DNA of 47,219 nt from Betaproteobacteria bacterium. GTDB lineage: Bacteria > Pseudomonadota > Gammaproteobacteria > Burkholderiales > SG8-41. The translations under genes and the position numbers were made by a program. How positions within the stretch are numbered: the stretch's first letter is position 1; every line of letters starts with the position of its first letter. The notes beneath the pieces were generated by a model. That model was not told where the DNA came from, searched no databases, and worked only from the letters and a program-made list of their open reading frames with translations. Where the stretch lies: NCBI GenBank assembly GCA_947486575.1, contig CANKUB010000022.1, positions 1 through 47,219 on the forward strand, written 5' to 3'. This document shows, in pieces, positions 1 to 47,219 of this stretch.

Positions 1-2
1 AC

Positions 3-194
3 CTAGGTGCCGTCTTAGCCAAGGCAATCGCCGAGTGGTTTCCGCAGCATGCAGCGACGATGGATGCAATGCTCGCAGCCTTTATGAAACAGACGGGTTA
101 CGTGCCGGGCTTGCAGGCTGCCGCCAGCCCAGCGGCAGCGGTCACGATGGACTTCGAAGGGTTAGCCAAGGAAGGTGCGCTGCATGCGAAATAA
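3..194 (+). CDS. C-terminal fragment of an unidentified protein
   Basis: An open frame enters from the left edge and ends at TAA 192-194, giving the last 63 residues of a protein whose start lies outside the window. The tail is rich in Ala and Met and ends ...FEGLAKEGALHAK. I do not recognise the family with confidence. A loose resemblance to the C-termini of periplasmic substrate-binding proteins is a guess only. The stop lies 21 nt before the TTG start of the beta-propeller gene, so the two may be co-transcribed. It is called coding because the frame is open from the edge, the codon use matches the neighbours, and the next gene has its own ribosome site just after the stop. Confidence 0.5.
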   Translation, partial: LGAVLAKAIAEWFPQHAATMDAMLAAFMKQTGYVPGLQAAASPAAAVTMDFEGLAKEGALHAK

Positions 195-215
195 CTTCAC
201 CAAGGAAAAATAATA

Positions 216-1197
216 TTGTTTAAACTCAATAAGTTACATAACTTCATTTTGACGCTGGCAGGCGTCACGGCGGCTTGGGGTGCCGCTGCGGTATGGGCGC
301 AGCAAGGGGTGGCGTTTGTCATTAACTCCAACGACGACACCGTCAGCCTGATCGACACCAAGACCTATAAGGAAATCTCGCGCAAACGGGTGGGGCGCGA
401 GCCACATCACGTTATGACCACGCCCGACGACAAGTCGCTGATCATCGCCAGCGTGCAAAGCAATGACCTGATGTTTTTTTGATCCGGTCACGGGCGAGTT
501 TCAAAAACGCATCGACAAAATCAGCGATCCATACCAACTCGGGTTTTCGCCTGACAAGAAATGGCTGGTGACAGCTTCGCTGGCGCTGGACCGGGTTGAT
601 ATATATAGCGCCGATTACAAGCTGTTGAAGCGGCTGCCCGCACTCAAGAGCCCCAGCCACATCATCTTCAGTGCTGACAACCGGCATGTGATCGTTACCC
701 TGCAGGACACCAACGCGGTGATGGTGATCGACGTCATCGCGCAGGCCGTGAAGGCAACTTACCCTATCGGCAAGACGCCGGCAGGCATCTGGATGTCGCC
801 CGACGACAAGCATATTTTTGTCGGACTGCTGGGCGAGGACAACGTCGCCGTGATGGATTGGCGCAGCGGCAAAATAGTCAAAAATGTCGTCACCGCACCC
901 GGTGCGCACAATTTCATGCCCATGGGTGACAAGCGTCGGCTGCTGGTGAGCAATCGCGTCGCCAACAGCATTTCGATTCTTGACATGAACACACTGTCAG
1001 TGCTGGAGACATTCAAAGTACCCGGCGGCCCGGACGATATGGAAATCACGGCGGACGGCAAAGAACTGTGGGTGACGTCGCGCTGGATCAACAAAGTCAC
1101 CGTGATCGACATGGATACTAAAAAAATCAAGACCCGGATTCCCGTGGGGCGCTCACCGCACGGGCTGTATTTTCATCACCATGCGCCGCTTCTCTAG
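216..1197 (+). pseudogene. YVTN-type beta-propeller protein, frameshifted in a T7 run
   Basis: This is an exported beta-propeller protein of the YVTN/YncE or cytochrome-d1-like type. Such proteins are periplasmic and often accompany redox or substrate-binding proteins. The TTG start at 216 is preceded by AAGGA at 202-206. The first 29 residues form a signal peptide ending near VWAQQ. Blade-like repeats follow (VINSNDDTVSLIDT, SADNRHVIVTLQDTNAVMVID, MSPDDKHIFVGLLGEDNVAVMD, ITADGKELWVTSRWINKVTVID). The frame breaks at a run of seven T (474-480): as written, translation stops at TGA 480-482 after 88 residues. With six T the protein continues without interruption as FFDPVTGEFQKR to the stop at 1195-1197, giving about 326 residues, a full propeller. 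Either this is a sequencing error in a homopolymer, or the gene is truly broken or switches by slippage. The family call is firm; the molecular role is unknown. Confidence 0.75.
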
Positions 1198-1237
1198 CAG
1201 CGCCCGAATCCCACAACATTTCCGTCGCGTAACACTT

Positions 1238-2029
1238 CTACACGGCGTCGCCGTTTCCCAGCGCAGTGGAATTGAATCCGCCGTCCACATACACCACCTC
1301 GCCCGTGATGCCGCTGGCCAGATCAGAGAGCAGAAAAGCAACGACATTGCCCACTTCTTCGATGGTGACATTGCGCCGGAGGGGCGCCTGGCGCTCGTTG
1401 TAGGCCAGCAACTTGCTAAAGTTGCCGATCCCGGCAGCAGCCAACGTTTTGATCGGTCCAGCCGACACCGCATTCGCCCGTATGCCGGTCGCACCCAGAC
1501 TGACGGCCATGTAGCGCACTGAGGCCTCAAGGCTGGCCTTTGCCAATCCCATAATATTGTAATTGGGCATCGTACGAACCGCCCCCAGGTAAGATAACGT
1601 CACAAGAGAAGCGGCGCGGCCCCGCATCATGCGCCGGGCGGCTTTTGCCAGCGCTGGAAAGCTGTACGCGCTGATGTCATGAGCGATGTGAAACGCATCA
1701 CGCGAGAGGGTTTCCAGAAAGTCGCCGGACAATGCCTCTCGCGGCGCGTAGGCGATGGAATGCACAATACCATCTAACGCATCCCATTCGTGCCCCAAAC
1801 TGTCGAACACCGCCTGAATTTCAGGGTCACTGGCCACATCGCACGGAAACAGCAGGCTACTGCCGAAATCCTTTGCCATTTCCGCAACGCGATTGCGGTA
1901 ACGTTCACTCTGATAGGTAAAAGCCAGCTCGGCACCTTCGCGGCGGGCGGCTACCGCCACACCATAAGCGATGGAACGGTTGCTCAGTAGCCCGGTGATA
2001 AGAATTTTCTTGCCAACCAGAAAGCCCAT
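1238..2029 (-). CDS. fabI: Enoyl-[acyl-carrier-protein] reductase (NADH), FabI
   Basis: FabI reduces trans-2-enoyl-ACP to acyl-ACP, the last step of each fatty-acid elongation cycle in the cytoplasm. The protein has 263 residues, the usual FabI length. It starts [13 protein letters not shown], with the modified dinucleotide-binding segment SIAYG typical of FabI rather than a classical GxxxGxG. The catalytic pattern SYLG...NYNIMGLAK is present, equivalent to E. coli Tyr146, Tyr156 and Lys163. The substrate-loop sequence [10 protein letters not shown] and the C-terminal VDGGF are also typical. It lies 78 nt downstream of the MFS gene on the same strand and converges with the propeller gene. Nothing in it looks damaged. 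Confidence 0.96.
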
Positions 2030-2107
2030 AAATTATTTCCCTCAACTCGAGTTGCACATTGTCATCGCGGTGAGACCTTATCCCGGTTGAGGCGGCCGGT
2101 TGTTGAT

Positions 2108-3376
2108 TTAACGAATAGTCAGCTGCTGTTCCTGTGCACGGTGGCGCATATTTGCCAGCGCTACGCTGAGCATCACGCCAACAATGCATAAGGCACTAAT
2201 ACCCAGAAATCCCACCTTGAAAGATCCCGTGATGTCCTTGACCATTCCCAGCGAGTAAGCCGTAACCAGTCCGCCCAAATTCGCAAACAGATTGCTGAAG
2301 CCGATCGCGGTGCCCGCTGCACGTGGTCCCACTGCCTCCACCGGCACAAAATACAGCGGCCCGAAGTAAATCTGCACAAACACCGATCCGCATGCGATGA
2401 CTATCAGCAGCGCCGAAGTCGACTCCACCCATGTCAGCAGCGCGCAGGTGCACGCCAGCCCGACCAACGATGCGCCAATGATCAGCGACGGGCTTCTAAA
2501 CCGATCAGACAAATAGCCGCCCAGCGGGTTTGCCAGTGCCGAGAGTGCTGCGCTCATGGCGACCACAAAACCGACGGACTGTAACGAAAATCCCCGGTCG
2601 GCGATCAGCATCGATGGCAGCCAGAACACAAAACCCGTGACCGCGCTAAAGCGCACGATCTGAATCGCGCTGCACAACCACAACACTTTGCTATGCAGCA
2701 GGTGCACCGCTTCCTGCATGGCAAAGGGCCGCGCGCCCGCCTTTCGCGGTTTTTCACTGCCGAAGGTATAAAACAGAATTGCGCCACACGCGCCCGCCGC
2801 AGCGAAAAGCATGATTGCCATTCGCCATCCCAAGGCCACGGTAAGCGCCGGGCCAATCAGGGCGAGAATGATGTTGCCGGTGTAAGCGCCCAGCATATAC
2901 AGGCTCATCGCCATGGCACCTTGCCCCCGTGGGTACCATGACGCCAGCAGCGCCAGGCCAGGCGCGAACAATAGCGCTCGAAATGCGCCAGCCACAAACA
3001 GGACAGTCACCGCTGCCCAAAAGACATGAATCAGACCCACCGTCAAAGTCAGTATGGACCAACCCATCAGCCCAACAAAGAACAAGCGGCGCGGGCCATA
3101 ACGATCGGCGAGAAACCCGGCTGGAATCTGACCCAGGGCATAACTCAGTGTTGCCGCAACCGACAACATGCCAGCCTGCGCATAGCTGATATGCAAATCC
3201 TCGCGGATCAGCGGTAAAAAAAGCGCCAGGCCGATAAAGGTAAGGCTATGAAATGCCTGGCACACGAATACCAGCATGACATTGGTCAGGCGCTTTCGTG
3301 TAGCAGGGTCAGGTGACGCAATATCTACCGCGCCGCTGACGGGGTGGTGTGCAAGCAAACTTGCTGGATTGCGCAT
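2108..3376 (-). CDS. Major facilitator superfamily transporter
   Basis: This 422-residue inner-membrane protein has about 12 hydrophobic segments, after a polar N-terminal stretch of about 30 residues. The MFS loop 2-3 signature is seen as GFLADRYGPRR (around residue 88), and its relative GGYLSDRFRSP lies in the second half. A positively charged central loop (GSEKPRKAGARPF) separates the two six-helix bundles. The substrate cannot be read from the sequence; anion or organic-acid symporters of the ACS/D-galactonate type and general MFS exporters are both possible. It precedes fabI on the same strand. ATG at 3374-3376 is used; no strong ribosome site precedes it. The long gap to nrdD could carry its promoter. 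Confidence 0.85.
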   Translation of the reverse strand: MRNPASLLAHHPVSGAVDIASPDPATRKRLTNVMLVFVCQAFHSLTFIGLALFLPLIREDLHISYAQAGMLSVAATLSYALGQIPAGFLADRYGPRRLFFVGLMGWSILTLTVGLIHVFWAAVTVLFVAGAFRALLFAPGLALLASWYPRGQGAMAMSLYMLGAYTGNIILALIGPALTVALGWRMAIMLFAAAGACGAILFYTFGSEKPRKAGARPFAMQEAVHLLHSKVLWLCSAIQIVRFSAVTGFVFWLPSMLIADRGFSLQSVGFVVAMSAALSALANPLGGYLSDRFRSPSLIIGASLVGLACTCALLTWVESTSALLIVIACGSVFVQIYFGPLYFVPVEAVGPRAAGTAIGFSNLFANLGGLVTAYSLGMVKDITGSFKVGFLGISALCIVGVMLSVALANMRHRAQEQQLTIR

Positions 3377-3728
3377 TAGGGATCGACCGAGCGAGTTAAA
3401 TCAGCTTTTAGTCTATCGGCCCTCGCCTCTAAGAACTTTGATTTGCATTAAGAGCATCGATATGAAGTACCGAAATTTTAAACGGCATGATCTGCAAAGC
3501 TGTTCAAGAAAATTTACTGAGCGCGTCACATATCACAGAGGGTCGATAGCGCATACAGATGATTGCGCAGTTTTGACATTCAGGCGCGCTCACCAGCTGG
3601 CATTCTTGATTCGTATCAAGAAAAAAGAAAATACTCGCGTGCGAGTCCCAGAAACAGATTGATCACCACAAGATATGGGCCACAATCGCTAGACACCTAC
3701 AAACTATTGGGCAAGTGGGAGAGATTTC
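3377..3728. other. Divergent intergenic region between MFS gene and nrdD
   Basis: This 352-nt gap separates the divergent MFS gene and nrdD. It is AT-richer than the flanking genes. It holds a perfect FNR-type palindrome (3606-3619, listed separately) and a good nrdD ribosome site (GGGAGAG at 3718-3724). A plus-strand open frame through most of it has no ribosome site and no family resemblance and is not called. I saw no RNA gene in it. Confidence 0.6.
3606..3619. promoter_or_regulatory. FNR/DNR-type operator upstream of nrdD
   Basis: TTGATTCGTATCAA is a perfect match to the consensus TTGAT-N4-ATCAA. Its centre lies about 116 nt before the nrdD start, so a class II promoter would give a leader of roughly 75 nt. 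The oxygen-sensitive class III reductase downstream is a classic target of FNR-family control. The site alone cannot tell FNR/ANR from DNR. Confidence 0.8.
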
Positions 3729-5759
3729 ATGGAAGCACGCGTCACAGAGTTAGTGTCACTGCCATCACAGGTTATCAAGCGGAGCGGACGTTCAAGTTCA
3801 TTCGACGCCGGCAAAATATTGAAAGCGATATCCCGTGCGGGCGATGCCACATCGGAATACGCAATCGATGAAGCTCAACGTATTTCCGCCAGTGTGCTGC
3901 GTGTCATTGGGCACCGTTTCACGCAACGCGCGCCCTCTATCGAAGACATACAGGATATCGTCGAACAGCAATTGGCGGCGTCCGGCCACTTTAAAACGGC
4001 GCGGGCGTACATCGTGTATCGAGAACAACACAAGCACCTGCGTGAAGACAACAGGACACTGCTGGATGTTGAATCCTCCGTAAACGAATATCTCGATCAG
4101 CAAGACTGGCGCGTCAACGCCAATGCCAATCAAGGCTATTCGCTCGGCGGGCTGATTCTCAATATCGCTGGAAAAGTCACCGCCAACTACTGGCTTGACC
4201 ATGTCTACCCGCCGGAAGTTGGCGCGGCGCATCGCGAGGCGGATATTCACATTCACGATCTCGACATGCTGGCCGGTTATTGCGCCGGCTGGTCGCTGCG
4301 CACGCTTTTGGCCGAAGGACTCAATGGCGTGCCAGGCAAAGTGGAGTCGCGTCCGCCGAAACATCTGTCCAGTGCCGTTGGGCAAATCGTCAATTTTCTC
4401 GGCACACTGCAAAACGAATGGGCCGGCGCGCAGGCATTCAGTTCGTTCGACACCTACATGGCGCCTTTTGTGCGTAAAGACCGTTTGCCATACGCAGAAA
4501 TAAAGCAATGTATTCAAGAGCTTATATACAATCTCAATGTGCCGTCGCGGTGGGGCACGCAGACCCCGTTCACCAATCTGACGTTCGACTGGACTTGCCC
4601 CGACGACCTGCGCGACAACGTGCCGGTGATAGCTGGCGAAGAAATGCCATTCACCTATGGTGATCTCGAACCCGAAATGGAGATGATCAACCGCGCTTAT
4701 ATCGAAGTGATGATGGCGGGGGACGCCAAAGGGCGCGTATTCACATTCCCCATTCCCACCTATAACATCACGCGAGATTTTCCCTGGGATAGTCCGCTAG
4801 CTGATTTGCTGTTCGAGATGACCGCAAAATACGGCTTGCCGTACTTTCAGAATTTCATCAACTCCGACCTTCAGCCCAACATGGTGCGCTCGATGTGCTG
4901 CCGCTTGCAACTCGATCTGCGCGAGTTACTCAAACGCGGCAACGGTCTGTTTGGATCGGCTGAACAGACCGGCTCGCTCGGCGTCGTCACGCTCAATTGC
5001 GCGCGACTCGGTTTGATCTGCCGGGGTGACGAAGCTGCCTTGCTCAAGCGCACCAATCACCTGATTGATCTCGCACGCAACAGCCTCGAGATTAAACGCA
5101 AAGTCATCCAGCGTCACATGGACAACGGCCTGTTTCCGTACACCAAACGCTATCTGGGCACGCTGCGCAATCACTTTTCAACTATCGGCGTTAACGGCAT
5201 TAACGAGATGATCCGCAACTTCACTGACGATGCGCACGACATCACCAGCGAATGGGGGCACACCTTCGCCTGCCGCTTTCTCGATCACGTGCGCAGCCGC
5301 ATCGTAACCGTGCAAGAGGAGACGGGCCATATGTATAACCTCGAAGCAACGCCCGCCGAAGGCACTACCTACCGCTTTGCAAAAGAAGATCGCAAGCGTT
5401 ATCCCGGCATACTGCAGGCCGGCACCGATAACACACCGTACTACACCAATTCTTCGCAACTCCCGGTCGGCTTTACCGATGACCCCTTCGAAGCACTTGA
5501 ACGGCAAGAGCAACTGCAACGCAAGTACACCGGTGGCACCGTGCTGCACCTGTATATGAACGAACGTGTCAGTTCCGTCCATGCGTGCAAAACACTGGTG
5601 CGGCGATCATTGGAGCGATTTTCACTGCCTTATATCACCATCACGCCAACGTTCTCGATCTGCCCGCGCCACGGCTACCTGTCCGGCGAGCATCCCTACT
5701 GCCCGAAATGCGACGATGACCTCATCACCAAAAAATTACTTGAATTGCAAGCCGCTTAA
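3729..5759 (+). CDS. nrdD: Anaerobic ribonucleoside-triphosphate reductase, catalytic part (NrdD without glycyl-radical domain)
   Basis: NrdD reduces ribonucleotides to deoxyribonucleotides without oxygen, using a glycyl radical made by NrdG. This 676-residue protein has an N-terminal ATP-cone (from about residue 15, VIKRSGRSSSFDAGKI) and the class III barrel, including VNANANQGYSLGGL, DLDMLAGYCAGWS (active-site Cys), FNLNVPSRWGTQTPFTN-type and RSMCCRLQLD segments. It ends with a zinc-site tail ICPRHGYL...YCPKC. Canonical NrdD continues from here into the glycyl-radical loop. In this genome the frame stops at TAA 5757-5759, and that loop is on the next small gene, 15 nt later and in the same frame. 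The ATG at 3729 has GGGAGAG upstream. An FNR-type site lies in the promoter. Confidence 0.95.
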   Translation: MEARVTELVSLPSQVIKRSGRSSSFDAGKILKAISRAGDATSEYAIDEAQRISASVLRVIGHRFTQRAPSIEDIQDIVEQQLAASGHFKTARAYIVYREQHKHLREDNRTLLDVESSVNEYLDQQDWRVNANANQGYSLGGLILNIAGKVTANYWLDHVYPPEVGAAHREADIHIHDLDMLAGYCAGWSLRTLLAEGLNGVPGKVESRPPKHLSSAVGQIVNFLGTLQNEWAGAQAFSSFDTYMAPFVRKDRLPYAEIKQCIQELIYNLNVPSRWGTQTPFTNLTFDWTCPDDLRDNVPVIAGEEMPFTYGDLEPEMEMINRAYIEVMMAGDAKGRVFTFPIPTYNITRDFPWDSPLADLLFEMTAKYGLPYFQNFINSDLQPNMVRSMCCRLQLDLRELLKRGNGLFGSAEQTGSLGVVTLNCARLGLICRGDEAALLKRTNHLIDLARNSLEIKRKVIQRHMDNGLFPYTKRYLGTLRNHFSTIGVNGINEMIRNFTDDAHDITSEWGHTFACRFLDHVRSRIVTVQEETGHMYNLEATPAEGTTYRFAKEDRKRYPGILQAGTDNTPYYTNSSQLPVGFTDDPFEALERQEQLQRKYTGGTVLHLYMNERVSSVHACKTLVRRSLERFSLPYITITPTFSICPRHGYLSGEHPYCPKCDDDLITKKLLELQAA

Positions 5760-5774
5760 CACCAGGAGACCACC

Positions 5775-5975
5775 ATGAACGCTATGAACAATTTGACCGA
5801 ACTGCAAAGCCTTGCCAAGCCCATCACGCTCAACGACAGCGAGCGCCAGCCCTGCGAAATCTGGACAAGGGTCATGGGATACCACCGTCCCGTGTCGTCT
5901 TTCAATATCGGCAAGACAGGAGAGTTCCACGAGCGCCGGTTTTTTGAGGAATCGAGCGCACGCCTTGAAAGATGA
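5775..5975 (+). CDS. Stand-alone glycyl-radical domain of anaerobic ribonucleotide reductase (NrdD C-terminus)
   Basis: This 66-residue protein carries what is normally the C-terminal end of NrdD. The core is ERQPCEIWTRVMGYHRPV followed by SSFNIGKTGEFHERRFF. RVMGY matches the glycyl-radical motif (Arg-Val-x-Gly-Tyr), in which Gly carries the radical. The gene starts at ATG 5775 with AGGAG at 5763-5767, a proper ribosome site, and lies in the same frame as nrdD, separated by one TAA and 15 nt. The likely explanation is a two-polypeptide NrdD whose radical loop docks into the barrel, comparable to the stand-alone radical domain GrcA/YfiD of pyruvate formate-lyase. Whether this split is common in related bacteria I cannot check. 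A low-level readthrough fusion is also possible. The end overlaps nrdG. Confidence 0.85.
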   Translation: MNAMNNLTELQSLAKPITLNDSERQPCEIWTRVMGYHRPVSSFNIGKTGEFHERRFFEESSARLER

Positions 5976-6669
5976 CGCCGCAAGGTTGCGGATCGGCGGA
6001 TTCGTCCCGCTATCGACCACAGATTTCCCCGGCAAACTCGCTGCGGTTGTCTTCTGCCAGGGCTGCCCGTGGCGTTGCCCGTACTGTCACAATCCCCACT
6101 TGCTACCACGTCGCGCCACGCGCGCCATTGACTGGGATAGCATCCTCGACTTTCTGCGGCGGCGTCGCGGCCTGCTCGATGCTGTTGTCTTCAGTGGCGG
6201 CGAACCCACACTACAAACCGGGCTTGCAGCGGCCATGTGCGAGGTCAAGTCGATGGGCTTCGAAATCGGATTGCACACGGCAGGCGTCGACTCACAACAG
6301 CTTTGTTCAGTGCTGCCACTCGTAGACTGGGTCGGCCTGGACATCAAGGCCAAGACAGACGACTACCCGGGCGTGACCGGCGCCCCATTTAGCGGACAGC
6401 GCGCCTGGCATAGTCTTGCCGCTCTACAGAGGAGTGGCGTCGCATACGAAGTGCGTACCACGCTTCATCCGCATCTGTTGCCAGCCGCAGCCTTGATGGA
6501 TCTCGTGAAAGATCTAGCTGGCTGCGGCGTCACTCACTACGTGGTGCAGGAATACCGCTCTACCATTGACTTCGCACACGCGCTACCAGAAACAGCATCG
6601 TACCTTACCCCGTCATTCTGTGCGACGCTAGTGCGCGAACTCCCCGCGCTTACGGTGCGCCGCGCGTAA
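5965..6669 (+). CDS. nrdG: Anaerobic ribonucleotide reductase activating protein (radical SAM), NrdG type
   Basis: NrdG uses a [4Fe-4S] cluster and S-adenosylmethionine to form the glycyl radical of NrdD. Here its target is the 66-residue protein encoded just upstream. The cluster motif is C-P-W-R-C-P-Y-C-H-N (CxxxCxxC) near residue 34 of the chosen start, preceded by GFVPLSTTDFPGK, the usual opening of the subgroup that resembles pyruvate formate-lyase activases. SGGEPTLQ and VGLDIKA are the expected SAM-barrel segments. I chose TTG 5965, overlapping the stop of the upstream gene, which gives 234 residues, the common length. Another TTG at 5986 is possible. Longer starts would run through the radical-domain gene and give non-family sequence. 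Confidence 0.88.
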   Translation: MKDDAARLRIGGFVPLSTTDFPGKLAAVVFCQGCPWRCPYCHNPHLLPRRATRAIDWDSILDFLRRRRGLLDAVVFSGGEPTLQTGLAAAMCEVKSMGFEIGLHTAGVDSQQLCSVLPLVDWVGLDIKAKTDDYPGVTGAPFSGQRAWHSLAALQRSGVAYEVRTTLHPHLLPAAALMDLVKDLAGCGVTHYVVQEYRSTIDFAHALPETASYLTPSFCATLVRELPALTVRRA

Positions 6670-6697
6670 TTTGCATGAGGTCGAGCAGCAGTGCTTT

Positions 6698-6711
6698 TTG
6701 ATCTACATCAA
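6698..6711. promoter_or_regulatory. FNR/DNR-type operator upstream of the DNR-like regulator
   Basis: TTGATCTACATCAA is a perfect TTGAT-N4-ATCAA palindrome. It is centred 70 nt before the ATG at 6775, which would place a class II start site near 6746. It supports the later start of the regulator, because an upstream GTG frame would run through the operator. Autoregulation or control by an FNR homologue elsewhere is likely. Confidence 0.82.
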
Positions 6712-6774
6712 GCCTTACGTCACGGCAGCGTGGACAATGATCTGCGAGATGGATGCACGCCTCTCTCCGCCACA

Positions 6775-7467
6775 ATGCCCACTCCCACGCCGCCCACCGA
6801 ACACTTTCTAGCCCACGTGCCACTATTCCGCGAACTTCCCGGTGCCGATATTCAACGCATTGCAAGCAAGACGGTCGCCATTGATGCGCCACGCGGCACC
6901 GTACTGCTGCGCCGCGGCGACCCGTGCCGCGGATTTCACGTCATCGTATTTGGCCGGATAAAGCTGTCGCTGCAATCGCCGAAAGGCAGTGAAAAGGTGG
7001 TGGAGTTAATGGGTGCCGGCCAGAGTTTCGGCGAAGCCTTGATGTTTATCGAAGAACCCTATCTGGTGACTGCGGAGAGCGTCGACGACGCCAAGGTGCT
7101 GCATGTAGCCCGCGAAATTGTGTTTGCGGAAATCGACCGCGATCCGCGTTTCGCGCGCCGTATGCTGGCGGGGTTGAGCTGGCGTCTGCATCACCTGATG
7201 ATGGATGTCGAATCTTATACGCTGCGCTCTGGCACGCAGCGCGTCGTTGGATATTTGTTGCGCGACAGCGCTGAACGCAGTCCAGCCAATTCCCTCACCA
7301 TCCGTCTCGAAGCTACGAAAGGCGTCATCGCGTCGAGGCTCAATCTCACCCAGGAGCATTTTTCAAGAATTCTGCACCAGTTGATGGGAGCAGGGCTGAT
7401 CGAAATCAGCAGGCGGGAAATCAACGTTCCTGATATTCAGCGATTACTGCATCATGACATGGACTGA
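6775..7467 (+). CDS. dnr: CRP/FNR-family transcription regulator, DNR type
   Basis: This 230-residue regulator has an N-terminal cyclic-nucleotide-fold sensor domain (GTVLLRRGDPCRGFHVIVFGRIKL), a long dimer helix, and a C-terminal winged helix with recognition helix TQEHFSRILHQL. The E-x2-SR pattern is the one that reads TTGAT half-sites. The FNR cysteine cluster is absent: the called protein has only one Cys. It therefore should not be an iron-sulphur oxygen sensor. GQSFGEALMF is close to the equivalent segment in DNR, the haem-dependent NO sensor of denitrifiers. Together with neighbours nnrS, nar and the nitronate monooxygenase, this favours a nitrogen-oxide sensor. ATG 6775 is used because the FNR-type site lies just upstream. 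It could instead be another CRP/FNR subgroup; direct ligand evidence is lacking. Confidence 0.82.
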   Translation: MPTPTPPTEHFLAHVPLFRELPGADIQRIASKTVAIDAPRGTVLLRRGDPCRGFHVIVFGRIKLSLQSPKGSEKVVELMGAGQSFGEALMFIEEPYLVTAESVDDAKVLHVAREIVFAEIDRDPRFARRMLAGLSWRLHHLMMDVESYTLRSGTQRVVGYLLRDSAERSPANSLTIRLEATKGVIASRLNLTQEHFSRILHQLMGAGLIEISRREINVPDIQRLLHHDMD

Positions 7468-7497
7468 CATGAATAGCTCCGGCGCAAACCGCATTTT

Positions 7498-7511
7498 TTA
7501 ATGCGTATCAA
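7498..7511. promoter_or_regulatory. Near-consensus FNR/DNR-type operator upstream of the nitronate monooxygenase gene
   Basis: TTAATGCGTATCAA matches TTGAT-N4-ATCAA with one mismatch (third base). Its centre is about 62 nt before the ATG at 7567, so a class II start would fall near 7546. The gap is only 99 nt long, so this is the likely promoter region of the gene. Confidence 0.6.
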
Positions 7512-7566
7512 AGACTGTCTGCGGCAACCACCCTAGACTGCAAGTTTGATTCCTTCGTTCAGCACA

Positions 7567-8772
7567 ATGTTCCACACATCGCATACACAGTCGCAAAAAT
7601 TGCCCGCTTGGTCACTCAAAGGACGCTCGCTGCTGCCAGTGGTACAGGGGGGCATGGGCATCGGCATATCGGCGCACCGTCTGGCTGGCACCGTTGCACA
7701 GCTCGGCGCTGTTGGCACCATCTCCAGTGTCGATCTTCGTCATCATCACCCTGATCTGCTCGCCGCAACAGATGGCTGCCGGGATAAAGTTGCCCTCGAT
7801 CGCGCCAACCTCGTGGCACTTGATCGCGAGATCAAAGGTGCGCTGGCACTTGCGCAGGGCCGTGGTGCCATTGCGGTAAACGTCATGAAGGCCGTGGGTG
7901 CGCACGCGGCTTACGTTCGCCAGGCGTGTGACAGTGGCGCGCACGCCATTGTGATGGGGGCAGGACTGCCACTGGATTTACCCGACATGACACGGGATTT
8001 CCCGGATATCGCGTTAATCCCGATACTTTCCGACGTACGCGGCACAAGCATTGTCCTCAAGAAGTGGCTGCGCAAAAATCGACTGCCCGATGCAATTGTA
8101 ATCGAGCACCCGCGCTACGCTGGCGGCCACCTGGGTGCCACGCGCACTGAAGAAATTAACGACCCGCGCTTTGACTTTGAACCGGCACTGTCAGGAATAT
8201 TCAACATAATCAAAGCATTAGGTATAGAGCGTGAGCGCATCCCACTGATTCCCGCTGGCGGAATCAACAGTTACGAAAAAGTGCGCGTCCTGCTCGACCT
8301 CGGCGCGGCAGCCGTGCAAGTCGGCACGCCGTTTGCTGTTACCACGGAAGGCGACGCACATGAGCACTTCAAGCAGGTGCTGACGCAAGCGCAACCGGAA
8401 GATATCGTCACCTTCATGAGCGTCGCCGGTTTGCCGGCGCGCGCGGTGTTGACGCCGTGGCTGAAAAACTATTTACGCCGCGAGAAAACGCTGCAAGCCC
8501 ATGCCAAAGCCGACCCGCGCCGCTGCGTGCCCGGATTTGAATGTCTCACCGTGTGCGGGCTTCGTGATGGCATCGCCAGCGTTGGCCAATTCTGTATCGA
8601 CACGCGGCTCGCGTTCGCGCTCAAGGGTGATGTCAAAAAGGGATTGTTTTTTCGCGGCAGTGAAAGCCTGCCATTCGGCACCGCGATCCGTCCGGTGGCC
8701 GAACTACTCGATTATCTTCTGACAGGCAGTATGCCCGCTCTCAGTCCGGAATTGACCACCGCCTGCGCGTAA
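7567..8772 (+). CDS. Nitronate monooxygenase (2-nitropropane dioxygenase family)
   Basis: These FMN-dependent TIM-barrel enzymes oxidise alkyl nitronates, toxic products of nitro compounds, to aldehydes or ketones and nitrite. The 401-residue protein shows the family marks: VVQGGMGIGISAHRLAG at the N-terminus, IVIEHPRYAGGHLGA with the catalytic-region His, PLIPAGGINSYEKV for phosphate binding, and AAAVQVGTPFAVT. The C-terminal part carries several Cys (RRCVPGFECLTVCG), a feature of a long subgroup. A TTG at 7546 would add seven residues; ATG 7567 fits better with a promoter start near 7546. The gene converges with nnrS and follows the DNR-like regulator. An FNR-type site upstream suggests expression during nitrate respiration, perhaps to deal with nitro by-products. 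Its real substrate here is unknown. Confidence 0.85.
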   Translation: MFHTSHTQSQKLPAWSLKGRSLLPVVQGGMGIGISAHRLAGTVAQLGAVGTISSVDLRHHHPDLLAATDGCRDKVALDRANLVALDREIKGALALAQGRGAIAVNVMKAVGAHAAYVRQACDSGAHAIVMGAGLPLDLPDMTRDFPDIALIPILSDVRGTSIVLKKWLRKNRLPDAIVIEHPRYAGGHLGATRTEEINDPRFDFEPALSGIFNIIKALGIERERIPLIPAGGINSYEKVRVLLDLGAAAVQVGTPFAVTTEGDAHEHFKQVLTQAQPEDIVTFMSVAGLPARAVLTPWLKNYLRREKTLQAHAKADPRRCVPGFECLTVCGLRDGIASVGQFCIDTRLAFALKGDVKKGLFFRGSESLPFGTAIRPVAELLDYLLTGSMPALSPELTTACA

Positions 8773-8840
8773 GCTCTGGCACCACAGAAAAAGCGGCCAA
8801 AATTGATATCCCATTTGCAGGGCGGTAACAAAGAAAAGTA

Positions 8841-8855
8841 GTTCGTTGCGCGAAC
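8841..8855. terminator. Short hairpin in the convergent gap between the nitronate monooxygenase gene and nnrS
   Basis: GTTCG and CGAAC form a 5-bp stem around a 5-nt loop in a 100-nt convergent gap. No T run follows on either strand, so intrinsic termination is doubtful. It is listed as the only structure seen in the gap. Confidence 0.25.
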
Positions 8856-8872
8856 AAGCAGACGCAATGCAC

Positions 8873-10021
8873 TTATCCGGGCTTGCCATCGAGCCGAGGC
8901 CGAGTCAGCACCGACCAGTAGCGCATCGCATATAGACCAAATGCCGCAGCCCACAGCACACCCGAAACCTGGATGCTCGGCAAATAGATCGCGGGCGAAG
9001 CCATGCCGCCGAACACGCGCACCAGTGCCGCGATTTGTATCAACATAAACATCGCAAACTCAAAGCCGTCTGCGATCAGCGGTCGTCCGGTATGCCCACG
9101 CGCAGTGCGCGTCATCATGCCCATTGTCAATCCGCCAATCGCGCCGGTCGTGAGCGCATGAATCGCAAACGAGCCTTGCAGTACCTCCAGTTCAGACAGC
9201 CCCCGCAGCGCGAGATGCATAGCGATCCATGCGTAGGCGGCATGCAGGATCCAAACCAACGGCGTACCCAAAGTGCGCCAAGGTTTCCACAACGCCAGAC
9301 GAGCGCCATGTGCCAACGCACTGGCCACCGCAATCAGGGCCGTCGCTATACGGGGAAATTGCAGCAGGTCTGCCACGAACAACAGGATGACGGTGCCCAA
9401 TGCGAATTTTTCCACACACGCTTGACGCGTTGCGCCGGCACCAGGCACGCCGTTGCTGGTAAACATCGGGATTACACGCCCGCCCATGACCACCATCATG
9501 AACAGCACCAGGTCCAGCGCCAGTTGCACACCGGCTTGCGGCGAGAATGCGAAATATCCCTGTATGGCCAGGTGCACCGTGAGTATGAGCGCACCCACCA
9601 TCAGCAGTAAACCAATGAAAAAGTAGTTACGGACATTGTGTGATCGCACCAGTGGAATGCCGATGGCTACAGCGACAGCGACCGGAAAAGCCGCGTTTAC
9701 AACAGCCGCCGCCATGGCAAATGGCGTTAGCACCAACACCCTGCCACAGATCCACAAAATTGCCAGCGCCATCAGCGGTGTTCCGGTCGGCGTCGGCTCG
9801 CCGGTCCACGCACGCACTGCCGTTAGCAGAAAGCCTGTTATCACGGCAATTGCGTAGCCGAACAACATTTCATGGCCGTGCCAAATGGACCCTTGAAGAT
9901 AAGCGGATGGCAGGTAACCAGAGAACTGCGCCACCCAAAGCAGCACGCTGACGGCGCTAAAGAGGCTCGCAAGCAGGTAGAACGGACGAAACCCCAGATG
10001 CCATAGCGCGAAGCCGGGCAC
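8873..10021 (-). CDS. nnrS: NnrS family haem-copper membrane protein
   Basis: NnrS proteins are polytopic membrane proteins that protect cells against nitric oxide and nitrosative stress during denitrification; they are known to bind haem and copper. The 382-residue protein opens with FALWHLGFRPFYLLAS and continues through about 12 hydrophobic helices. Conserved His-rich segments are visible (SIWHGHEMLFGYA, TVHLAIQGYF, MTRTARGHTGRPL). Translation starts at GTG 10019-10021, two nt after the stop of the 136-residue gene, so it sits at the distal end of the nar operon. That links nitrate reduction to NO protection in one transcript. No internal damage is seen. Confidence 0.92.
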   Translation of the reverse strand: MPGFALWHLGFRPFYLLASLFSAVSVLLWVAQFSGYLPSAYLQGSIWHGHEMLFGYAIAVITGFLLTAVRAWTGEPTPTGTPLMALAILWICGRVLVLTPFAMAAAVVNAAFPVAVAVAIGIPLVRSHNVRNYFFIGLLLMVGALILTVHLAIQGYFAFSPQAGVQLALDLVLFMMVVMGGRVIPMFTSNGVPGAGATRQACVEKFALGTVILLFVADLLQFPRIATALIAVASALAHGARLALWKPWRTLGTPLVWILHAAYAWIAMHLALRGLSELEVLQGSFAIHALTTGAIGGLTMGMMTRTARGHTGRPLIADGFEFAMFMLIQIAALVRVFGGMASPAIYLPSIQVSGVLWAAAFGLYAMRYWSVLTRPRLDGKPG

Positions 10022-10023
10022 TA

Positions 10024-10434
10024 CTACGCCCGGTTGATCAGCATGGGCTGACCTTGCCGGTCGAACGGCATGAACGCACCGAACGCGCCGGTCTTGATGG
10101 CTTCAATCATACGTTGCAGCGACTGCTCGGCTTCCGTGCTTGTTGGTGCAAGGCCATCGCGTCCGGACAGGCCCGCTACAAATACAACGGCCCAGTCGCG
10201 CCCAAACTGGCGCGACTCTTCCACCAGACCAGCAAATGTTTCGATCTCGTCGGGTGACTTGTCCACAGACATCAGCGGCATCAGCGCACCGCCCTGCCCC
10301 GCCTGAAAACCGGCACGTTGTTCCGGCGTGCTGTCATCCGGCAGTTCAGCATTGGCAAAAACAAACAACAGTCGTTGCGGCTCGGGCTGTTGCCGTGCTG
10401 CAAGCAGCAAGTCGTCAAAATTCGCAATGTTCAT
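10024..10434 (-). CDS. Conserved small soluble protein of unknown function in the nar operon
   Basis: The 136-residue soluble protein begins MNIANFDDLLLAARQQPEPQRLL when read from ATG 10432-10434. It is one nt after the parvulin stop and directly before nnrS. A much longer open frame extends upstream but overlaps the parvulin gene and is not family-like, so the short form is chosen. The protein is acidic, with patterns LLFVFANAELPDD and GGALMPLMSVDKSP, and a closing AFMPFDRQGQP. I believe similar proteins occur after narI or ppiC in other betaproteobacteria, sometimes labelled as a ribonucleotide reductase subunit. Nothing in this sequence supports a reductase function. Its place suggests a role connected with nitrate reductase or with coping with nitrogen oxides. 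Confidence 0.75.
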   Translation of the reverse strand: MNIANFDDLLLAARQQPEPQRLLFVFANAELPDDSTPEQRAGFQAGQGGALMPLMSVDKSPDEIETFAGLVEESRQFGRDWAVVFVAGLSGRDGLAPTSTEAEQSLQRMIEAIKTGAFGAFMPFDRQGQPMLINRA

Positions 10435-10435
10435 G

Positions 10436-11224
10436 CTATTGCACCAGCGGCGAATCTGCTGCGTCCAGTGCCACGCCTTCCACTTTCGCCTTGCCAGCCA
10501 GCAGTTGCAGATATTGTCGCAGCGCGGTAACGAATACCTGCTGGCGCAGCGAGTTCGCCACTGCGCCGCGTATCGATTCAAATGGCGGCGATACGCCGGG
10601 CTCGCGCTCCAGCACTTCAACCACATGCAGGCCAAAGCGGCTATGCACCAAACGCGGCAGCACGCCCACTTCGATATGGCCGAACACCTCGCGCGCAAAC
10701 TCCGGCGCGCAATCCCCGGAAGTAAGCCAGCCCAGTTCTCCGCCGTCAGCACCACTGGGGCAGTTGGAAAACTTACGCGCCGCATCGGCAAAGCGATCGG
10801 TGCTGCCGCCATCGTGACAACGCACATCGAGAAAAATCGGTTCCGCCTGCTTACGCAAAGCCACCACATTCACACCCGGCGTCACCGCAAACAGAATATG
10901 CCGCACACGCACACGTTCACCGCTGCGATAGGTACTGGCGTGCGCAGCGTAATGCCGCCGACAGGCTTCCTCGGATGGCTCGGGCACCTTAAGATGGGCC
11001 TCCAACAGCACCTCAATGGCATTTGATGCCGTTTCACTGATTACGCCATCGCCCGGTGCCGTGTCGGCTGCCTCCAGTAAACCGGCAACCTGCGCCGCCT
11101 GACGCAACAACTCGGTGCAAGCACGCTGTCGCAGAACCTCCGGCGACAGGATATCGTCAGGGGCATGCAGCGCTACGCCGTTGATACGCGCCATGGAATC
11201 GATTGCAATTGTCGCTGGGGTCAT
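10436..11224 (-). CDS. Parvulin-type peptidyl-prolyl cis-trans isomerase of the nar operon
   Basis: This 262-residue protein has a helical N-terminal part and a C-terminal parvulin domain (about residues 125-225). Visible signatures are VRVRHILFAVTPG, GGELGWLTSGD and SRFGLHVVEVLERE. It resembles the PpiC/NifM-like isomerases often found directly after narI. No signal peptide is evident, so it probably acts in the cytoplasm, perhaps in folding or maturation of NarGH. Start: ATG 11222-11224, 19 nt after narI. A longer frame overlapping narI gives non-family sequence and was rejected. The stop is one nt from the next gene. Confidence 0.85.
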   Translation of the reverse strand: MTPATIAIDSMARINGVALHAPDDILSPEVLRQRACTELLRQAAQVAGLLEAADTAPGDGVISETASNAIEVLLEAHLKVPEPSEEACRRHYAAHASTYRSGERVRVRHILFAVTPGVNVVALRKQAEPIFLDVRCHDGGSTDRFADAARKFSNCPSGADGGELGWLTSGDCAPEFAREVFGHIEVGVLPRLVHSRFGLHVVEVLEREPGVSPPFESIRGAVANSLRQQVFVTALRQYLQLLAGKAKVEGVALDAADSPLVQ

Positions 11225-11243
11225 TTGATTTTCCGGTTGAGCC

Positions 11244-11969
11244 TTAAATACGTTGGCGCGGCTGGTTGTGGGCGACAGGCAGGTTAAGCCGACGGCTGCG
11301 CACAATTTGATGCGGACGGAACAAATACAAAATTGTGGCGAAGCCGCTCCACACATGGACCAAACGGCTGAACGGAAACAGCAGGAAAATAGTCATGCCA
11401 AACACGATATGAAACTGGTAAGGCCAAGGCAGCCCCGCCAGCGTCGCGGCATCCACTGGCCGCAGGGTAACAACCCGTTGCGCCCAGTCGGCCAGTATCA
11501 GCATCACACCACCATCAGAGTGTTGTAACGAGTAAGGCAGTGTGATGAGACCGACAACCAACTGCACCCACAGGATAACCAACACAGCGATATCCGTAGA
11601 ATGACTGGTCAAACGGATACGCGGGTCGAATATACGCCGGTACAACAGCAGCGATAAGCCGACGAAACACAACAATCCTGCGAACCCACCGGCTACCACA
11701 GCCATCATCTGCTTGGTTGCTGCGCTCATGAACACGCCATACACACTGTGCGGTGTGAACAGCCCAACCAGATGGCCAAAAAAGAGAAACAGGATACCGA
11801 AATGGAAAAGATTGCTGCCCCAGCGCAAAGTGCCCGCACGCAGTAACTGCGACGAATCGCTCTTCCACGTGTACTGGTTCTGGTCAAAACGGATAAGGCT
11901 GCCCACGATAAAAACGATGAAGCAGACGTAAGGGTAAACCTGAAAAAGAAAACCATATACGCCGCTCAT
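11244..11969 (-). CDS. narI: Respiratory nitrate reductase gamma subunit NarI (cytochrome b)
   Basis: NarI anchors NarGH in the membrane, oxidises quinol at the periplasmic side and passes electrons through two b haems to NarH. This 241-residue protein has five hydrophobic segments and the expected His residues: LFHFGILFLFFGHLVGLFTP in helix two and the QFHIVFGMTIFLLFPFSRLVH segment in helix five. Length and topology match the family (about 225-240). Its ATG overlaps the narJ stop by 4 nt (ATGA), so it is translationally coupled. AAGGAG lies upstream. Confidence 0.96.
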   Translation of the reverse strand: MSGVYGFLFQVYPYVCFIVFIVGSLIRFDQNQYTWKSDSSQLLRAGTLRWGSNLFHFGILFLFFGHLVGLFTPHSVYGVFMSAATKQMMAVVAGGFAGLLCFVGLSLLLYRRIFDPRIRLTSHSTDIAVLVILWVQLVVGLITLPYSLQHSDGGVMLILADWAQRVVTLRPVDAATLAGLPWPYQFHIVFGMTIFLLFPFSRLVHVWSGFATILYLFRPHQIVRSRRLNLPVAHNQPRQRI

Positions 11970-12661
11970 GATGCTGCTCCTTGCCTGATATCACCTCTGC
12001 GAACAATATGGATAGGCTGCGATTGGCCGGGTTTTGATTGCCCTTTAGTGGAACAACCATCAAACACTGGCGGCTCTATCCAGCTTTCGTCCAGCGGCGG
12101 TTCCACCGCAACCTTTACCGCTTGCGCCGTTTCTCCCGCCAGCTCCAGCAAGGCGCCCAACACACTCGCATAATGACTTTCACGTTGCTGCAACGCACTG
12201 AATATGGCGTTGAAAATATGCGCCATTTCACCCAGAAATGCACGGGCTTCGCATGGCGGCTGCGTGGACACAAACTCCAGCACCGCAGGCAGATAGTCGG
12301 GCAACTCACCTGGCTCCAGAAATAGCCCGGCCTGCGCATACGTCTGCCCAAGGTCAATCATCGCCGGGCCACGATCGCGCGAATCGCCATGAACGTGCTC
12401 GAACAGGTGCAGCGAGGTTGCCCTGCCCCGGTCAAATAGCGCCACGTAGTTGGCCTCGGTATCCAGTCCGTCGGAATTCGCCAGCGCGTCAATCAAGGTA
12501 TGCAACTCCGCTACACGGGAATCCGACAAGGCACTTTCACGCCGAAGAATTTCGCGCATTTCCGGCAAATAGCGGCGCAGTTGCGCGTCGGGATACCCCA
12601 ACAACCCTGCAAGCACCCGCAGAGTGCCGGAAGCCGCAGCCGATTTTTTCATTTTGAGCAT
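11966..12661 (-). CDS. narJ: Nitrate reductase assembly chaperone NarJ (delta subunit)
   Basis: NarJ is a cytoplasmic chaperone of the TorD/NarJ group that holds apo-NarGH until the molybdenum cofactor and iron-sulphur clusters are in place. This 231-residue all-helical protein shows VLAGLLGYPDAQL near the start, then YVALFDRGRATSLHLFEHVHGDSRDRG, which is the conserved core (approx. residues 80-105), and LPDYLPAVLEF. GGAGGT precedes ATG 12659-12661 within the narH end. A second ATG three codons on is possible. It overlaps narI by 4 nt. Confidence 0.95.
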   Translation of the reverse strand: MLKMKKSAAASGTLRVLAGLLGYPDAQLRRYLPEMREILRRESALSDSRVAELHTLIDALANSDGLDTEANYVALFDRGRATSLHLFEHVHGDSRDRGPAMIDLGQTYAQAGLFLEPGELPDYLPAVLEFVSTQPPCEARAFLGEMAHIFNAIFSALQQRESHYASVLGALLELAGETAQAVKVAVEPPLDESWIEPPVFDGCSTKGQSKPGQSQPIHIVRRGDIRQGAAS

Positions 12662-12663
12662 GA

Positions 12664-14187
12664 TTAAACCTCCAGCTTGATAGGTATAGTGCGCTTTTTC
12701 TCGCTACCAAACAGGCTGGTAGCGCTGATACCTTCCGAGCAACCGTTACCAAAAGAAAATCCACAGCTACCACGCACATTGAAAGTGTTTTCAGCATATT
12801 CGCGGTGTGTGCTGGGGATCACAAAGCGATCCTCGTAGTTGGCTATGGCCATGACGCGGCACATCTCTTCCACTTCGGCCTGGGTCAGCCCTACCTGCTC
12901 CAGTACTTTGGTGTTGATCCGTTGATCCACATGCTTTTCGCGCTGATACGCCCGCATCGCCAGCATGCGTTCGAGCGCGCGTACTACAGGCACCGTGTCA
13001 CCGGCTGTCAGTAGATTGGCCAAATACTTGACCGGGATACGCAGTTGGCTAACGTCAGGGATTTCGCCATTCGCGCCCACGTGCCCGGCATTGGCTGCCG
13101 CACTGATCGGCGACAGTGGCGGCACATACCAGACCATCGGCAGCGTTCGGTACTCGGGATGCAGCGGCAACGCCACCTTCCACTCAACGGCCATCTTGTA
13201 TACCGGGCTGTTACGGGCTGCCTCCATCCATTTGTCAGGTATACCGTCAATGGCCGCCTGCTTGATCACTTCGTCGGCGTTCGGGTCGAGAAAAATACCG
13301 AGTTGCGCGTGATACAAGTCGCGATCATGCTCGACACTTGCTGCCTCTTGAATGCGGTCAGCGTCATACAGCAGCACACCCAGGTAACGAATGCGGCCGA
13401 CACAGGTTTCAGAGCACACCGTGGGCTGTCCCGCTTCAATACGCGGATAGCAGAAGATGCATTTTTCAGCCTTGCCGCTTTTCCAGTTGTAGTAAATCTT
13501 TTTGTAAGGGCATCCGCTGACGCACATGCGCCAGCCACGGCACTTGTCCTGATCAATCAGCACAATGCCGTCTTCCTCGCGTTTATAAATTGACCCTGAC
13601 GGACAGCTCGCGACACAGGCAGGATTCAGGCAGTGCTCACAAAGGCGCGGCAGGTACATCATGAAGGTGTTTTCGAATTGGCCGTAGATGTCCTTTTGAA
13701 TATCGTCGAAGTTCTTGTCCTTGGAACGCTTGCTGAATTCACCGCCTAGAATTTCTTCCCAATTGGGCCCCCAGACAATCTTGTCCATCTGCTTGCCGGT
13801 AATCAGGCTGCGTGGACGCGCGGTGGGCGTAGCCTTCATTTCCGGCGCACTTTGCAGATGACCATAGTCAAAGGTAAACGGTTCGTAATAGTCGTCAATT
13901 TCAGGCAAATTGGGGTTAGCGAAGATGCGCATCAGCAGTTTCCACTTCGCGCCCTGGCGCGGCTCAATGCTGCCATTGCTCTTGCGAATCCAACCGCCAT
14001 TCCATTTATCCTGGTTCTCCCACTCCTTGGGGTAGCCGATGCCGGGCTTGGTTTCGACATTATTGAACCAGGCGTATTCCATACCCGGTCGGCTGGTCCA
14101 CACGTTCTTGCAGGTCACTGAGCACGTGTGGCAACCAATGCACTTGTCCAGATTCAACACCATGCCGATTTGCGCGCGGATTTTCAT
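12664..14187 (-). CDS. narH: Respiratory nitrate reductase beta subunit NarH (iron-sulphur)
   Basis: NarH transfers electrons from NarI to NarG through three [4Fe-4S] clusters and one [3Fe-4S] cluster. The 507-residue protein carries the cysteine groups CIGCHTCSVTCKNVW near residue 16, CEHCLNPACVASCP near residue 184, CRGWRMCVSGCP near residue 217 and CIFCYPR...CSETC near residues 244-263. The Trp in the third group, replacing one Cys, is the usual sign of the [3Fe-4S] site. Length matches known NarH (about 510). It overlaps narG by 4 nt and is followed 2 nt later by narJ. Confidence 0.97.
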   Translation of the reverse strand: MKIRAQIGMVLNLDKCIGCHTCSVTCKNVWTSRPGMEYAWFNNVETKPGIGYPKEWENQDKWNGGWIRKSNGSIEPRQGAKWKLLMRIFANPNLPEIDDYYEPFTFDYGHLQSAPEMKATPTARPRSLITGKQMDKIVWGPNWEEILGGEFSKRSKDKNFDDIQKDIYGQFENTFMMYLPRLCEHCLNPACVASCPSGSIYKREEDGIVLIDQDKCRGWRMCVSGCPYKKIYYNWKSGKAEKCIFCYPRIEAGQPTVCSETCVGRIRYLGVLLYDADRIQEAASVEHDRDLYHAQLGIFLDPNADEVIKQAAIDGIPDKWMEAARNSPVYKMAVEWKVALPLHPEYRTLPMVWYVPPLSPISAAANAGHVGANGEIPDVSQLRIPVKYLANLLTAGDTVPVVRALERMLAMRAYQREKHVDQRINTKVLEQVGLTQAEVEEMCRVMAIANYEDRFVIPSTHREYAENTFNVRGSCGFSFGNGCSEGISATSLFGSEKKRTIPIKLEV

Positions 14188-17100
14188 GCCACCTCCCCTT
14201 GCGCTTGAACAGGCCGGACTAATTCTTCCGCAACCGGTGTATCAAGCCAATCAACCTTGACCATCTTGCGCACCACCACAAATTCGTCGCGGTTGGTTCC
14301 TATGGTGCCGTAGTAATTGAAGCCATAGCTCAGCTGCGCGTAGCCGCCAATCATGTGCGTGGGTTTCAATACAATTCGGGTGACCGAGTTATGAATACCA
14401 CCACGTGCGCCAGTGATCTCCGACCCTGGGGTATTGACGATTTTTTCCTGTGCGTGATACATCATCACCATGCCGGGGTTGACCCGCTGACTCACCACCG
14501 CACGCGCAGCGATGGCACCGTTGATGTTGAACAGCTCAATCCAGTCGTTATCCACGATGCCTGCGCTTTTCGCGTCATCTTCGGAGAGCCACACGCACGG
14601 CCCGCCGCGACTCAATGTGAGCATCAGCAGGTTGTCGGTATACGTCGAGTGAATTCCCCATTTCTGATGCGGCGTAATGAAGTTCAGCAGTATCTCGGGA
14701 TTTCCGTTGCTTTTGATGCCGTGAATGCCCGCAGTCGTCTTCAAATCCACAGGCGGACGGTAGCTGACGCAACCTTCGCCAAACGCGCGCATCCACGGGT
14801 GATCCTGGTAAAACTGCTGGCGACCTGTCAGTGTGCGCCAGGGAATGTACTCGTGTACGTTGGTGTAACCGGCGTTGTAGGAAACGGTTTCACTCTCGAT
14901 GCCACTCCAGGTTGGCGATGAAATGATCTTGCGTGGTTGTGCCTGAATATCGCGAAAGCGAATTTTCTCGTCTTCACGATGAATCGCCAGATGGGTATGA
15001 TCGCGCCCGGTCTGCTTGCCAAGCGCCTTCCACGCTTTAACTGCCACATGACCATTGGTTTCCGGCGCAAGCTGCAAGATCACTTCGCAGGCATCGATAT
15101 CGGTTTCAATCCTGGGCATGCCGTGGGTTATTCCCTCAGCAAGGTTGAGGCCGTTTAATTCACCGAGTTGCTTTACCTCGTCCTGCGTATTCCATGCAAT
15201 GCCCTTACCACCATTGCCTGCTTTATCCATCAATGGACCGAGCGCCGTAAACCGCTTGTATACATTCGGATAGTCGCGTTCGACCACCATCATCTGCGGC
15301 GCGGTCTTGCCCGGGATCAGTTCAACTTCACCTTTCTTCCACTCCTTGACATCAAACGGCTGAGCCAACTCAGCGGGCGTGTCGTGCATCAACGGTGTTA
15401 AAACCAGCTCCTTCTCCACGCCAAGGTGTCCCACACAAATTTCGCTGAATTTTTTGGCGAACCCTTTGTAGATATCCCAGTCGCTTCTGGATTGCCAAGC
15501 TGGGTCCACAGCCGTGGACAGGGGGTGTATGAACGGGTGCATATCGCTGGTATTGAGATCGTTTTTTTCATACCAGGTAGCCGTGGGCAGGACGATGTCG
15601 GAATAAAGACACGTGGTGCTCATACGGAAGTCCAGCGTGACCAGCAGGTCGAGCTTGCCTTCGGGCGCCTTGTCATGCCACACCACCTCCTCCGGCTTCG
15701 CTTCCTCTGCGCCGAGGTCTTTTCCCTGCACGCCGTTGCTGGTGCCCAGCAAGTGCTTGAGAAAATACTCGTGGCCTTTACCCGATGAACCCAGCAGGTT
15801 GGATCGCCAGACAAACAAATTACGCGGCCAGTTCTGCGGGGCATCCGGATCTTCGCAGCTCATCTTGAGCGAACCATCCTTAAGTCCCTTAACGGCATAC
15901 TCTTTCGCGTCCATTCCCGCTGCCTGCGCGTCTCGCACCACTTGCATGGGATTGGTCTTGAGTTGCGGGGCTGACGGTAACCAGCCCATGCGCTCAGCAC
16001 GCACGTTATAGTCGATCATGCTGCCGCCAAACAGTTTCTTGTCGGCCAGCGGCGACAGCACTTCCTCGACACCCAGCTTTTCGTAACGCCACTGATCGGT
16101 ATGGGCGTAAAAAAAACTGGTGCTGTTTTGCTGGCGCGGCGGGCGTATCCAGTCGAGCGCGAACGCCAGCGCGGTCCAGCCCGTCTGTGGGCGCAACTTT
16201 TCCTGACCCACATAATGCGCCCAGCCACCACCGCTCTGGCCGATGCAACCGCACATCATCAGCATATTGATAATGCCGCGATAATTCATGTCGCTGTGGT
16301 ACCAGTGGTTCATCGCGGCGCCAATGATCACCATCGACTTGCCTTGGGTTTTATCAGCGTTGTCCGCAAACTGGCGAGCGACGGCGATCACCTGCTCGCG
16401 GGGCGTGCCCGTAATGCGCTCCTGCCAGGCGGGTGTGTAGGGCGTATCGTCGTCATAGCTGGTGGCGGCCAACTCGCCCGGCAGACCTCGTGCCACGCCA
16501 TAATTGGCGGCCTGCAAATCGAACACAGTGGCAACCATTGCCTCACGTGCTTCGCTGCCCGAACCCAGCACAAGGCGTTGCACCGGCACCGTGCGCACCA
16601 GCACGTCAGCGGGAGAGCCGTTCTTATCCTGGGGGCTATGGGTAAAGTGTACCGTTTCGATACCGCCAAAATAGGGAAAGCCAACTCGCGCAGATTCCTT
16701 GGCCGGATCGGCATCTTCCAGCAATGAAAGCTTCAGCTTTACGTCATTGCCGTTACGCGCATCCTTGGCCTCAAGATTCCATTGACCTTGATCCGCGCGT
16801 CCATCGGCACCCCAGCGAAAGCCGATTGCGCCATTGGGCAGCACCACCTTGCCGGTGGAGTCTATGGCGACCGTCTTCCATTCGGGATTGTTGGTCTGGC
16901 CCAATTTATCGCCGAAGTCAGATGCACGCACATAGCGATCTGGCACCCTAATTTTTTCGCCGTTCGCCAGAGTGTGCTCTTTCAGCATCACCAGCATCGG
17001 CAGGTCGGTATAGCGGCGCGCATAATCGTCGAAGTATGCGCTGCGCCGCTTTTCTCCGTCCGGGAAGTAGAACTCTTTCAGGATCACATGCCCCATGGCC

Positions 17101-18020
17101 ATCGCCACCGCCGCGTCGGTGCCCTGCTTGGGATGCATCCAGATGTCCGCAAGTTTGGCCACCTCGGAATAATCGGGCGTAACCGCTACGGTTTTGGCGC
17201 CTTTGTAGCGCACCTCGGTAAAGAAATGCGCATCGGGCGTGCGGGTCTGCGGCACGTTGGAACCCCAGGCAATAATGAAGCTTGAGTTATACCAATCGGC
17301 AGATTCGGGCACGTCGGTTTGCTCGCCCCAGGTTTGCGGGCTCGATGGCGGCAGATCGCAATACCAATCATAGAAGCTCATACACACGCCGCCGATCAAG
17401 CTTAAATAACGGCTCCCGGCGGCGTAGCTGACCATCGACATGGCTGGTATTGGCGAGAAGCCGATGACACGGTCAGGCCCATACTTTTTGATGGTGTAAA
17501 CATTTGCCGCTGCGATGATCTCGTTGACCTCGTCCCAACTGGCACGCACAAAACCGCCCAGACCGCGCACTTTCTGGTAATCACTGCGTTGGGTGTCGGA
17601 TTCAACAATGGATGTCCACGCCTCCACGGGTTCTTTATCCAGACGCGCGGCTCGCCAGCTTTTCAGCAGCCGACCTCGCACCAACGGATACTTCACGCGA
17701 TTGGCGCTGTAGAGGTACCAACTGTAGCTTGCGCCACGCGCGCACCCACGCGGTTCGTGATTGGGCATATCCCAACGCGTGCGCGGGTAATCCGTCTGCT
17801 GAGTCTCCCAGGTAACAATGCCGCCCTTGACGTAAATCTTCCACGAGCACGATCCCGTGCAATTCACGCCATGCGTGGAACGCACGATCTTGTCGTGCGC
17901 CCAGCGGTTACGGTAGGCGTCCTCCCAGGTACGGTCTTCTCCGGTAACAACACCGTGCCCGTCGGAGAACTTTTCTCGTGGTTGGGCGAAATAGGTCAGC
18001 CGATCCAGAAAATGGCTCAT
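14184..18020 (-). CDS. narG: Respiratory nitrate reductase alpha subunit NarG (molybdenum)
   Basis: NarG reduces nitrate to nitrite on the cytoplasmic side of the membrane with a bis-MGD molybdenum cofactor and one [4Fe-4S] cluster (FS0). The 1278-residue protein has HGVNCTGSCSW near residue 50, the His/Cys ligands of FS0, with the fourth ligand in HEPRGCARGAS. The segment GYTNVHEYIPWRTLTGRQQFYQDHPWM and the C-terminal cofactor domain are typical of membrane-bound Nar rather than periplasmic Nap. There is no Tat twin-arginine leader, as expected. It starts at ATG 18018-18020 and lies 37 nt after narK2. It is intact over its full length. Confidence 0.97.
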   Translation of the reverse strand: MSHFLDRLTYFAQPREKFSDGHGVVTGEDRTWEDAYRNRWAHDKIVRSTHGVNCTGSCSWKIYVKGGIVTWETQQTDYPRTRWDMPNHEPRGCARGASYSWYLYSANRVKYPLVRGRLLKSWRAARLDKEPVEAWTSIVESDTQRSDYQKVRGLGGFVRASWDEVNEIIAAANVYTIKKYGPDRVIGFSPIPAMSMVSYAAGSRYLSLIGGVCMSFYDWYCDLPPSSPQTWGEQTDVPESADWYNSSFIIAWGSNVPQTRTPDAHFFTEVRYKGAKTVAVTPDYSEVAKLADIWMHPKQGTDAAVAMAMGHVILKEFYFPDGEKRRSAYFDDYARRYTDLPMLVMLKEHTLANGEKIRVPDRYVRASDFGDKLGQTNNPEWKTVAIDSTGKVVLPNGAIGFRWGADGRADQGQWNLEAKDARNGNDVKLKLSLLEDADPAKESARVGFPYFGGIETVHFTHSPQDKNGSPADVLVRTVPVQRLVLGSGSEAREAMVATVFDLQAANYGVARGLPGELAATSYDDDTPYTPAWQERITGTPREQVIAVARQFADNADKTQGKSMVIIGAAMNHWYHSDMNYRGIINMLMMCGCIGQSGGGWAHYVGQEKLRPQTGWTALAFALDWIRPPRQQNSTSFFYAHTDQWRYEKLGVEEVLSPLADKKLFGGSMIDYNVRAERMGWLPSAPQLKTNPMQVVRDAQAAGMDAKEYAVKGLKDGSLKMSCEDPDAPQNWPRNLFVWRSNLLGSSGKGHEYFLKHLLGTSNGVQGKDLGAEEAKPEEVVWHDKAPEGKLDLLVTLDFRMSTTCLYSDIVLPTATWYEKNDLNTSDMHPFIHPLSTAVDPAWQSRSDWDIYKGFAKKFSEICVGHLGVEKELVLTPLMHDTPAELAQPFDVKEWKKGEVELIPGKTAPQMMVVERDYPNVYKRFTALGPLMDKAGNGGKGIAWNTQDEVKQLGELNGLNLAEGITHGMPRIETDIDACEVILQLAPETNGHVAVKAWKALGKQTGRDHTHLAIHREDEKIRFRDIQAQPRKIISSPTWSGIESETVSYNAGYTNVHEYIPWRTLTGRQQFYQDHPWMRAFGEGCVSYRPPVDLKTTAGIHGIKSNGNPEILLNFITPHQKWGIHSTYTDNLLMLTLSRGGPCVWLSEDDAKSAGIVDNDWIELFNINGAIAARAVVSQRVNPGMVMMYHAQEKIVNTPGSEITGARGGIHNSVTRIVLKPTHMIGGYAQLSYGFNYYGTIGTNRDEFVVVRKMVKVDWLDTPVAEELVRPVQAQGEVA

Positions 18021-18057
18021 GAGAGTTCCTGTAAGTAATTGTTTTTAATAAATATTT

Positions 18058-19722
18058 TTAAGGATTTTTGACGTAAGCGTCAGCACGAAGATAGAACCAC
18101 CAGTTAAGCACCAGACAAACAGAGTAGAAGATGGCAAAGCCGTACATCGCTATTTCGGGCGTGCCAGCCTTGATTTGCGCGCCGATGACTACGGGCGCTA
18201 CGAATGCGCCGTACGCGGCTATGGCAGATGTCCAACCCAGTACCGGTCCTGCCTGCGTGCGATCAAAAATGACGCCGATGGTGCGAAAGGTGGAGCCGTT
18301 GCCAATACCGCTGGCCGCAAACAGCACGACAAACAAGATCATGAACAACATGAAGTACTGCTCGGGCATAGGTGATTTGTAAGCCAGCAGCATCACGTAG
18401 CCCACAGCAACGGACGCCACCACCATGATGGCAGAGATGATCTGCGTAATAATTGAACCACCAAATTTGTCGGAAATCCAGCCGCCCACCGGACGTATCA
18501 GTGCGCCTACGAACGGCCCTATCCAGGCATAAGTAAACGCTGAGGGTGCATTGGGATTTTTCAGCGTATGCTGCATGACACCAGCGGCATCGGGCACGTG
18601 ACTCACACCGAATATCACCGTAATCGACAGTGGCAGCGCCATCGAGAATCCGATGAACGAGCCGAAGGTGACGATGTAGAGCGCCGTCATCGACCAGGTG
18701 TGCTTGTTGCGGAAAATGGCAAACTGCTTGGCGATGTTGTCTTTCATCACGCCAAACGCGGTGAGGCGCATGATCATCAACGCAGCAATCACGTCCAGCG
18801 GAATTGCCACCCACATACTGATCAGCCCCAGCCCGGTCGGCTTCGGCAGATAGAGATACAACCCCAGAATGGACGGAATGAACGCAAGCGTATACAGCCA
18901 GGTAATCTTGGCGAAAGCGAAGAGCGGGTGACCGGCATCCGGCGATACCGTTTTAAGATTGTTCATGCCGAACCAGCACAACGCGGCCAGTGGGATAAGC
19001 GACAGTACCCAGGCAAACCCGGCGTTTTGAATGTAGGTCGGTGTACCGGCAGAAATCTTGCCAAGTATCCAGCCACTGTCTTTCAACAACGTCATTGATT
19101 CGCCGCCCCACGCGCCAAACAAGCTCATGGTCATCACCAGCGGAATGACCACCTGCATGGTGGTAACGCCAAAGTTACCAATACCGGCGTTGACACCCAG
19201 CGCAGTACCTTGCAGGCGCTTGGGGAAAAACGTATTGATGTTCGACATCGAACTGGCGAAGTTGCCGCCGCCCACACCCGACCACAGCGCCATGAGTTGA
19301 AACGCCCACAGCGGCCAGTCCTTGTGCTGCAGCGCGATGCCCGTACCGATGGCGGGCGCCAGCAGCATGGCCGTGGTGAGAAAAATCGTGTTGCGTCCGC
19401 CTGCAATGCGAATCAGGAACGAAGCGGGAATGCGCATCGTCGCGCCAGCGATGCCCGCTATCGCTGTCAGCGTGAACAGCTCAGCCTGTGTAAACGGAAA
19501 GCCAAGATTCAGCATTTGCACCGTGATGATGCCCCACATGCCCCAGACGGCGAATCCGCACAGCAGCGCTGGCACCGAGATCAACAGATTGCGGTAGGCG
19601 ATACGCTTGCCTGTGGATTCCCAAAACGCATGGTCCTCGACATCCCATTTCTCAATGTCCGCCTTGCTGCCGCCTGTGTCCGCATTTGCTCCAGTGAAAC
19701 CGGTTTGCTCTGCGCTTTTCAT
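18058..19722 (-). CDS. narK2: Nitrate/nitrite transporter, NarK2 type
   Basis: This 554-residue major facilitator protein belongs to the NarK group. It is longer than usual MFS proteins because of a cytoplasmic N-terminal stretch of about 60 residues and an extended central region. Family marks are GVGGGNFASSMSNINTFFP and GNFGVTTMQVVIP in the first half (nitrate signature) and the ASGIGNGSTFRTIG segment in the second. In denitrifiers the long NarK2 type is linked to nitrate/nitrite antiport, which would export nitrite made by NarG. I chose ATG 19720-19722, 2 nt after the narK1 stop, with AGGTG before it; a longer frame would overlap narK1 by about 100 nt. The gene is followed by narG. Confidence 0.92.
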   Translation of the reverse strand: MKSAEQTGFTGANADTGGSKADIEKWDVEDHAFWESTGKRIAYRNLLISVPALLCGFAVWGMWGIITVQMLNLGFPFTQAELFTLTAIAGIAGATMRIPASFLIRIAGGRNTIFLTTAMLLAPAIGTGIALQHKDWPLWAFQLMALWSGVGGGNFASSMSNINTFFPKRLQGTALGVNAGIGNFGVTTMQVVIPLVMTMSLFGAWGGESMTLLKDSGWILGKISAGTPTYIQNAGFAWVLSLIPLAALCWFGMNNLKTVSPDAGHPLFAFAKITWLYTLAFIPSILGLYLYLPKPTGLGLISMWVAIPLDVIAALMIMRLTAFGVMKDNIAKQFAIFRNKHTWSMTALYIVTFGSFIGFSMALPLSITVIFGVSHVPDAAGVMQHTLKNPNAPSAFTYAWIGPFVGALIRPVGGWISDKFGGSIITQIISAIMVVASVAVGYVMLLAYKSPMPEQYFMLFMILFVVLFAASGIGNGSTFRTIGVIFDRTQAGPVLGWTSAIAAYGAFVAPVVIGAQIKAGTPEIAMYGFAIFYSVCLVLNWWFYLRADAYVKNP

Positions 19723-19724
19723 AG

Positions 19725-21002
19725 TTACACCTGTGTGAGGATGTTGCGTGATGGTTCGGGATGCTTGCGCGCTTCCGCCAGACTCATTGGGCGCACTTCG
19801 GTGAAGTACATCCACATCAGAGATACCCAAACGATGCCGAACATCAGCATGAAGGCCGACGAGCGTATTCCCGTCAGATCGACCAAGGCACCGAACATGA
19901 TCGGCAGTACGAAGCCGCCGAGGCCACCCGCGAGGCCGACTACGCCGGACACCACACCGATGTTCTGCGGATAATCATCCGAGATGTATTTGAACACCGA
20001 GGCCTTGCCGATGGCGAAAGCAATACCCATGGTAAACATGATGATGGTGAAAAGCGTCGGATTCAGACCAACGTGAAATTGCTTCGGGCCGGTGACCGTC
20101 TGAATGGTGAATTGCGTCTGTGGATACGACAGGAAGAACAGGCAAACCAGCCCGACCCACAGCACCCACCAGGTGACCGTATGCGCGCCATACTTGTCGG
20201 AAAACCAGCCGCCGATGGCACGCAATAAACCGCCAGGTATGCTGAATCCTGCGGCCAGCAGCGCCGCGATCTTGAGATCAAAGCCGTATTCGGAAATGTA
20301 GTACTTGGTCATCCACAGTGACAGCGCCACATAGCCGCCGAACACGATGGAGTAATACTGGCTGTAACGCCAAACGGTGGGGTCTTTCAGGGCCATTAAC
20401 TGCTCTTTAACGGACACCTTGGCAGCGTCGGCCGTGTGCGATTCGTCGGTATAGGTAAAGAACCAGAACAGCAATGCCGTAATCAGCATGAGCACGGCAT
20501 ACACTTTTGGCACCATCGCCCAACCATAAGCCACCACGATGGTTGGTGCGACAAGCTTGGTCACCGCAGCACCGGTGTTACCCATGCCGAAGATTCCCAT
20601 GGCAAGACCCTGACGGCTCTTGGGAAACCAGCGTGCGCAGTAAGCAATGCCGACTGTGAATGAGCCGCCGGCAATCCCCACGAATAGCCCGGTCACCAGA
20701 AAATGCCAGAATTCGGTGGCCCACGAAATCATCCAGATCGGCGCCACGGTGCATAGCATCAAAATGAAGAACACGATGCGACCACCAAAGCGGTCGGTCC
20801 ACATACCCAACGGAAGTCGAATGAGTGATCCGGTCAATACCGGTGTGGCAATCAGAATCCCGAATTCCGTTTCATTCAGACCCAGCGACTGCTTGATGGG
20901 AATGCCGATCACGGCGAACATCATCCACACCATAAAGCACACCGTGAACGCCGTCGTGCTTGACGTCACCACCGACCACTGTTTGTATTTTTCCGAAGCC
21001 AT
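19725..21002 (-). CDS. narK1: Nitrate transporter, NarK1 type
   Basis: This 425-residue MFS protein has 12 predicted helices. The nitrate-signature segments are GGSFTVGIAYCARWFPKSRQ and GMGNTGAAVTKLVAP in the N-terminal half and GVVGLAGGLGGFVLP in the C-terminal half. NarK1 proteins are associated with nitrate uptake by proton symport, which would start respiration before nitrite accumulates, with NarK2 acting afterwards as exchanger. In some bacteria the two are fused in one protein; here they are two genes 2 nt apart. ATG 21000-21002 follows GGGGAAGG. The gene opens the nar operon, with an FNR-type site 66 nt upstream, and diverges from the PII-like gene. Confidence 0.92.
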   Translation of the reverse strand: MASEKYKQWSVVTSSTTAFTVCFMVWMMFAVIGIPIKQSLGLNETEFGILIATPVLTGSLIRLPLGMWTDRFGGRIVFFILMLCTVAPIWMISWATEFWHFLVTGLFVGIAGGSFTVGIAYCARWFPKSRQGLAMGIFGMGNTGAAVTKLVAPTIVVAYGWAMVPKVYAVLMLITALLFWFFTYTDESHTADAAKVSVKEQLMALKDPTVWRYSQYYSIVFGGYVALSLWMTKYYISEYGFDLKIAALLAAGFSIPGGLLRAIGGWFSDKYGAHTVTWWVLWVGLVCLFFLSYPQTQFTIQTVTGPKQFHVGLNPTLFTIIMFTMGIAFAIGKASVFKYISDDYPQNIGVVSGVVGLAGGLGGFVLPIMFGALVDLTGIRSSAFMLMFGIVWVSLMWMYFTEVRPMSLAEARKHPEPSRNILTQV

Positions 21003-21061
21003 CGCACCTTCCCCTGATCGTGTTCACGCAGACCAGTCTATGCGGTAGGCAATGGCATCAC

Positions 21062-21075
21062 TTGATATACGTCAA
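21062..21075. promoter_or_regulatory. FNR/DNR-type operator of the nar operon
   Basis: TTGATATACGTCAA is the consensus with one changed base in the second half (GTCAA for ATCAA). It is centred about 66 nt before the narK1 start in the 215-nt divergent gap, a fitting distance for a class II promoter reading leftwards. Confidence 0.8.
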
Positions 21076-21149
21076 GCGACAGGCCGATTACGCACTACAA
21101 TGGTTCGATGACGCACTTTAGGAGTGCGCGTCACGTCAGACGCGGCCGT

Positions 21150-21163
21150 TTGATCCAGATCAA
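21150..21163. promoter_or_regulatory. FNR/DNR-type operator of the PII-like gene
   Basis: TTGATCCAGATCAA is a perfect FNR-type palindrome, extended to TTTGAT...ATCAAA. It is centred 61 nt before the ATG of the small plus-strand gene and 88 nt from the nar operator, so the two divergent units each have their own site. Confidence 0.82.
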
Positions 21164-21217
21164 ACGAGAATGCGCCGTGTGATGGTATTCGTGACACATC
21201 CACAGACAGGAGGCATC

Positions 21218-21517
21218 ATGAAACTGGCATTCGTCGTCTATTACGAGCACAGAAACACGCAGGTCATGGAAATGCTGACGGCGCTGAACATCGATTACTA
21301 CACCCGCTGGGAAAACTTAAAGGGCAAAGGGCACGGTACGGAACCGCATATCGGCATCGGCAGCTTTGGCCGCTTGAATTCGGCACTAATGATCGCCTTT
21401 GAAGATGAGGCGCCGCTGTCAGCGCTGATCGACGCCATCAACAGCGCCAATGATACAGCGCGACGTACCGATGAGCGAATACGGCTGTTTCAGGTGCCGC
21501 TGGAACGCGTGGTGTAG
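21218..21517 (+). CDS. Small PII-like, transporter-associated protein
   Basis: This 99-residue soluble protein is read from ATG 21218, which has a strong AGGAGG ahead. It seems to have the ferredoxin-like alpha/beta fold of the PII superfamily. The pattern YYTRWENLKGKGHGTEPHIG, followed by GRLNSALMIAFEDE, resembles small PII-like proteins usually found next to membrane transporters (PG0541-type). The canonical GlnB T-loop uridylylation Tyr context is not present, so it is not GlnB/GlnK. It diverges from narK1 and has its own FNR-type site, so it is expected with nitrate respiration. Partner and ligand are unknown; regulation of NarK transport is a guess from context. Confidence 0.6.
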   Translation: MKLAFVVYYEHRNTQVMEMLTALNIDYYTRWENLKGKGHGTEPHIGIGSFGRLNSALMIAFEDEAPLSALIDAINSANDTARRTDERIRLFQVPLERVV

Positions 21518-21548
21518 CCAGATAGCCGGTGGCTCGACGGTACAGGCA

Positions 21549-22271
21549 TCACGGCACCAAACGACAGAACAAGCCGTCAGCGGCAAACACCTGTGGATGC
21601 AATGCGTGAATCATGCCGTAAATACCTACGCCAGCGATAATACTGGCCACCACGAATCGCACACGGCGGCCATTTCTCGTGCCTTGCATGCGCCGAATCA
21701 GACCGCCGAGCAATAACATATTCGGCAGGGTTCCGAGGCCAAATGCCAGCATGACCAACCCACTATGAAGCGCGTCACCGGTACTCAGCGCGAGCAACAG
21801 TACGGCATACACCATTCCGCAGGGCAACCAGCCCCATACCATGCCAAGTCCCAGCGCCTTGGCGAGGCTATCGACGGGAAGCACGCGTTTCGTCAGCGGT
21901 TGCACGTGGCGCCATAGCACAGCACCTGCCGCTTCTAAGCTGCGCACCAGCGGCGTCACACCCGCCAGATACAGGGCCAACAGGCACAACGACAACGCTG
22001 CGGCAAACATGAACATCTGCTGCAGAGGCATCGAGCCTCGCAGCATTAACCCGGCCTGTCCGGCAGTACCCGCGAGAACGCCCGCCAGGGTGTAACTCAG
22101 CACACGTCCAGCGTTGTAAGCCAGTATGAAATTTCTGCGCGGTGCAGCATTGTCTGGCCCATGTCCGCCCAACAGACACGAAATCCCGCCACACATTGCC
22201 GCGCAATGCACGCCGCCCAGCAATCCCGCCGTGAATGCAGCCAGCGCCATCGTTTCAAGCCAGCCCATCAA
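21549..22271 (-). CDS. TauE/SafE-family (DsbD-like) membrane protein of the cbb3/hemN cluster
   Basis: This 240-residue inner-membrane protein has about six helices. Near the N-terminus it shows AGLLGGVHCAAMCGGIS, a Cys/His pair in a helix typical of the urease-accessory/TauE-like and DsbD-transmembrane group, and later WGWLPCGMVYAVL with another Cys. Proteins of this type are regularly found beside cbb3-oxidase assembly genes and are thought to help metal (copper) handling or redox maturation. It overlaps the end of hemN by 4 nt and should be co-translated with it. The exact substrate is not known from sequence. Confidence 0.78.
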   Translation of the reverse strand: MMGWLETMALAAFTAGLLGGVHCAAMCGGISCLLGGHGPDNAAPRRNFILAYNAGRVLSYTLAGVLAGTAGQAGLMLRGSMPLQQMFMFAAALSLCLLALYLAGVTPLVRSLEAAGAVLWRHVQPLTKRVLPVDSLAKALGLGMVWGWLPCGMVYAVLLLALSTGDALHSGLVMLAFGLGTLPNMLLLGGLIRRMQGTRNGRRVRFVVASIIAGVGIYGMIHALHPQVFAADGLFCRLVP

Positions 22272-23665
22272 ATGACTCTGGAGAATTTATCCAGCGACTG
22301 CGCCTGTGGCAAATAGGCATCAAACACCATGCAGATGTTACGCACCAGCATACGTCCTCGCGCTGTGACGGTTATCCAGCGCTCATCCACTTCAACCAAT
22401 CCGGCTTGCGCCAGATCATCAAGCTCTTGTAATTCATTCTTAAAATATTCATTAAATTCAATAAGATACGATATCTCGATATTCTGCTTTGACAGTACAA
22501 AATTACACATCAGCCGCTGGATCACAGCGCGGCGCAGAAGGTCATCGGCCGTCAATTCCATGCCGCGTGCCACGGGCAGTCGCCCGCGATCGATGCTTTC
22601 GTAGTAATCATCAAGCTCGCGGTAATTCTGGCTGTGGGTGGGCCCGATCTGGCCTATGGAAGACACCCCTAACGCCAGCAAATCGCTATCGGCATGCGTG
22701 GAGTAGCCCTGAAAATTGCGCTGCAAACGGCCTTCGCGCTGCGCCACAGCGAGGGCATCATTCTCGCGCGCAAAGTGATCCATGCCGATGTAAACATACC
22801 CTGCGGCGCACAGCCGCTCCACCGCCAGGCCCAGCAAGCTGAGCTTGATCTCCGGTGCAGGAATGTCGGCCTCATGAATTCTCTGTTGCGACCTGAAACG
22901 TGTCGGCAGGTGCGCATAGTTGTACACCGCCACACGGTCGGGATTGGCGGCAATCACACGGTCAAGCGTATGACCGAACGTCAACGGATTCTGTTTAGGC
23001 AGGCCGTAGATCAAATCGACATTCACCGAATGAAAGCCTTCCCGCCGGGCGGCTTCAATTACCGCCAGCGTCTGCGCTTCACTTTGCACACGGTTTACCG
23101 CGCGCTGCACATCCGCATCGAAGTCCTGCACGCCCAGACTGATCCGATTAAACCCCATCGCACGCAGCGCAGCGACGCCGGACGCATCCACGGTGCGGGG
23201 ATCAACCTCGATGGAATATTCACCGTTGTCCGTAAAATCAAATTTCGAGCGCAATAAATCAAACAACTGCGCCAATTCCCGCATATCGTAAAACGTCGGT
23301 GTGCCGCCGCCCCAATGCATCTGCACCACACGGCGATTATCACGATGGCGCCCAAAAAGCGCACTTTGCATCTCGATTTCCCGATGCAAGTAATCAAGAT
23401 ATTGGCGTGCCTTGCTCAGGTTCCGGGTGGCGATTTTGTTGCACGCACAATAAAAGCACAGCGTGCGGCAAAACGGCAGGTGCACATAAATTGAAAGGGC
23501 GCTGCGCACGTCGCTGGCATTGCGTCTGACCATCCACGATTGATACGCATCCGGGCCGAAGTCCGGTGTAAAACGGTCCGCCGTTGGATACGATGTGTAA
23601 CGCGGGCCATTGCGGTCCAGTCGGCGTATCAGTTGCGGGTCGAATTCAAATGACAACGGTTGCAT
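22268..23665 (-). CDS. hemN: Oxygen-independent coproporphyrinogen III dehydrogenase HemN
   Basis: HemN converts coproporphyrinogen III to protoporphyrinogen IX without oxygen, so haem can be made for NarI, cbb3 oxidase and cytochromes under anoxia. It is a radical SAM enzyme: CRTLCFYCACNK near residue 68 gives the CxxxCxxC cluster motif plus the additional Cys usual in HemN. The N-terminal RRLDRNGPRYTSYPTADRF and MHWGGGTPTF segments are typical. Length is 465 residues from ATG 23663-23665, close to E. coli HemN (457). An upstream extension of 30 residues is possible but would sit within the leader close to the FNR-type site at 23738. Confidence 0.95.
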   Translation of the reverse strand: MQPLSFEFDPQLIRRLDRNGPRYTSYPTADRFTPDFGPDAYQSWMVRRNASDVRSALSIYVHLPFCRTLCFYCACNKIATRNLSKARQYLDYLHREIEMQSALFGRHRDNRRVVQMHWGGGTPTFYDMRELAQLFDLLRSKFDFTDNGEYSIEVDPRTVDASGVAALRAMGFNRISLGVQDFDADVQRAVNRVQSEAQTLAVIEAARREGFHSVNVDLIYGLPKQNPLTFGHTLDRVIAANPDRVAVYNYAHLPTRFRSQQRIHEADIPAPEIKLSLLGLAVERLCAAGYVYIGMDHFARENDALAVAQREGRLQRNFQGYSTHADSDLLALGVSSIGQIGPTHSQNYRELDDYYESIDRGRLPVARGMELTADDLLRRAVIQRLMCNFVLSKQNIEISYLIEFNEYFKNELQELDDLAQAGLVEVDERWITVTARGRMLVRNICMVFDAYLPQAQSLDKFSRVI

Positions 23666-23737
23666 AGTGACACCCTGCCATCGAAGTGGCGTTTTTTCAG
23701 ATGGAGTCTCAGTATCTTCTTGCCTAGAAACCAGCGG

Positions 23738-23751
23738 TTGATCCACGTCAA
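23738..23751. promoter_or_regulatory. FNR/DNR-type operator upstream of hemN
   Basis: TTGATCCACGTCAA matches the consensus with one changed base. It is centred about 80 nt before the chosen hemN start, in the gap after the small membrane-protein gene. hemN thus has its own anaerobic promoter besides possible readthrough from the cco operon. Confidence 0.75.
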
Positions 23752-23766
23752 ACACAGCGCCAGTTA

Positions 23767-23997
23767 CTAACGACTAGGCTCGTCACCGTTGCGTTGCAGG
23801 AAGCAGGTCAGTGAACTGGACGCTGCGGCGAACAACCAGAACATGAAAAATCCGAGGGTATAAACGGCTGTGCGGCTGAGTTCGACAGGGTTGCCGAATA
23901 CATGCAAGTCTGCGGGGTCAAACAGCGTGAAGAAAACACCTTCTGCAACACCGCCCATCAGAAACGACGGCCACAATATCCACATCGCACATTTCAT
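23767..23997 (-). CDS. Small two-helix membrane protein of the cco cluster
   Basis: The 76-residue protein has two hydrophobic segments, MKCAMWILWPSFLMGGVAEGV and AVYTLGFFMFWLFAAASSSL, joined by a short acidic loop FTLFDPADLHVFG. It ends in a short polar tail. ATG 23995-23997 has AGGGAGG before it and the gene lies 17 nt after ccoH on the same strand. It appears to be a family specific to cbb3 gene clusters, but I know no assigned function. It may be an assembly or small oxidase-associated subunit; this is inference from position only. Confidence 0.75.
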   Translation of the reverse strand: MKCAMWILWPSFLMGGVAEGVFFTLFDPADLHVFGNPVELSRTAVYTLGFFMFWLFAAASSSLTCFLQRNGDEPSR

Positions 23998-24014
23998 GGC
24001 ACCCTCCCTGATTA

Positions 24015-24536
24015 TCAGCGCGGCGACGTTGGCGACAATGCGATGGTCGCGCGGCCCGGCACCACCACATCCCCCACCAGCCGCCAGGTGCGCTTTTGAT
24101 CTTCCAGCGTAATCTGCCAGCGGCCCGGCGTGAGGGCTGGAAACGCACTGGCGTGGCCACCACGCCCACCATTGCCGGTAGACGTCAGCAGCAATGCCTT
24201 ATCAAACGAAGGCCGTCCAGGATGCGCAAGGTGCAGCACCAAAGGGCTGGCTGCCGGCACACCACCCTCCAGCACAACCTCAACACGACCGAAGTCCGGC
24301 GCAAATTCGATCTGCGCACGCAACCCCAACTGTCGCGCCTCCACGTCACGCGCCAGCGTTTGATTGATGGCCAAACCCTGCTTGTAATAATCATCAGCGA
24401 CCAGGCCATCGCTCGTCACCACCGCCAGATAAGCGGTGATCGCGCCGGCGACAACGACCGCAGCCGGCCCTGCCATCAACAACCACGGCCACAGCTCGCG
24501 GTACCAGTGACTGGCGTTCCCAGGATGTGCGTTCAT
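24015..24536 (-). CDS. ccoH: FixH/CcoH family cbb3 oxidase assembly protein
   Basis: CcoH is a membrane protein needed for stable assembly of cbb3 oxidase. This 173-residue protein has one N-terminal transmembrane helix (about residues 15-40, WPWLLMAGPAAVVVAGAITAYLAV) followed by a periplasmic domain. DGLVADDYYKQGLAINQTLARD, just after the helix, is the conserved FixH core. The start is ATG 24534-24536; a longer frame would run into ccoG. It lies 10 nt after the ccoG stop. Confidence 0.9.
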   Translation of the reverse strand: MNAHPGNASHWYRELWPWLLMAGPAAVVVAGAITAYLAVVTSDGLVADDYYKQGLAINQTLARDVEARQLGLRAQIEFAPDFGRVEVVLEGGVPAASPLVLHLAHPGRPSFDKALLLTSTGNGGRGGHASAFPALTPGRWQITLEDQKRTWRLVGDVVVPGRATIALSPTSPR

Positions 24537-24546
24537 GATGCCTCTG

Positions 24547-25971
24547 CTATTTGATGATAAACCGCGATTTTTCGTCTGCCCGTATCGCGGGCTGCTCGAT
24601 GTCTTCAATATGAAACATGATGTTATGCGATCCCGGCTTGATTTTTGCCGGATCGACTTCCAGCGTCACCACGATGGCCTGCGTGGTAGCACCTGGCACG
24701 GCAACCGGCGCGACAGGCTTTATCCGCATATTGCTCAATCCCGATGCCTTGATGACGTAACGATGCGCCTGTTCATCCGTGTTCATGATTTGCAGGCGAT
24801 ACACATTTTCGATCTTGCCGGCGCGGGTTTCCCGCATCAGCGCCGCCCGGTCGCGAATGACGTCCACCTTAAGCGGCGAGCGCAGCACGAGGGCGACTCC
24901 CCAGACAGTCACAATGACGGCAAGCAAGCCGATATACACCAGCACGCGCGGACGAAACACGCGTGCAGCCATTTGCGATGGCGTCATCCGCTGCTTGAGG
25001 GCGTTCTCGGTGGAATACCGAATCAGCCCGCGCGGGTATGCCATTTTGTCCATGACCTGATTGCAGCTATCGACACAGGCCGCGCAGCCAATACACTCGT
25101 ATTGCAAACCACGGCGAATATCAATGCCGGTCGGGCAAACCTGCACGCAGATGCCGCAGTCCACGCATGCGCCCAGACCTTTTGCCTGGAAATCGGCACT
25201 CCGCCCGCGCGATCCTCGCGGCTCACCCCGCTGCGCATCATAGGTAACGGTCAACGTATCCGCATCAAACATGGCGCTCTGAAAGCGCGCATACGGGCAC
25301 ATGTATTTGCACACCTGCTCGCGCATCCAGCCGGCATTGCCATAGGTCGCAAAGCCGTAAAACAGTATCCAGAACGTCTCCCATGGCCCCAGTGAAAGAT
25401 GCGACATCTCGCCGAGCAGTATTTTGATCGGCGTGAAGTAACCCACAAACGTAAATCCGGTCCACAAACCTACGGAAATCCACAAAGCGTGCTTGACGGC
25501 CTTTCGCAGTACTTTACCGGCACTCAGTGCAGCACCATCAAGCTTGATGCGTTGCGCGCGGTCACCCTCAACCTTGCGCTCTATCCACATGAACATTGCG
25601 GTATAGACCGTTTGCGGACACGCGTAGCCACAAAACAGCCGCCCCCCAACAGCCGTGAACAAGAATAACGACAACGCGGCTATCACCAGCAGCCCCGCCA
25701 GAAAAATGAAATCCTGAGGCCAGAATACAATACCAAAGATGTAGAATTTGCGCGCCGCCAGGTCAAACAAAACTGCTGGCCGCGCATTCCAGGTGAGCCA
25801 GGGCAAACCGTAAAACAGCAACTGTGTCGCCATCACCAGTGCCACACGCCAGCGCGCGAACCACCCGCTCACCGAGCGCGGGTAAATTTTCTGGCGTATC
25901 TCATAGAGCGACGCTTCTGCTGACAGCAGCTCAGCCTCTTTCACCACCTTCAATGGCGCGGTGCGAACCAT
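24547..25971 (-). CDS. ccoG: cbb3 oxidase accessory iron-sulphur protein CcoG (FixG/RdxA)
   Basis: CcoG is a polytopic membrane protein with two ferredoxin-type [4Fe-4S] centres; in Rhodobacter capsulatus it reduces Cu(II) to Cu(I) for the oxidase. The 474-residue protein has several N-terminal helices, the conserved LFCGYACPQTVYTAMF segment, CVDCGICVQVCPTGID and CIGCAACVDSCN for the two clusters, one more helix (VLVYIGLLAVIVTVWGVALV) and a C-terminal immunoglobulin-like periplasmic domain of about 120 residues. It starts 5 nt after ccoP. Length fits the family. Confidence 0.95.
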   Translation of the reverse strand: MVRTAPLKVVKEAELLSAEASLYEIRQKIYPRSVSGWFARWRVALVMATQLLFYGLPWLTWNARPAVLFDLAARKFYIFGIVFWPQDFIFLAGLLVIAALSLFLFTAVGGRLFCGYACPQTVYTAMFMWIERKVEGDRAQRIKLDGAALSAGKVLRKAVKHALWISVGLWTGFTFVGYFTPIKILLGEMSHLSLGPWETFWILFYGFATYGNAGWMREQVCKYMCPYARFQSAMFDADTLTVTYDAQRGEPRGSRGRSADFQAKGLGACVDCGICVQVCPTGIDIRRGLQYECIGCAACVDSCNQVMDKMAYPRGLIRYSTENALKQRMTPSQMAARVFRPRVLVYIGLLAVIVTVWGVALVLRSPLKVDVIRDRAALMRETRAGKIENVYRLQIMNTDEQAHRYVIKASGLSNMRIKPVAPVAVPGATTQAIVVTLEVDPAKIKPGSHNIMFHIEDIEQPAIRADEKSRFIIK

Positions 25972-25976
25972 CGAGC

Positions 25977-26876
25977 TTATCGCGAAAGCCCATATACATA
26001 CGCCGTCAGCAAATGCACCTTGCCTTCATCGAGAAAACCCTCATGCGACGGCATTGATCCCTTGCGACCTTTACTGATGCTTTCCATGATGGCCGCATCC
26101 GTTGCACCATGCAGCCAGATGTCGTCAGCAAGATTCGGCGCGCCGATAGCCATATTGCCTTTGCCGTCGGGCTTGTGGCACACCGCGCACATCGCGTCAA
26201 ACTTGGCCTTGCCACGCGTGGCACGTATACCATCAAACGTACGCCCGCCCAGACGAAACACATAGTGCATTACGTCACGCACGTCTTCATCGCCACCCAG
26301 TGCAGCACCCATCGGCGGCATCATGCCCTCGCGCCCCTGCACGATACTCAACCGAATGGCTTGCGGATCACCGCCATGCAGCCAGTCGTTATCCTTGAGA
26401 CTAGGAAAGCCGCGCGACCCGCCCGCATCCGAGCCATGGCATTGCGCACAGTACGTTAGAAACAGGCGTTGCCCCATCTGCCGTGCCTCCGCATTGCCAG
26501 CCAATACCTTTACGTCCTGCTTGAGAAATTTATCCACCAACGGACCATAGGTAGCCGCAGCCTCTGCTTGTTCGCTCTTGTATGCTCCGGCAGATGTCCA
26601 GCCATATTTCCCGGCGAACGCTCCCAATCCTGGATACAACGCGAGATAGATAAATCCAAATATCACCGTTATCACAAACAGCCACATCCACCAGCGGGGC
26701 AACGGATTATTACGTTCCTCAAGGTTTTCATCCCAGACATGCCCGGTTGTGCCGACATCGTTTACGGGCACGCGTTGACTCGAAAATCCGAACAGCAACA
26801 CCAGACACGCAACGATGCTCACCAGTGTAATCACCGCCACATAGATGCCCCAGGCATCATGGGTAAAATCACTCAT
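25977..26876 (-). CDS. ccoP: cbb3-type cytochrome c oxidase dihaem subunit CcoP
   Basis: CcoP is a membrane-bound dihaem cytochrome c that feeds electrons to CcoO and the CcoN active site. The 299-residue protein has two N-terminal helices and two CXXCH haem sites, CAQCH and CAVCH, in the C-terminal half, each with a downstream Met (MMPPMG and GSMPSH). The conserved LPRWWMWLFVITVIFGFIYL segment is typical. The start at ATG 26874-26876 overlaps ccoQ by 8 nt; an upstream extension would cover most of ccoQ and was rejected. Confidence 0.95.
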   Translation of the reverse strand: MSDFTHDAWGIYVAVITLVSIVACLVLLFGFSSQRVPVNDVGTTGHVWDENLEERNNPLPRWWMWLFVITVIFGFIYLALYPGLGAFAGKYGWTSAGAYKSEQAEAAATYGPLVDKFLKQDVKVLAGNAEARQMGQRLFLTYCAQCHGSDAGGSRGFPSLKDNDWLHGGDPQAIRLSIVQGREGMMPPMGAALGGDEDVRDVMHYVFRLGGRTFDGIRATRGKAKFDAMCAVCHKPDGKGNMAIGAPNLADDIWLHGATDAAIMESISKGRKGSMPSHEGFLDEGKVHLLTAYVYGLSR

Positions 26877-27063
26877 GGTGCCCCCCTCGAACATTGACCA
26901 AAGCGTCAGGGCGGTCGTCCTCTTCCAACACGCTTTGCGCAGCCGACTCAAAATCTCCCTGCTTACGCGCGCTCCAGGCCCACCACACGATACCGATAAA
27001 GGTCAAAAATGCGATAACCGTCATGGCGGAGCGAATCCAGTCCATATTCATGTGCATGCTCAT
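26869..27063 (-). CDS. ccoQ: cbb3-type oxidase subunit CcoQ (FixQ)
   Basis: CcoQ is a small single-helix subunit that stabilises the cbb3 complex. The 64-residue protein has one hydrophobic stretch (residues 10-30, [20 protein letters not shown]) followed by an acidic tail, as expected for FixQ. The start at 27061-27063 overlaps the ccoO stop (ATGA); a second ATG two codons on is equally possible. The stop lies inside the ccoP start region. Confidence 0.88.
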
Positions 27064-27680
27064 CTCACATTTCTGAGTAAAGTTCCCAACCCCTGCAAAT
27101 ACGCCACCAGCGCCTCCATTTCAGTCTTGCCTTTGACGCTGGCGGCGGCTTTTGCAATGTCTTCATCGGTATAAGGCACGCCGACGCGGCGCAACGCCCG
27201 CATTTTTGCAGGCAGAAGTTCCGCGTTGATAGGCTCTCTGTCGAGCCATGCGTAAGCCGGCATATTGGATTCCGGCACCAGATCGCGCGGGTTCATCAAA
27301 TGCAGCTTGTGCCATTCGTCGGAATAGCGTTGCCCCACGCGAGCGAGATCCGGCCCGGTGCGCTTTGATCCCCACAAAAATGGATGGTCATAAACGAACT
27401 CTCCCGCCACCGAGTAGTGCCCATAGCGCTCGGTTTCAGCGCGAAACGGCCGAATCATCTGCGAATGGCAGTTGCCGCAACCTTCACGTATGTAAATGTC
27501 GCGGCCCTCCAGTTGCAATGCGGCGTAAGGCTTCAGACCTGCCACCGGCTGCGTCGTGGATTTCTGAAAGTAAAGTGGCACGATCTCCACCAAACCTCCT
27601 ACGCTGATGACCAGTATGACCAGCACGATCAGCAAACCGATATTGCGTTCGATCAAGTCATGTTTGAATACGCTATTCAT
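27060..27680 (-). CDS. ccoO: cbb3-type cytochrome c oxidase monohaem subunit CcoO
   Basis: CcoO is the membrane-anchored monohaem cytochrome c of the oxidase. The 206-residue protein has one N-terminal helix ([20 protein letters not shown]), then a single CXXCH haem site in [15 protein letters not shown], and Met-containing NMPAYAWL as the likely axial ligand region. Its length matches the family (about 200-245). It is 9 nt after ccoN. Confidence 0.96.
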
Positions 27681-27689
27681 AGGGGCCTC

Positions 27690-29123
27690 TCAGGCGTGCG
27701 CCAGCGTGTTGGCCGGATGCAGCGCCGGAATCAGCGCATCGAACGGACGTTGTCCAACCACTGTCTTCCAGATGTTCCATGCCATGATCAGCATGCCGGA
27801 AAAATAGAGCACGCCACCCAGCAACCGGATCATGTAGTACGGGTAGGTCGCTTTCACCGATTCAACAAAGGTGTAAGTCAGCGTGCCATCATCGTTCACC
27901 GCGCGCCACATCAAGCCCTGCATGACGCCGGCGATCCACATCGCAGCGATGTAAAGCACGATACCTATGGTGGCCACCCAAAAATGCAGCGTAATCGCCT
28001 TGATACTGTGCATTTCATTGCGGCCGAATACGCGTGGAATCATGTAGTACAGCGTACCTATCGACACCAACCCCACCCAGCCCAGTGCGCCGGAATGCAC
28101 ATGCCCCACGGTCCAGTCGGTGTAATGAGAGAGCGCGTTCACCGTCTTGATCGCCATCATCGGGCCTTCAAACGTGGACATGCCATAGAACGATAGCGAC
28201 ACCACCAGGAATTTCAGAATGGGGTCAGTACGCAGCTTGTGCCATGCGCCCGATAGCGTCATGATGCCGTTGATCATGCCACCCCAAGATGGGGCCAGCA
28301 GTATCAGGCTGAACACCATGCCCAGGGATTGCGCCCAATCCGGCAGCGCGGTGTAGTGCAAATGGTGCGGCCCCGCCCACATATACGTAAAAATCAGCGC
28401 CCAGAAGTGCACCACCGACAGCCGATAGGAATACACCGGACGTTCAGCCTGCTTGGGAATGAAGTAATACATCATCCCCAGAAAGCCGGCCGTCAGAAAA
28501 AAGCCCACGGCATTGTGTCCGTACCACCACTGAATCATGGCGTCCTGCACGCCCGCGTAAGCCGAATAGGACTTCCAGAACGTAACCGGAACCTCGGCAC
28601 TATTCACCAGGTGCAGCACGGCAACGGTCAAAATAAATGCGCCAAAAAACCAGTTGGCCACGTAAATATGCGGTGTTTTACGTTTGGCTAGCGTGCCGAA
28701 AAACACCACCGCATAGGACACCCAGACCAACGTAATCAGGATGTCGATGGGCCATTCCAGCTCGGCATATTCCTTGGCGCTGGTATAGCCTAGTGGCAAA
28801 GTAATGGCTGCCGCCATGATAACCACTTGCCAACCCCAGAACGTGAATGCGGCCAGGCTGCCGCAAAATAGCCGTACATGACAAGTACGCTGCGCCACAT
28901 AGTAAGAGCTGGCAAACAGTGCGCACCCGCCAAACGCAAAAATGACCGCGTTGGTGTGCAACGGACGTAGCCTCCCATACGATAGCCAAGGCGTCAGATT
29001 CAGCTCTGGCCAGATCAGTTGGGCGGCCAGTATCAGACCTACCAGCATGCCCACGATGCCCCACACCACAGCCATGATACTGAACTGTCGAACGACTTTA
29101 TAGTTATAGGTGTTGTCCTGCAT
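27690..29123 (-). CDS. ccoN: cbb3-type cytochrome c oxidase catalytic subunit CcoN
   Basis: CcoN reduces oxygen to water with high affinity at a haem b3-CuB centre and pumps protons. The 477-residue protein has twelve hydrophobic helices. It shows the invariant His residues: [12 protein letters not shown] (low-spin haem), [18 protein letters not shown] (CuB), [16 protein letters not shown] (CuB pair) and [16 protein letters not shown] (haem ligands). ATG 29121-29123 follows AGGGAGAT. The FNR-type site upstream fits its usual induction at low oxygen. Intact. Confidence 0.96.
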
Positions 29124-29203
29124 GTAATCTCCCTTGCGAACTTCTGCCTGTCAATACATTCCTGAACACACCACTATCGTATCGATTTGCAGCCTCTTGC
29201 CAT

Positions 29204-29217
29204 TTGACATACATCAA
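29204..29217. promoter_or_regulatory. FNR/DNR-type operator upstream of ccoN
   Basis: TTGACATACATCAA matches the consensus with one changed base in the first half-site. It is centred about 88 nt before the ccoN ATG in the 103-nt gap after ccoS. It gives the structural genes ccoNOQP their own low-oxygen promoter, separate from ccoIS. Confidence 0.75.
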
Positions 29218-29226
29218 CCCCCTCGC

Positions 29227-29379
29227 TTAAGGGGCTGCGCTGTCGTCATCCATCAATACGCGATGCGCGGGACCATCCAGATCATCAAATTGCCCGGAAT
29301 GCAGCGCCCACCAGAATGCAGCACCGATGACAAACACCAGCACCACCGACAAGGGAATAAGCAGGTAAAGAATTTCCAT
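29227..29379 (-). CDS. ccoS: cbb3 oxidase maturation protein CcoS
   Basis: CcoS is a small single-helix protein required for placing cofactors in cbb3 oxidase. The 50-residue protein begins MEILYLLIPLSVVLVFVIGA, a nearly invariant CcoS opening, followed by FWWALHSGQFDDLDGPAHRVLMDDD, another conserved feature. The start is ATG 29377-29379, 2 nt after ccoI; an upstream extension would overlap ccoI. The small size is normal for the family. Confidence 0.92.
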   Translation of the reverse strand: MEILYLLIPLSVVLVFVIGAAFWWALHSGQFDDLDGPAHRVLMDDDSAAP

Positions 29380-29381
29380 GG

Positions 29382-31874
29382 CTATTCGCGGCTTGCGGTA
29401 CGCTGCGGCTTGTCGCACAAACGTAACGCATTGCCGATGACCAGTAATGAAGAGGCCGACATGCCAATGGCTGCCACCAGTGGCGTAACTAGCCCCATCA
29501 CGGCCAGCGGCACGGCAATCACGTTGTAGGCAATAGCCCAGAAAAAATTCTGGTGAATAATCCGCAACGTGCGGCGGGAGATGCTGACCGCCGCCAGCAA
29601 GGGCTCGATATGGTCTGTCAGCAGCGTAACGTCAGCATTGAGCCGCGCCAACTCGGTGCCTGACGCCATGGCGACTGAGACCTGCGCCTGCGCAAGTAGC
29701 GGTGCGTCGTTTACACCGTCGCCAACGGCCGCGACAATGGCACCTTGCGCCTGCAGCTTGCGCACGTAGTCGAGCTTGTCTGCAGGGGCAGCATCGCCTG
29801 CATAAAAAGGGATACCCAATCGCGCTGCCACCCGTTTAACACAGGGTGTGCGGTCTCCCGAGAGCAAGTGAAGCTCCGCACCCTGCGCCGATAACGCTTC
29901 GACGACTTGCTTCGCATCGGGCCGCACGGCGTCTCCGAGCGTGAACAACGCCAGCCATTCGCCTTCGCTGCCTAAAGCTACGGTCGTTACGTCGTCACTC
30001 ACGAAGGACAATTCAATGGGTAACGGCAAGCCGGTCAAATCAGCGACAAAACCAGGCGAACCGGCACGCATGCGCTTGCCATCAATTACGCCCTCAACGC
30101 CTTGACCGGCGACATAGCGCAACTCGCCTGGTTGATATCGCGCGCAAGCCGGACCTGCGGCAACCAGAGCGCGGCCCACCGGATGTTCAGACGCGCCTTC
30201 GAGTGCAGCGGCCATCGCAATCACCGCTTCCTTGCTGCGGCCGCCTACCACCAACACGCCGATCAGGCTCATGCGCCCGCTGGTTATCGTGCCGGTCTTG
30301 TCAAATACAAAATGAGTGGATTTCGCCAGCGCTTCGAGTGCATGGCCGCGCGTAATCAGAATGCCCCGCCGCGACAGACTGCCAGTAGCAGCAGCCAGCG
30401 CAGCAGGGGTCGCCAGCGAGAGCGCGCAGGGGCAGGTCACTACCAGTAATGAAATGATCACTGGCAGCACGCGCTCCTTGTCGATAAACCACCACGCAGC
30501 GGCACTCACGGCAACCACCAGCAGCAGTGCGAATACAAAATGAGCTGCAGCACGGTCCGCCAGCGACGCCAAGTGCGGCTTGGCTTCCAGCGCGCGATCC
30601 ATCAGCCGCACAATTGCGGCTGCCACGGTCTGCTCTCCCGTACGTTCTATTCGCATAATCAGCGCACCCGAGCCATTGACCGACCCCGCGATAACGCTGT
30701 CACCGGTTCGCTTCACCAGCGGCATCGATTCGCCGGTCAGCAGTGCTTCATTGACGCTGCTAACGCCATCCACTACCACGCCGTCACCGGGCACCGGCGC
30801 GCCAGGCTTGATTTCGGCAAATTCGCCCCGGCGCAGCGTAGCGGCAGGAATTTCTTCCCGGAAATTCGTATCGGGATACTGCGGCAGTCGTGTGGCAATA
30901 GCCGGAACCAGCCGTGCCAGCCGGTCCTGTTCACGCGCCGCATAGGTACGCGCGTTCAGCTCCAGGAAGCGGGTACCCAGTAGCAGGAAGACAAACATGC
31001 AAACCGAATCGTAGTAGACGGCACCGGCGCCATTGGCCGTGGCCAGCACGCTGGCGGCAAACGCGGTCAATAGCCCGATGCTGACCGGCACATCCCGGTT
31101 CAGGGCGCGCGCTTTCAGCCCTCGCCACGCGCCGCGATAGAACGGCACGGCGGACCAAAACATCACCGGCAGCGTCAGCACCAGCCCTGCCCACTGCATC
31201 ATCCGTTCAATTCCCGCAGGCATGCCCCCTTCGGCAATGTAGACGGGAAACGCGTACATCATCACCTGCATCATGCCGAACGCAGCAACAAACAGACGCC
31301 ACAGCAGCGTGCGGCGTTCTCGTGCGAGCATGCTCTCAGAACGACCACTGTCGTACAGTTGGGCGTGATAGCCCAATGCAGCGATGGCCGCCAGTATCGC
31401 ACTCAACTTCACACGTGACGTATGCCATCTGACGCGTAACCGGTTTGCCCCGTAATGCATGGTGGCGGCACGGATGCCCTCCACCCTCAACAGGCGCTGC
31501 TCAATCAGCCACAAACACGCGGCACAGGTTACGCCTTCAATCAGCAGCGCGGCCTCGACCTGCTCAACATCGACAGCGTAGACATAACCTGCCTGCACTT
31601 CGGGCAGATCGAACTCAAGAAACGCCGGCGTCACGATATCGCCAGCGGCGGTAGGCGCAAAGGCACTGCGATTGCGATAGTACGAGCCCAGCCCTTGCCC
31701 CGCGATCAACCCGGCCACAGCCTGACATCCGAGGCAGCAGGTGTTGCGTGCGGCGCCATCCACCACTACCTTCCAGGTTTGTACACCCAGCGGCAATCCG
31801 CAATGAAAACAGGCGGCTGTGTTTGCGGCTTGCCCGGCCAAATGGCCGAACTCGCCGTATATTGCAACCGTCAT
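29382..31874 (-). CDS. ccoI: Copper-translocating P1B-type ATPase CcoI (FixI type)
   Basis: CcoI exports Cu(I) across the inner membrane for assembly of the cbb3 CuB site. This 830-residue protein has an N-terminal CXXC-type zinc-ribbon-like segment (CFHCGLP...CCLGC), a heavy-metal domain with GVTCAACLWLIEQ, eight hydrophobic helices with the CPC motif in VTCPCALSLATP, the phosphorylation site FDKTGTITSG, GASEHPVG and AVGDGVNDAPLLAQ. That order and the CPC site identify a P1B copper pump, and the neighbours identify the CcoI subtype. It is followed 2 nt later by ccoS. It starts at ATG 31872-31874, 16 nt after the ompW remnant. Confidence 0.94.
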   Translation of the reverse strand: MTVAIYGEFGHLAGQAANTAACFHCGLPLGVQTWKVVVDGAARNTCCLGCQAVAGLIAGQGLGSYYRNRSAFAPTAAGDIVTPAFLEFDLPEVQAGYVYAVDVEQVEAALLIEGVTCAACLWLIEQRLLRVEGIRAATMHYGANRLRVRWHTSRVKLSAILAAIAALGYHAQLYDSGRSESMLARERRTLLWRLFVAAFGMMQVMMYAFPVYIAEGGMPAGIERMMQWAGLVLTLPVMFWSAVPFYRGAWRGLKARALNRDVPVSIGLLTAFAASVLATANGAGAVYYDSVCMFVFLLLGTRFLELNARTYAAREQDRLARLVPAIATRLPQYPDTNFREEIPAATLRRGEFAEIKPGAPVPGDGVVVDGVSSVNEALLTGESMPLVKRTGDSVIAGSVNGSGALIMRIERTGEQTVAAAIVRLMDRALEAKPHLASLADRAAAHFVFALLLVVAVSAAAWWFIDKERVLPVIISLLVVTCPCALSLATPAALAAATGSLSRRGILITRGHALEALAKSTHFVFDKTGTITSGRMSLIGVLVVGGRSKEAVIAMAAALEGASEHPVGRALVAAGPACARYQPGELRYVAGQGVEGVIDGKRMRAGSPGFVADLTGLPLPIELSFVSDDVTTVALGSEGEWLALFTLGDAVRPDAKQVVEALSAQGAELHLLSGDRTPCVKRVAARLGIPFYAGDAAPADKLDYVRKLQAQGAIVAAVGDGVNDAPLLAQAQVSVAMASGTELARLNADVTLLTDHIEPLLAAVSISRRTLRIIHQNFFWAIAYNVIAVPLAVMGLVTPLVAAIGMSASSLLVIGNALRLCDKPQRTASRE

Positions 31875-31890
31875 GAATTGGACAATGGCA

Positions 31891-32039
31891 TCAGAACTTC
31901 ATGCCGAGTCCGACGCCATATACCACCGGGTTGATCATGAACTTTCGTCCGGACTGATATTGACTATGCGTGGCCGGCCCAGCCAATCACCTTGCGCCGC
32001 CGGAGCAAACACGCCCATACATTGCCGATGCATTTTCAT
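31891..32039 (-). pseudogene. Deletion remnant of an OmpW-family outer-membrane protein gene
   Basis: On the minus strand, AGAAGGA followed by ATGAAAATG at 32031-32039 opens a frame of 34 codons ending at 31935. Its middle, GVFAPAAQGDWLGR, looks like the end of a signal peptide plus the first strand of an OmpW barrel. It then reads PRIVNISPDESS and stops. Overlapping that stop in another frame is MINPVVYGVGLGMKF, then a stop (31891-31893), a typical OmpW C-terminus with final Phe. The roughly 170 barrel residues normally between are absent. I read this as a gene collapsed by deletion and frameshift, with its promoter kept: an FNR-type site lies 57 nt upstream, as known for ompW genes of other proteobacteria. 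The 34-codon frame could still be translated. The family assignment rests on short matches only. Confidence 0.5.
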
Positions 32040-32095
32040 TCCTTCTGTATGTGAAAAACGCAAAGGAATGCTATGCAATGTCGGACAACACGTGG

Positions 32096-32109
32096 TTGAC
32101 TTAAATCAA
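32096..32109. promoter_or_regulatory. FNR/DNR-type operator upstream of the ompW remnant and ccoI
   Basis: TTGACTTAAATCAA has one change from consensus. Its centre lies 63-69 nt before the remnant's two possible ATGs, with the ribosome site after it. With no other obvious promoter before ccoI, the operon ccoI-ccoS may now be transcribed from this site through the dead ompW leader. Confidence 0.65.
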
Positions 32110-32257
32110 AGCGCCTGCGGATCATAAATCCAATAAAGCGCCACTGACAAATGACTTCTGTTACTCATAGCGTGCCGCACACGATATCCGTTCGCGCCAA
32201 GACTTGAGTCAGCACAAACGAAAAGCATAAATAACTAAATAAAAACAATAGGTTAAA

Positions 32258-34759
32258 TCACTTTTTCGCATCGCCGTGAAGTCTGAACAAGATGATCATT
32301 GCCACCCCGGCGCCCCCTGTAAGCAACGCCATCAATAGAGCGCCTGGTGCCAGCGGTGCAAAACGAAACAGTTCCGCCACAGGCCCTACATACAACGACG
32401 CACCGAGTGCCATCAGTGTACCCAGCACAATCCACCACAGCGCCGGATTCGGCTGTGTGAACATCATGGCAAGGGACTTTCCCTTGCCCATTTCCTGACC
32501 CCTTCCCTTTCCATCCCCGCAATGCAAAAAAATCAACGCCAGATTGCCAAACACAATCGCTGCAAATCCCAGCGCGCGCGCCTCACCTTCGCTGCGCCCC
32601 TGCATCAGCGACCAGCCGTAAGCCAGACATACCGGCAACAACACGGCCACGCCCGCCAGCAAACTTGCACCGACGGTGCGAGCATCAAACAAGGGCTGCG
32701 CAGGATCACGCGGCGGTTGTGTCATGGCATCGGCATCACCGGTCTCTGCCTCAAACACAATGGAACACGCCGGATCAATAATGAATTCCAGAAACACCAC
32801 GTGCACCGGAAACAGCAGCAGCGGCCAGCCGAATGCCAGCGGCAGAAACGCCATGCCCACGGTCGGAACATGCACGGCAATGATGTAACACATGGCATTG
32901 CGTATGTTGCGGTAGATTCTGCGTCCCAGCCGCACGGTTTCGACGATAGCGCCGAAGTCATCGTTGATCAGCACCAGTGACGACGCCTCGCGCGCCACAT
33001 CCGTACCACGCAACCCCATCGCCACGCCGATGTGGGCGGCCTTCAGTGCGGGCGCGTCGTTTACGCCATCCCCCGTCATCGCCACCACTTCGCCATCGGC
33101 CTTGTATGCCCGCACCAGCCGCAACTTTTGATCTGGCGTAATCCGTGCGTAGACCTGTATTTGTTTCGCCGCTTCCGCCAACGCGGCATCGCTCATAATG
33201 GAGATAGCAGCACCCGTCAGCGCCCCATTGGTGACCGCTATGCCCGCCTGACGCGCAATGGCAAGTGCAGTGCCGGGATGGTCACCCGTAATCATCACTA
33301 CGCGTATACCCGCGCGCCGACACTCTGCCACCGCTGTGGGCACGGATGCCCTCAGTGGGTCCGCCAGCGCCACAAAGCCCAGCCAGCGAAACGGATACTG
33401 CGTTGGTTCTGTCAGCCAATCCGTATGCCACTCGGTATGGGCTGCCGCCAACAAGCGCAGACCGCGCTCTGCGGCTAGCGCTACTTCCTTCATCGCCGCC
33501 GCGCGCGCTTCCGCGTCCAGGGCGCACAGTGCCAGCACGGTTTCCGGCGCACCTTTTATAGCCACCCGCTGTTCGCCCTTTGGCGAACCCCAGCCGTGGC
33601 AGATGGCAAGAAATCCCGGATGCAGCGGGTAGTCCGCTTCCAGCCGCCACGTGCGCCGCAAGCCGGTGACCTCAGGCGCAATCTCACCCGCCGCCGCAAG
33701 AATCGCGCGCTCCATGGGATCAAAGGGATCCACCTCGCACGCCAGCGCTGCCGCCGTCATCAATTCCACCGACAGACTATCGGCTTTGCGCCATACGCCC
33801 TGGCAAAACACTTCTTCGACACGCATCTGATTTTCAGTCAACGTACCGGTTTTGTCGACACACAGAACAGTGGTGGCGCCCAGCATTTCCACCGCCGGAA
33901 TACGGCGGGTCAACACTCCATGGCGGCCAATACGCCACGCGCCCAGCGCCAGAAACACCGTGAGCACCAGCGGAAACTCTTCGGGCAGAATGGCCATCGC
34001 CAGCGTCAGACCTGCCAGCACGCCACCCAGCCAATCGCCGCGCAGCAACGCATACGACACCGCCAGCACCACACACAGCGCAACGGCAATCGACGCGATC
34101 CAGCGCACCACGCGCGCGGTTTCAGTCTGCAAACCGGTCTTGCCGCTCTCAATCGTGGCAAGGGACTGCCCGATGCCACCCAGCGAAGTGCGACTGCCGG
34201 TGGCAAAAATTTCTGCACGTCCCTGCCCTTTGACCACCAGCGTGCCGGAAAATACCTGCCCGCTGCGCGCGCCCGCTGCATCGACCTTCTTTTCCAGCGG
34301 CACAGATTCGCCTGTGAGCAGCGATTCGTCTACGAACAGCTCTTTCGCCTCCAGCAGCACGGCATCGGCCGGCACCCGGTCACCCTCGGACAATATCAGC
34401 AGATCACCACGCACTGCCGCCGCGCCCGCGATACGCTGCGCCACGCCATCGCGCACGACGTGCGCGCGGGGGCTGGATAAATCACGCAGGGCTTCGAGCG
34501 CACGCTCGGTTCTGCGCTCCTGCACTATCGTAATGCCCATCACCACCAGCACGGAAACTGCCAGCACCAGCGCCTCGCGCACATCGCCGAGCACCAGATA
34601 AATTGCCGCACCGCCCAGCAGCAACAAAAACATGGGCTCACGCACGACTTCCAATGCAATCGCAAGCGTGTTCCTGCTGCGCGCAGCAGGCAGCGAATTC
34701 GCCCCCTCAACCAGCAAGCGCCGGGCCGCTTCGACACTGGTGAGGCCGCTGGTGCTCAC
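32258..34759 (-). CDS. P-type cation-transporting ATPase (P2-like), ion unknown
   Basis: This 833-residue P-type ATPase has the N-terminal cation-ATPase domain (LTSVEAARRLLVEGANSLP), the actuator loop (DESLLTGESVPLEKKV), the phosphorylation site DKTGTLTENQ and the hinge TGDGVNDAPALKAAHIGVAMG. It belongs to the P2 (calcium/sodium pump-like) branch and has no heavy-metal domain or CPC motif. The helix-4 ion motif reads PEEFP, not PEGLP, and helix 6 reads FLEFIIDP where calcium pumps have NLVTD-like residues. The ion is therefore uncertain. The start is GTG 34757-34759, overlapping the stop of the upstream synthetase gene by 1 nt, so the two are coupled. Its C-terminal part has about six helices. 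The gap to ccoI holds the FNR-type site and ompW remnant. Confidence 0.88.
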   Translation of the reverse strand: MSTSGLTSVEAARRLLVEGANSLPAARSRNTLAIALEVVREPMFLLLLGGAAIYLVLGDVREALVLAVSVLVVMGITIVQERRTERALEALRDLSSPRAHVVRDGVAQRIAGAAAVRGDLLILSEGDRVPADAVLLEAKELFVDESLLTGESVPLEKKVDAAGARSGQVFSGTLVVKGQGRAEIFATGSRTSLGGIGQSLATIESGKTGLQTETARVVRWIASIAVALCVVLAVSYALLRGDWLGGVLAGLTLAMAILPEEFPLVLTVFLALGAWRIGRHGVLTRRIPAVEMLGATTVLCVDKTGTLTENQMRVEEVFCQGVWRKADSLSVELMTAAALACEVDPFDPMERAILAAAGEIAPEVTGLRRTWRLEADYPLHPGFLAICHGWGSPKGEQRVAIKGAPETVLALCALDAEARAAAMKEVALAAERGLRLLAAAHTEWHTDWLTEPTQYPFRWLGFVALADPLRASVPTAVAECRRAGIRVVMITGDHPGTALAIARQAGIAVTNGALTGAAISIMSDAALAEAAKQIQVYARITPDQKLRLVRAYKADGEVVAMTGDGVNDAPALKAAHIGVAMGLRGTDVAREASSLVLINDDFGAIVETVRLGRRIYRNIRNAMCYIIAVHVPTVGMAFLPLAFGWPLLLFPVHVVFLEFIIDPACSIVFEAETGDADAMTQPPRDPAQPLFDARTVGASLLAGVAVLLPVCLAYGWSLMQGRSEGEARALGFAAIVFGNLALIFLHCGDGKGRGQEMGKGKSLAMMFTQPNPALWWIVLGTLMALGASLYVGPVAELFRFAPLAPGALLMALLTGGAGVAMIILFRLHGDAKK

Positions 34760-37434
34760 TACAGCAGACTGGGCGGCGGCTGGCTTGATACAAGCGGCAA
34801 TGTCAGTTGCACGACGCCCACATCATTGTCATACGCTAGTTTGAATTCCAGTTCACGTGCCAGCGTCAGCATACCTACGTTACCACGCAGCGCTGCGCCG
34901 ATGAGCAAACCAGTGCCACGCGCCCTGGCATATTGTATGATTTTTTTCATCAGCAACGAGCCGAGGCCGCGTCCCTTAAGGTCGGATCGCACCAGTATCG
35001 CGAACTCCGCCTTGATATTGTCGGGGTCGGCAATGGCCCGCACCACGCCCCAGGTTTCCGCAGTGGGTTTGCCATCATCCACGCTGGCGATGAACGCCAT
35101 TTCGCGGTCATAGTCAATTTGCGTGAATCGTGCGATCTGGTTATGCGACATCACACGTACGGCATGAAAAAAACGCAGCCGCAAATCGTCCGCATCGACG
35201 CGCTGCAGAAATGCCTGATGCTGCGGCTCATCCTCCGGACGTATCGGCCGCAGCACAACATCGCGGCTCAGAAGGGTTACGCGCTCTTCCAATTCACCCG
35301 GATAGGGGCGGATGGCCAGACGCTGTGCACCCGATTGCACTGGTTGGGCAACACGGATGCGCGCATCCAGCGCAACCACACCAGCCTCGTCAACCAGCAG
35401 TGGGTTAATATCAATTTCCGTGATGGCTGCCACGTCCATCACCAATTGCGATACCTGAACCAGCACGCGTTGCAGCGCTTCGCGATCAGCGGGCGGGCGG
35501 TCGCGATAGCCATCGAGCAGGCGCGACACGCGGGTACGTGAAATGACTTCGGCAGCCAGCAGGCTGTTCAGTGGCGGCAGCGCCACCGCGCGATCAGCAA
35601 CAACTTCAACCGCTACGCCACCCTGTCCGAACAGGATGACGGGGCCAAACACGGCATCCACGGCAGCGCCGACGATCACCTCGTGCGCTTTGGGCCTGAT
35701 CACCATTTGCTGCACCATGTAACCCGCAAGCTGCGCCTGCGGCGCACGTTCACGCACACGTTGCGCCATTGCTGTTGCAGCATGCTTTACTTCGTCCGCA
35801 TTTACGAGATTCAGCGCCACGCCACCCACATCAGACTTGTGTGTAATCTGCGGCGAAATAATCTTTAGCGCTACAGGAAAACCGATTTCTGCTGCCACGC
35901 GCGCGGCATCTTCAATGCCGACAGCACTGCCGGTGCTTACCACAGGTATGCCGTAGGCACTGAACACCTGGCGTACCTCCGCTTCTGTAAGCCACTCGCG
36001 CCCCGCGTGCGCGGCGCTGCCCACCAGATCAAGCACGGCCACCGAATCGGGCGCAGAACTTGCGGCCAACGACGGTGGCGTTTGCATCAACAGTTGCTGA
36101 TTGCTGCGGTAGGTAGCCAACTGCAGAAACGCGCTCACTGCCTGTTCCGGCGTTTCGTAACAGGGTATGCCAGCGGCCTCGAATATCTGCTTCGCCTCGG
36201 CGACCGCACCCGCGCCCAGCCAGCACGCAAGCACGCGTTTGCCTTTGGCAATCGGCGAACAGGCGCGCGCAATGTCAGCAGCAGGCACGATGGCGGTGGG
36301 CACGTGAATGAACAGTGTCGCGTCGCTGCCGTCATCCTCAAGCAACGCGTGCAGTGCCGCGACATAGCGCGCGACCGGCGCATCACCGATGATGTCCACC
36401 GGATTACCATGCGACCAGGTGGCAGGCAGCGCCGCATTGAGTCGCTGCAGCGTAGCTTCCGAAAACGTTGCCAAGCGCCCGCCGCGCAGCGAAATCGCAT
36501 CTGCCGCCATCACGCCCGGACCGCCGCCGTTGGTGATGATAGCAAGCCGGTTGCCATCAACGGGCTGCGCGCGAGCCAGGGTTTCCACGGCATCAAACAA
36601 CTCCTGAATGGTATCGACGCGCAGCAGACCTGCTCGACGCAGAGCAGCGTCATACACCGCGTCCGACCCTGCCAGCGCGCCGGTATGCGATGCCGCAGCA
36701 CGAGCGCCCTCGGGCGCTCGCCCCGCTTTCACTACCAGCACCGGTTTGTTGCGTGCTGCCGCTCGTGCGGCGGACATGAATTTTCGCGCAGCTGTAATCG
36801 ATTCGATGTATAGCAGAATGGCGTTGGTAGACGCATCACTCGCCAGATAGTCCAGTACATCCCCGAAATCCACATCAGTCGCTTCGCCCAGCGATATAAA
36901 GTGTGAAAAGCCGATGCCGCGTGATTTTGCCCAATCGAGGACCGCCGTGGTGAGTCCGCCCGATTGCGAGACAAATGCGAGATTGCCCTTCAGCGCAGAA
37001 GTGTGTGCAAAGCTTGCATTGAGCCCGATACCGGGCACCAGAAGTCCTACGCAATTCGGCCCGAGTATGCGCAGCAAGTGCGGCCGCGCGGCATCGCACA
37101 TGGCTTTCCTGATCGACTTATCCAGCCCGCCGCTCAACACCACCGCTGCGCGCGTTCCTCGTGCACCCAACGAGCTGATTAACGCTGGTACCGTCGCTGC
37201 AGGCGTTGCGATTACTGCGAGATCCGGCGTTTGCGGTAAATCCTCCACACTTGCATAAGCGGGCTGGCCTGCGACGTTCGCGTGTGCCGGATTCACGGCA
37301 TAGATGTGGCCCGTAAAACCACCCGCGACGATATTGCGCATCACCGTAGCGCCCACGCTGCCCGCGCGATCAGACGCGCCGATCACCGCAATCGATTTCG
37401 GGCGGAACAAAAATTCCAGGTTACGGGTGCTCAT
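34759..37434 (-). CDS. NDP-forming acyl-CoA synthetase fused to a GNAT acetyltransferase
   Basis: This 891-residue fusion has an N-terminal CoA-binding domain (PKSIAVIGASDRAGSVG), succinyl-CoA-synthetase-like domains with the phospho-His segment ASHTGALAGSD (around residue 250), an ATP-grasp domain (FPVALKIISPQITHKSDVGGV, DINPLLVDEAG) and a C-terminal GNAT domain (from about residue 740) with acetyl-CoA loop DLKGRGLGSLLM. This architecture is that of the Pat/PatZ (YfiQ) protein lysine acetyltransferases, in which the synthetase part often senses or binds acyl-CoA. The His is present, so catalytic ligase activity is not excluded. It is followed by the P-type ATPase with 1-nt overlap. An FNR-type site lies about 92 nt upstream. 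It could acetylate metabolic enzymes such as acetyl-CoA synthetase under low oxygen; this is inference. Confidence 0.9.
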   Translation of the reverse strand: MSTRNLEFLFRPKSIAVIGASDRAGSVGATVMRNIVAGGFTGHIYAVNPAHANVAGQPAYASVEDLPQTPDLAVIATPAATVPALISSLGARGTRAAVVLSGGLDKSIRKAMCDAARPHLLRILGPNCVGLLVPGIGLNASFAHTSALKGNLAFVSQSGGLTTAVLDWAKSRGIGFSHFISLGEATDVDFGDVLDYLASDASTNAILLYIESITAARKFMSAARAAARNKPVLVVKAGRAPEGARAAASHTGALAGSDAVYDAALRRAGLLRVDTIQELFDAVETLARAQPVDGNRLAIITNGGGPGVMAADAISLRGGRLATFSEATLQRLNAALPATWSHGNPVDIIGDAPVARYVAALHALLEDDGSDATLFIHVPTAIVPAADIARACSPIAKGKRVLACWLGAGAVAEAKQIFEAAGIPCYETPEQAVSAFLQLATYRSNQQLLMQTPPSLAASSAPDSVAVLDLVGSAAHAGREWLTEAEVRQVFSAYGIPVVSTGSAVGIEDAARVAAEIGFPVALKIISPQITHKSDVGGVALNLVNADEVKHAATAMAQRVRERAPQAQLAGYMVQQMVIRPKAHEVIVGAAVDAVFGPVILFGQGGVAVEVVADRAVALPPLNSLLAAEVISRTRVSRLLDGYRDRPPADREALQRVLVQVSQLVMDVAAITEIDINPLLVDEAGVVALDARIRVAQPVQSGAQRLAIRPYPGELEERVTLLSRDVVLRPIRPEDEPQHQAFLQRVDADDLRLRFFHAVRVMSHNQIARFTQIDYDREMAFIASVDDGKPTAETWGVVRAIADPDNIKAEFAILVRSDLKGRGLGSLLMKKIIQYARARGTGLLIGAALRGNVGMLTLARELEFKLAYDNDVGVVQLTLPLVSSQPPPSLL

Positions 37435-37519
37435 GGCAGTCGCTGCGGGATGCTGAATCGCTTATGGGAGATAGCGCAAATAGTGCACATGCAGCTTACG
37501 CGCTGATGTTGCCCGCACG

Positions 37520-37533
37520 TTGATTTTAGTCAA
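37520..37533. promoter_or_regulatory. FNR/DNR-type operator upstream of the synthetase/ATPase operon
   Basis: TTGATTTTAGTCAA, one change from consensus, lies in the 177-nt gap between creA and the synthetase gene. It is centred about 92 nt before the synthetase start. This distance is like those at ccoN and hemN. No other promoter for the operon was evident. Confidence 0.68.
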
Positions 37534-37563
37534 TCCCAAGAAAATAAAAATAGCCCAATAAAA

Positions 37564-37585
37564 AAATAGTTACGAAATAGTTACG
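37564..37585. repeat. Perfect tandem 11-bp direct repeat
   Basis: AAATAGTTACG occurs twice in direct succession (37564-37574 and 37575-37585). The spacing of one helix turn is common for operators of response regulators that bind direct repeats, but a simple duplication is equally possible. It lies between the creA stop and the FNR-type site of the synthetase operon. Confidence 0.55.
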
Positions 37586-37611
37586 TTATCCCTCGTATGA
37601 CGCCGACCGTC

Positions 37612-38079
37612 TCAATACGCAGGCAACGTCACCTGTCCCAGCGGCACTGCGGTAACACTGTTTTGCGGCGAGCCGTCGATCAGTCTGTCGGAGTAGGTCA
37701 GATAGACCAGCACGTTGCGCTTGCGGTCAACCATGCGCACCACGCGCAACTTCTTGAACAATAAGGAAATGCGTTCGTTAAACATTTCTTCCTGCGGAGG
37801 CAGGCTCGATCCCTTAAACGCAATCGGGCCTACCTGACGGCAGGCGATCGACGCCTCGGCCTTGTCTTCAGCCAAGCCAATAGCGCCTCTGACACCGCCC
37901 GTCTTGGCCCGCGATACATAACAGGTCACGCCACTGACCTTGGGATCGTCATAGGCTTCAACCACCACTTTATGATTGGCGCCAATCAGGATGAAGGCGG
38001 TGGATACTTCGCCCACCTCGTCGGCACGCACACAGGCGACGAGTGCCAAGGATATCAATGCTGCGGAGAGTTTTTTCAT
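37612..38079 (-). CDS. creA: CreA family protein
   Basis: CreA proteins are small exported proteins of unknown biochemical role. This 155-residue protein has a signal peptide (MKKLSAALISLALVACVRA), followed by DEVGEVSTAFILIGANHKVVVEAYDDPKVSGVTCYVSRAKTGG-type core; the pattern VEAYDDPKVSGVTCYVS is the family hallmark. A Cys late in the signal (LVAC) could mark a lipoprotein, though the usual box is weak. It stands alone, convergent to nothing, and diverges from aat. Start: ATG 38077-38079. Confidence 0.88.
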   Translation of the reverse strand: MKKLSAALISLALVACVRADEVGEVSTAFILIGANHKVVVEAYDDPKVSGVTCYVSRAKTGGVRGAIGLAEDKAEASIACRQVGPIAFKGSSLPPQEEMFNERISLLFKKLRVVRMVDRKRNVLVYLTYSDRLIDGSPQNSVTAVPLGQVTLPAY

Positions 38080-38231
38080 GGGCTGCTTTCAGTCGGCTGC
38101 AAAAGTTGGCTTGGGTGGTAGTGCTGCGATGCTATGCGCAACAATCGCAAAAATGCTTTATAGCAGCAAATCACTATTTTTCAATACAGCATACCTTACC
38201 CGATCCATCGCGACGCCACTACAATACGCAG

Positions 38232-38942
38232 ATGATTCCCTGGCTAGATCACAAGCAACCGTTTCCGCCACTGACGCGTGCGCTCGCCGAACCGAATGGT
38301 TTGCTGGCGGCAGGAGGCGACCTCACGCCCGAGCGCTTGATTAATGCTTATCAGAACGGCATCTTTCCGTGGTACAGCGCTGGTCAGCCACTGTTGTGGT
38401 GGAGCCCTGATCCACGCATGGTGCTGGTACCTGCCGAATTAAAAATTTCGCGTTCGCTGGGCAAGCGTCTGCGCAATGGCGGCAAAAATAATGAATGCAA
38501 TGTTGATATCCGGGTTGATTCGGCATTTGAAGCGGTGATGCACGCGTGCGCTGCGCCACGTGAAGCGCACGGGGGTACCTGGATCAACAACGAAATGGTG
38601 GCAGCCTACACCGAACTGAACCGGCGTGGCCTCGCGCATTCGGTTGAAACATGGATTGACGGAAAGCTCGCGGGCGGCCTCTACGGTGTGGCGCTGGGCC
38701 GCATGTTCTATGGCGAATCGATGTTTACCCGCGCGACGGATGCTTCAAAGATCGCGCTGGCGCATCTGGCGCGGCAACTGACGCGCTGGCAGTTCGGTCT
38801 GATCGATTGCCAGATGAATACCGCACATCTCGCCTCACTCGGCGCGCGCGAAATCCCGCGTGCCGATTTTATGCGTCAACTCAAAGTCTTGGTAAACTGT
38901 GAGCCGCCATCTTGGCAATTCGACAATGACTTGTTTGAATGA
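38232..38942 (+). CDS. aat: Leucyl/phenylalanyl-tRNA-protein transferase
   Basis: Aat adds Leu or Phe from tRNA to proteins with N-terminal Lys or Arg, marking them for ClpAP through ClpS. The 236-residue protein shows the family signature [21 protein letters not shown] near residue 30, then [22 protein letters not shown] and [17 protein letters not shown] 38232 is used ([13 protein letters not shown], typical); a longer frame runs into the gap towards creA and is not family-like. It overlaps bpt by 4 nt, the usual aat-bpt pair. Confidence 0.95.
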
Positions 38943-39664
38943 CTTATTTAACTGAGTTTCCGCTGTCGGTATTGCAGTTTTATTCGACTGCGCCGTATCA
39001 GTGCAGCTATCTGCCGGATCGGCTGGCGCGCTCACAGGTGGCGACGCCCAGTCACCTGATCGACAGCGCGGTCTACGGCGAACTGGTGCGCGCAGGCTTC
39101 CGTCGCAGCGGCGCGTTTACCTACCGGCCGAATTGCGATTCGTGCCAAGCCTGTGTGCCGGTGCGTATCGTCATTGATGAATATCAGTCTACGCGCACAC
39201 AGGGTCGTTATGCGCGCAGGCACGCGGGGCTCTCCACGCACAGCCTCGATCTGCACTACCAGCCTGAGCACTACGCGCTTTACTTGCGCTATCAATCACT
39301 GCGTCACAGTGGCGGCGGCATGGATCAGGATAGCCGCGAGCAATATCGTCACTTTCTCCTGCAAAGCAACGTCAACACGCGGCTGGTCGAGTTTCGCAAC
39401 AACGGTGCGCTGCGCATGGTCAGCATTATCGATCAGCTCGCCGACGGGCTGTCTTCGGTCTACACGTTTTTTGATCCGGACGTGCGCGGCGCGAGTTTAG
39501 GCACCTACAACGTGCTGTGGCAAATTGCCTTGTGCAAAGAATTGGGCTTGCCTTATTTGTATCTCGGCTACTGGATCGAACACAGCCGCAAAATGGCCTA
39601 CAAGATTCAGTTCCAGCCGCTCGAAGGTTTGATCGACGGGCGCTGGCAGCTTTTGCCGCATTGA
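38939..39664 (+). CDS. bpt: Aspartate/glutamate leucyltransferase (Bpt, ATE-like)
   Basis: Bpt transfers Leu from tRNA to proteins with N-terminal Asp or Glu, extending the N-degron pathway in the cytoplasm. The 241-residue protein has the ATE N-terminal Cys motif: [13 protein letters not shown] near residue 20, then [23 protein letters not shown], with Cys positions typical of the family. The C-terminal [26 protein letters not shown] and [10 protein letters not shown] are also typical. It overlaps aat by 4 nt and rsxB by 4 nt (TTGA), so all three are likely translated as a chain. Confidence 0.94.
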
Positions 39665-40251
39665 ACAACATTACGGAAGCGCTCGACGCACTATTGCCGC
39701 AAACACAGTGTGGTCAGTGCGGTTACCAGGGTTGCCTGCCTTATGCCGAAGCCTTGGCCATAGGCGCTGCTCAGATCAATCGCTGTCCGCCCGGCGGCAC
39801 TGAAGTGATTGCAGAACTCGCGCGATTACTGCGGCGTGCACCCATGCCACTCGACACTAGCTGTGGCATCACCAAACCGCCTGCGATCGCCATAATCGAT
39901 GAAGCGTGGTGCATCGGCTGCACCTTGTGTATACAAGCCTGCCCGGTGGATGCCATCGCGGGCGCGGCAAAAGTGATGCACACGGTCATTGCCGACGAAT
40001 GCACTGGCTGCGAGCTGTGCATACCGCCGTGCCCGGTAGATTGCCTACAGATGATTGCTGTTACGCACGCCACCACACGACAACAGCGCGCAACGCAAGC
40101 ACGCAACCGTTATCAAGCGCGGGAACAGCGAATGGCTATTGGGAACAAAACCAAGCCTGCAATCGCTGACGCTGCAGCAACTGCACCTGTCAGCGAGAAG
40201 CAGGCCACCGTGGCACGCGCGATGGCGCGCGCGCAAGCCAGACTAAAATAG
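39661..40251 (+). CDS. rsxB: RsxB/RnfB-like iron-sulphur electron transfer protein
   Basis: RsxB/RnfB proteins carry electrons at an ion-coupled membrane complex (Rnf/Rsx). The 196-residue protein lacks the usual N-terminal membrane helix and starts directly with the cluster domain: Cys17, Cys20, Cys25 and Cys42 ([11 protein letters not shown]...NRCPPGG). Two ferredoxin [4Fe-4S] motifs follow, [16 protein letters not shown] and [16 protein letters not shown], and a basic C-terminal tail. Start TTG 39661 overlaps the bpt stop; longer frames read through bpt. No other rsx/rnf gene is nearby, as is common in betaproteobacteria. It may serve as a stand-alone ferredoxin, perhaps linked to nth downstream. 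Confidence 0.85.
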
Positions 40252-40277
40252 TCATTTAAACAATTAGTACAGAACCA

Positions 40278-41270
40278 TCAGCGGCCAAACAAACCTTTAA
40301 GGCCCTTGATCGCGTCCATCGGATTGCCGCCACCCGAAGGTGCCACAGTCGATGCACCAGCGGGGGCTGCGGGGGCTGGTGCGGCATTGCCCTGGTTGGT
40401 CAAAGCCTTTACACCGGCGACGGGCTCTACATTCTGCCGGGCCGCACCCGCGCTGGCGGACACCGGCGTTATTTGTGGCTCCAGCCCGTTAGGCAGTGAT
40501 CCCACGCGCGGCGTGAGCAGGTCACCGAGCTTGCCCAAGCGGTCTGCCGGGCCCGGATGTGAACCGAACAAATCCGCAGTAGCGGAATCACCCGACGCGC
40601 GTGCGTTGAGTTTGTGCAGCACCTCAGCCAGACCGAAGGCGTTATAACCCGCACGCGCGGCGAGAATCACGCCCACGGCATCTGCTTCGTACTCGGACTC
40701 TTTATCCAAGCCGCTGATAAACAGATTCTTGAAAAAATTAAGCGCCGCACTACCCAGAACATTGCTACCGGTACGCGCTGATGCAATGTTGGCCAGCGCG
40801 GAAACACCTTTTTGCTTTTGCATCACACCTATATGATGCTTTTTAACCACGTGGCCAATTTCGTGACCCAGCACTCCAGCCAACTGCGCTTCGTTGTCCA
40901 GAATGTCGTACAGCCCGCGTGTGATCAGGATGGTACCGCCCGGCATGGCCATGGCGTTGATGTTGGCGGCATTTGCAACGCCAAAGCGCCAGGGAATATC
41001 AGGCCGCTCACTCTGCGACGCAATCCAGCGGCCTACGCGATTGACATAGGCCTGTACGTTGGCGTCGTTTACCAATTCAATTTGACCCAGTAAGCGGCCC
41101 GCAAGGTCACGGCCAATCTTGATTTCTTCTTCTTCGCTGATGCCGGTGGTGGCGCTGGCAATATCTTTGCCGGCGTTGAGTATGCTACCCAGGTCAAAGC
41201 CACGCTGCGCCTGAGCCGCACTGCATGTCATAGAAAAAATCAATAAAAACAATAGCTTAATATGAATCAT
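40278..41270 (-). CDS. M48 family metalloprotease, exported
   Basis: This 330-residue protein has a signal peptide (MIHIKLLFLLIFSMTCSAAQA), followed by an M48 peptidase domain. The zinc motif is GHEIGH (HExxH), with the third ligand Glu in ESEYEADAVG. The C-terminal third is Ala/Pro-rich and low in complexity. It resembles BepA/LoiP-type periplasmic proteases involved in envelope quality control. ATG 41268-41270 is chosen because AAGGAG precedes it; a TTG at 41285 lies further up. It follows the SH3 protein by 11 nt on the same strand. Confidence 0.9.
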   Translation of the reverse strand: MIHIKLLFLLIFSMTCSAAQAQRGFDLGSILNAGKDIASATTGISEEEEIKIGRDLAGRLLGQIELVNDANVQAYVNRVGRWIASQSERPDIPWRFGVANAANINAMAMPGGTILITRGLYDILDNEAQLAGVLGHEIGHVVKKHHIGVMQKQKGVSALANIASARTGSNVLGSAALNFFKNLFISGLDKESEYEADAVGVILAARAGYNAFGLAEVLHKLNARASGDSATADLFGSHPGPADRLGKLGDLLTPRVGSLPNGLEPQITPVSASAGAARQNVEPVAGVKALTNQGNAAPAPAAPAGASTVAPSGGGNPMDAIKGLKGLFGR

Positions 41271-41281
41271 GATTGACTCCT

Positions 41282-41821
41282 TCAATACTGAATCGCAGTT
41301 GCAGATAGGCCTTGGGCGCTGGCAAAAGATTGACCGCCCGCTTTATCCACGGCATAGCTGTCCAGCAGCGACAATTGCGCAGTGCTGATGGCGGCACTAT
41401 CACCAAACGCGTTGCCGATGGTTTCTTTGTCAAAGCCACGTATGCCAACCGTCGATGTGGTTCGCGTGGGTTGTGAACGGCCAAAAATACTTCCCAGCGA
41501 AGTACCACCACCACCACCGGATGATGCGCCGGAACCGAAGCTGATATCTGTCGTTAGGGCCCAGCCGGTGCCGCCCGGCGTTTTGATGTTAAGCCACGCG
41601 CCTTGCTTGGTACTTGCGTCACCTGCGGTACCCTTGGCAACCTGCGCAACCGGTGCCGAGTCAAAGCGCGCTTCAGAACGCAGCGGCGCATCTTTGACAA
41701 AGGTCACTGGTTCGGCGCTCACCAGAGTCGGGCCGACCAAACCTGCCACTAGCGTGAACATTGCAAACACAGCAAATATTTGGCCAACAGTCTTGCCCAT
41801 GGCGTGGCGACACAAAATCAT
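41282..41821 (-). CDS. Exported SH3-domain protein
   Basis: This 179-residue protein begins with a signal peptide (MILCRHAMGKTVGQIFAVFAMF...VSAEP). A bacterial SH3 domain (about residues 40-100: FVKDAPLRSEARFDSAPVAQV, GAWLNIKTPGGTGWALTTDIS) and a Gly-rich linker follow. The C-terminal part STVGIRGFDKETI is a motif shared by similar proteins next to M48 proteases. ATG 41819-41821 with GGGGGT upstream is preferred to ATG 41798-41800. It probably binds peptidoglycan or the partner protease; this is inference from domain and pairing. Confidence 0.78.
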   Translation of the reverse strand: MILCRHAMGKTVGQIFAVFAMFTLVAGLVGPTLVSAEPVTFVKDAPLRSEARFDSAPVAQVAKGTAGDASTKQGAWLNIKTPGGTGWALTTDISFGSGASSGGGGGTSLGSIFGRSQPTRTTSTVGIRGFDKETIGNAFGDSAAISTAQLSLLDSYAVDKAGGQSFASAQGLSATAIQY

Positions 41822-41875
41822 AACTACCCCCGGCGAATGCGTTAAATAGCACTTGCAGCGACTTGCTGATGAAAG

Positions 41876-41881
41876 ATTATA
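41876..41881 (-). promoter_or_regulatory. Candidate -10 box for the SH3/M48 unit
   Basis: Read on the minus strand this is TATAAT, 55 nt before the SH3-protein start in the divergent gap with nth. Only a weak -35 (TTTCGC, 16 nt further up) is seen. Confidence 0.45.
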
Positions 41882-41944
41882 TACTGCCCGGCGCGCTGCG
41901 AAATAACAAACCTGTAACCCGGTCTCCACCCATACCGCTCCCAC

Positions 41945-42592
41945 ATGAACCCCACCAAACGACGCACCATTTTTGAGCGTTTTCACGCCGCCAACCCGGA
42001 GCCTCGCGGGGAATTGCACTTCAATAGCCCATTTGAACTGCTGATTGCGGTAATTTTATCGGCGCAGGCCACGGATAAAAGCGTAAACCTTGCCACCGAT
42101 CAGCTTTATCAACACGCCAACACGCCCGCCAGCCTACTTAAGTTGGGGCAAAAAGGCCTGGAGCGCTACGTTAAATCCATCGGCCTTTACCGCACCAAAG
42201 CCAAAAATATCATCGCCACCTGCAAAATGCTGCTGAATGAGCACGGCGGCGAAGTGCCGCGCACGCGCGAAGCGCTCGAAGCGCTGCCCGGTGTAGGCCG
42301 TAAAACCGCGAATGTAGTGTTGAATATTGCGTTTGGTGAACCCACAATTGCCGTCGATACGCACTTGTTTCGCATCGGCAACCGCACGGGTTTGGCACCC
42401 GGTAAAACACCGCTCGAAGTGGAAGAGCGATTCCTGAAATTCGTGCCCGCAGAATTCATGCTGCACGCGCACCACTGGCTGATTCTGCACGGGCGCTACG
42501 TGTGTGTGGCGCGTGCGCCCAAATGCGGGGAGTGCCTGATTGCGGATTTGTGCGAATTCAAGGGTAAAACCCGTGAATCAGTGCAAGCCTGA
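41945..42592 (+). CDS. nth: Endonuclease III (DNA glycosylase/AP lyase)
   Basis: Nth removes oxidised pyrimidines and cuts at abasic sites. The 215-residue protein has the helix-hairpin-helix LPGVGRKTANVVLN with catalytic Lys (about residue 120), the catalytic Asp in IAVDTHLFRIGNR, and four Cys of the [4Fe-4S] cluster in CVARAPKCGECLIADLC. Length fits E. coli Nth (211). It starts at ATG 41945, diverges from the SH3 gene and is followed by a stem-loop. Confidence 0.97.
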   Translation: MNPTKRRTIFERFHAANPEPRGELHFNSPFELLIAVILSAQATDKSVNLATDQLYQHANTPASLLKLGQKGLERYVKSIGLYRTKAKNIIATCKMLLNEHGGEVPRTREALEALPGVGRKTANVVLNIAFGEPTIAVDTHLFRIGNRTGLAPGKTPLEVEERFLKFVPAEFMLHAHHWLILHGRYVCVARAPKCGECLIADLCEFKGKTRESVQA

Positions 42593-42597
42593 AATGC

Positions 42598-42635
42598 GAA
42601 GGGGGCACCCCACCGCTAAGTGGGACACCCCCTTC
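42598..42635. terminator. Bidirectional stem-loop between nth and a cytochrome c gene
   Basis: GAAGGGGG at 42598-42605 pairs with CCCCCTTC at 42628-42635, and inside it CCCAC pairs with GTGGG. It lies in a convergent gap of 60 nt, just where a two-way terminator is expected. No clear T run follows on either strand. Confidence 0.65.
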
Positions 42636-42652
42636 ACACCTTCAACCATTCG

Positions 42653-42976
42653 TTACTTGAACGTTACCAACCCCTGCTGCGACGAAAAATAAGCAGCTAG
42701 ATCTTCGATATCGCGCTGCGAAAGGTTTGTACCCATCGGTGCCATGATCGGGTTTTTACGAGTTCCTGATTTGTAGCCCTGCAACGATTTGACGATGTAA
42801 TCGGCTTGTTGACCGGCGAGCTTGGGGAAATCCGCGCTTGCACTGTTGCCATCTGCGCCATGGCAAGCCGCACAGGCCTTGGCTTTTTCCTTGCCTGCTT
42901 CGGCATTGGCTGCCATCGCCGTGGCGCTTACCACTGTTAAAACCGTACCACAAACCAAAGCTGTGATTTTATTCAT
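42653..42976 (-). CDS. Small periplasmic monohaem cytochrome c
   Basis: This 107-residue protein has a signal peptide (to about residue 23, ATAMAANA) and one haem site, KACAACHGADGNS. The Met ligand is probably the one in the PIMAPMGTNLS region. FPKLAGQQADYIVKSLQGYKSG is typical of class I cytochromes of the c4/c5 or c553-like group. It follows the larger cytochrome c gene on the same strand, 23 nt apart, suggesting co-transcription. It probably shuttles electrons in the periplasm, possibly to cbb3 oxidase; the partner is inferred. Confidence 0.92.
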   Translation of the reverse strand: MNKITALVCGTVLTVVSATAMAANAEAGKEKAKACAACHGADGNSASADFPKLAGQQADYIVKSLQGYKSGTRKNPIMAPMGTNLSQRDIEDLAAYFSSQQGLVTFK

Positions 42977-42999
42977 GAGTTTCTCCCTGGTCTTTGCGG

Positions 43000-43362
43000 T
43001 TAATGGCCTGCCACTTTGCTCGGACCCGCGCCGTAATACGCTGCGAGATCAGCCATGTCTTTGTCGGATAACGTAGCCGCGATACCCTTCATGCTCGGAT
43101 GATTGCGGTCGCCCGATTTGTAGGCCTGCAATGCCTTGACGATATACGCCGGATGCTGGCCGCCGATTTTCGGCACGCTGTAAACCTCAGGGAACGCTGT
43201 CTTGTAGCCAACAATACCGTGGCAGCCGATACACATGGAATTCAGCTTAGCGCCCGACGCCGCATCGCCCGCAGGGGCCTGCGCCGAAGCTGTGCCAGTC
43301 AACATCGCCCCCGCCAACAACAAGGAAGCCGTCGCGATTCCCGATTTTGCATGCTGTTTCAT
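43000..43362 (-). CDS. Small periplasmic monohaem cytochrome c (first of the pair)
   Basis: The 120-residue protein has a signal peptide (MKQHAKSGIATASLLLAGAM...ASA), one CXXCH site in MCIGCHGIVGYK, and a later Met in SMKGIAATLS as probable sixth ligand. IGGQHPAYIVKALQAYKSGDRNHPSMKGI parallels the same stretch in the next gene, so the pair probably arose by duplication. The ATG at 43360-43362 is used; a longer frame adds non-family sequence across the promoter. A TATAAT box lies upstream. Confidence 0.92.
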   Translation of the reverse strand: MKQHAKSGIATASLLLAGAMLTGTASAQAPAGDAASGAKLNSMCIGCHGIVGYKTAFPEVYSVPKIGGQHPAYIVKALQAYKSGDRNHPSMKGIAATLSDKDMADLAAYYGAGPSKVAGH

Positions 43363-43426
43363 AGTCTTGGTCTCTGCCGTAAAGTCCGTCAATGCTGTTG
43401 TTTTCGTGATGTTTCTCAGCGCGATG

Positions 43427-43432
43427 ATTATA
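43427..43432 (-). promoter_or_regulatory. Candidate -10 box for the cytochrome c pair
   Basis: The minus strand reads TATAAT, 64 nt before the first cytochrome ATG in the divergent gap to the SulP gene. A weak -35-like element lies 17 nt upstream. Confidence 0.5.
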
Positions 43433-43522
43433 CCCGAAAATCCGCTTTCGTTGCCGCGCAGCACGCGATCACAGATAATGGACAATCCCTGAATCCGGCA
43501 TTCCACCACGCATCCCACGCCC

Positions 43523-45367
43523 TTGAAACCGCGCCGTCAAGACCATGCCTTCGTCTGGCTGACCCATTTACTGCCGTTTCTGCGCTGGTGGCCGATGGTC
43601 AATCGCGACACGCTGCGCGCAGACGGAATGGCAGCGCTCGCTGGCGCAATCATTGTGCTGCCGCAAGGCGTCGCCTTTGCCACGCTGGCCGGCATGCCGC
43701 CGCAATATGGCTTGTATGCGGCCATGGTGCCCGCGATAGTCGCGGCATTGTTCGGCTCCAGCTGGCATCTGGTGTCCGGCCCCACCAATGTGATTTCGAT
43801 TTTTCTCTTTGCCAGCCTGAGTGTTCTGGCCGAGCCATCCAGTTCCGAATACGTCAAACTGGCACTCACCATTGCCTTTCTGGTGGGCGTGATGCAGCTT
43901 GCCATGGGCCTCGCGCGCATGGGCGCACTGGTGAATTTTATATCGCACACAGTGGTGATCAGTTTTACCGCAGGTGCGGCGTGCCTGATTTTTGCCGCCC
44001 AGCTTAAAAATTTTTTCGGCATGGATATCCCGCGCGGCCTGTCTTTTCTGGATACCGTGGGGACGTTCATCGCAAAATTTCTCGACCTGAATTTATACGT
44101 CACCAGCGTTGGCGCGGTAACGCTCATCGCAGGCCTGGCTTCGCGCAAGTGGAAGCCCAAATTCCCCTACATGATTACCGCCATGCTTGCAGGCAGCCTG
44201 TTTGCCTTTGCGCTCAATCTGATATTCGGCGCTGCGCGCACCGGCATTGCCATGGTGGGCGATCTGCCGGGCAGCCTACCGCAACTGTCACACCCGGATT
44301 TGTCACCGGATACGCTGAAGAAAACCTTGCCGGTAGCATTTGCGGTGATGATACTGGCGCTGACTGAAGCCGTCTCAATTGCGCGCGCCATCGCTGCCAA
44401 AACGGGCCAGCGTATCGACGGCAATCAGGAATTCATCGGCCAGGGTTTATCCAACATTGCGGGGGCGTTTTTTTCGGGTTACGCCAGCAGCGGTTCGTTT
44501 AACCGCAGCGGCGCAAATTTCGAAGCGGGTGCGCGCACACCACTGGCTGCGGTAGGTTCAGCGCTGATACTGATATTCATGCTGCTGGTGTTGGCGCCGC
44601 TGTCGAACCATTTGCCGCTTGCGGTGATGGGTGCCATTCTGTTTTTGGTCGCCTACGGCCTGATTGATATCCCTCAAATGCGCGCCGTGGTGCGCACCAG
44701 TCGCCGCGAAACCGTGGTGATGCTGGTGACGTTTTTGTCTGCCTTGCTGGTACATCTGGAGTTCGCCATTTACGCGGGTGTTTTGCTATCGCTGATTCTG
44801 TATCTGATGCAAACCGCGCGCCCACGCATACTCGATGTTAAACCTGACCCGCAACCCGGCAGCTATCACTTCACCGCCGATACCGGGCTGCCCGACTGTC
44901 CGCAACTTAAAATGCTGCGCATTAACGGCGAGGCGTTCTTTGGCGCAGTCGATCACATCCAGACCCACATGGAACAGGTGGACGAACAAACGCCCACGCA
45001 AAAGCATCTGCTGATCGTCGCCAGCGGCATCAATTTCGTCGATATCGCTGGCGCAGAAGCGCTCACCCACGAGGCGCACCGCCGTCGCCGAATGGGTGGC
45101 GATCTGTATTTTTATCGTATGAAAGATTCCGCCCGGCAGTTTCTGGAACGCGGCGGCTACATGAACGATATCGGTCGCAAAAATGTGTTCGACGTGCGTG
45201 ACATACCGCTGGACACGATCTATCCCAAGCTCGACAACACGATTTGCCAGCATTGCACGCTGCGAATTTTCACCCAGTGTAAAGATAAACTGCCTAATGG
45301 TGAGCCACGCGATAAACCGCGTGCTGAACCGCAGCAAGAAACGTTCACCTTAACGCCCTCATCGTAA
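43523..45367 (+). CDS. SulP/SLC26 family anion transporter with STAS domain
   Basis: The 614-residue inner-membrane protein has the SulP start pattern (RADGMAALAGAIIVLPQGVAFATLAGMPPQYGLYAA), about 12 helices, and the NRSGANFEAGARTPLA-type signature (GYASSGSFNRSGANF). A cytoplasmic STAS domain (about residues 450-565) follows, with the loop INFVDIAGAEAL. After the STAS domain is an unusual cysteine cluster (CQHCTLRIFTQC) and a polar tail. Substrates of the family include sulphate, bicarbonate and dicarboxylates; which applies is not readable. The start is a weak TTG at 43523 without a clear ribosome site; an ATG at 43595 would cut only the N-terminal tail. Confidence 0.87.
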   Translation: MKPRRQDHAFVWLTHLLPFLRWWPMVNRDTLRADGMAALAGAIIVLPQGVAFATLAGMPPQYGLYAAMVPAIVAALFGSSWHLVSGPTNVISIFLFASLSVLAEPSSSEYVKLALTIAFLVGVMQLAMGLARMGALVNFISHTVVISFTAGAACLIFAAQLKNFFGMDIPRGLSFLDTVGTFIAKFLDLNLYVTSVGAVTLIAGLASRKWKPKFPYMITAMLAGSLFAFALNLIFGAARTGIAMVGDLPGSLPQLSHPDLSPDTLKKTLPVAFAVMILALTEAVSIARAIAAKTGQRIDGNQEFIGQGLSNIAGAFFSGYASSGSFNRSGANFEAGARTPLAAVGSALILIFMLLVLAPLSNHLPLAVMGAILFLVAYGLIDIPQMRAVVRTSRRETVVMLVTFLSALLVHLEFAIYAGVLLSLILYLMQTARPRILDVKPDPQPGSYHFTADTGLPDCPQLKMLRINGEAFFGAVDHIQTHMEQVDEQTPTQKHLLIVASGINFVDIAGAEALTHEAHRRRRMGGDLYFYRMKDSARQFLERGGYMNDIGRKNVFDVRDIPLDTIYPKLDNTICQHCTLRIFTQCKDKLPNGEPRDKPRAEPQQETFTLTPSS

Positions 45368-45374
45368 ATACAGC

Positions 45375-45929
45375 ATGGCGAACCGCCTGACCAAAATCTA
45401 CACCCGCACAGGTGATAAAGGTGACACCGGCCTGGCCGATGGATCACGCGTGGCCAAAGATGCCCCACGCATTGAGGCGATGGGCGAAATCGATGAATTA
45501 AACAGCGCCATTGGCGTATTGCTATGCGAAGCGCTGCCTGACGATTTGCGCGTCTGCCTGACCAATGTGCAAAACGATTTATTTGATCTGGGCGGTGAGT
45601 TGAGCGTGCCGGGCCACACCATACTCGCCGATTCTCACGTCACGCAACTCGAAGCCGCACTCGATCATTTCAACGCCACCCTGCCCACGCTGAAAGACTT
45701 TATTCTGCCCGGCGGCTCGCGCGCAGCCGCACTCGCGCACGTCGCGCGCACCGTGTGCCGCCGCGCCGAACGGCGTGTGATTACGTTAAGTAAAAGTGAA
45801 GCAGTGCCTGTGCTGGCTTGCCCGTATTTGAACCGCCTATCGGATTTATTGTTTGTGGTCGCACGCGTGCTGAACCGGCACGCGCAAGGCATGGATGTGT
45901 TGTGGCAACCGGGCAGGAATCGTAAGTAA
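45375..45929 (+). CDS. Cob(I)alamin adenosyltransferase, PduO type
   Basis: This enzyme transfers the adenosyl group of ATP to cob(I)alamin, making adenosylcobalamin. The 184-residue protein has the PduO-family N-terminal IYTRTGDKGDTGLADGSRV (ATP binding), DELNSAIGVL, DLFDLGGELSVPG and, near the C-terminus, YLNRLSDLLFVVARVLN. Length and order match. It starts 7 nt after the SulP stop and is probably transcribed with it. Confidence 0.94.
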   Translation: MANRLTKIYTRTGDKGDTGLADGSRVAKDAPRIEAMGEIDELNSAIGVLLCEALPDDLRVCLTNVQNDLFDLGGELSVPGHTILADSHVTQLEAALDHFNATLPTLKDFILPGGSRAAALAHVARTVCRRAERRVITLSKSEAVPVLACPYLNRLSDLLFVVARVLNRHAQGMDVLWQPGRNRK

Positions 45930-45957
45930 TTGTTTTTATTTATTTTTTAGAATCGTC

Positions 45958-46323
45958 TCACAGCAATTCCGTATCCTCGTGTGCATAAGCGGGCGCGCAT
46001 GCACACAATATTTTCAGCGCCGCCTCACCCACGCATTCAATACAGTGCGCCGTTCCAGGTGCGATACAAATCGTATCGCCCGCGCCCACCACAAAGTTCT
46101 GCGTACCCAAGGTCATAAGTCCGGTGCCTTGTGTAATGTGATAAATCTCTTCAGTCACGTGGTGCCGATGCAAGGCGGTTTTTCTGCCGCGTTCGACAAT
46201 TGCTTCTGCAAAACTCTGTGCGCGATTACCGCGCGCTGCGTTTTGCGCCGGGTGCATTAACTCGCGTATTTGCGAGCCGTCTCTTGTGATGTACGGCTTG
46301 ACTGAAGCGTAGGCAGTTTTCAT
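45958..46323 (-). CDS. Cupin-domain protein
   Basis: This 121-residue protein is a single cupin barrel. It has the metal-ligand motif HRHHVTEEIYHITQGTGLMTLG (two His, one Glu) and the second motif PGTAHCIE with another His. Such proteins bind Fe, Mn or Zn and act as small isomerases, dioxygenases or sugar-handling enzymes. The substrate is unknown. It converges with the adenosyltransferase gene and diverges from the racemase gene. Several Cys near the C-terminus (IECVGEAALKILCACAP) are unusual but without clear meaning. Confidence 0.8.
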   Translation of the reverse strand: MKTAYASVKPYITRDGSQIRELMHPAQNAARGNRAQSFAEAIVERGRKTALHRHHVTEEIYHITQGTGLMTLGTQNFVVGAGDTICIAPGTAHCIECVGEAALKILCACAPAYAHEDTELL

Positions 46324-46368
46324 GGCACAGGACGAGTAAAATGTCAGTGAACCATTTTACGGCACATT

Positions 46369-47079
46369 ATGAATAAAGCCATTCTTACGCTGGGCGTACT
46401 CGGCGGCATGGGACCGCTCGCCACGGTGGATTTTCTGCAAAAGCTGATCGAAGAGACACCGGCCACACGCGATCAGGACCACATTCCCGTGATCGCCTAT
46501 TCGGTGCCGCAAATTCCCGATCGCCCACCCGCGATTATTGGCACCGGCGAATCACCGTTCCCCCATATGCTTGCAGGCATACACACACTCAGGCATGCGG
46601 GCGCCGCGGCAATCGCCATCGCCTGCAACACCGCGCACTTCTGGTATGACGATCTTTTACAGCAAGGTGGCGTGCCGATACTGCATATCGCCGATGCAGC
46701 CTGCGCGGACTTTGCCGGACTAAATATTCAACGCGTGGGCCTGCTGGCGACGCAGGGCGCGATTGCAGCAGGGTTTTATCAGTCGCGCTTAAGCGCGCGC
46801 GGCATCGAATGCCTGTTATCCAGTGCGGACGATCAACATGCTCTGGTATTGCCCGCCATCGAACACGTAAAGCGCACCGAATTGGCGCAGGCCCACGCGT
46901 TAGCCACGCGCGCCGCGCAGAGTCTGCTCAAGAGCGGTGCGCAAGCGATCATCATGGGCTGCACCGAAATTCCCCTGGCGATTGAATATCAATCATCCGA
47001 AGTAGCGGCGCACTGCATTGATGCCACACGCGCACTCGCCCGCGCCTGTGTGCGCTGGTGGCAATCCGAATTAGCCTGA
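46369..47079 (+). CDS. Aspartate/glutamate racemase family protein
   Basis: The 236-residue protein belongs to the cofactor-independent Asp/Glu racemase superfamily. It has GVLGGMGPLATVDFL at the start and the two catalytic Cys motifs, IACNTAHFWY and MGCTEIPLAI. Length matches aspartate racemases. Which amino acid or hydantoin is used cannot be read from the sequence. It starts at ATG 46369, diverging from the cupin gene. Confidence 0.9.
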   Translation: MNKAILTLGVLGGMGPLATVDFLQKLIEETPATRDQDHIPVIAYSVPQIPDRPPAIIGTGESPFPHMLAGIHTLRHAGAAAIAIACNTAHFWYDDLLQQGGVPILHIADAACADFAGLNIQRVGLLATQGAIAAGFYQSRLSARGIECLLSSADDQHALVLPAIEHVKRTELAQAHALATRAAQSLLKSGAQAIIMGCTEIPLAIEYQSSEVAAHCIDATRALARACVRWWQSELA

Positions 47080-47174
47080 ATTTTGCATAAAAAGGGCAAA
47101 GAACACCGTAAGTGATTGGTACAATGTGAGTTATTGAGAAACACATTCGTCAACACCAACAGGTCTTTGCCACT

Positions 47175-47219
47175 ATGGATTCTACGCCAGAACAACTCCG
47201 ATTTGCTTCGATTCCGGGC
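47175..47219 (+). CDS. Start of a gene running off the right edge
   Basis: ATG 47175 opens a frame of 15 codons (MDSTPEQLRFASIPG) to the end of the window. A TACAAT -10-like box lies at 47120-47125 in the gap. Too little is seen to name a product, and no good ribosome site is evident. Confidence 0.35.
   Translation, partial: MDSTPEQLRFASIPG

Follow-up and report, generated by a model that had tools for sequence, protein, structure and literature searches.

A probable deletion relic of ompW behind an FNR-type promoter upstream of ccoI in a betaproteobacterium

Upstream of ccoI in a betaproteobacterial contig (GenBank CANKUB010000022.1; the whole stretch of 47,219 nucleotides analysed here is called the window), a sequence-only reading had noticed an FNR-type site, a ribosome site, a start codon, an OmpW-like N-terminal piece and an out-of-frame OmpW-like C-terminus, with the barrel missing between them. 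It proposed a collapsed ompW that keeps its promoter and ribosome site, and suggested that the deletion may have put ccoI under the ompW promoter, or that a 34-codon frame may survive as a leader peptide or small protein. Here we ask whether the stretch is a remnant of ompW, and how the loss bears on the control of ccoI. OmpW is an Fnr target in Escherichia coli, Rhodobacter sphaeroides and Herbaspirillum (PMC4886647, PMC2908626, PMC5934665), and Herbaspirillum and Sphingopyxis have ompW in the neighbourhood of cbb3 genes (PMC5934665, PMC7713065). Our literature search found no paper in which ompW and ccoI appear together and, within the extracts available, no report of an ompW relic before ccoI.

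Elements and OmpW identity of the relic

All of the elements were located where the sequence-only reading had placed them, on the minus strand and inside 220 nt. An FNR-type site of the ompW promoter, TTGATTTAAGTCAA (32096..32109), has one mismatch to TTGATNNNNATCAA. It is followed at 22 nt, a class II spacing, by a putative −10 element, TAGCAT (32068..32073), and then by AGAAGGA (32040..32046), the ribosome site of the former ompW as judged by Shine-Dalgarno duplex energies. The 34-codon frame (31935..32039; ATG at 32039, TGA ending at 31935) encodes a shortened signal peptide and the OmpW residues AAQGDWLGRPRIVNISPDESS, and stops at the junction of a 421-nt barrel deletion. Initiation is likelier at its second ATG (32033), with a duplex of −5.0 kcal/mol versus −4.1 kcal/mol for the first. 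Alignment with the ompW genes of two congeners, G013 and G001, places the junction at 31936..31937, in the sequence ATGATCA (TGATCATGA on the plus strand). Via the ATGA at this junction, the frame overlaps a 15-codon frame, MINPVVYGVGLGMKF (31891..31938), which represents the OmpW C-terminus and closes with the native ompW TGA; the TGCC following the native stop codon is retained as well. The −10 element and a deletion in the signal peptide are additional to the features noticed earlier.

The relic ends 16 nt before the ATG (31874) of ccoI, which is intact (29382..31874, minus strand). Its product scores above the cut-offs of the ATPase-cat_bd, HMA and copper P-type ATPase models and cbb3 genes adjoin it, with ccoN downstream (27690-29123), identifying it as CcoI/FixI, the copper P1B-type ATPase for cbb3 oxidase assembly. 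On the other side of the relic, a second P-type ATPase gene (32258-34759), closest to calcium-pump models but under their cut-offs, stands between the relic and an 891-codon gene (34759-37434); in G001, ccoI comes directly after the counterpart of this 891-codon gene. An AT-rich stretch before the relic (32226-32258) has copies of 88-93% identity at three other places in the same genome and in several congeners, which marks it as a small dispersed element.

The window was searched with a profile made from 8 OmpW proteins that related genomes encode. The two relic pieces were the top two matches, at 17.8 and 13.6 bits, in the right order and on one strand. The next-best match anywhere in the window reached 1.6 bits, and the best scores on 10 dinucleotide shuffles of the window were 2.4-5.5 bits. 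With OmpW proteins of relatives as tblastn queries, the relic was matched at an E value of 9.5e-9, compared with 0.015 for the best reversed query. The 3' piece aligned to the ompW tails of relatives with a score of 36, the shuffle maximum being 15 (0/500 as good). The profile search, whose failure had been named as a refutation, supports OmpW similarity with a family-specific profile; stock Pfam and NCBIfam models give no match to the 34-aa frame. With no Pfam match (PF03922, the OmpW family) for this frame and none in its own genome, the stretch does not encode a working OmpW. No OmpW match was found elsewhere in that genome (5.35 Mb, 98% complete), and of the 41 genomes searched, its own included, 10 have such a match. 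As the OmpW pieces are in order on one strand and a relative has the gene intact at this position, the stretch is identified as an ompW pseudogene formed by deletion.

Intact, shortened and lost ompW before ccoI

The intact form is seen in G013 (locus L048, also L063), where an FNR site, TTGATTTAAATCAA, and TATCAT at equal spacing precede a 197-aa ompW, followed by 16 nt and ccoI. The product of this gene matches the Pfam OmpW model at 145.8 bits. Counted on the aligned sequences, the 421 nt of barrel are missing from the window relative to G013, and an additional 13 codons (39 nt) of signal peptide are missing relative to the ompW of G001. The latter genome, the nearest sister, has no ompW before ccoI and an intact one on another contig, with an FNR site, TTGATTTACGTCAA, in the corresponding position before it. 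Its 282-nt space before ccoI holds no ompW debris clearly beyond chance: shuffles scored as well in 23/500 cases for the 3' end, in 204/300 and 173/300 for two ompW genes, and in 13/300 for the window relic, the last signal being carried by the FNR site itself. This space contains a 60-codon frame (L060 3811-3993) that has a good ribosome site and no resemblance to OmpW; 7 nt separate its end from ccoI. In G010, a hemerythrin-domain gene (Pfam; L061 3345-3956) stands between FNR site and ccoI, in the place that ompW takes in G013; a look-alike occupies this position in G012 (L062 about 3342-3950), the Pfam domain match coming from the L061 gene. Among the six genomes of the genus with ccoI, ompW is intact before ccoI in G013 only.

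A broader sample comprised 80 ccoI loci from public genomes. A full ompW lies directly upstream of ccoI on the same strand at 24/80 loci and is divergent at 4/80; in these four gammaproteobacterial loci (L115, L127, L128 and L134) an FNR-like site lies 100-170 nt before the ccoI match. The direct comparison with a congener that keeps ompW before ccoI, G013, bears out the proposal of a collapsed ompW with its promoter and ribosome site kept. Intact FNR-ompW-ccoI units of uncultured betaproteobacteria (L063, which is G013, L065-L068, L070-L074 and L077) share with the window the site, the −10 spacing, the gene order and the intergenic length, but their barrel is whole whereas that of the window is gone. 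Within the wider clade to which the window belongs, 11 intact loci have an FNR site, and in these the gap between ompW and ccoI is 10-19 nt. In the CcoI tree the window groups with G013 in one clade. Because the sister clade is intact in 10/11, ompW before ccoI is likely the ancestral state. Five loci titled Bordetella parapertussis group (L062, L064, L066, L067 and L126) are placed by the tree among uncultured betaproteobacteria, most of them within the wider clade of the window; this label looks wrong.

A second relic was found within the same family. In the genus coded g7, ompW is intact at 13/14 of the ccoI loci fetched, and the fourteenth, L075 (= G019, JAIETP010000003.1), has an FNR site, TAGCAT, GGAG and ATG, and then only a stretch from the end of ompW, GGCGTCGGGATGAAGTT, before ccoI (0/500 shuffles as good). 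It resembles the window in having the FNR site, TAGCAT and a ribosome site ahead of the last ompW codons; however, it is a separate deletion, in another clade whose sisters are intact. By sequence comparison, the L075 relic is of the same build as that of the window and arose separately.

Debris was sought at 52 loci and in the window, the 28 loci that have a complete OmpW close by, in line at 24 and divergent at 4, being excluded, and was counted at a tblastn E of 2e-6 or better (best reversed query 0.015). Ten of the 52 other loci carry ompW debris before ccoI, all in the Thiobacillus clade of the CcoI tree and mostly consisting of the 3' half of the gene. As no FNR-like site (up to 2 mismatches) occurs within 1.1 kb before ccoI at any of the ten, and as mostly the 3' half is left, their build differs from that of the window relic. 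Nor do they represent ten independent events, because much of the debris is shared by descent, and two of the loci (L129 and L102) belong to a single MAG. Weak matches with E above 1e-5 (L109, L113, L094, L124, L135 and others) were left uncounted; that of L124 is on the wrong strand, at a noise-level E of 0.001. Across L094-L135, one OmpW segment (around DIAVTKNGYINLDVKKIWIDT) persists as debris in many loci, which are mixed with intact ompW on the tree, and in L112 one frame continues from the debris into ccoI. When intact and relic rows only are considered, the CcoI tree, a quick build in which many inner Thiobacillus-clade branches are weak, has 8 label changes, of which at least 3 are forced by well-supported branches. 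The state has therefore changed more than once, and the tree indicates that ompW before ccoI was lost more than once in related bacteria.

The FNR promoter and the control of ccoI

We examined the promoter that the relic retains. A TANNAT element lies 22 nt past the FNR site in 10/11 intact FNR-ompW-ccoI promoters (one off by 1 nt), in L075 and before the ompW of G001. In the window, the FNR site and −10 element have class II spacing, with the TTGATNNNNATCAA-type site centred about 41.5 before a transcription start predicted from sequence at about 32061. The window contains 8 FNR-like sites versus 0.23 expected (3606, 6698, 21062, 21150, 23738, 29204, 32096 and 37520, spanning 3606-37533), and a Crp/FNR-family gene at 6679-7467; from these it looks like a low-oxygen respiration island. 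The same genome encodes a Crp/FNR protein with a CX2CX5C cysteine motif and an ETVSR helix, which we take to be FNR-like.

Given the observed homology and order of the pieces, the deletions, the conserved promoter geometry, the intact relatives and the FNR-like protein, we assign a probability of about 85% to the following reading: the stretch is the in-place relic of the first gene in an ancestral FNR-controlled ompW-ccoI unit, two deletions removed that gene, and the class II FNR promoter that was kept would still transcribe ccoI. The ancestor would have had ompW first and ccoI second in one FNR-controlled transcription unit. The signal peptide would then have lost about 39 nt and the barrel 421 nt; this would have destroyed ompW, leaving the promoter, the ribosome site and the 3' end. 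At low oxygen, FNR would bind at about −41.5 and ccoI would be transcribed from the former ompW promoter, with a leader of about 190 nt now and about 650 before the deletion. We infer that this promoter is functional and the sole driver of ccoI. The suggestion that the deletion placed ccoI under the ompW promoter is not supported, as G013 and the 24 in-line loci already have ompW directly upstream of ccoI. As ccoI already stood behind the ompW promoter in the intact form, the deletion recruited no promoter and merely shortened the leader.

Known systems show partial likenesses. The Escherichia coli ompW promoter has an FNR-type site before ompW, which the window shares, and low-oxygen induction; its FNR sites lie at −81.5 and −126.5 and are not class II, whereas the window spacing is class II (PMC4886647). 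The ompW1 gene of Herbaspirillum seropedicae is near cbb3 genes, as the former ompW of the window was, and is Fnr-regulated (PMC5934665). The extracts on these two systems describe no ompW-ccoI unit, and in the window ompW itself is deleted (PMC4886647, PMC5934665). In Sphingopyxis granuli, ompW lies beside ccoN with a class II Fnr site; an Fnr site ties it to cbb3 genes, as the FNR-type site would in the window, but it is divergent from ccoN, whereas the window ompW stood in line before ccoI (PMC7713065).

Alternative readings and implications

An artefact is very improbable. The exact relic is known from a single metagenome-assembled genome, a draft of 282 contigs, and faulty assembly could in principle hide an intact ompW at this locus in the living cell; yet the locus shows two distinct lesions, nowhere else in the genome is the relic (31891-32109) matched, and the assembly has no other OmpW match. 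We give as little credence to the 34-codon frame being a real small gene, a leader peptide or small protein under selection. The frame is open and has a ribosome site, and its residues GDWLGRPRIVNISPDESS are still OmpW-like. However, the core of the signal is deleted, and the frame is missing from all 5 further genomes of the genus that have ccoI. This comparison, suggested at the outset as a test for a short frame conserved without a barrel, leaves the deletion relic standing, and the leader-peptide proposal is unsupported, all the more so as the path to ccoI that the frame offers is no better than that from most random deletions (74%, see below).

A doubtful possibility is that ribosomes load at the ompW ribosome site, read 32-34 codons, restart at ATGA, read 15 codons to the old stop and are thereby delivered to ccoI. 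Shine-Dalgarno pairing at ccoI is near nil in the window (0.6 kcal/mol), G013 (0.3) and L075 (0.2), consistent with a ccoI lacking its own ribosome site. At ompW, 11 intact loci give −5.5 to −8.0 kcal/mol, and the pairing in the relic is weaker at either ATG. Frame analysis indicates that both relics permit passage to ccoI via stop and restart: two frames overlap by ATGA at the window junction, and in L075 a 16-codon frame from the ompW ribosome site closes with an ATGA overlapping the start of ccoI. The 60-codon frame of G001 likewise ends close to ccoI behind a ribosome site. By contrast, when the intact G013 ompW was subjected to random deletions, 14,767/20,000 (74%) left a path that reaches ccoI, 1,202 of them by relay, and L064, L069 and L126 start ccoI with neither a ribosome site nor an upstream frame. 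Since such a path also arises in 74% of random deletions, its presence does not point to selection, and selection for such a relay was considered and dropped. It seems similarly doubtful that ompW was repeatedly gutted with its promoter, ribosome site and last codons kept as a working leader that brings FNR control and translating ribosomes to ccoI.

The deletion relic in the window is, on sequence grounds, an ordinary deletion pseudogene in a promoter-keeping unit, set apart by recurrent loss at one place, before ccoI. The results suggest that such a unit can lose OmpW repeatedly and still retain its FNR site. OmpW is therefore probably not needed for CcoI or for cbb3 assembly, though both genes stood in one unit. 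The series of intact, shortened and lost ompW and its replacement by a hemerythrin-domain gene behind the FNR site offers a natural set for testing the role of OmpW there, and for asking how a downstream gene keeps its expression as the first gene decays.
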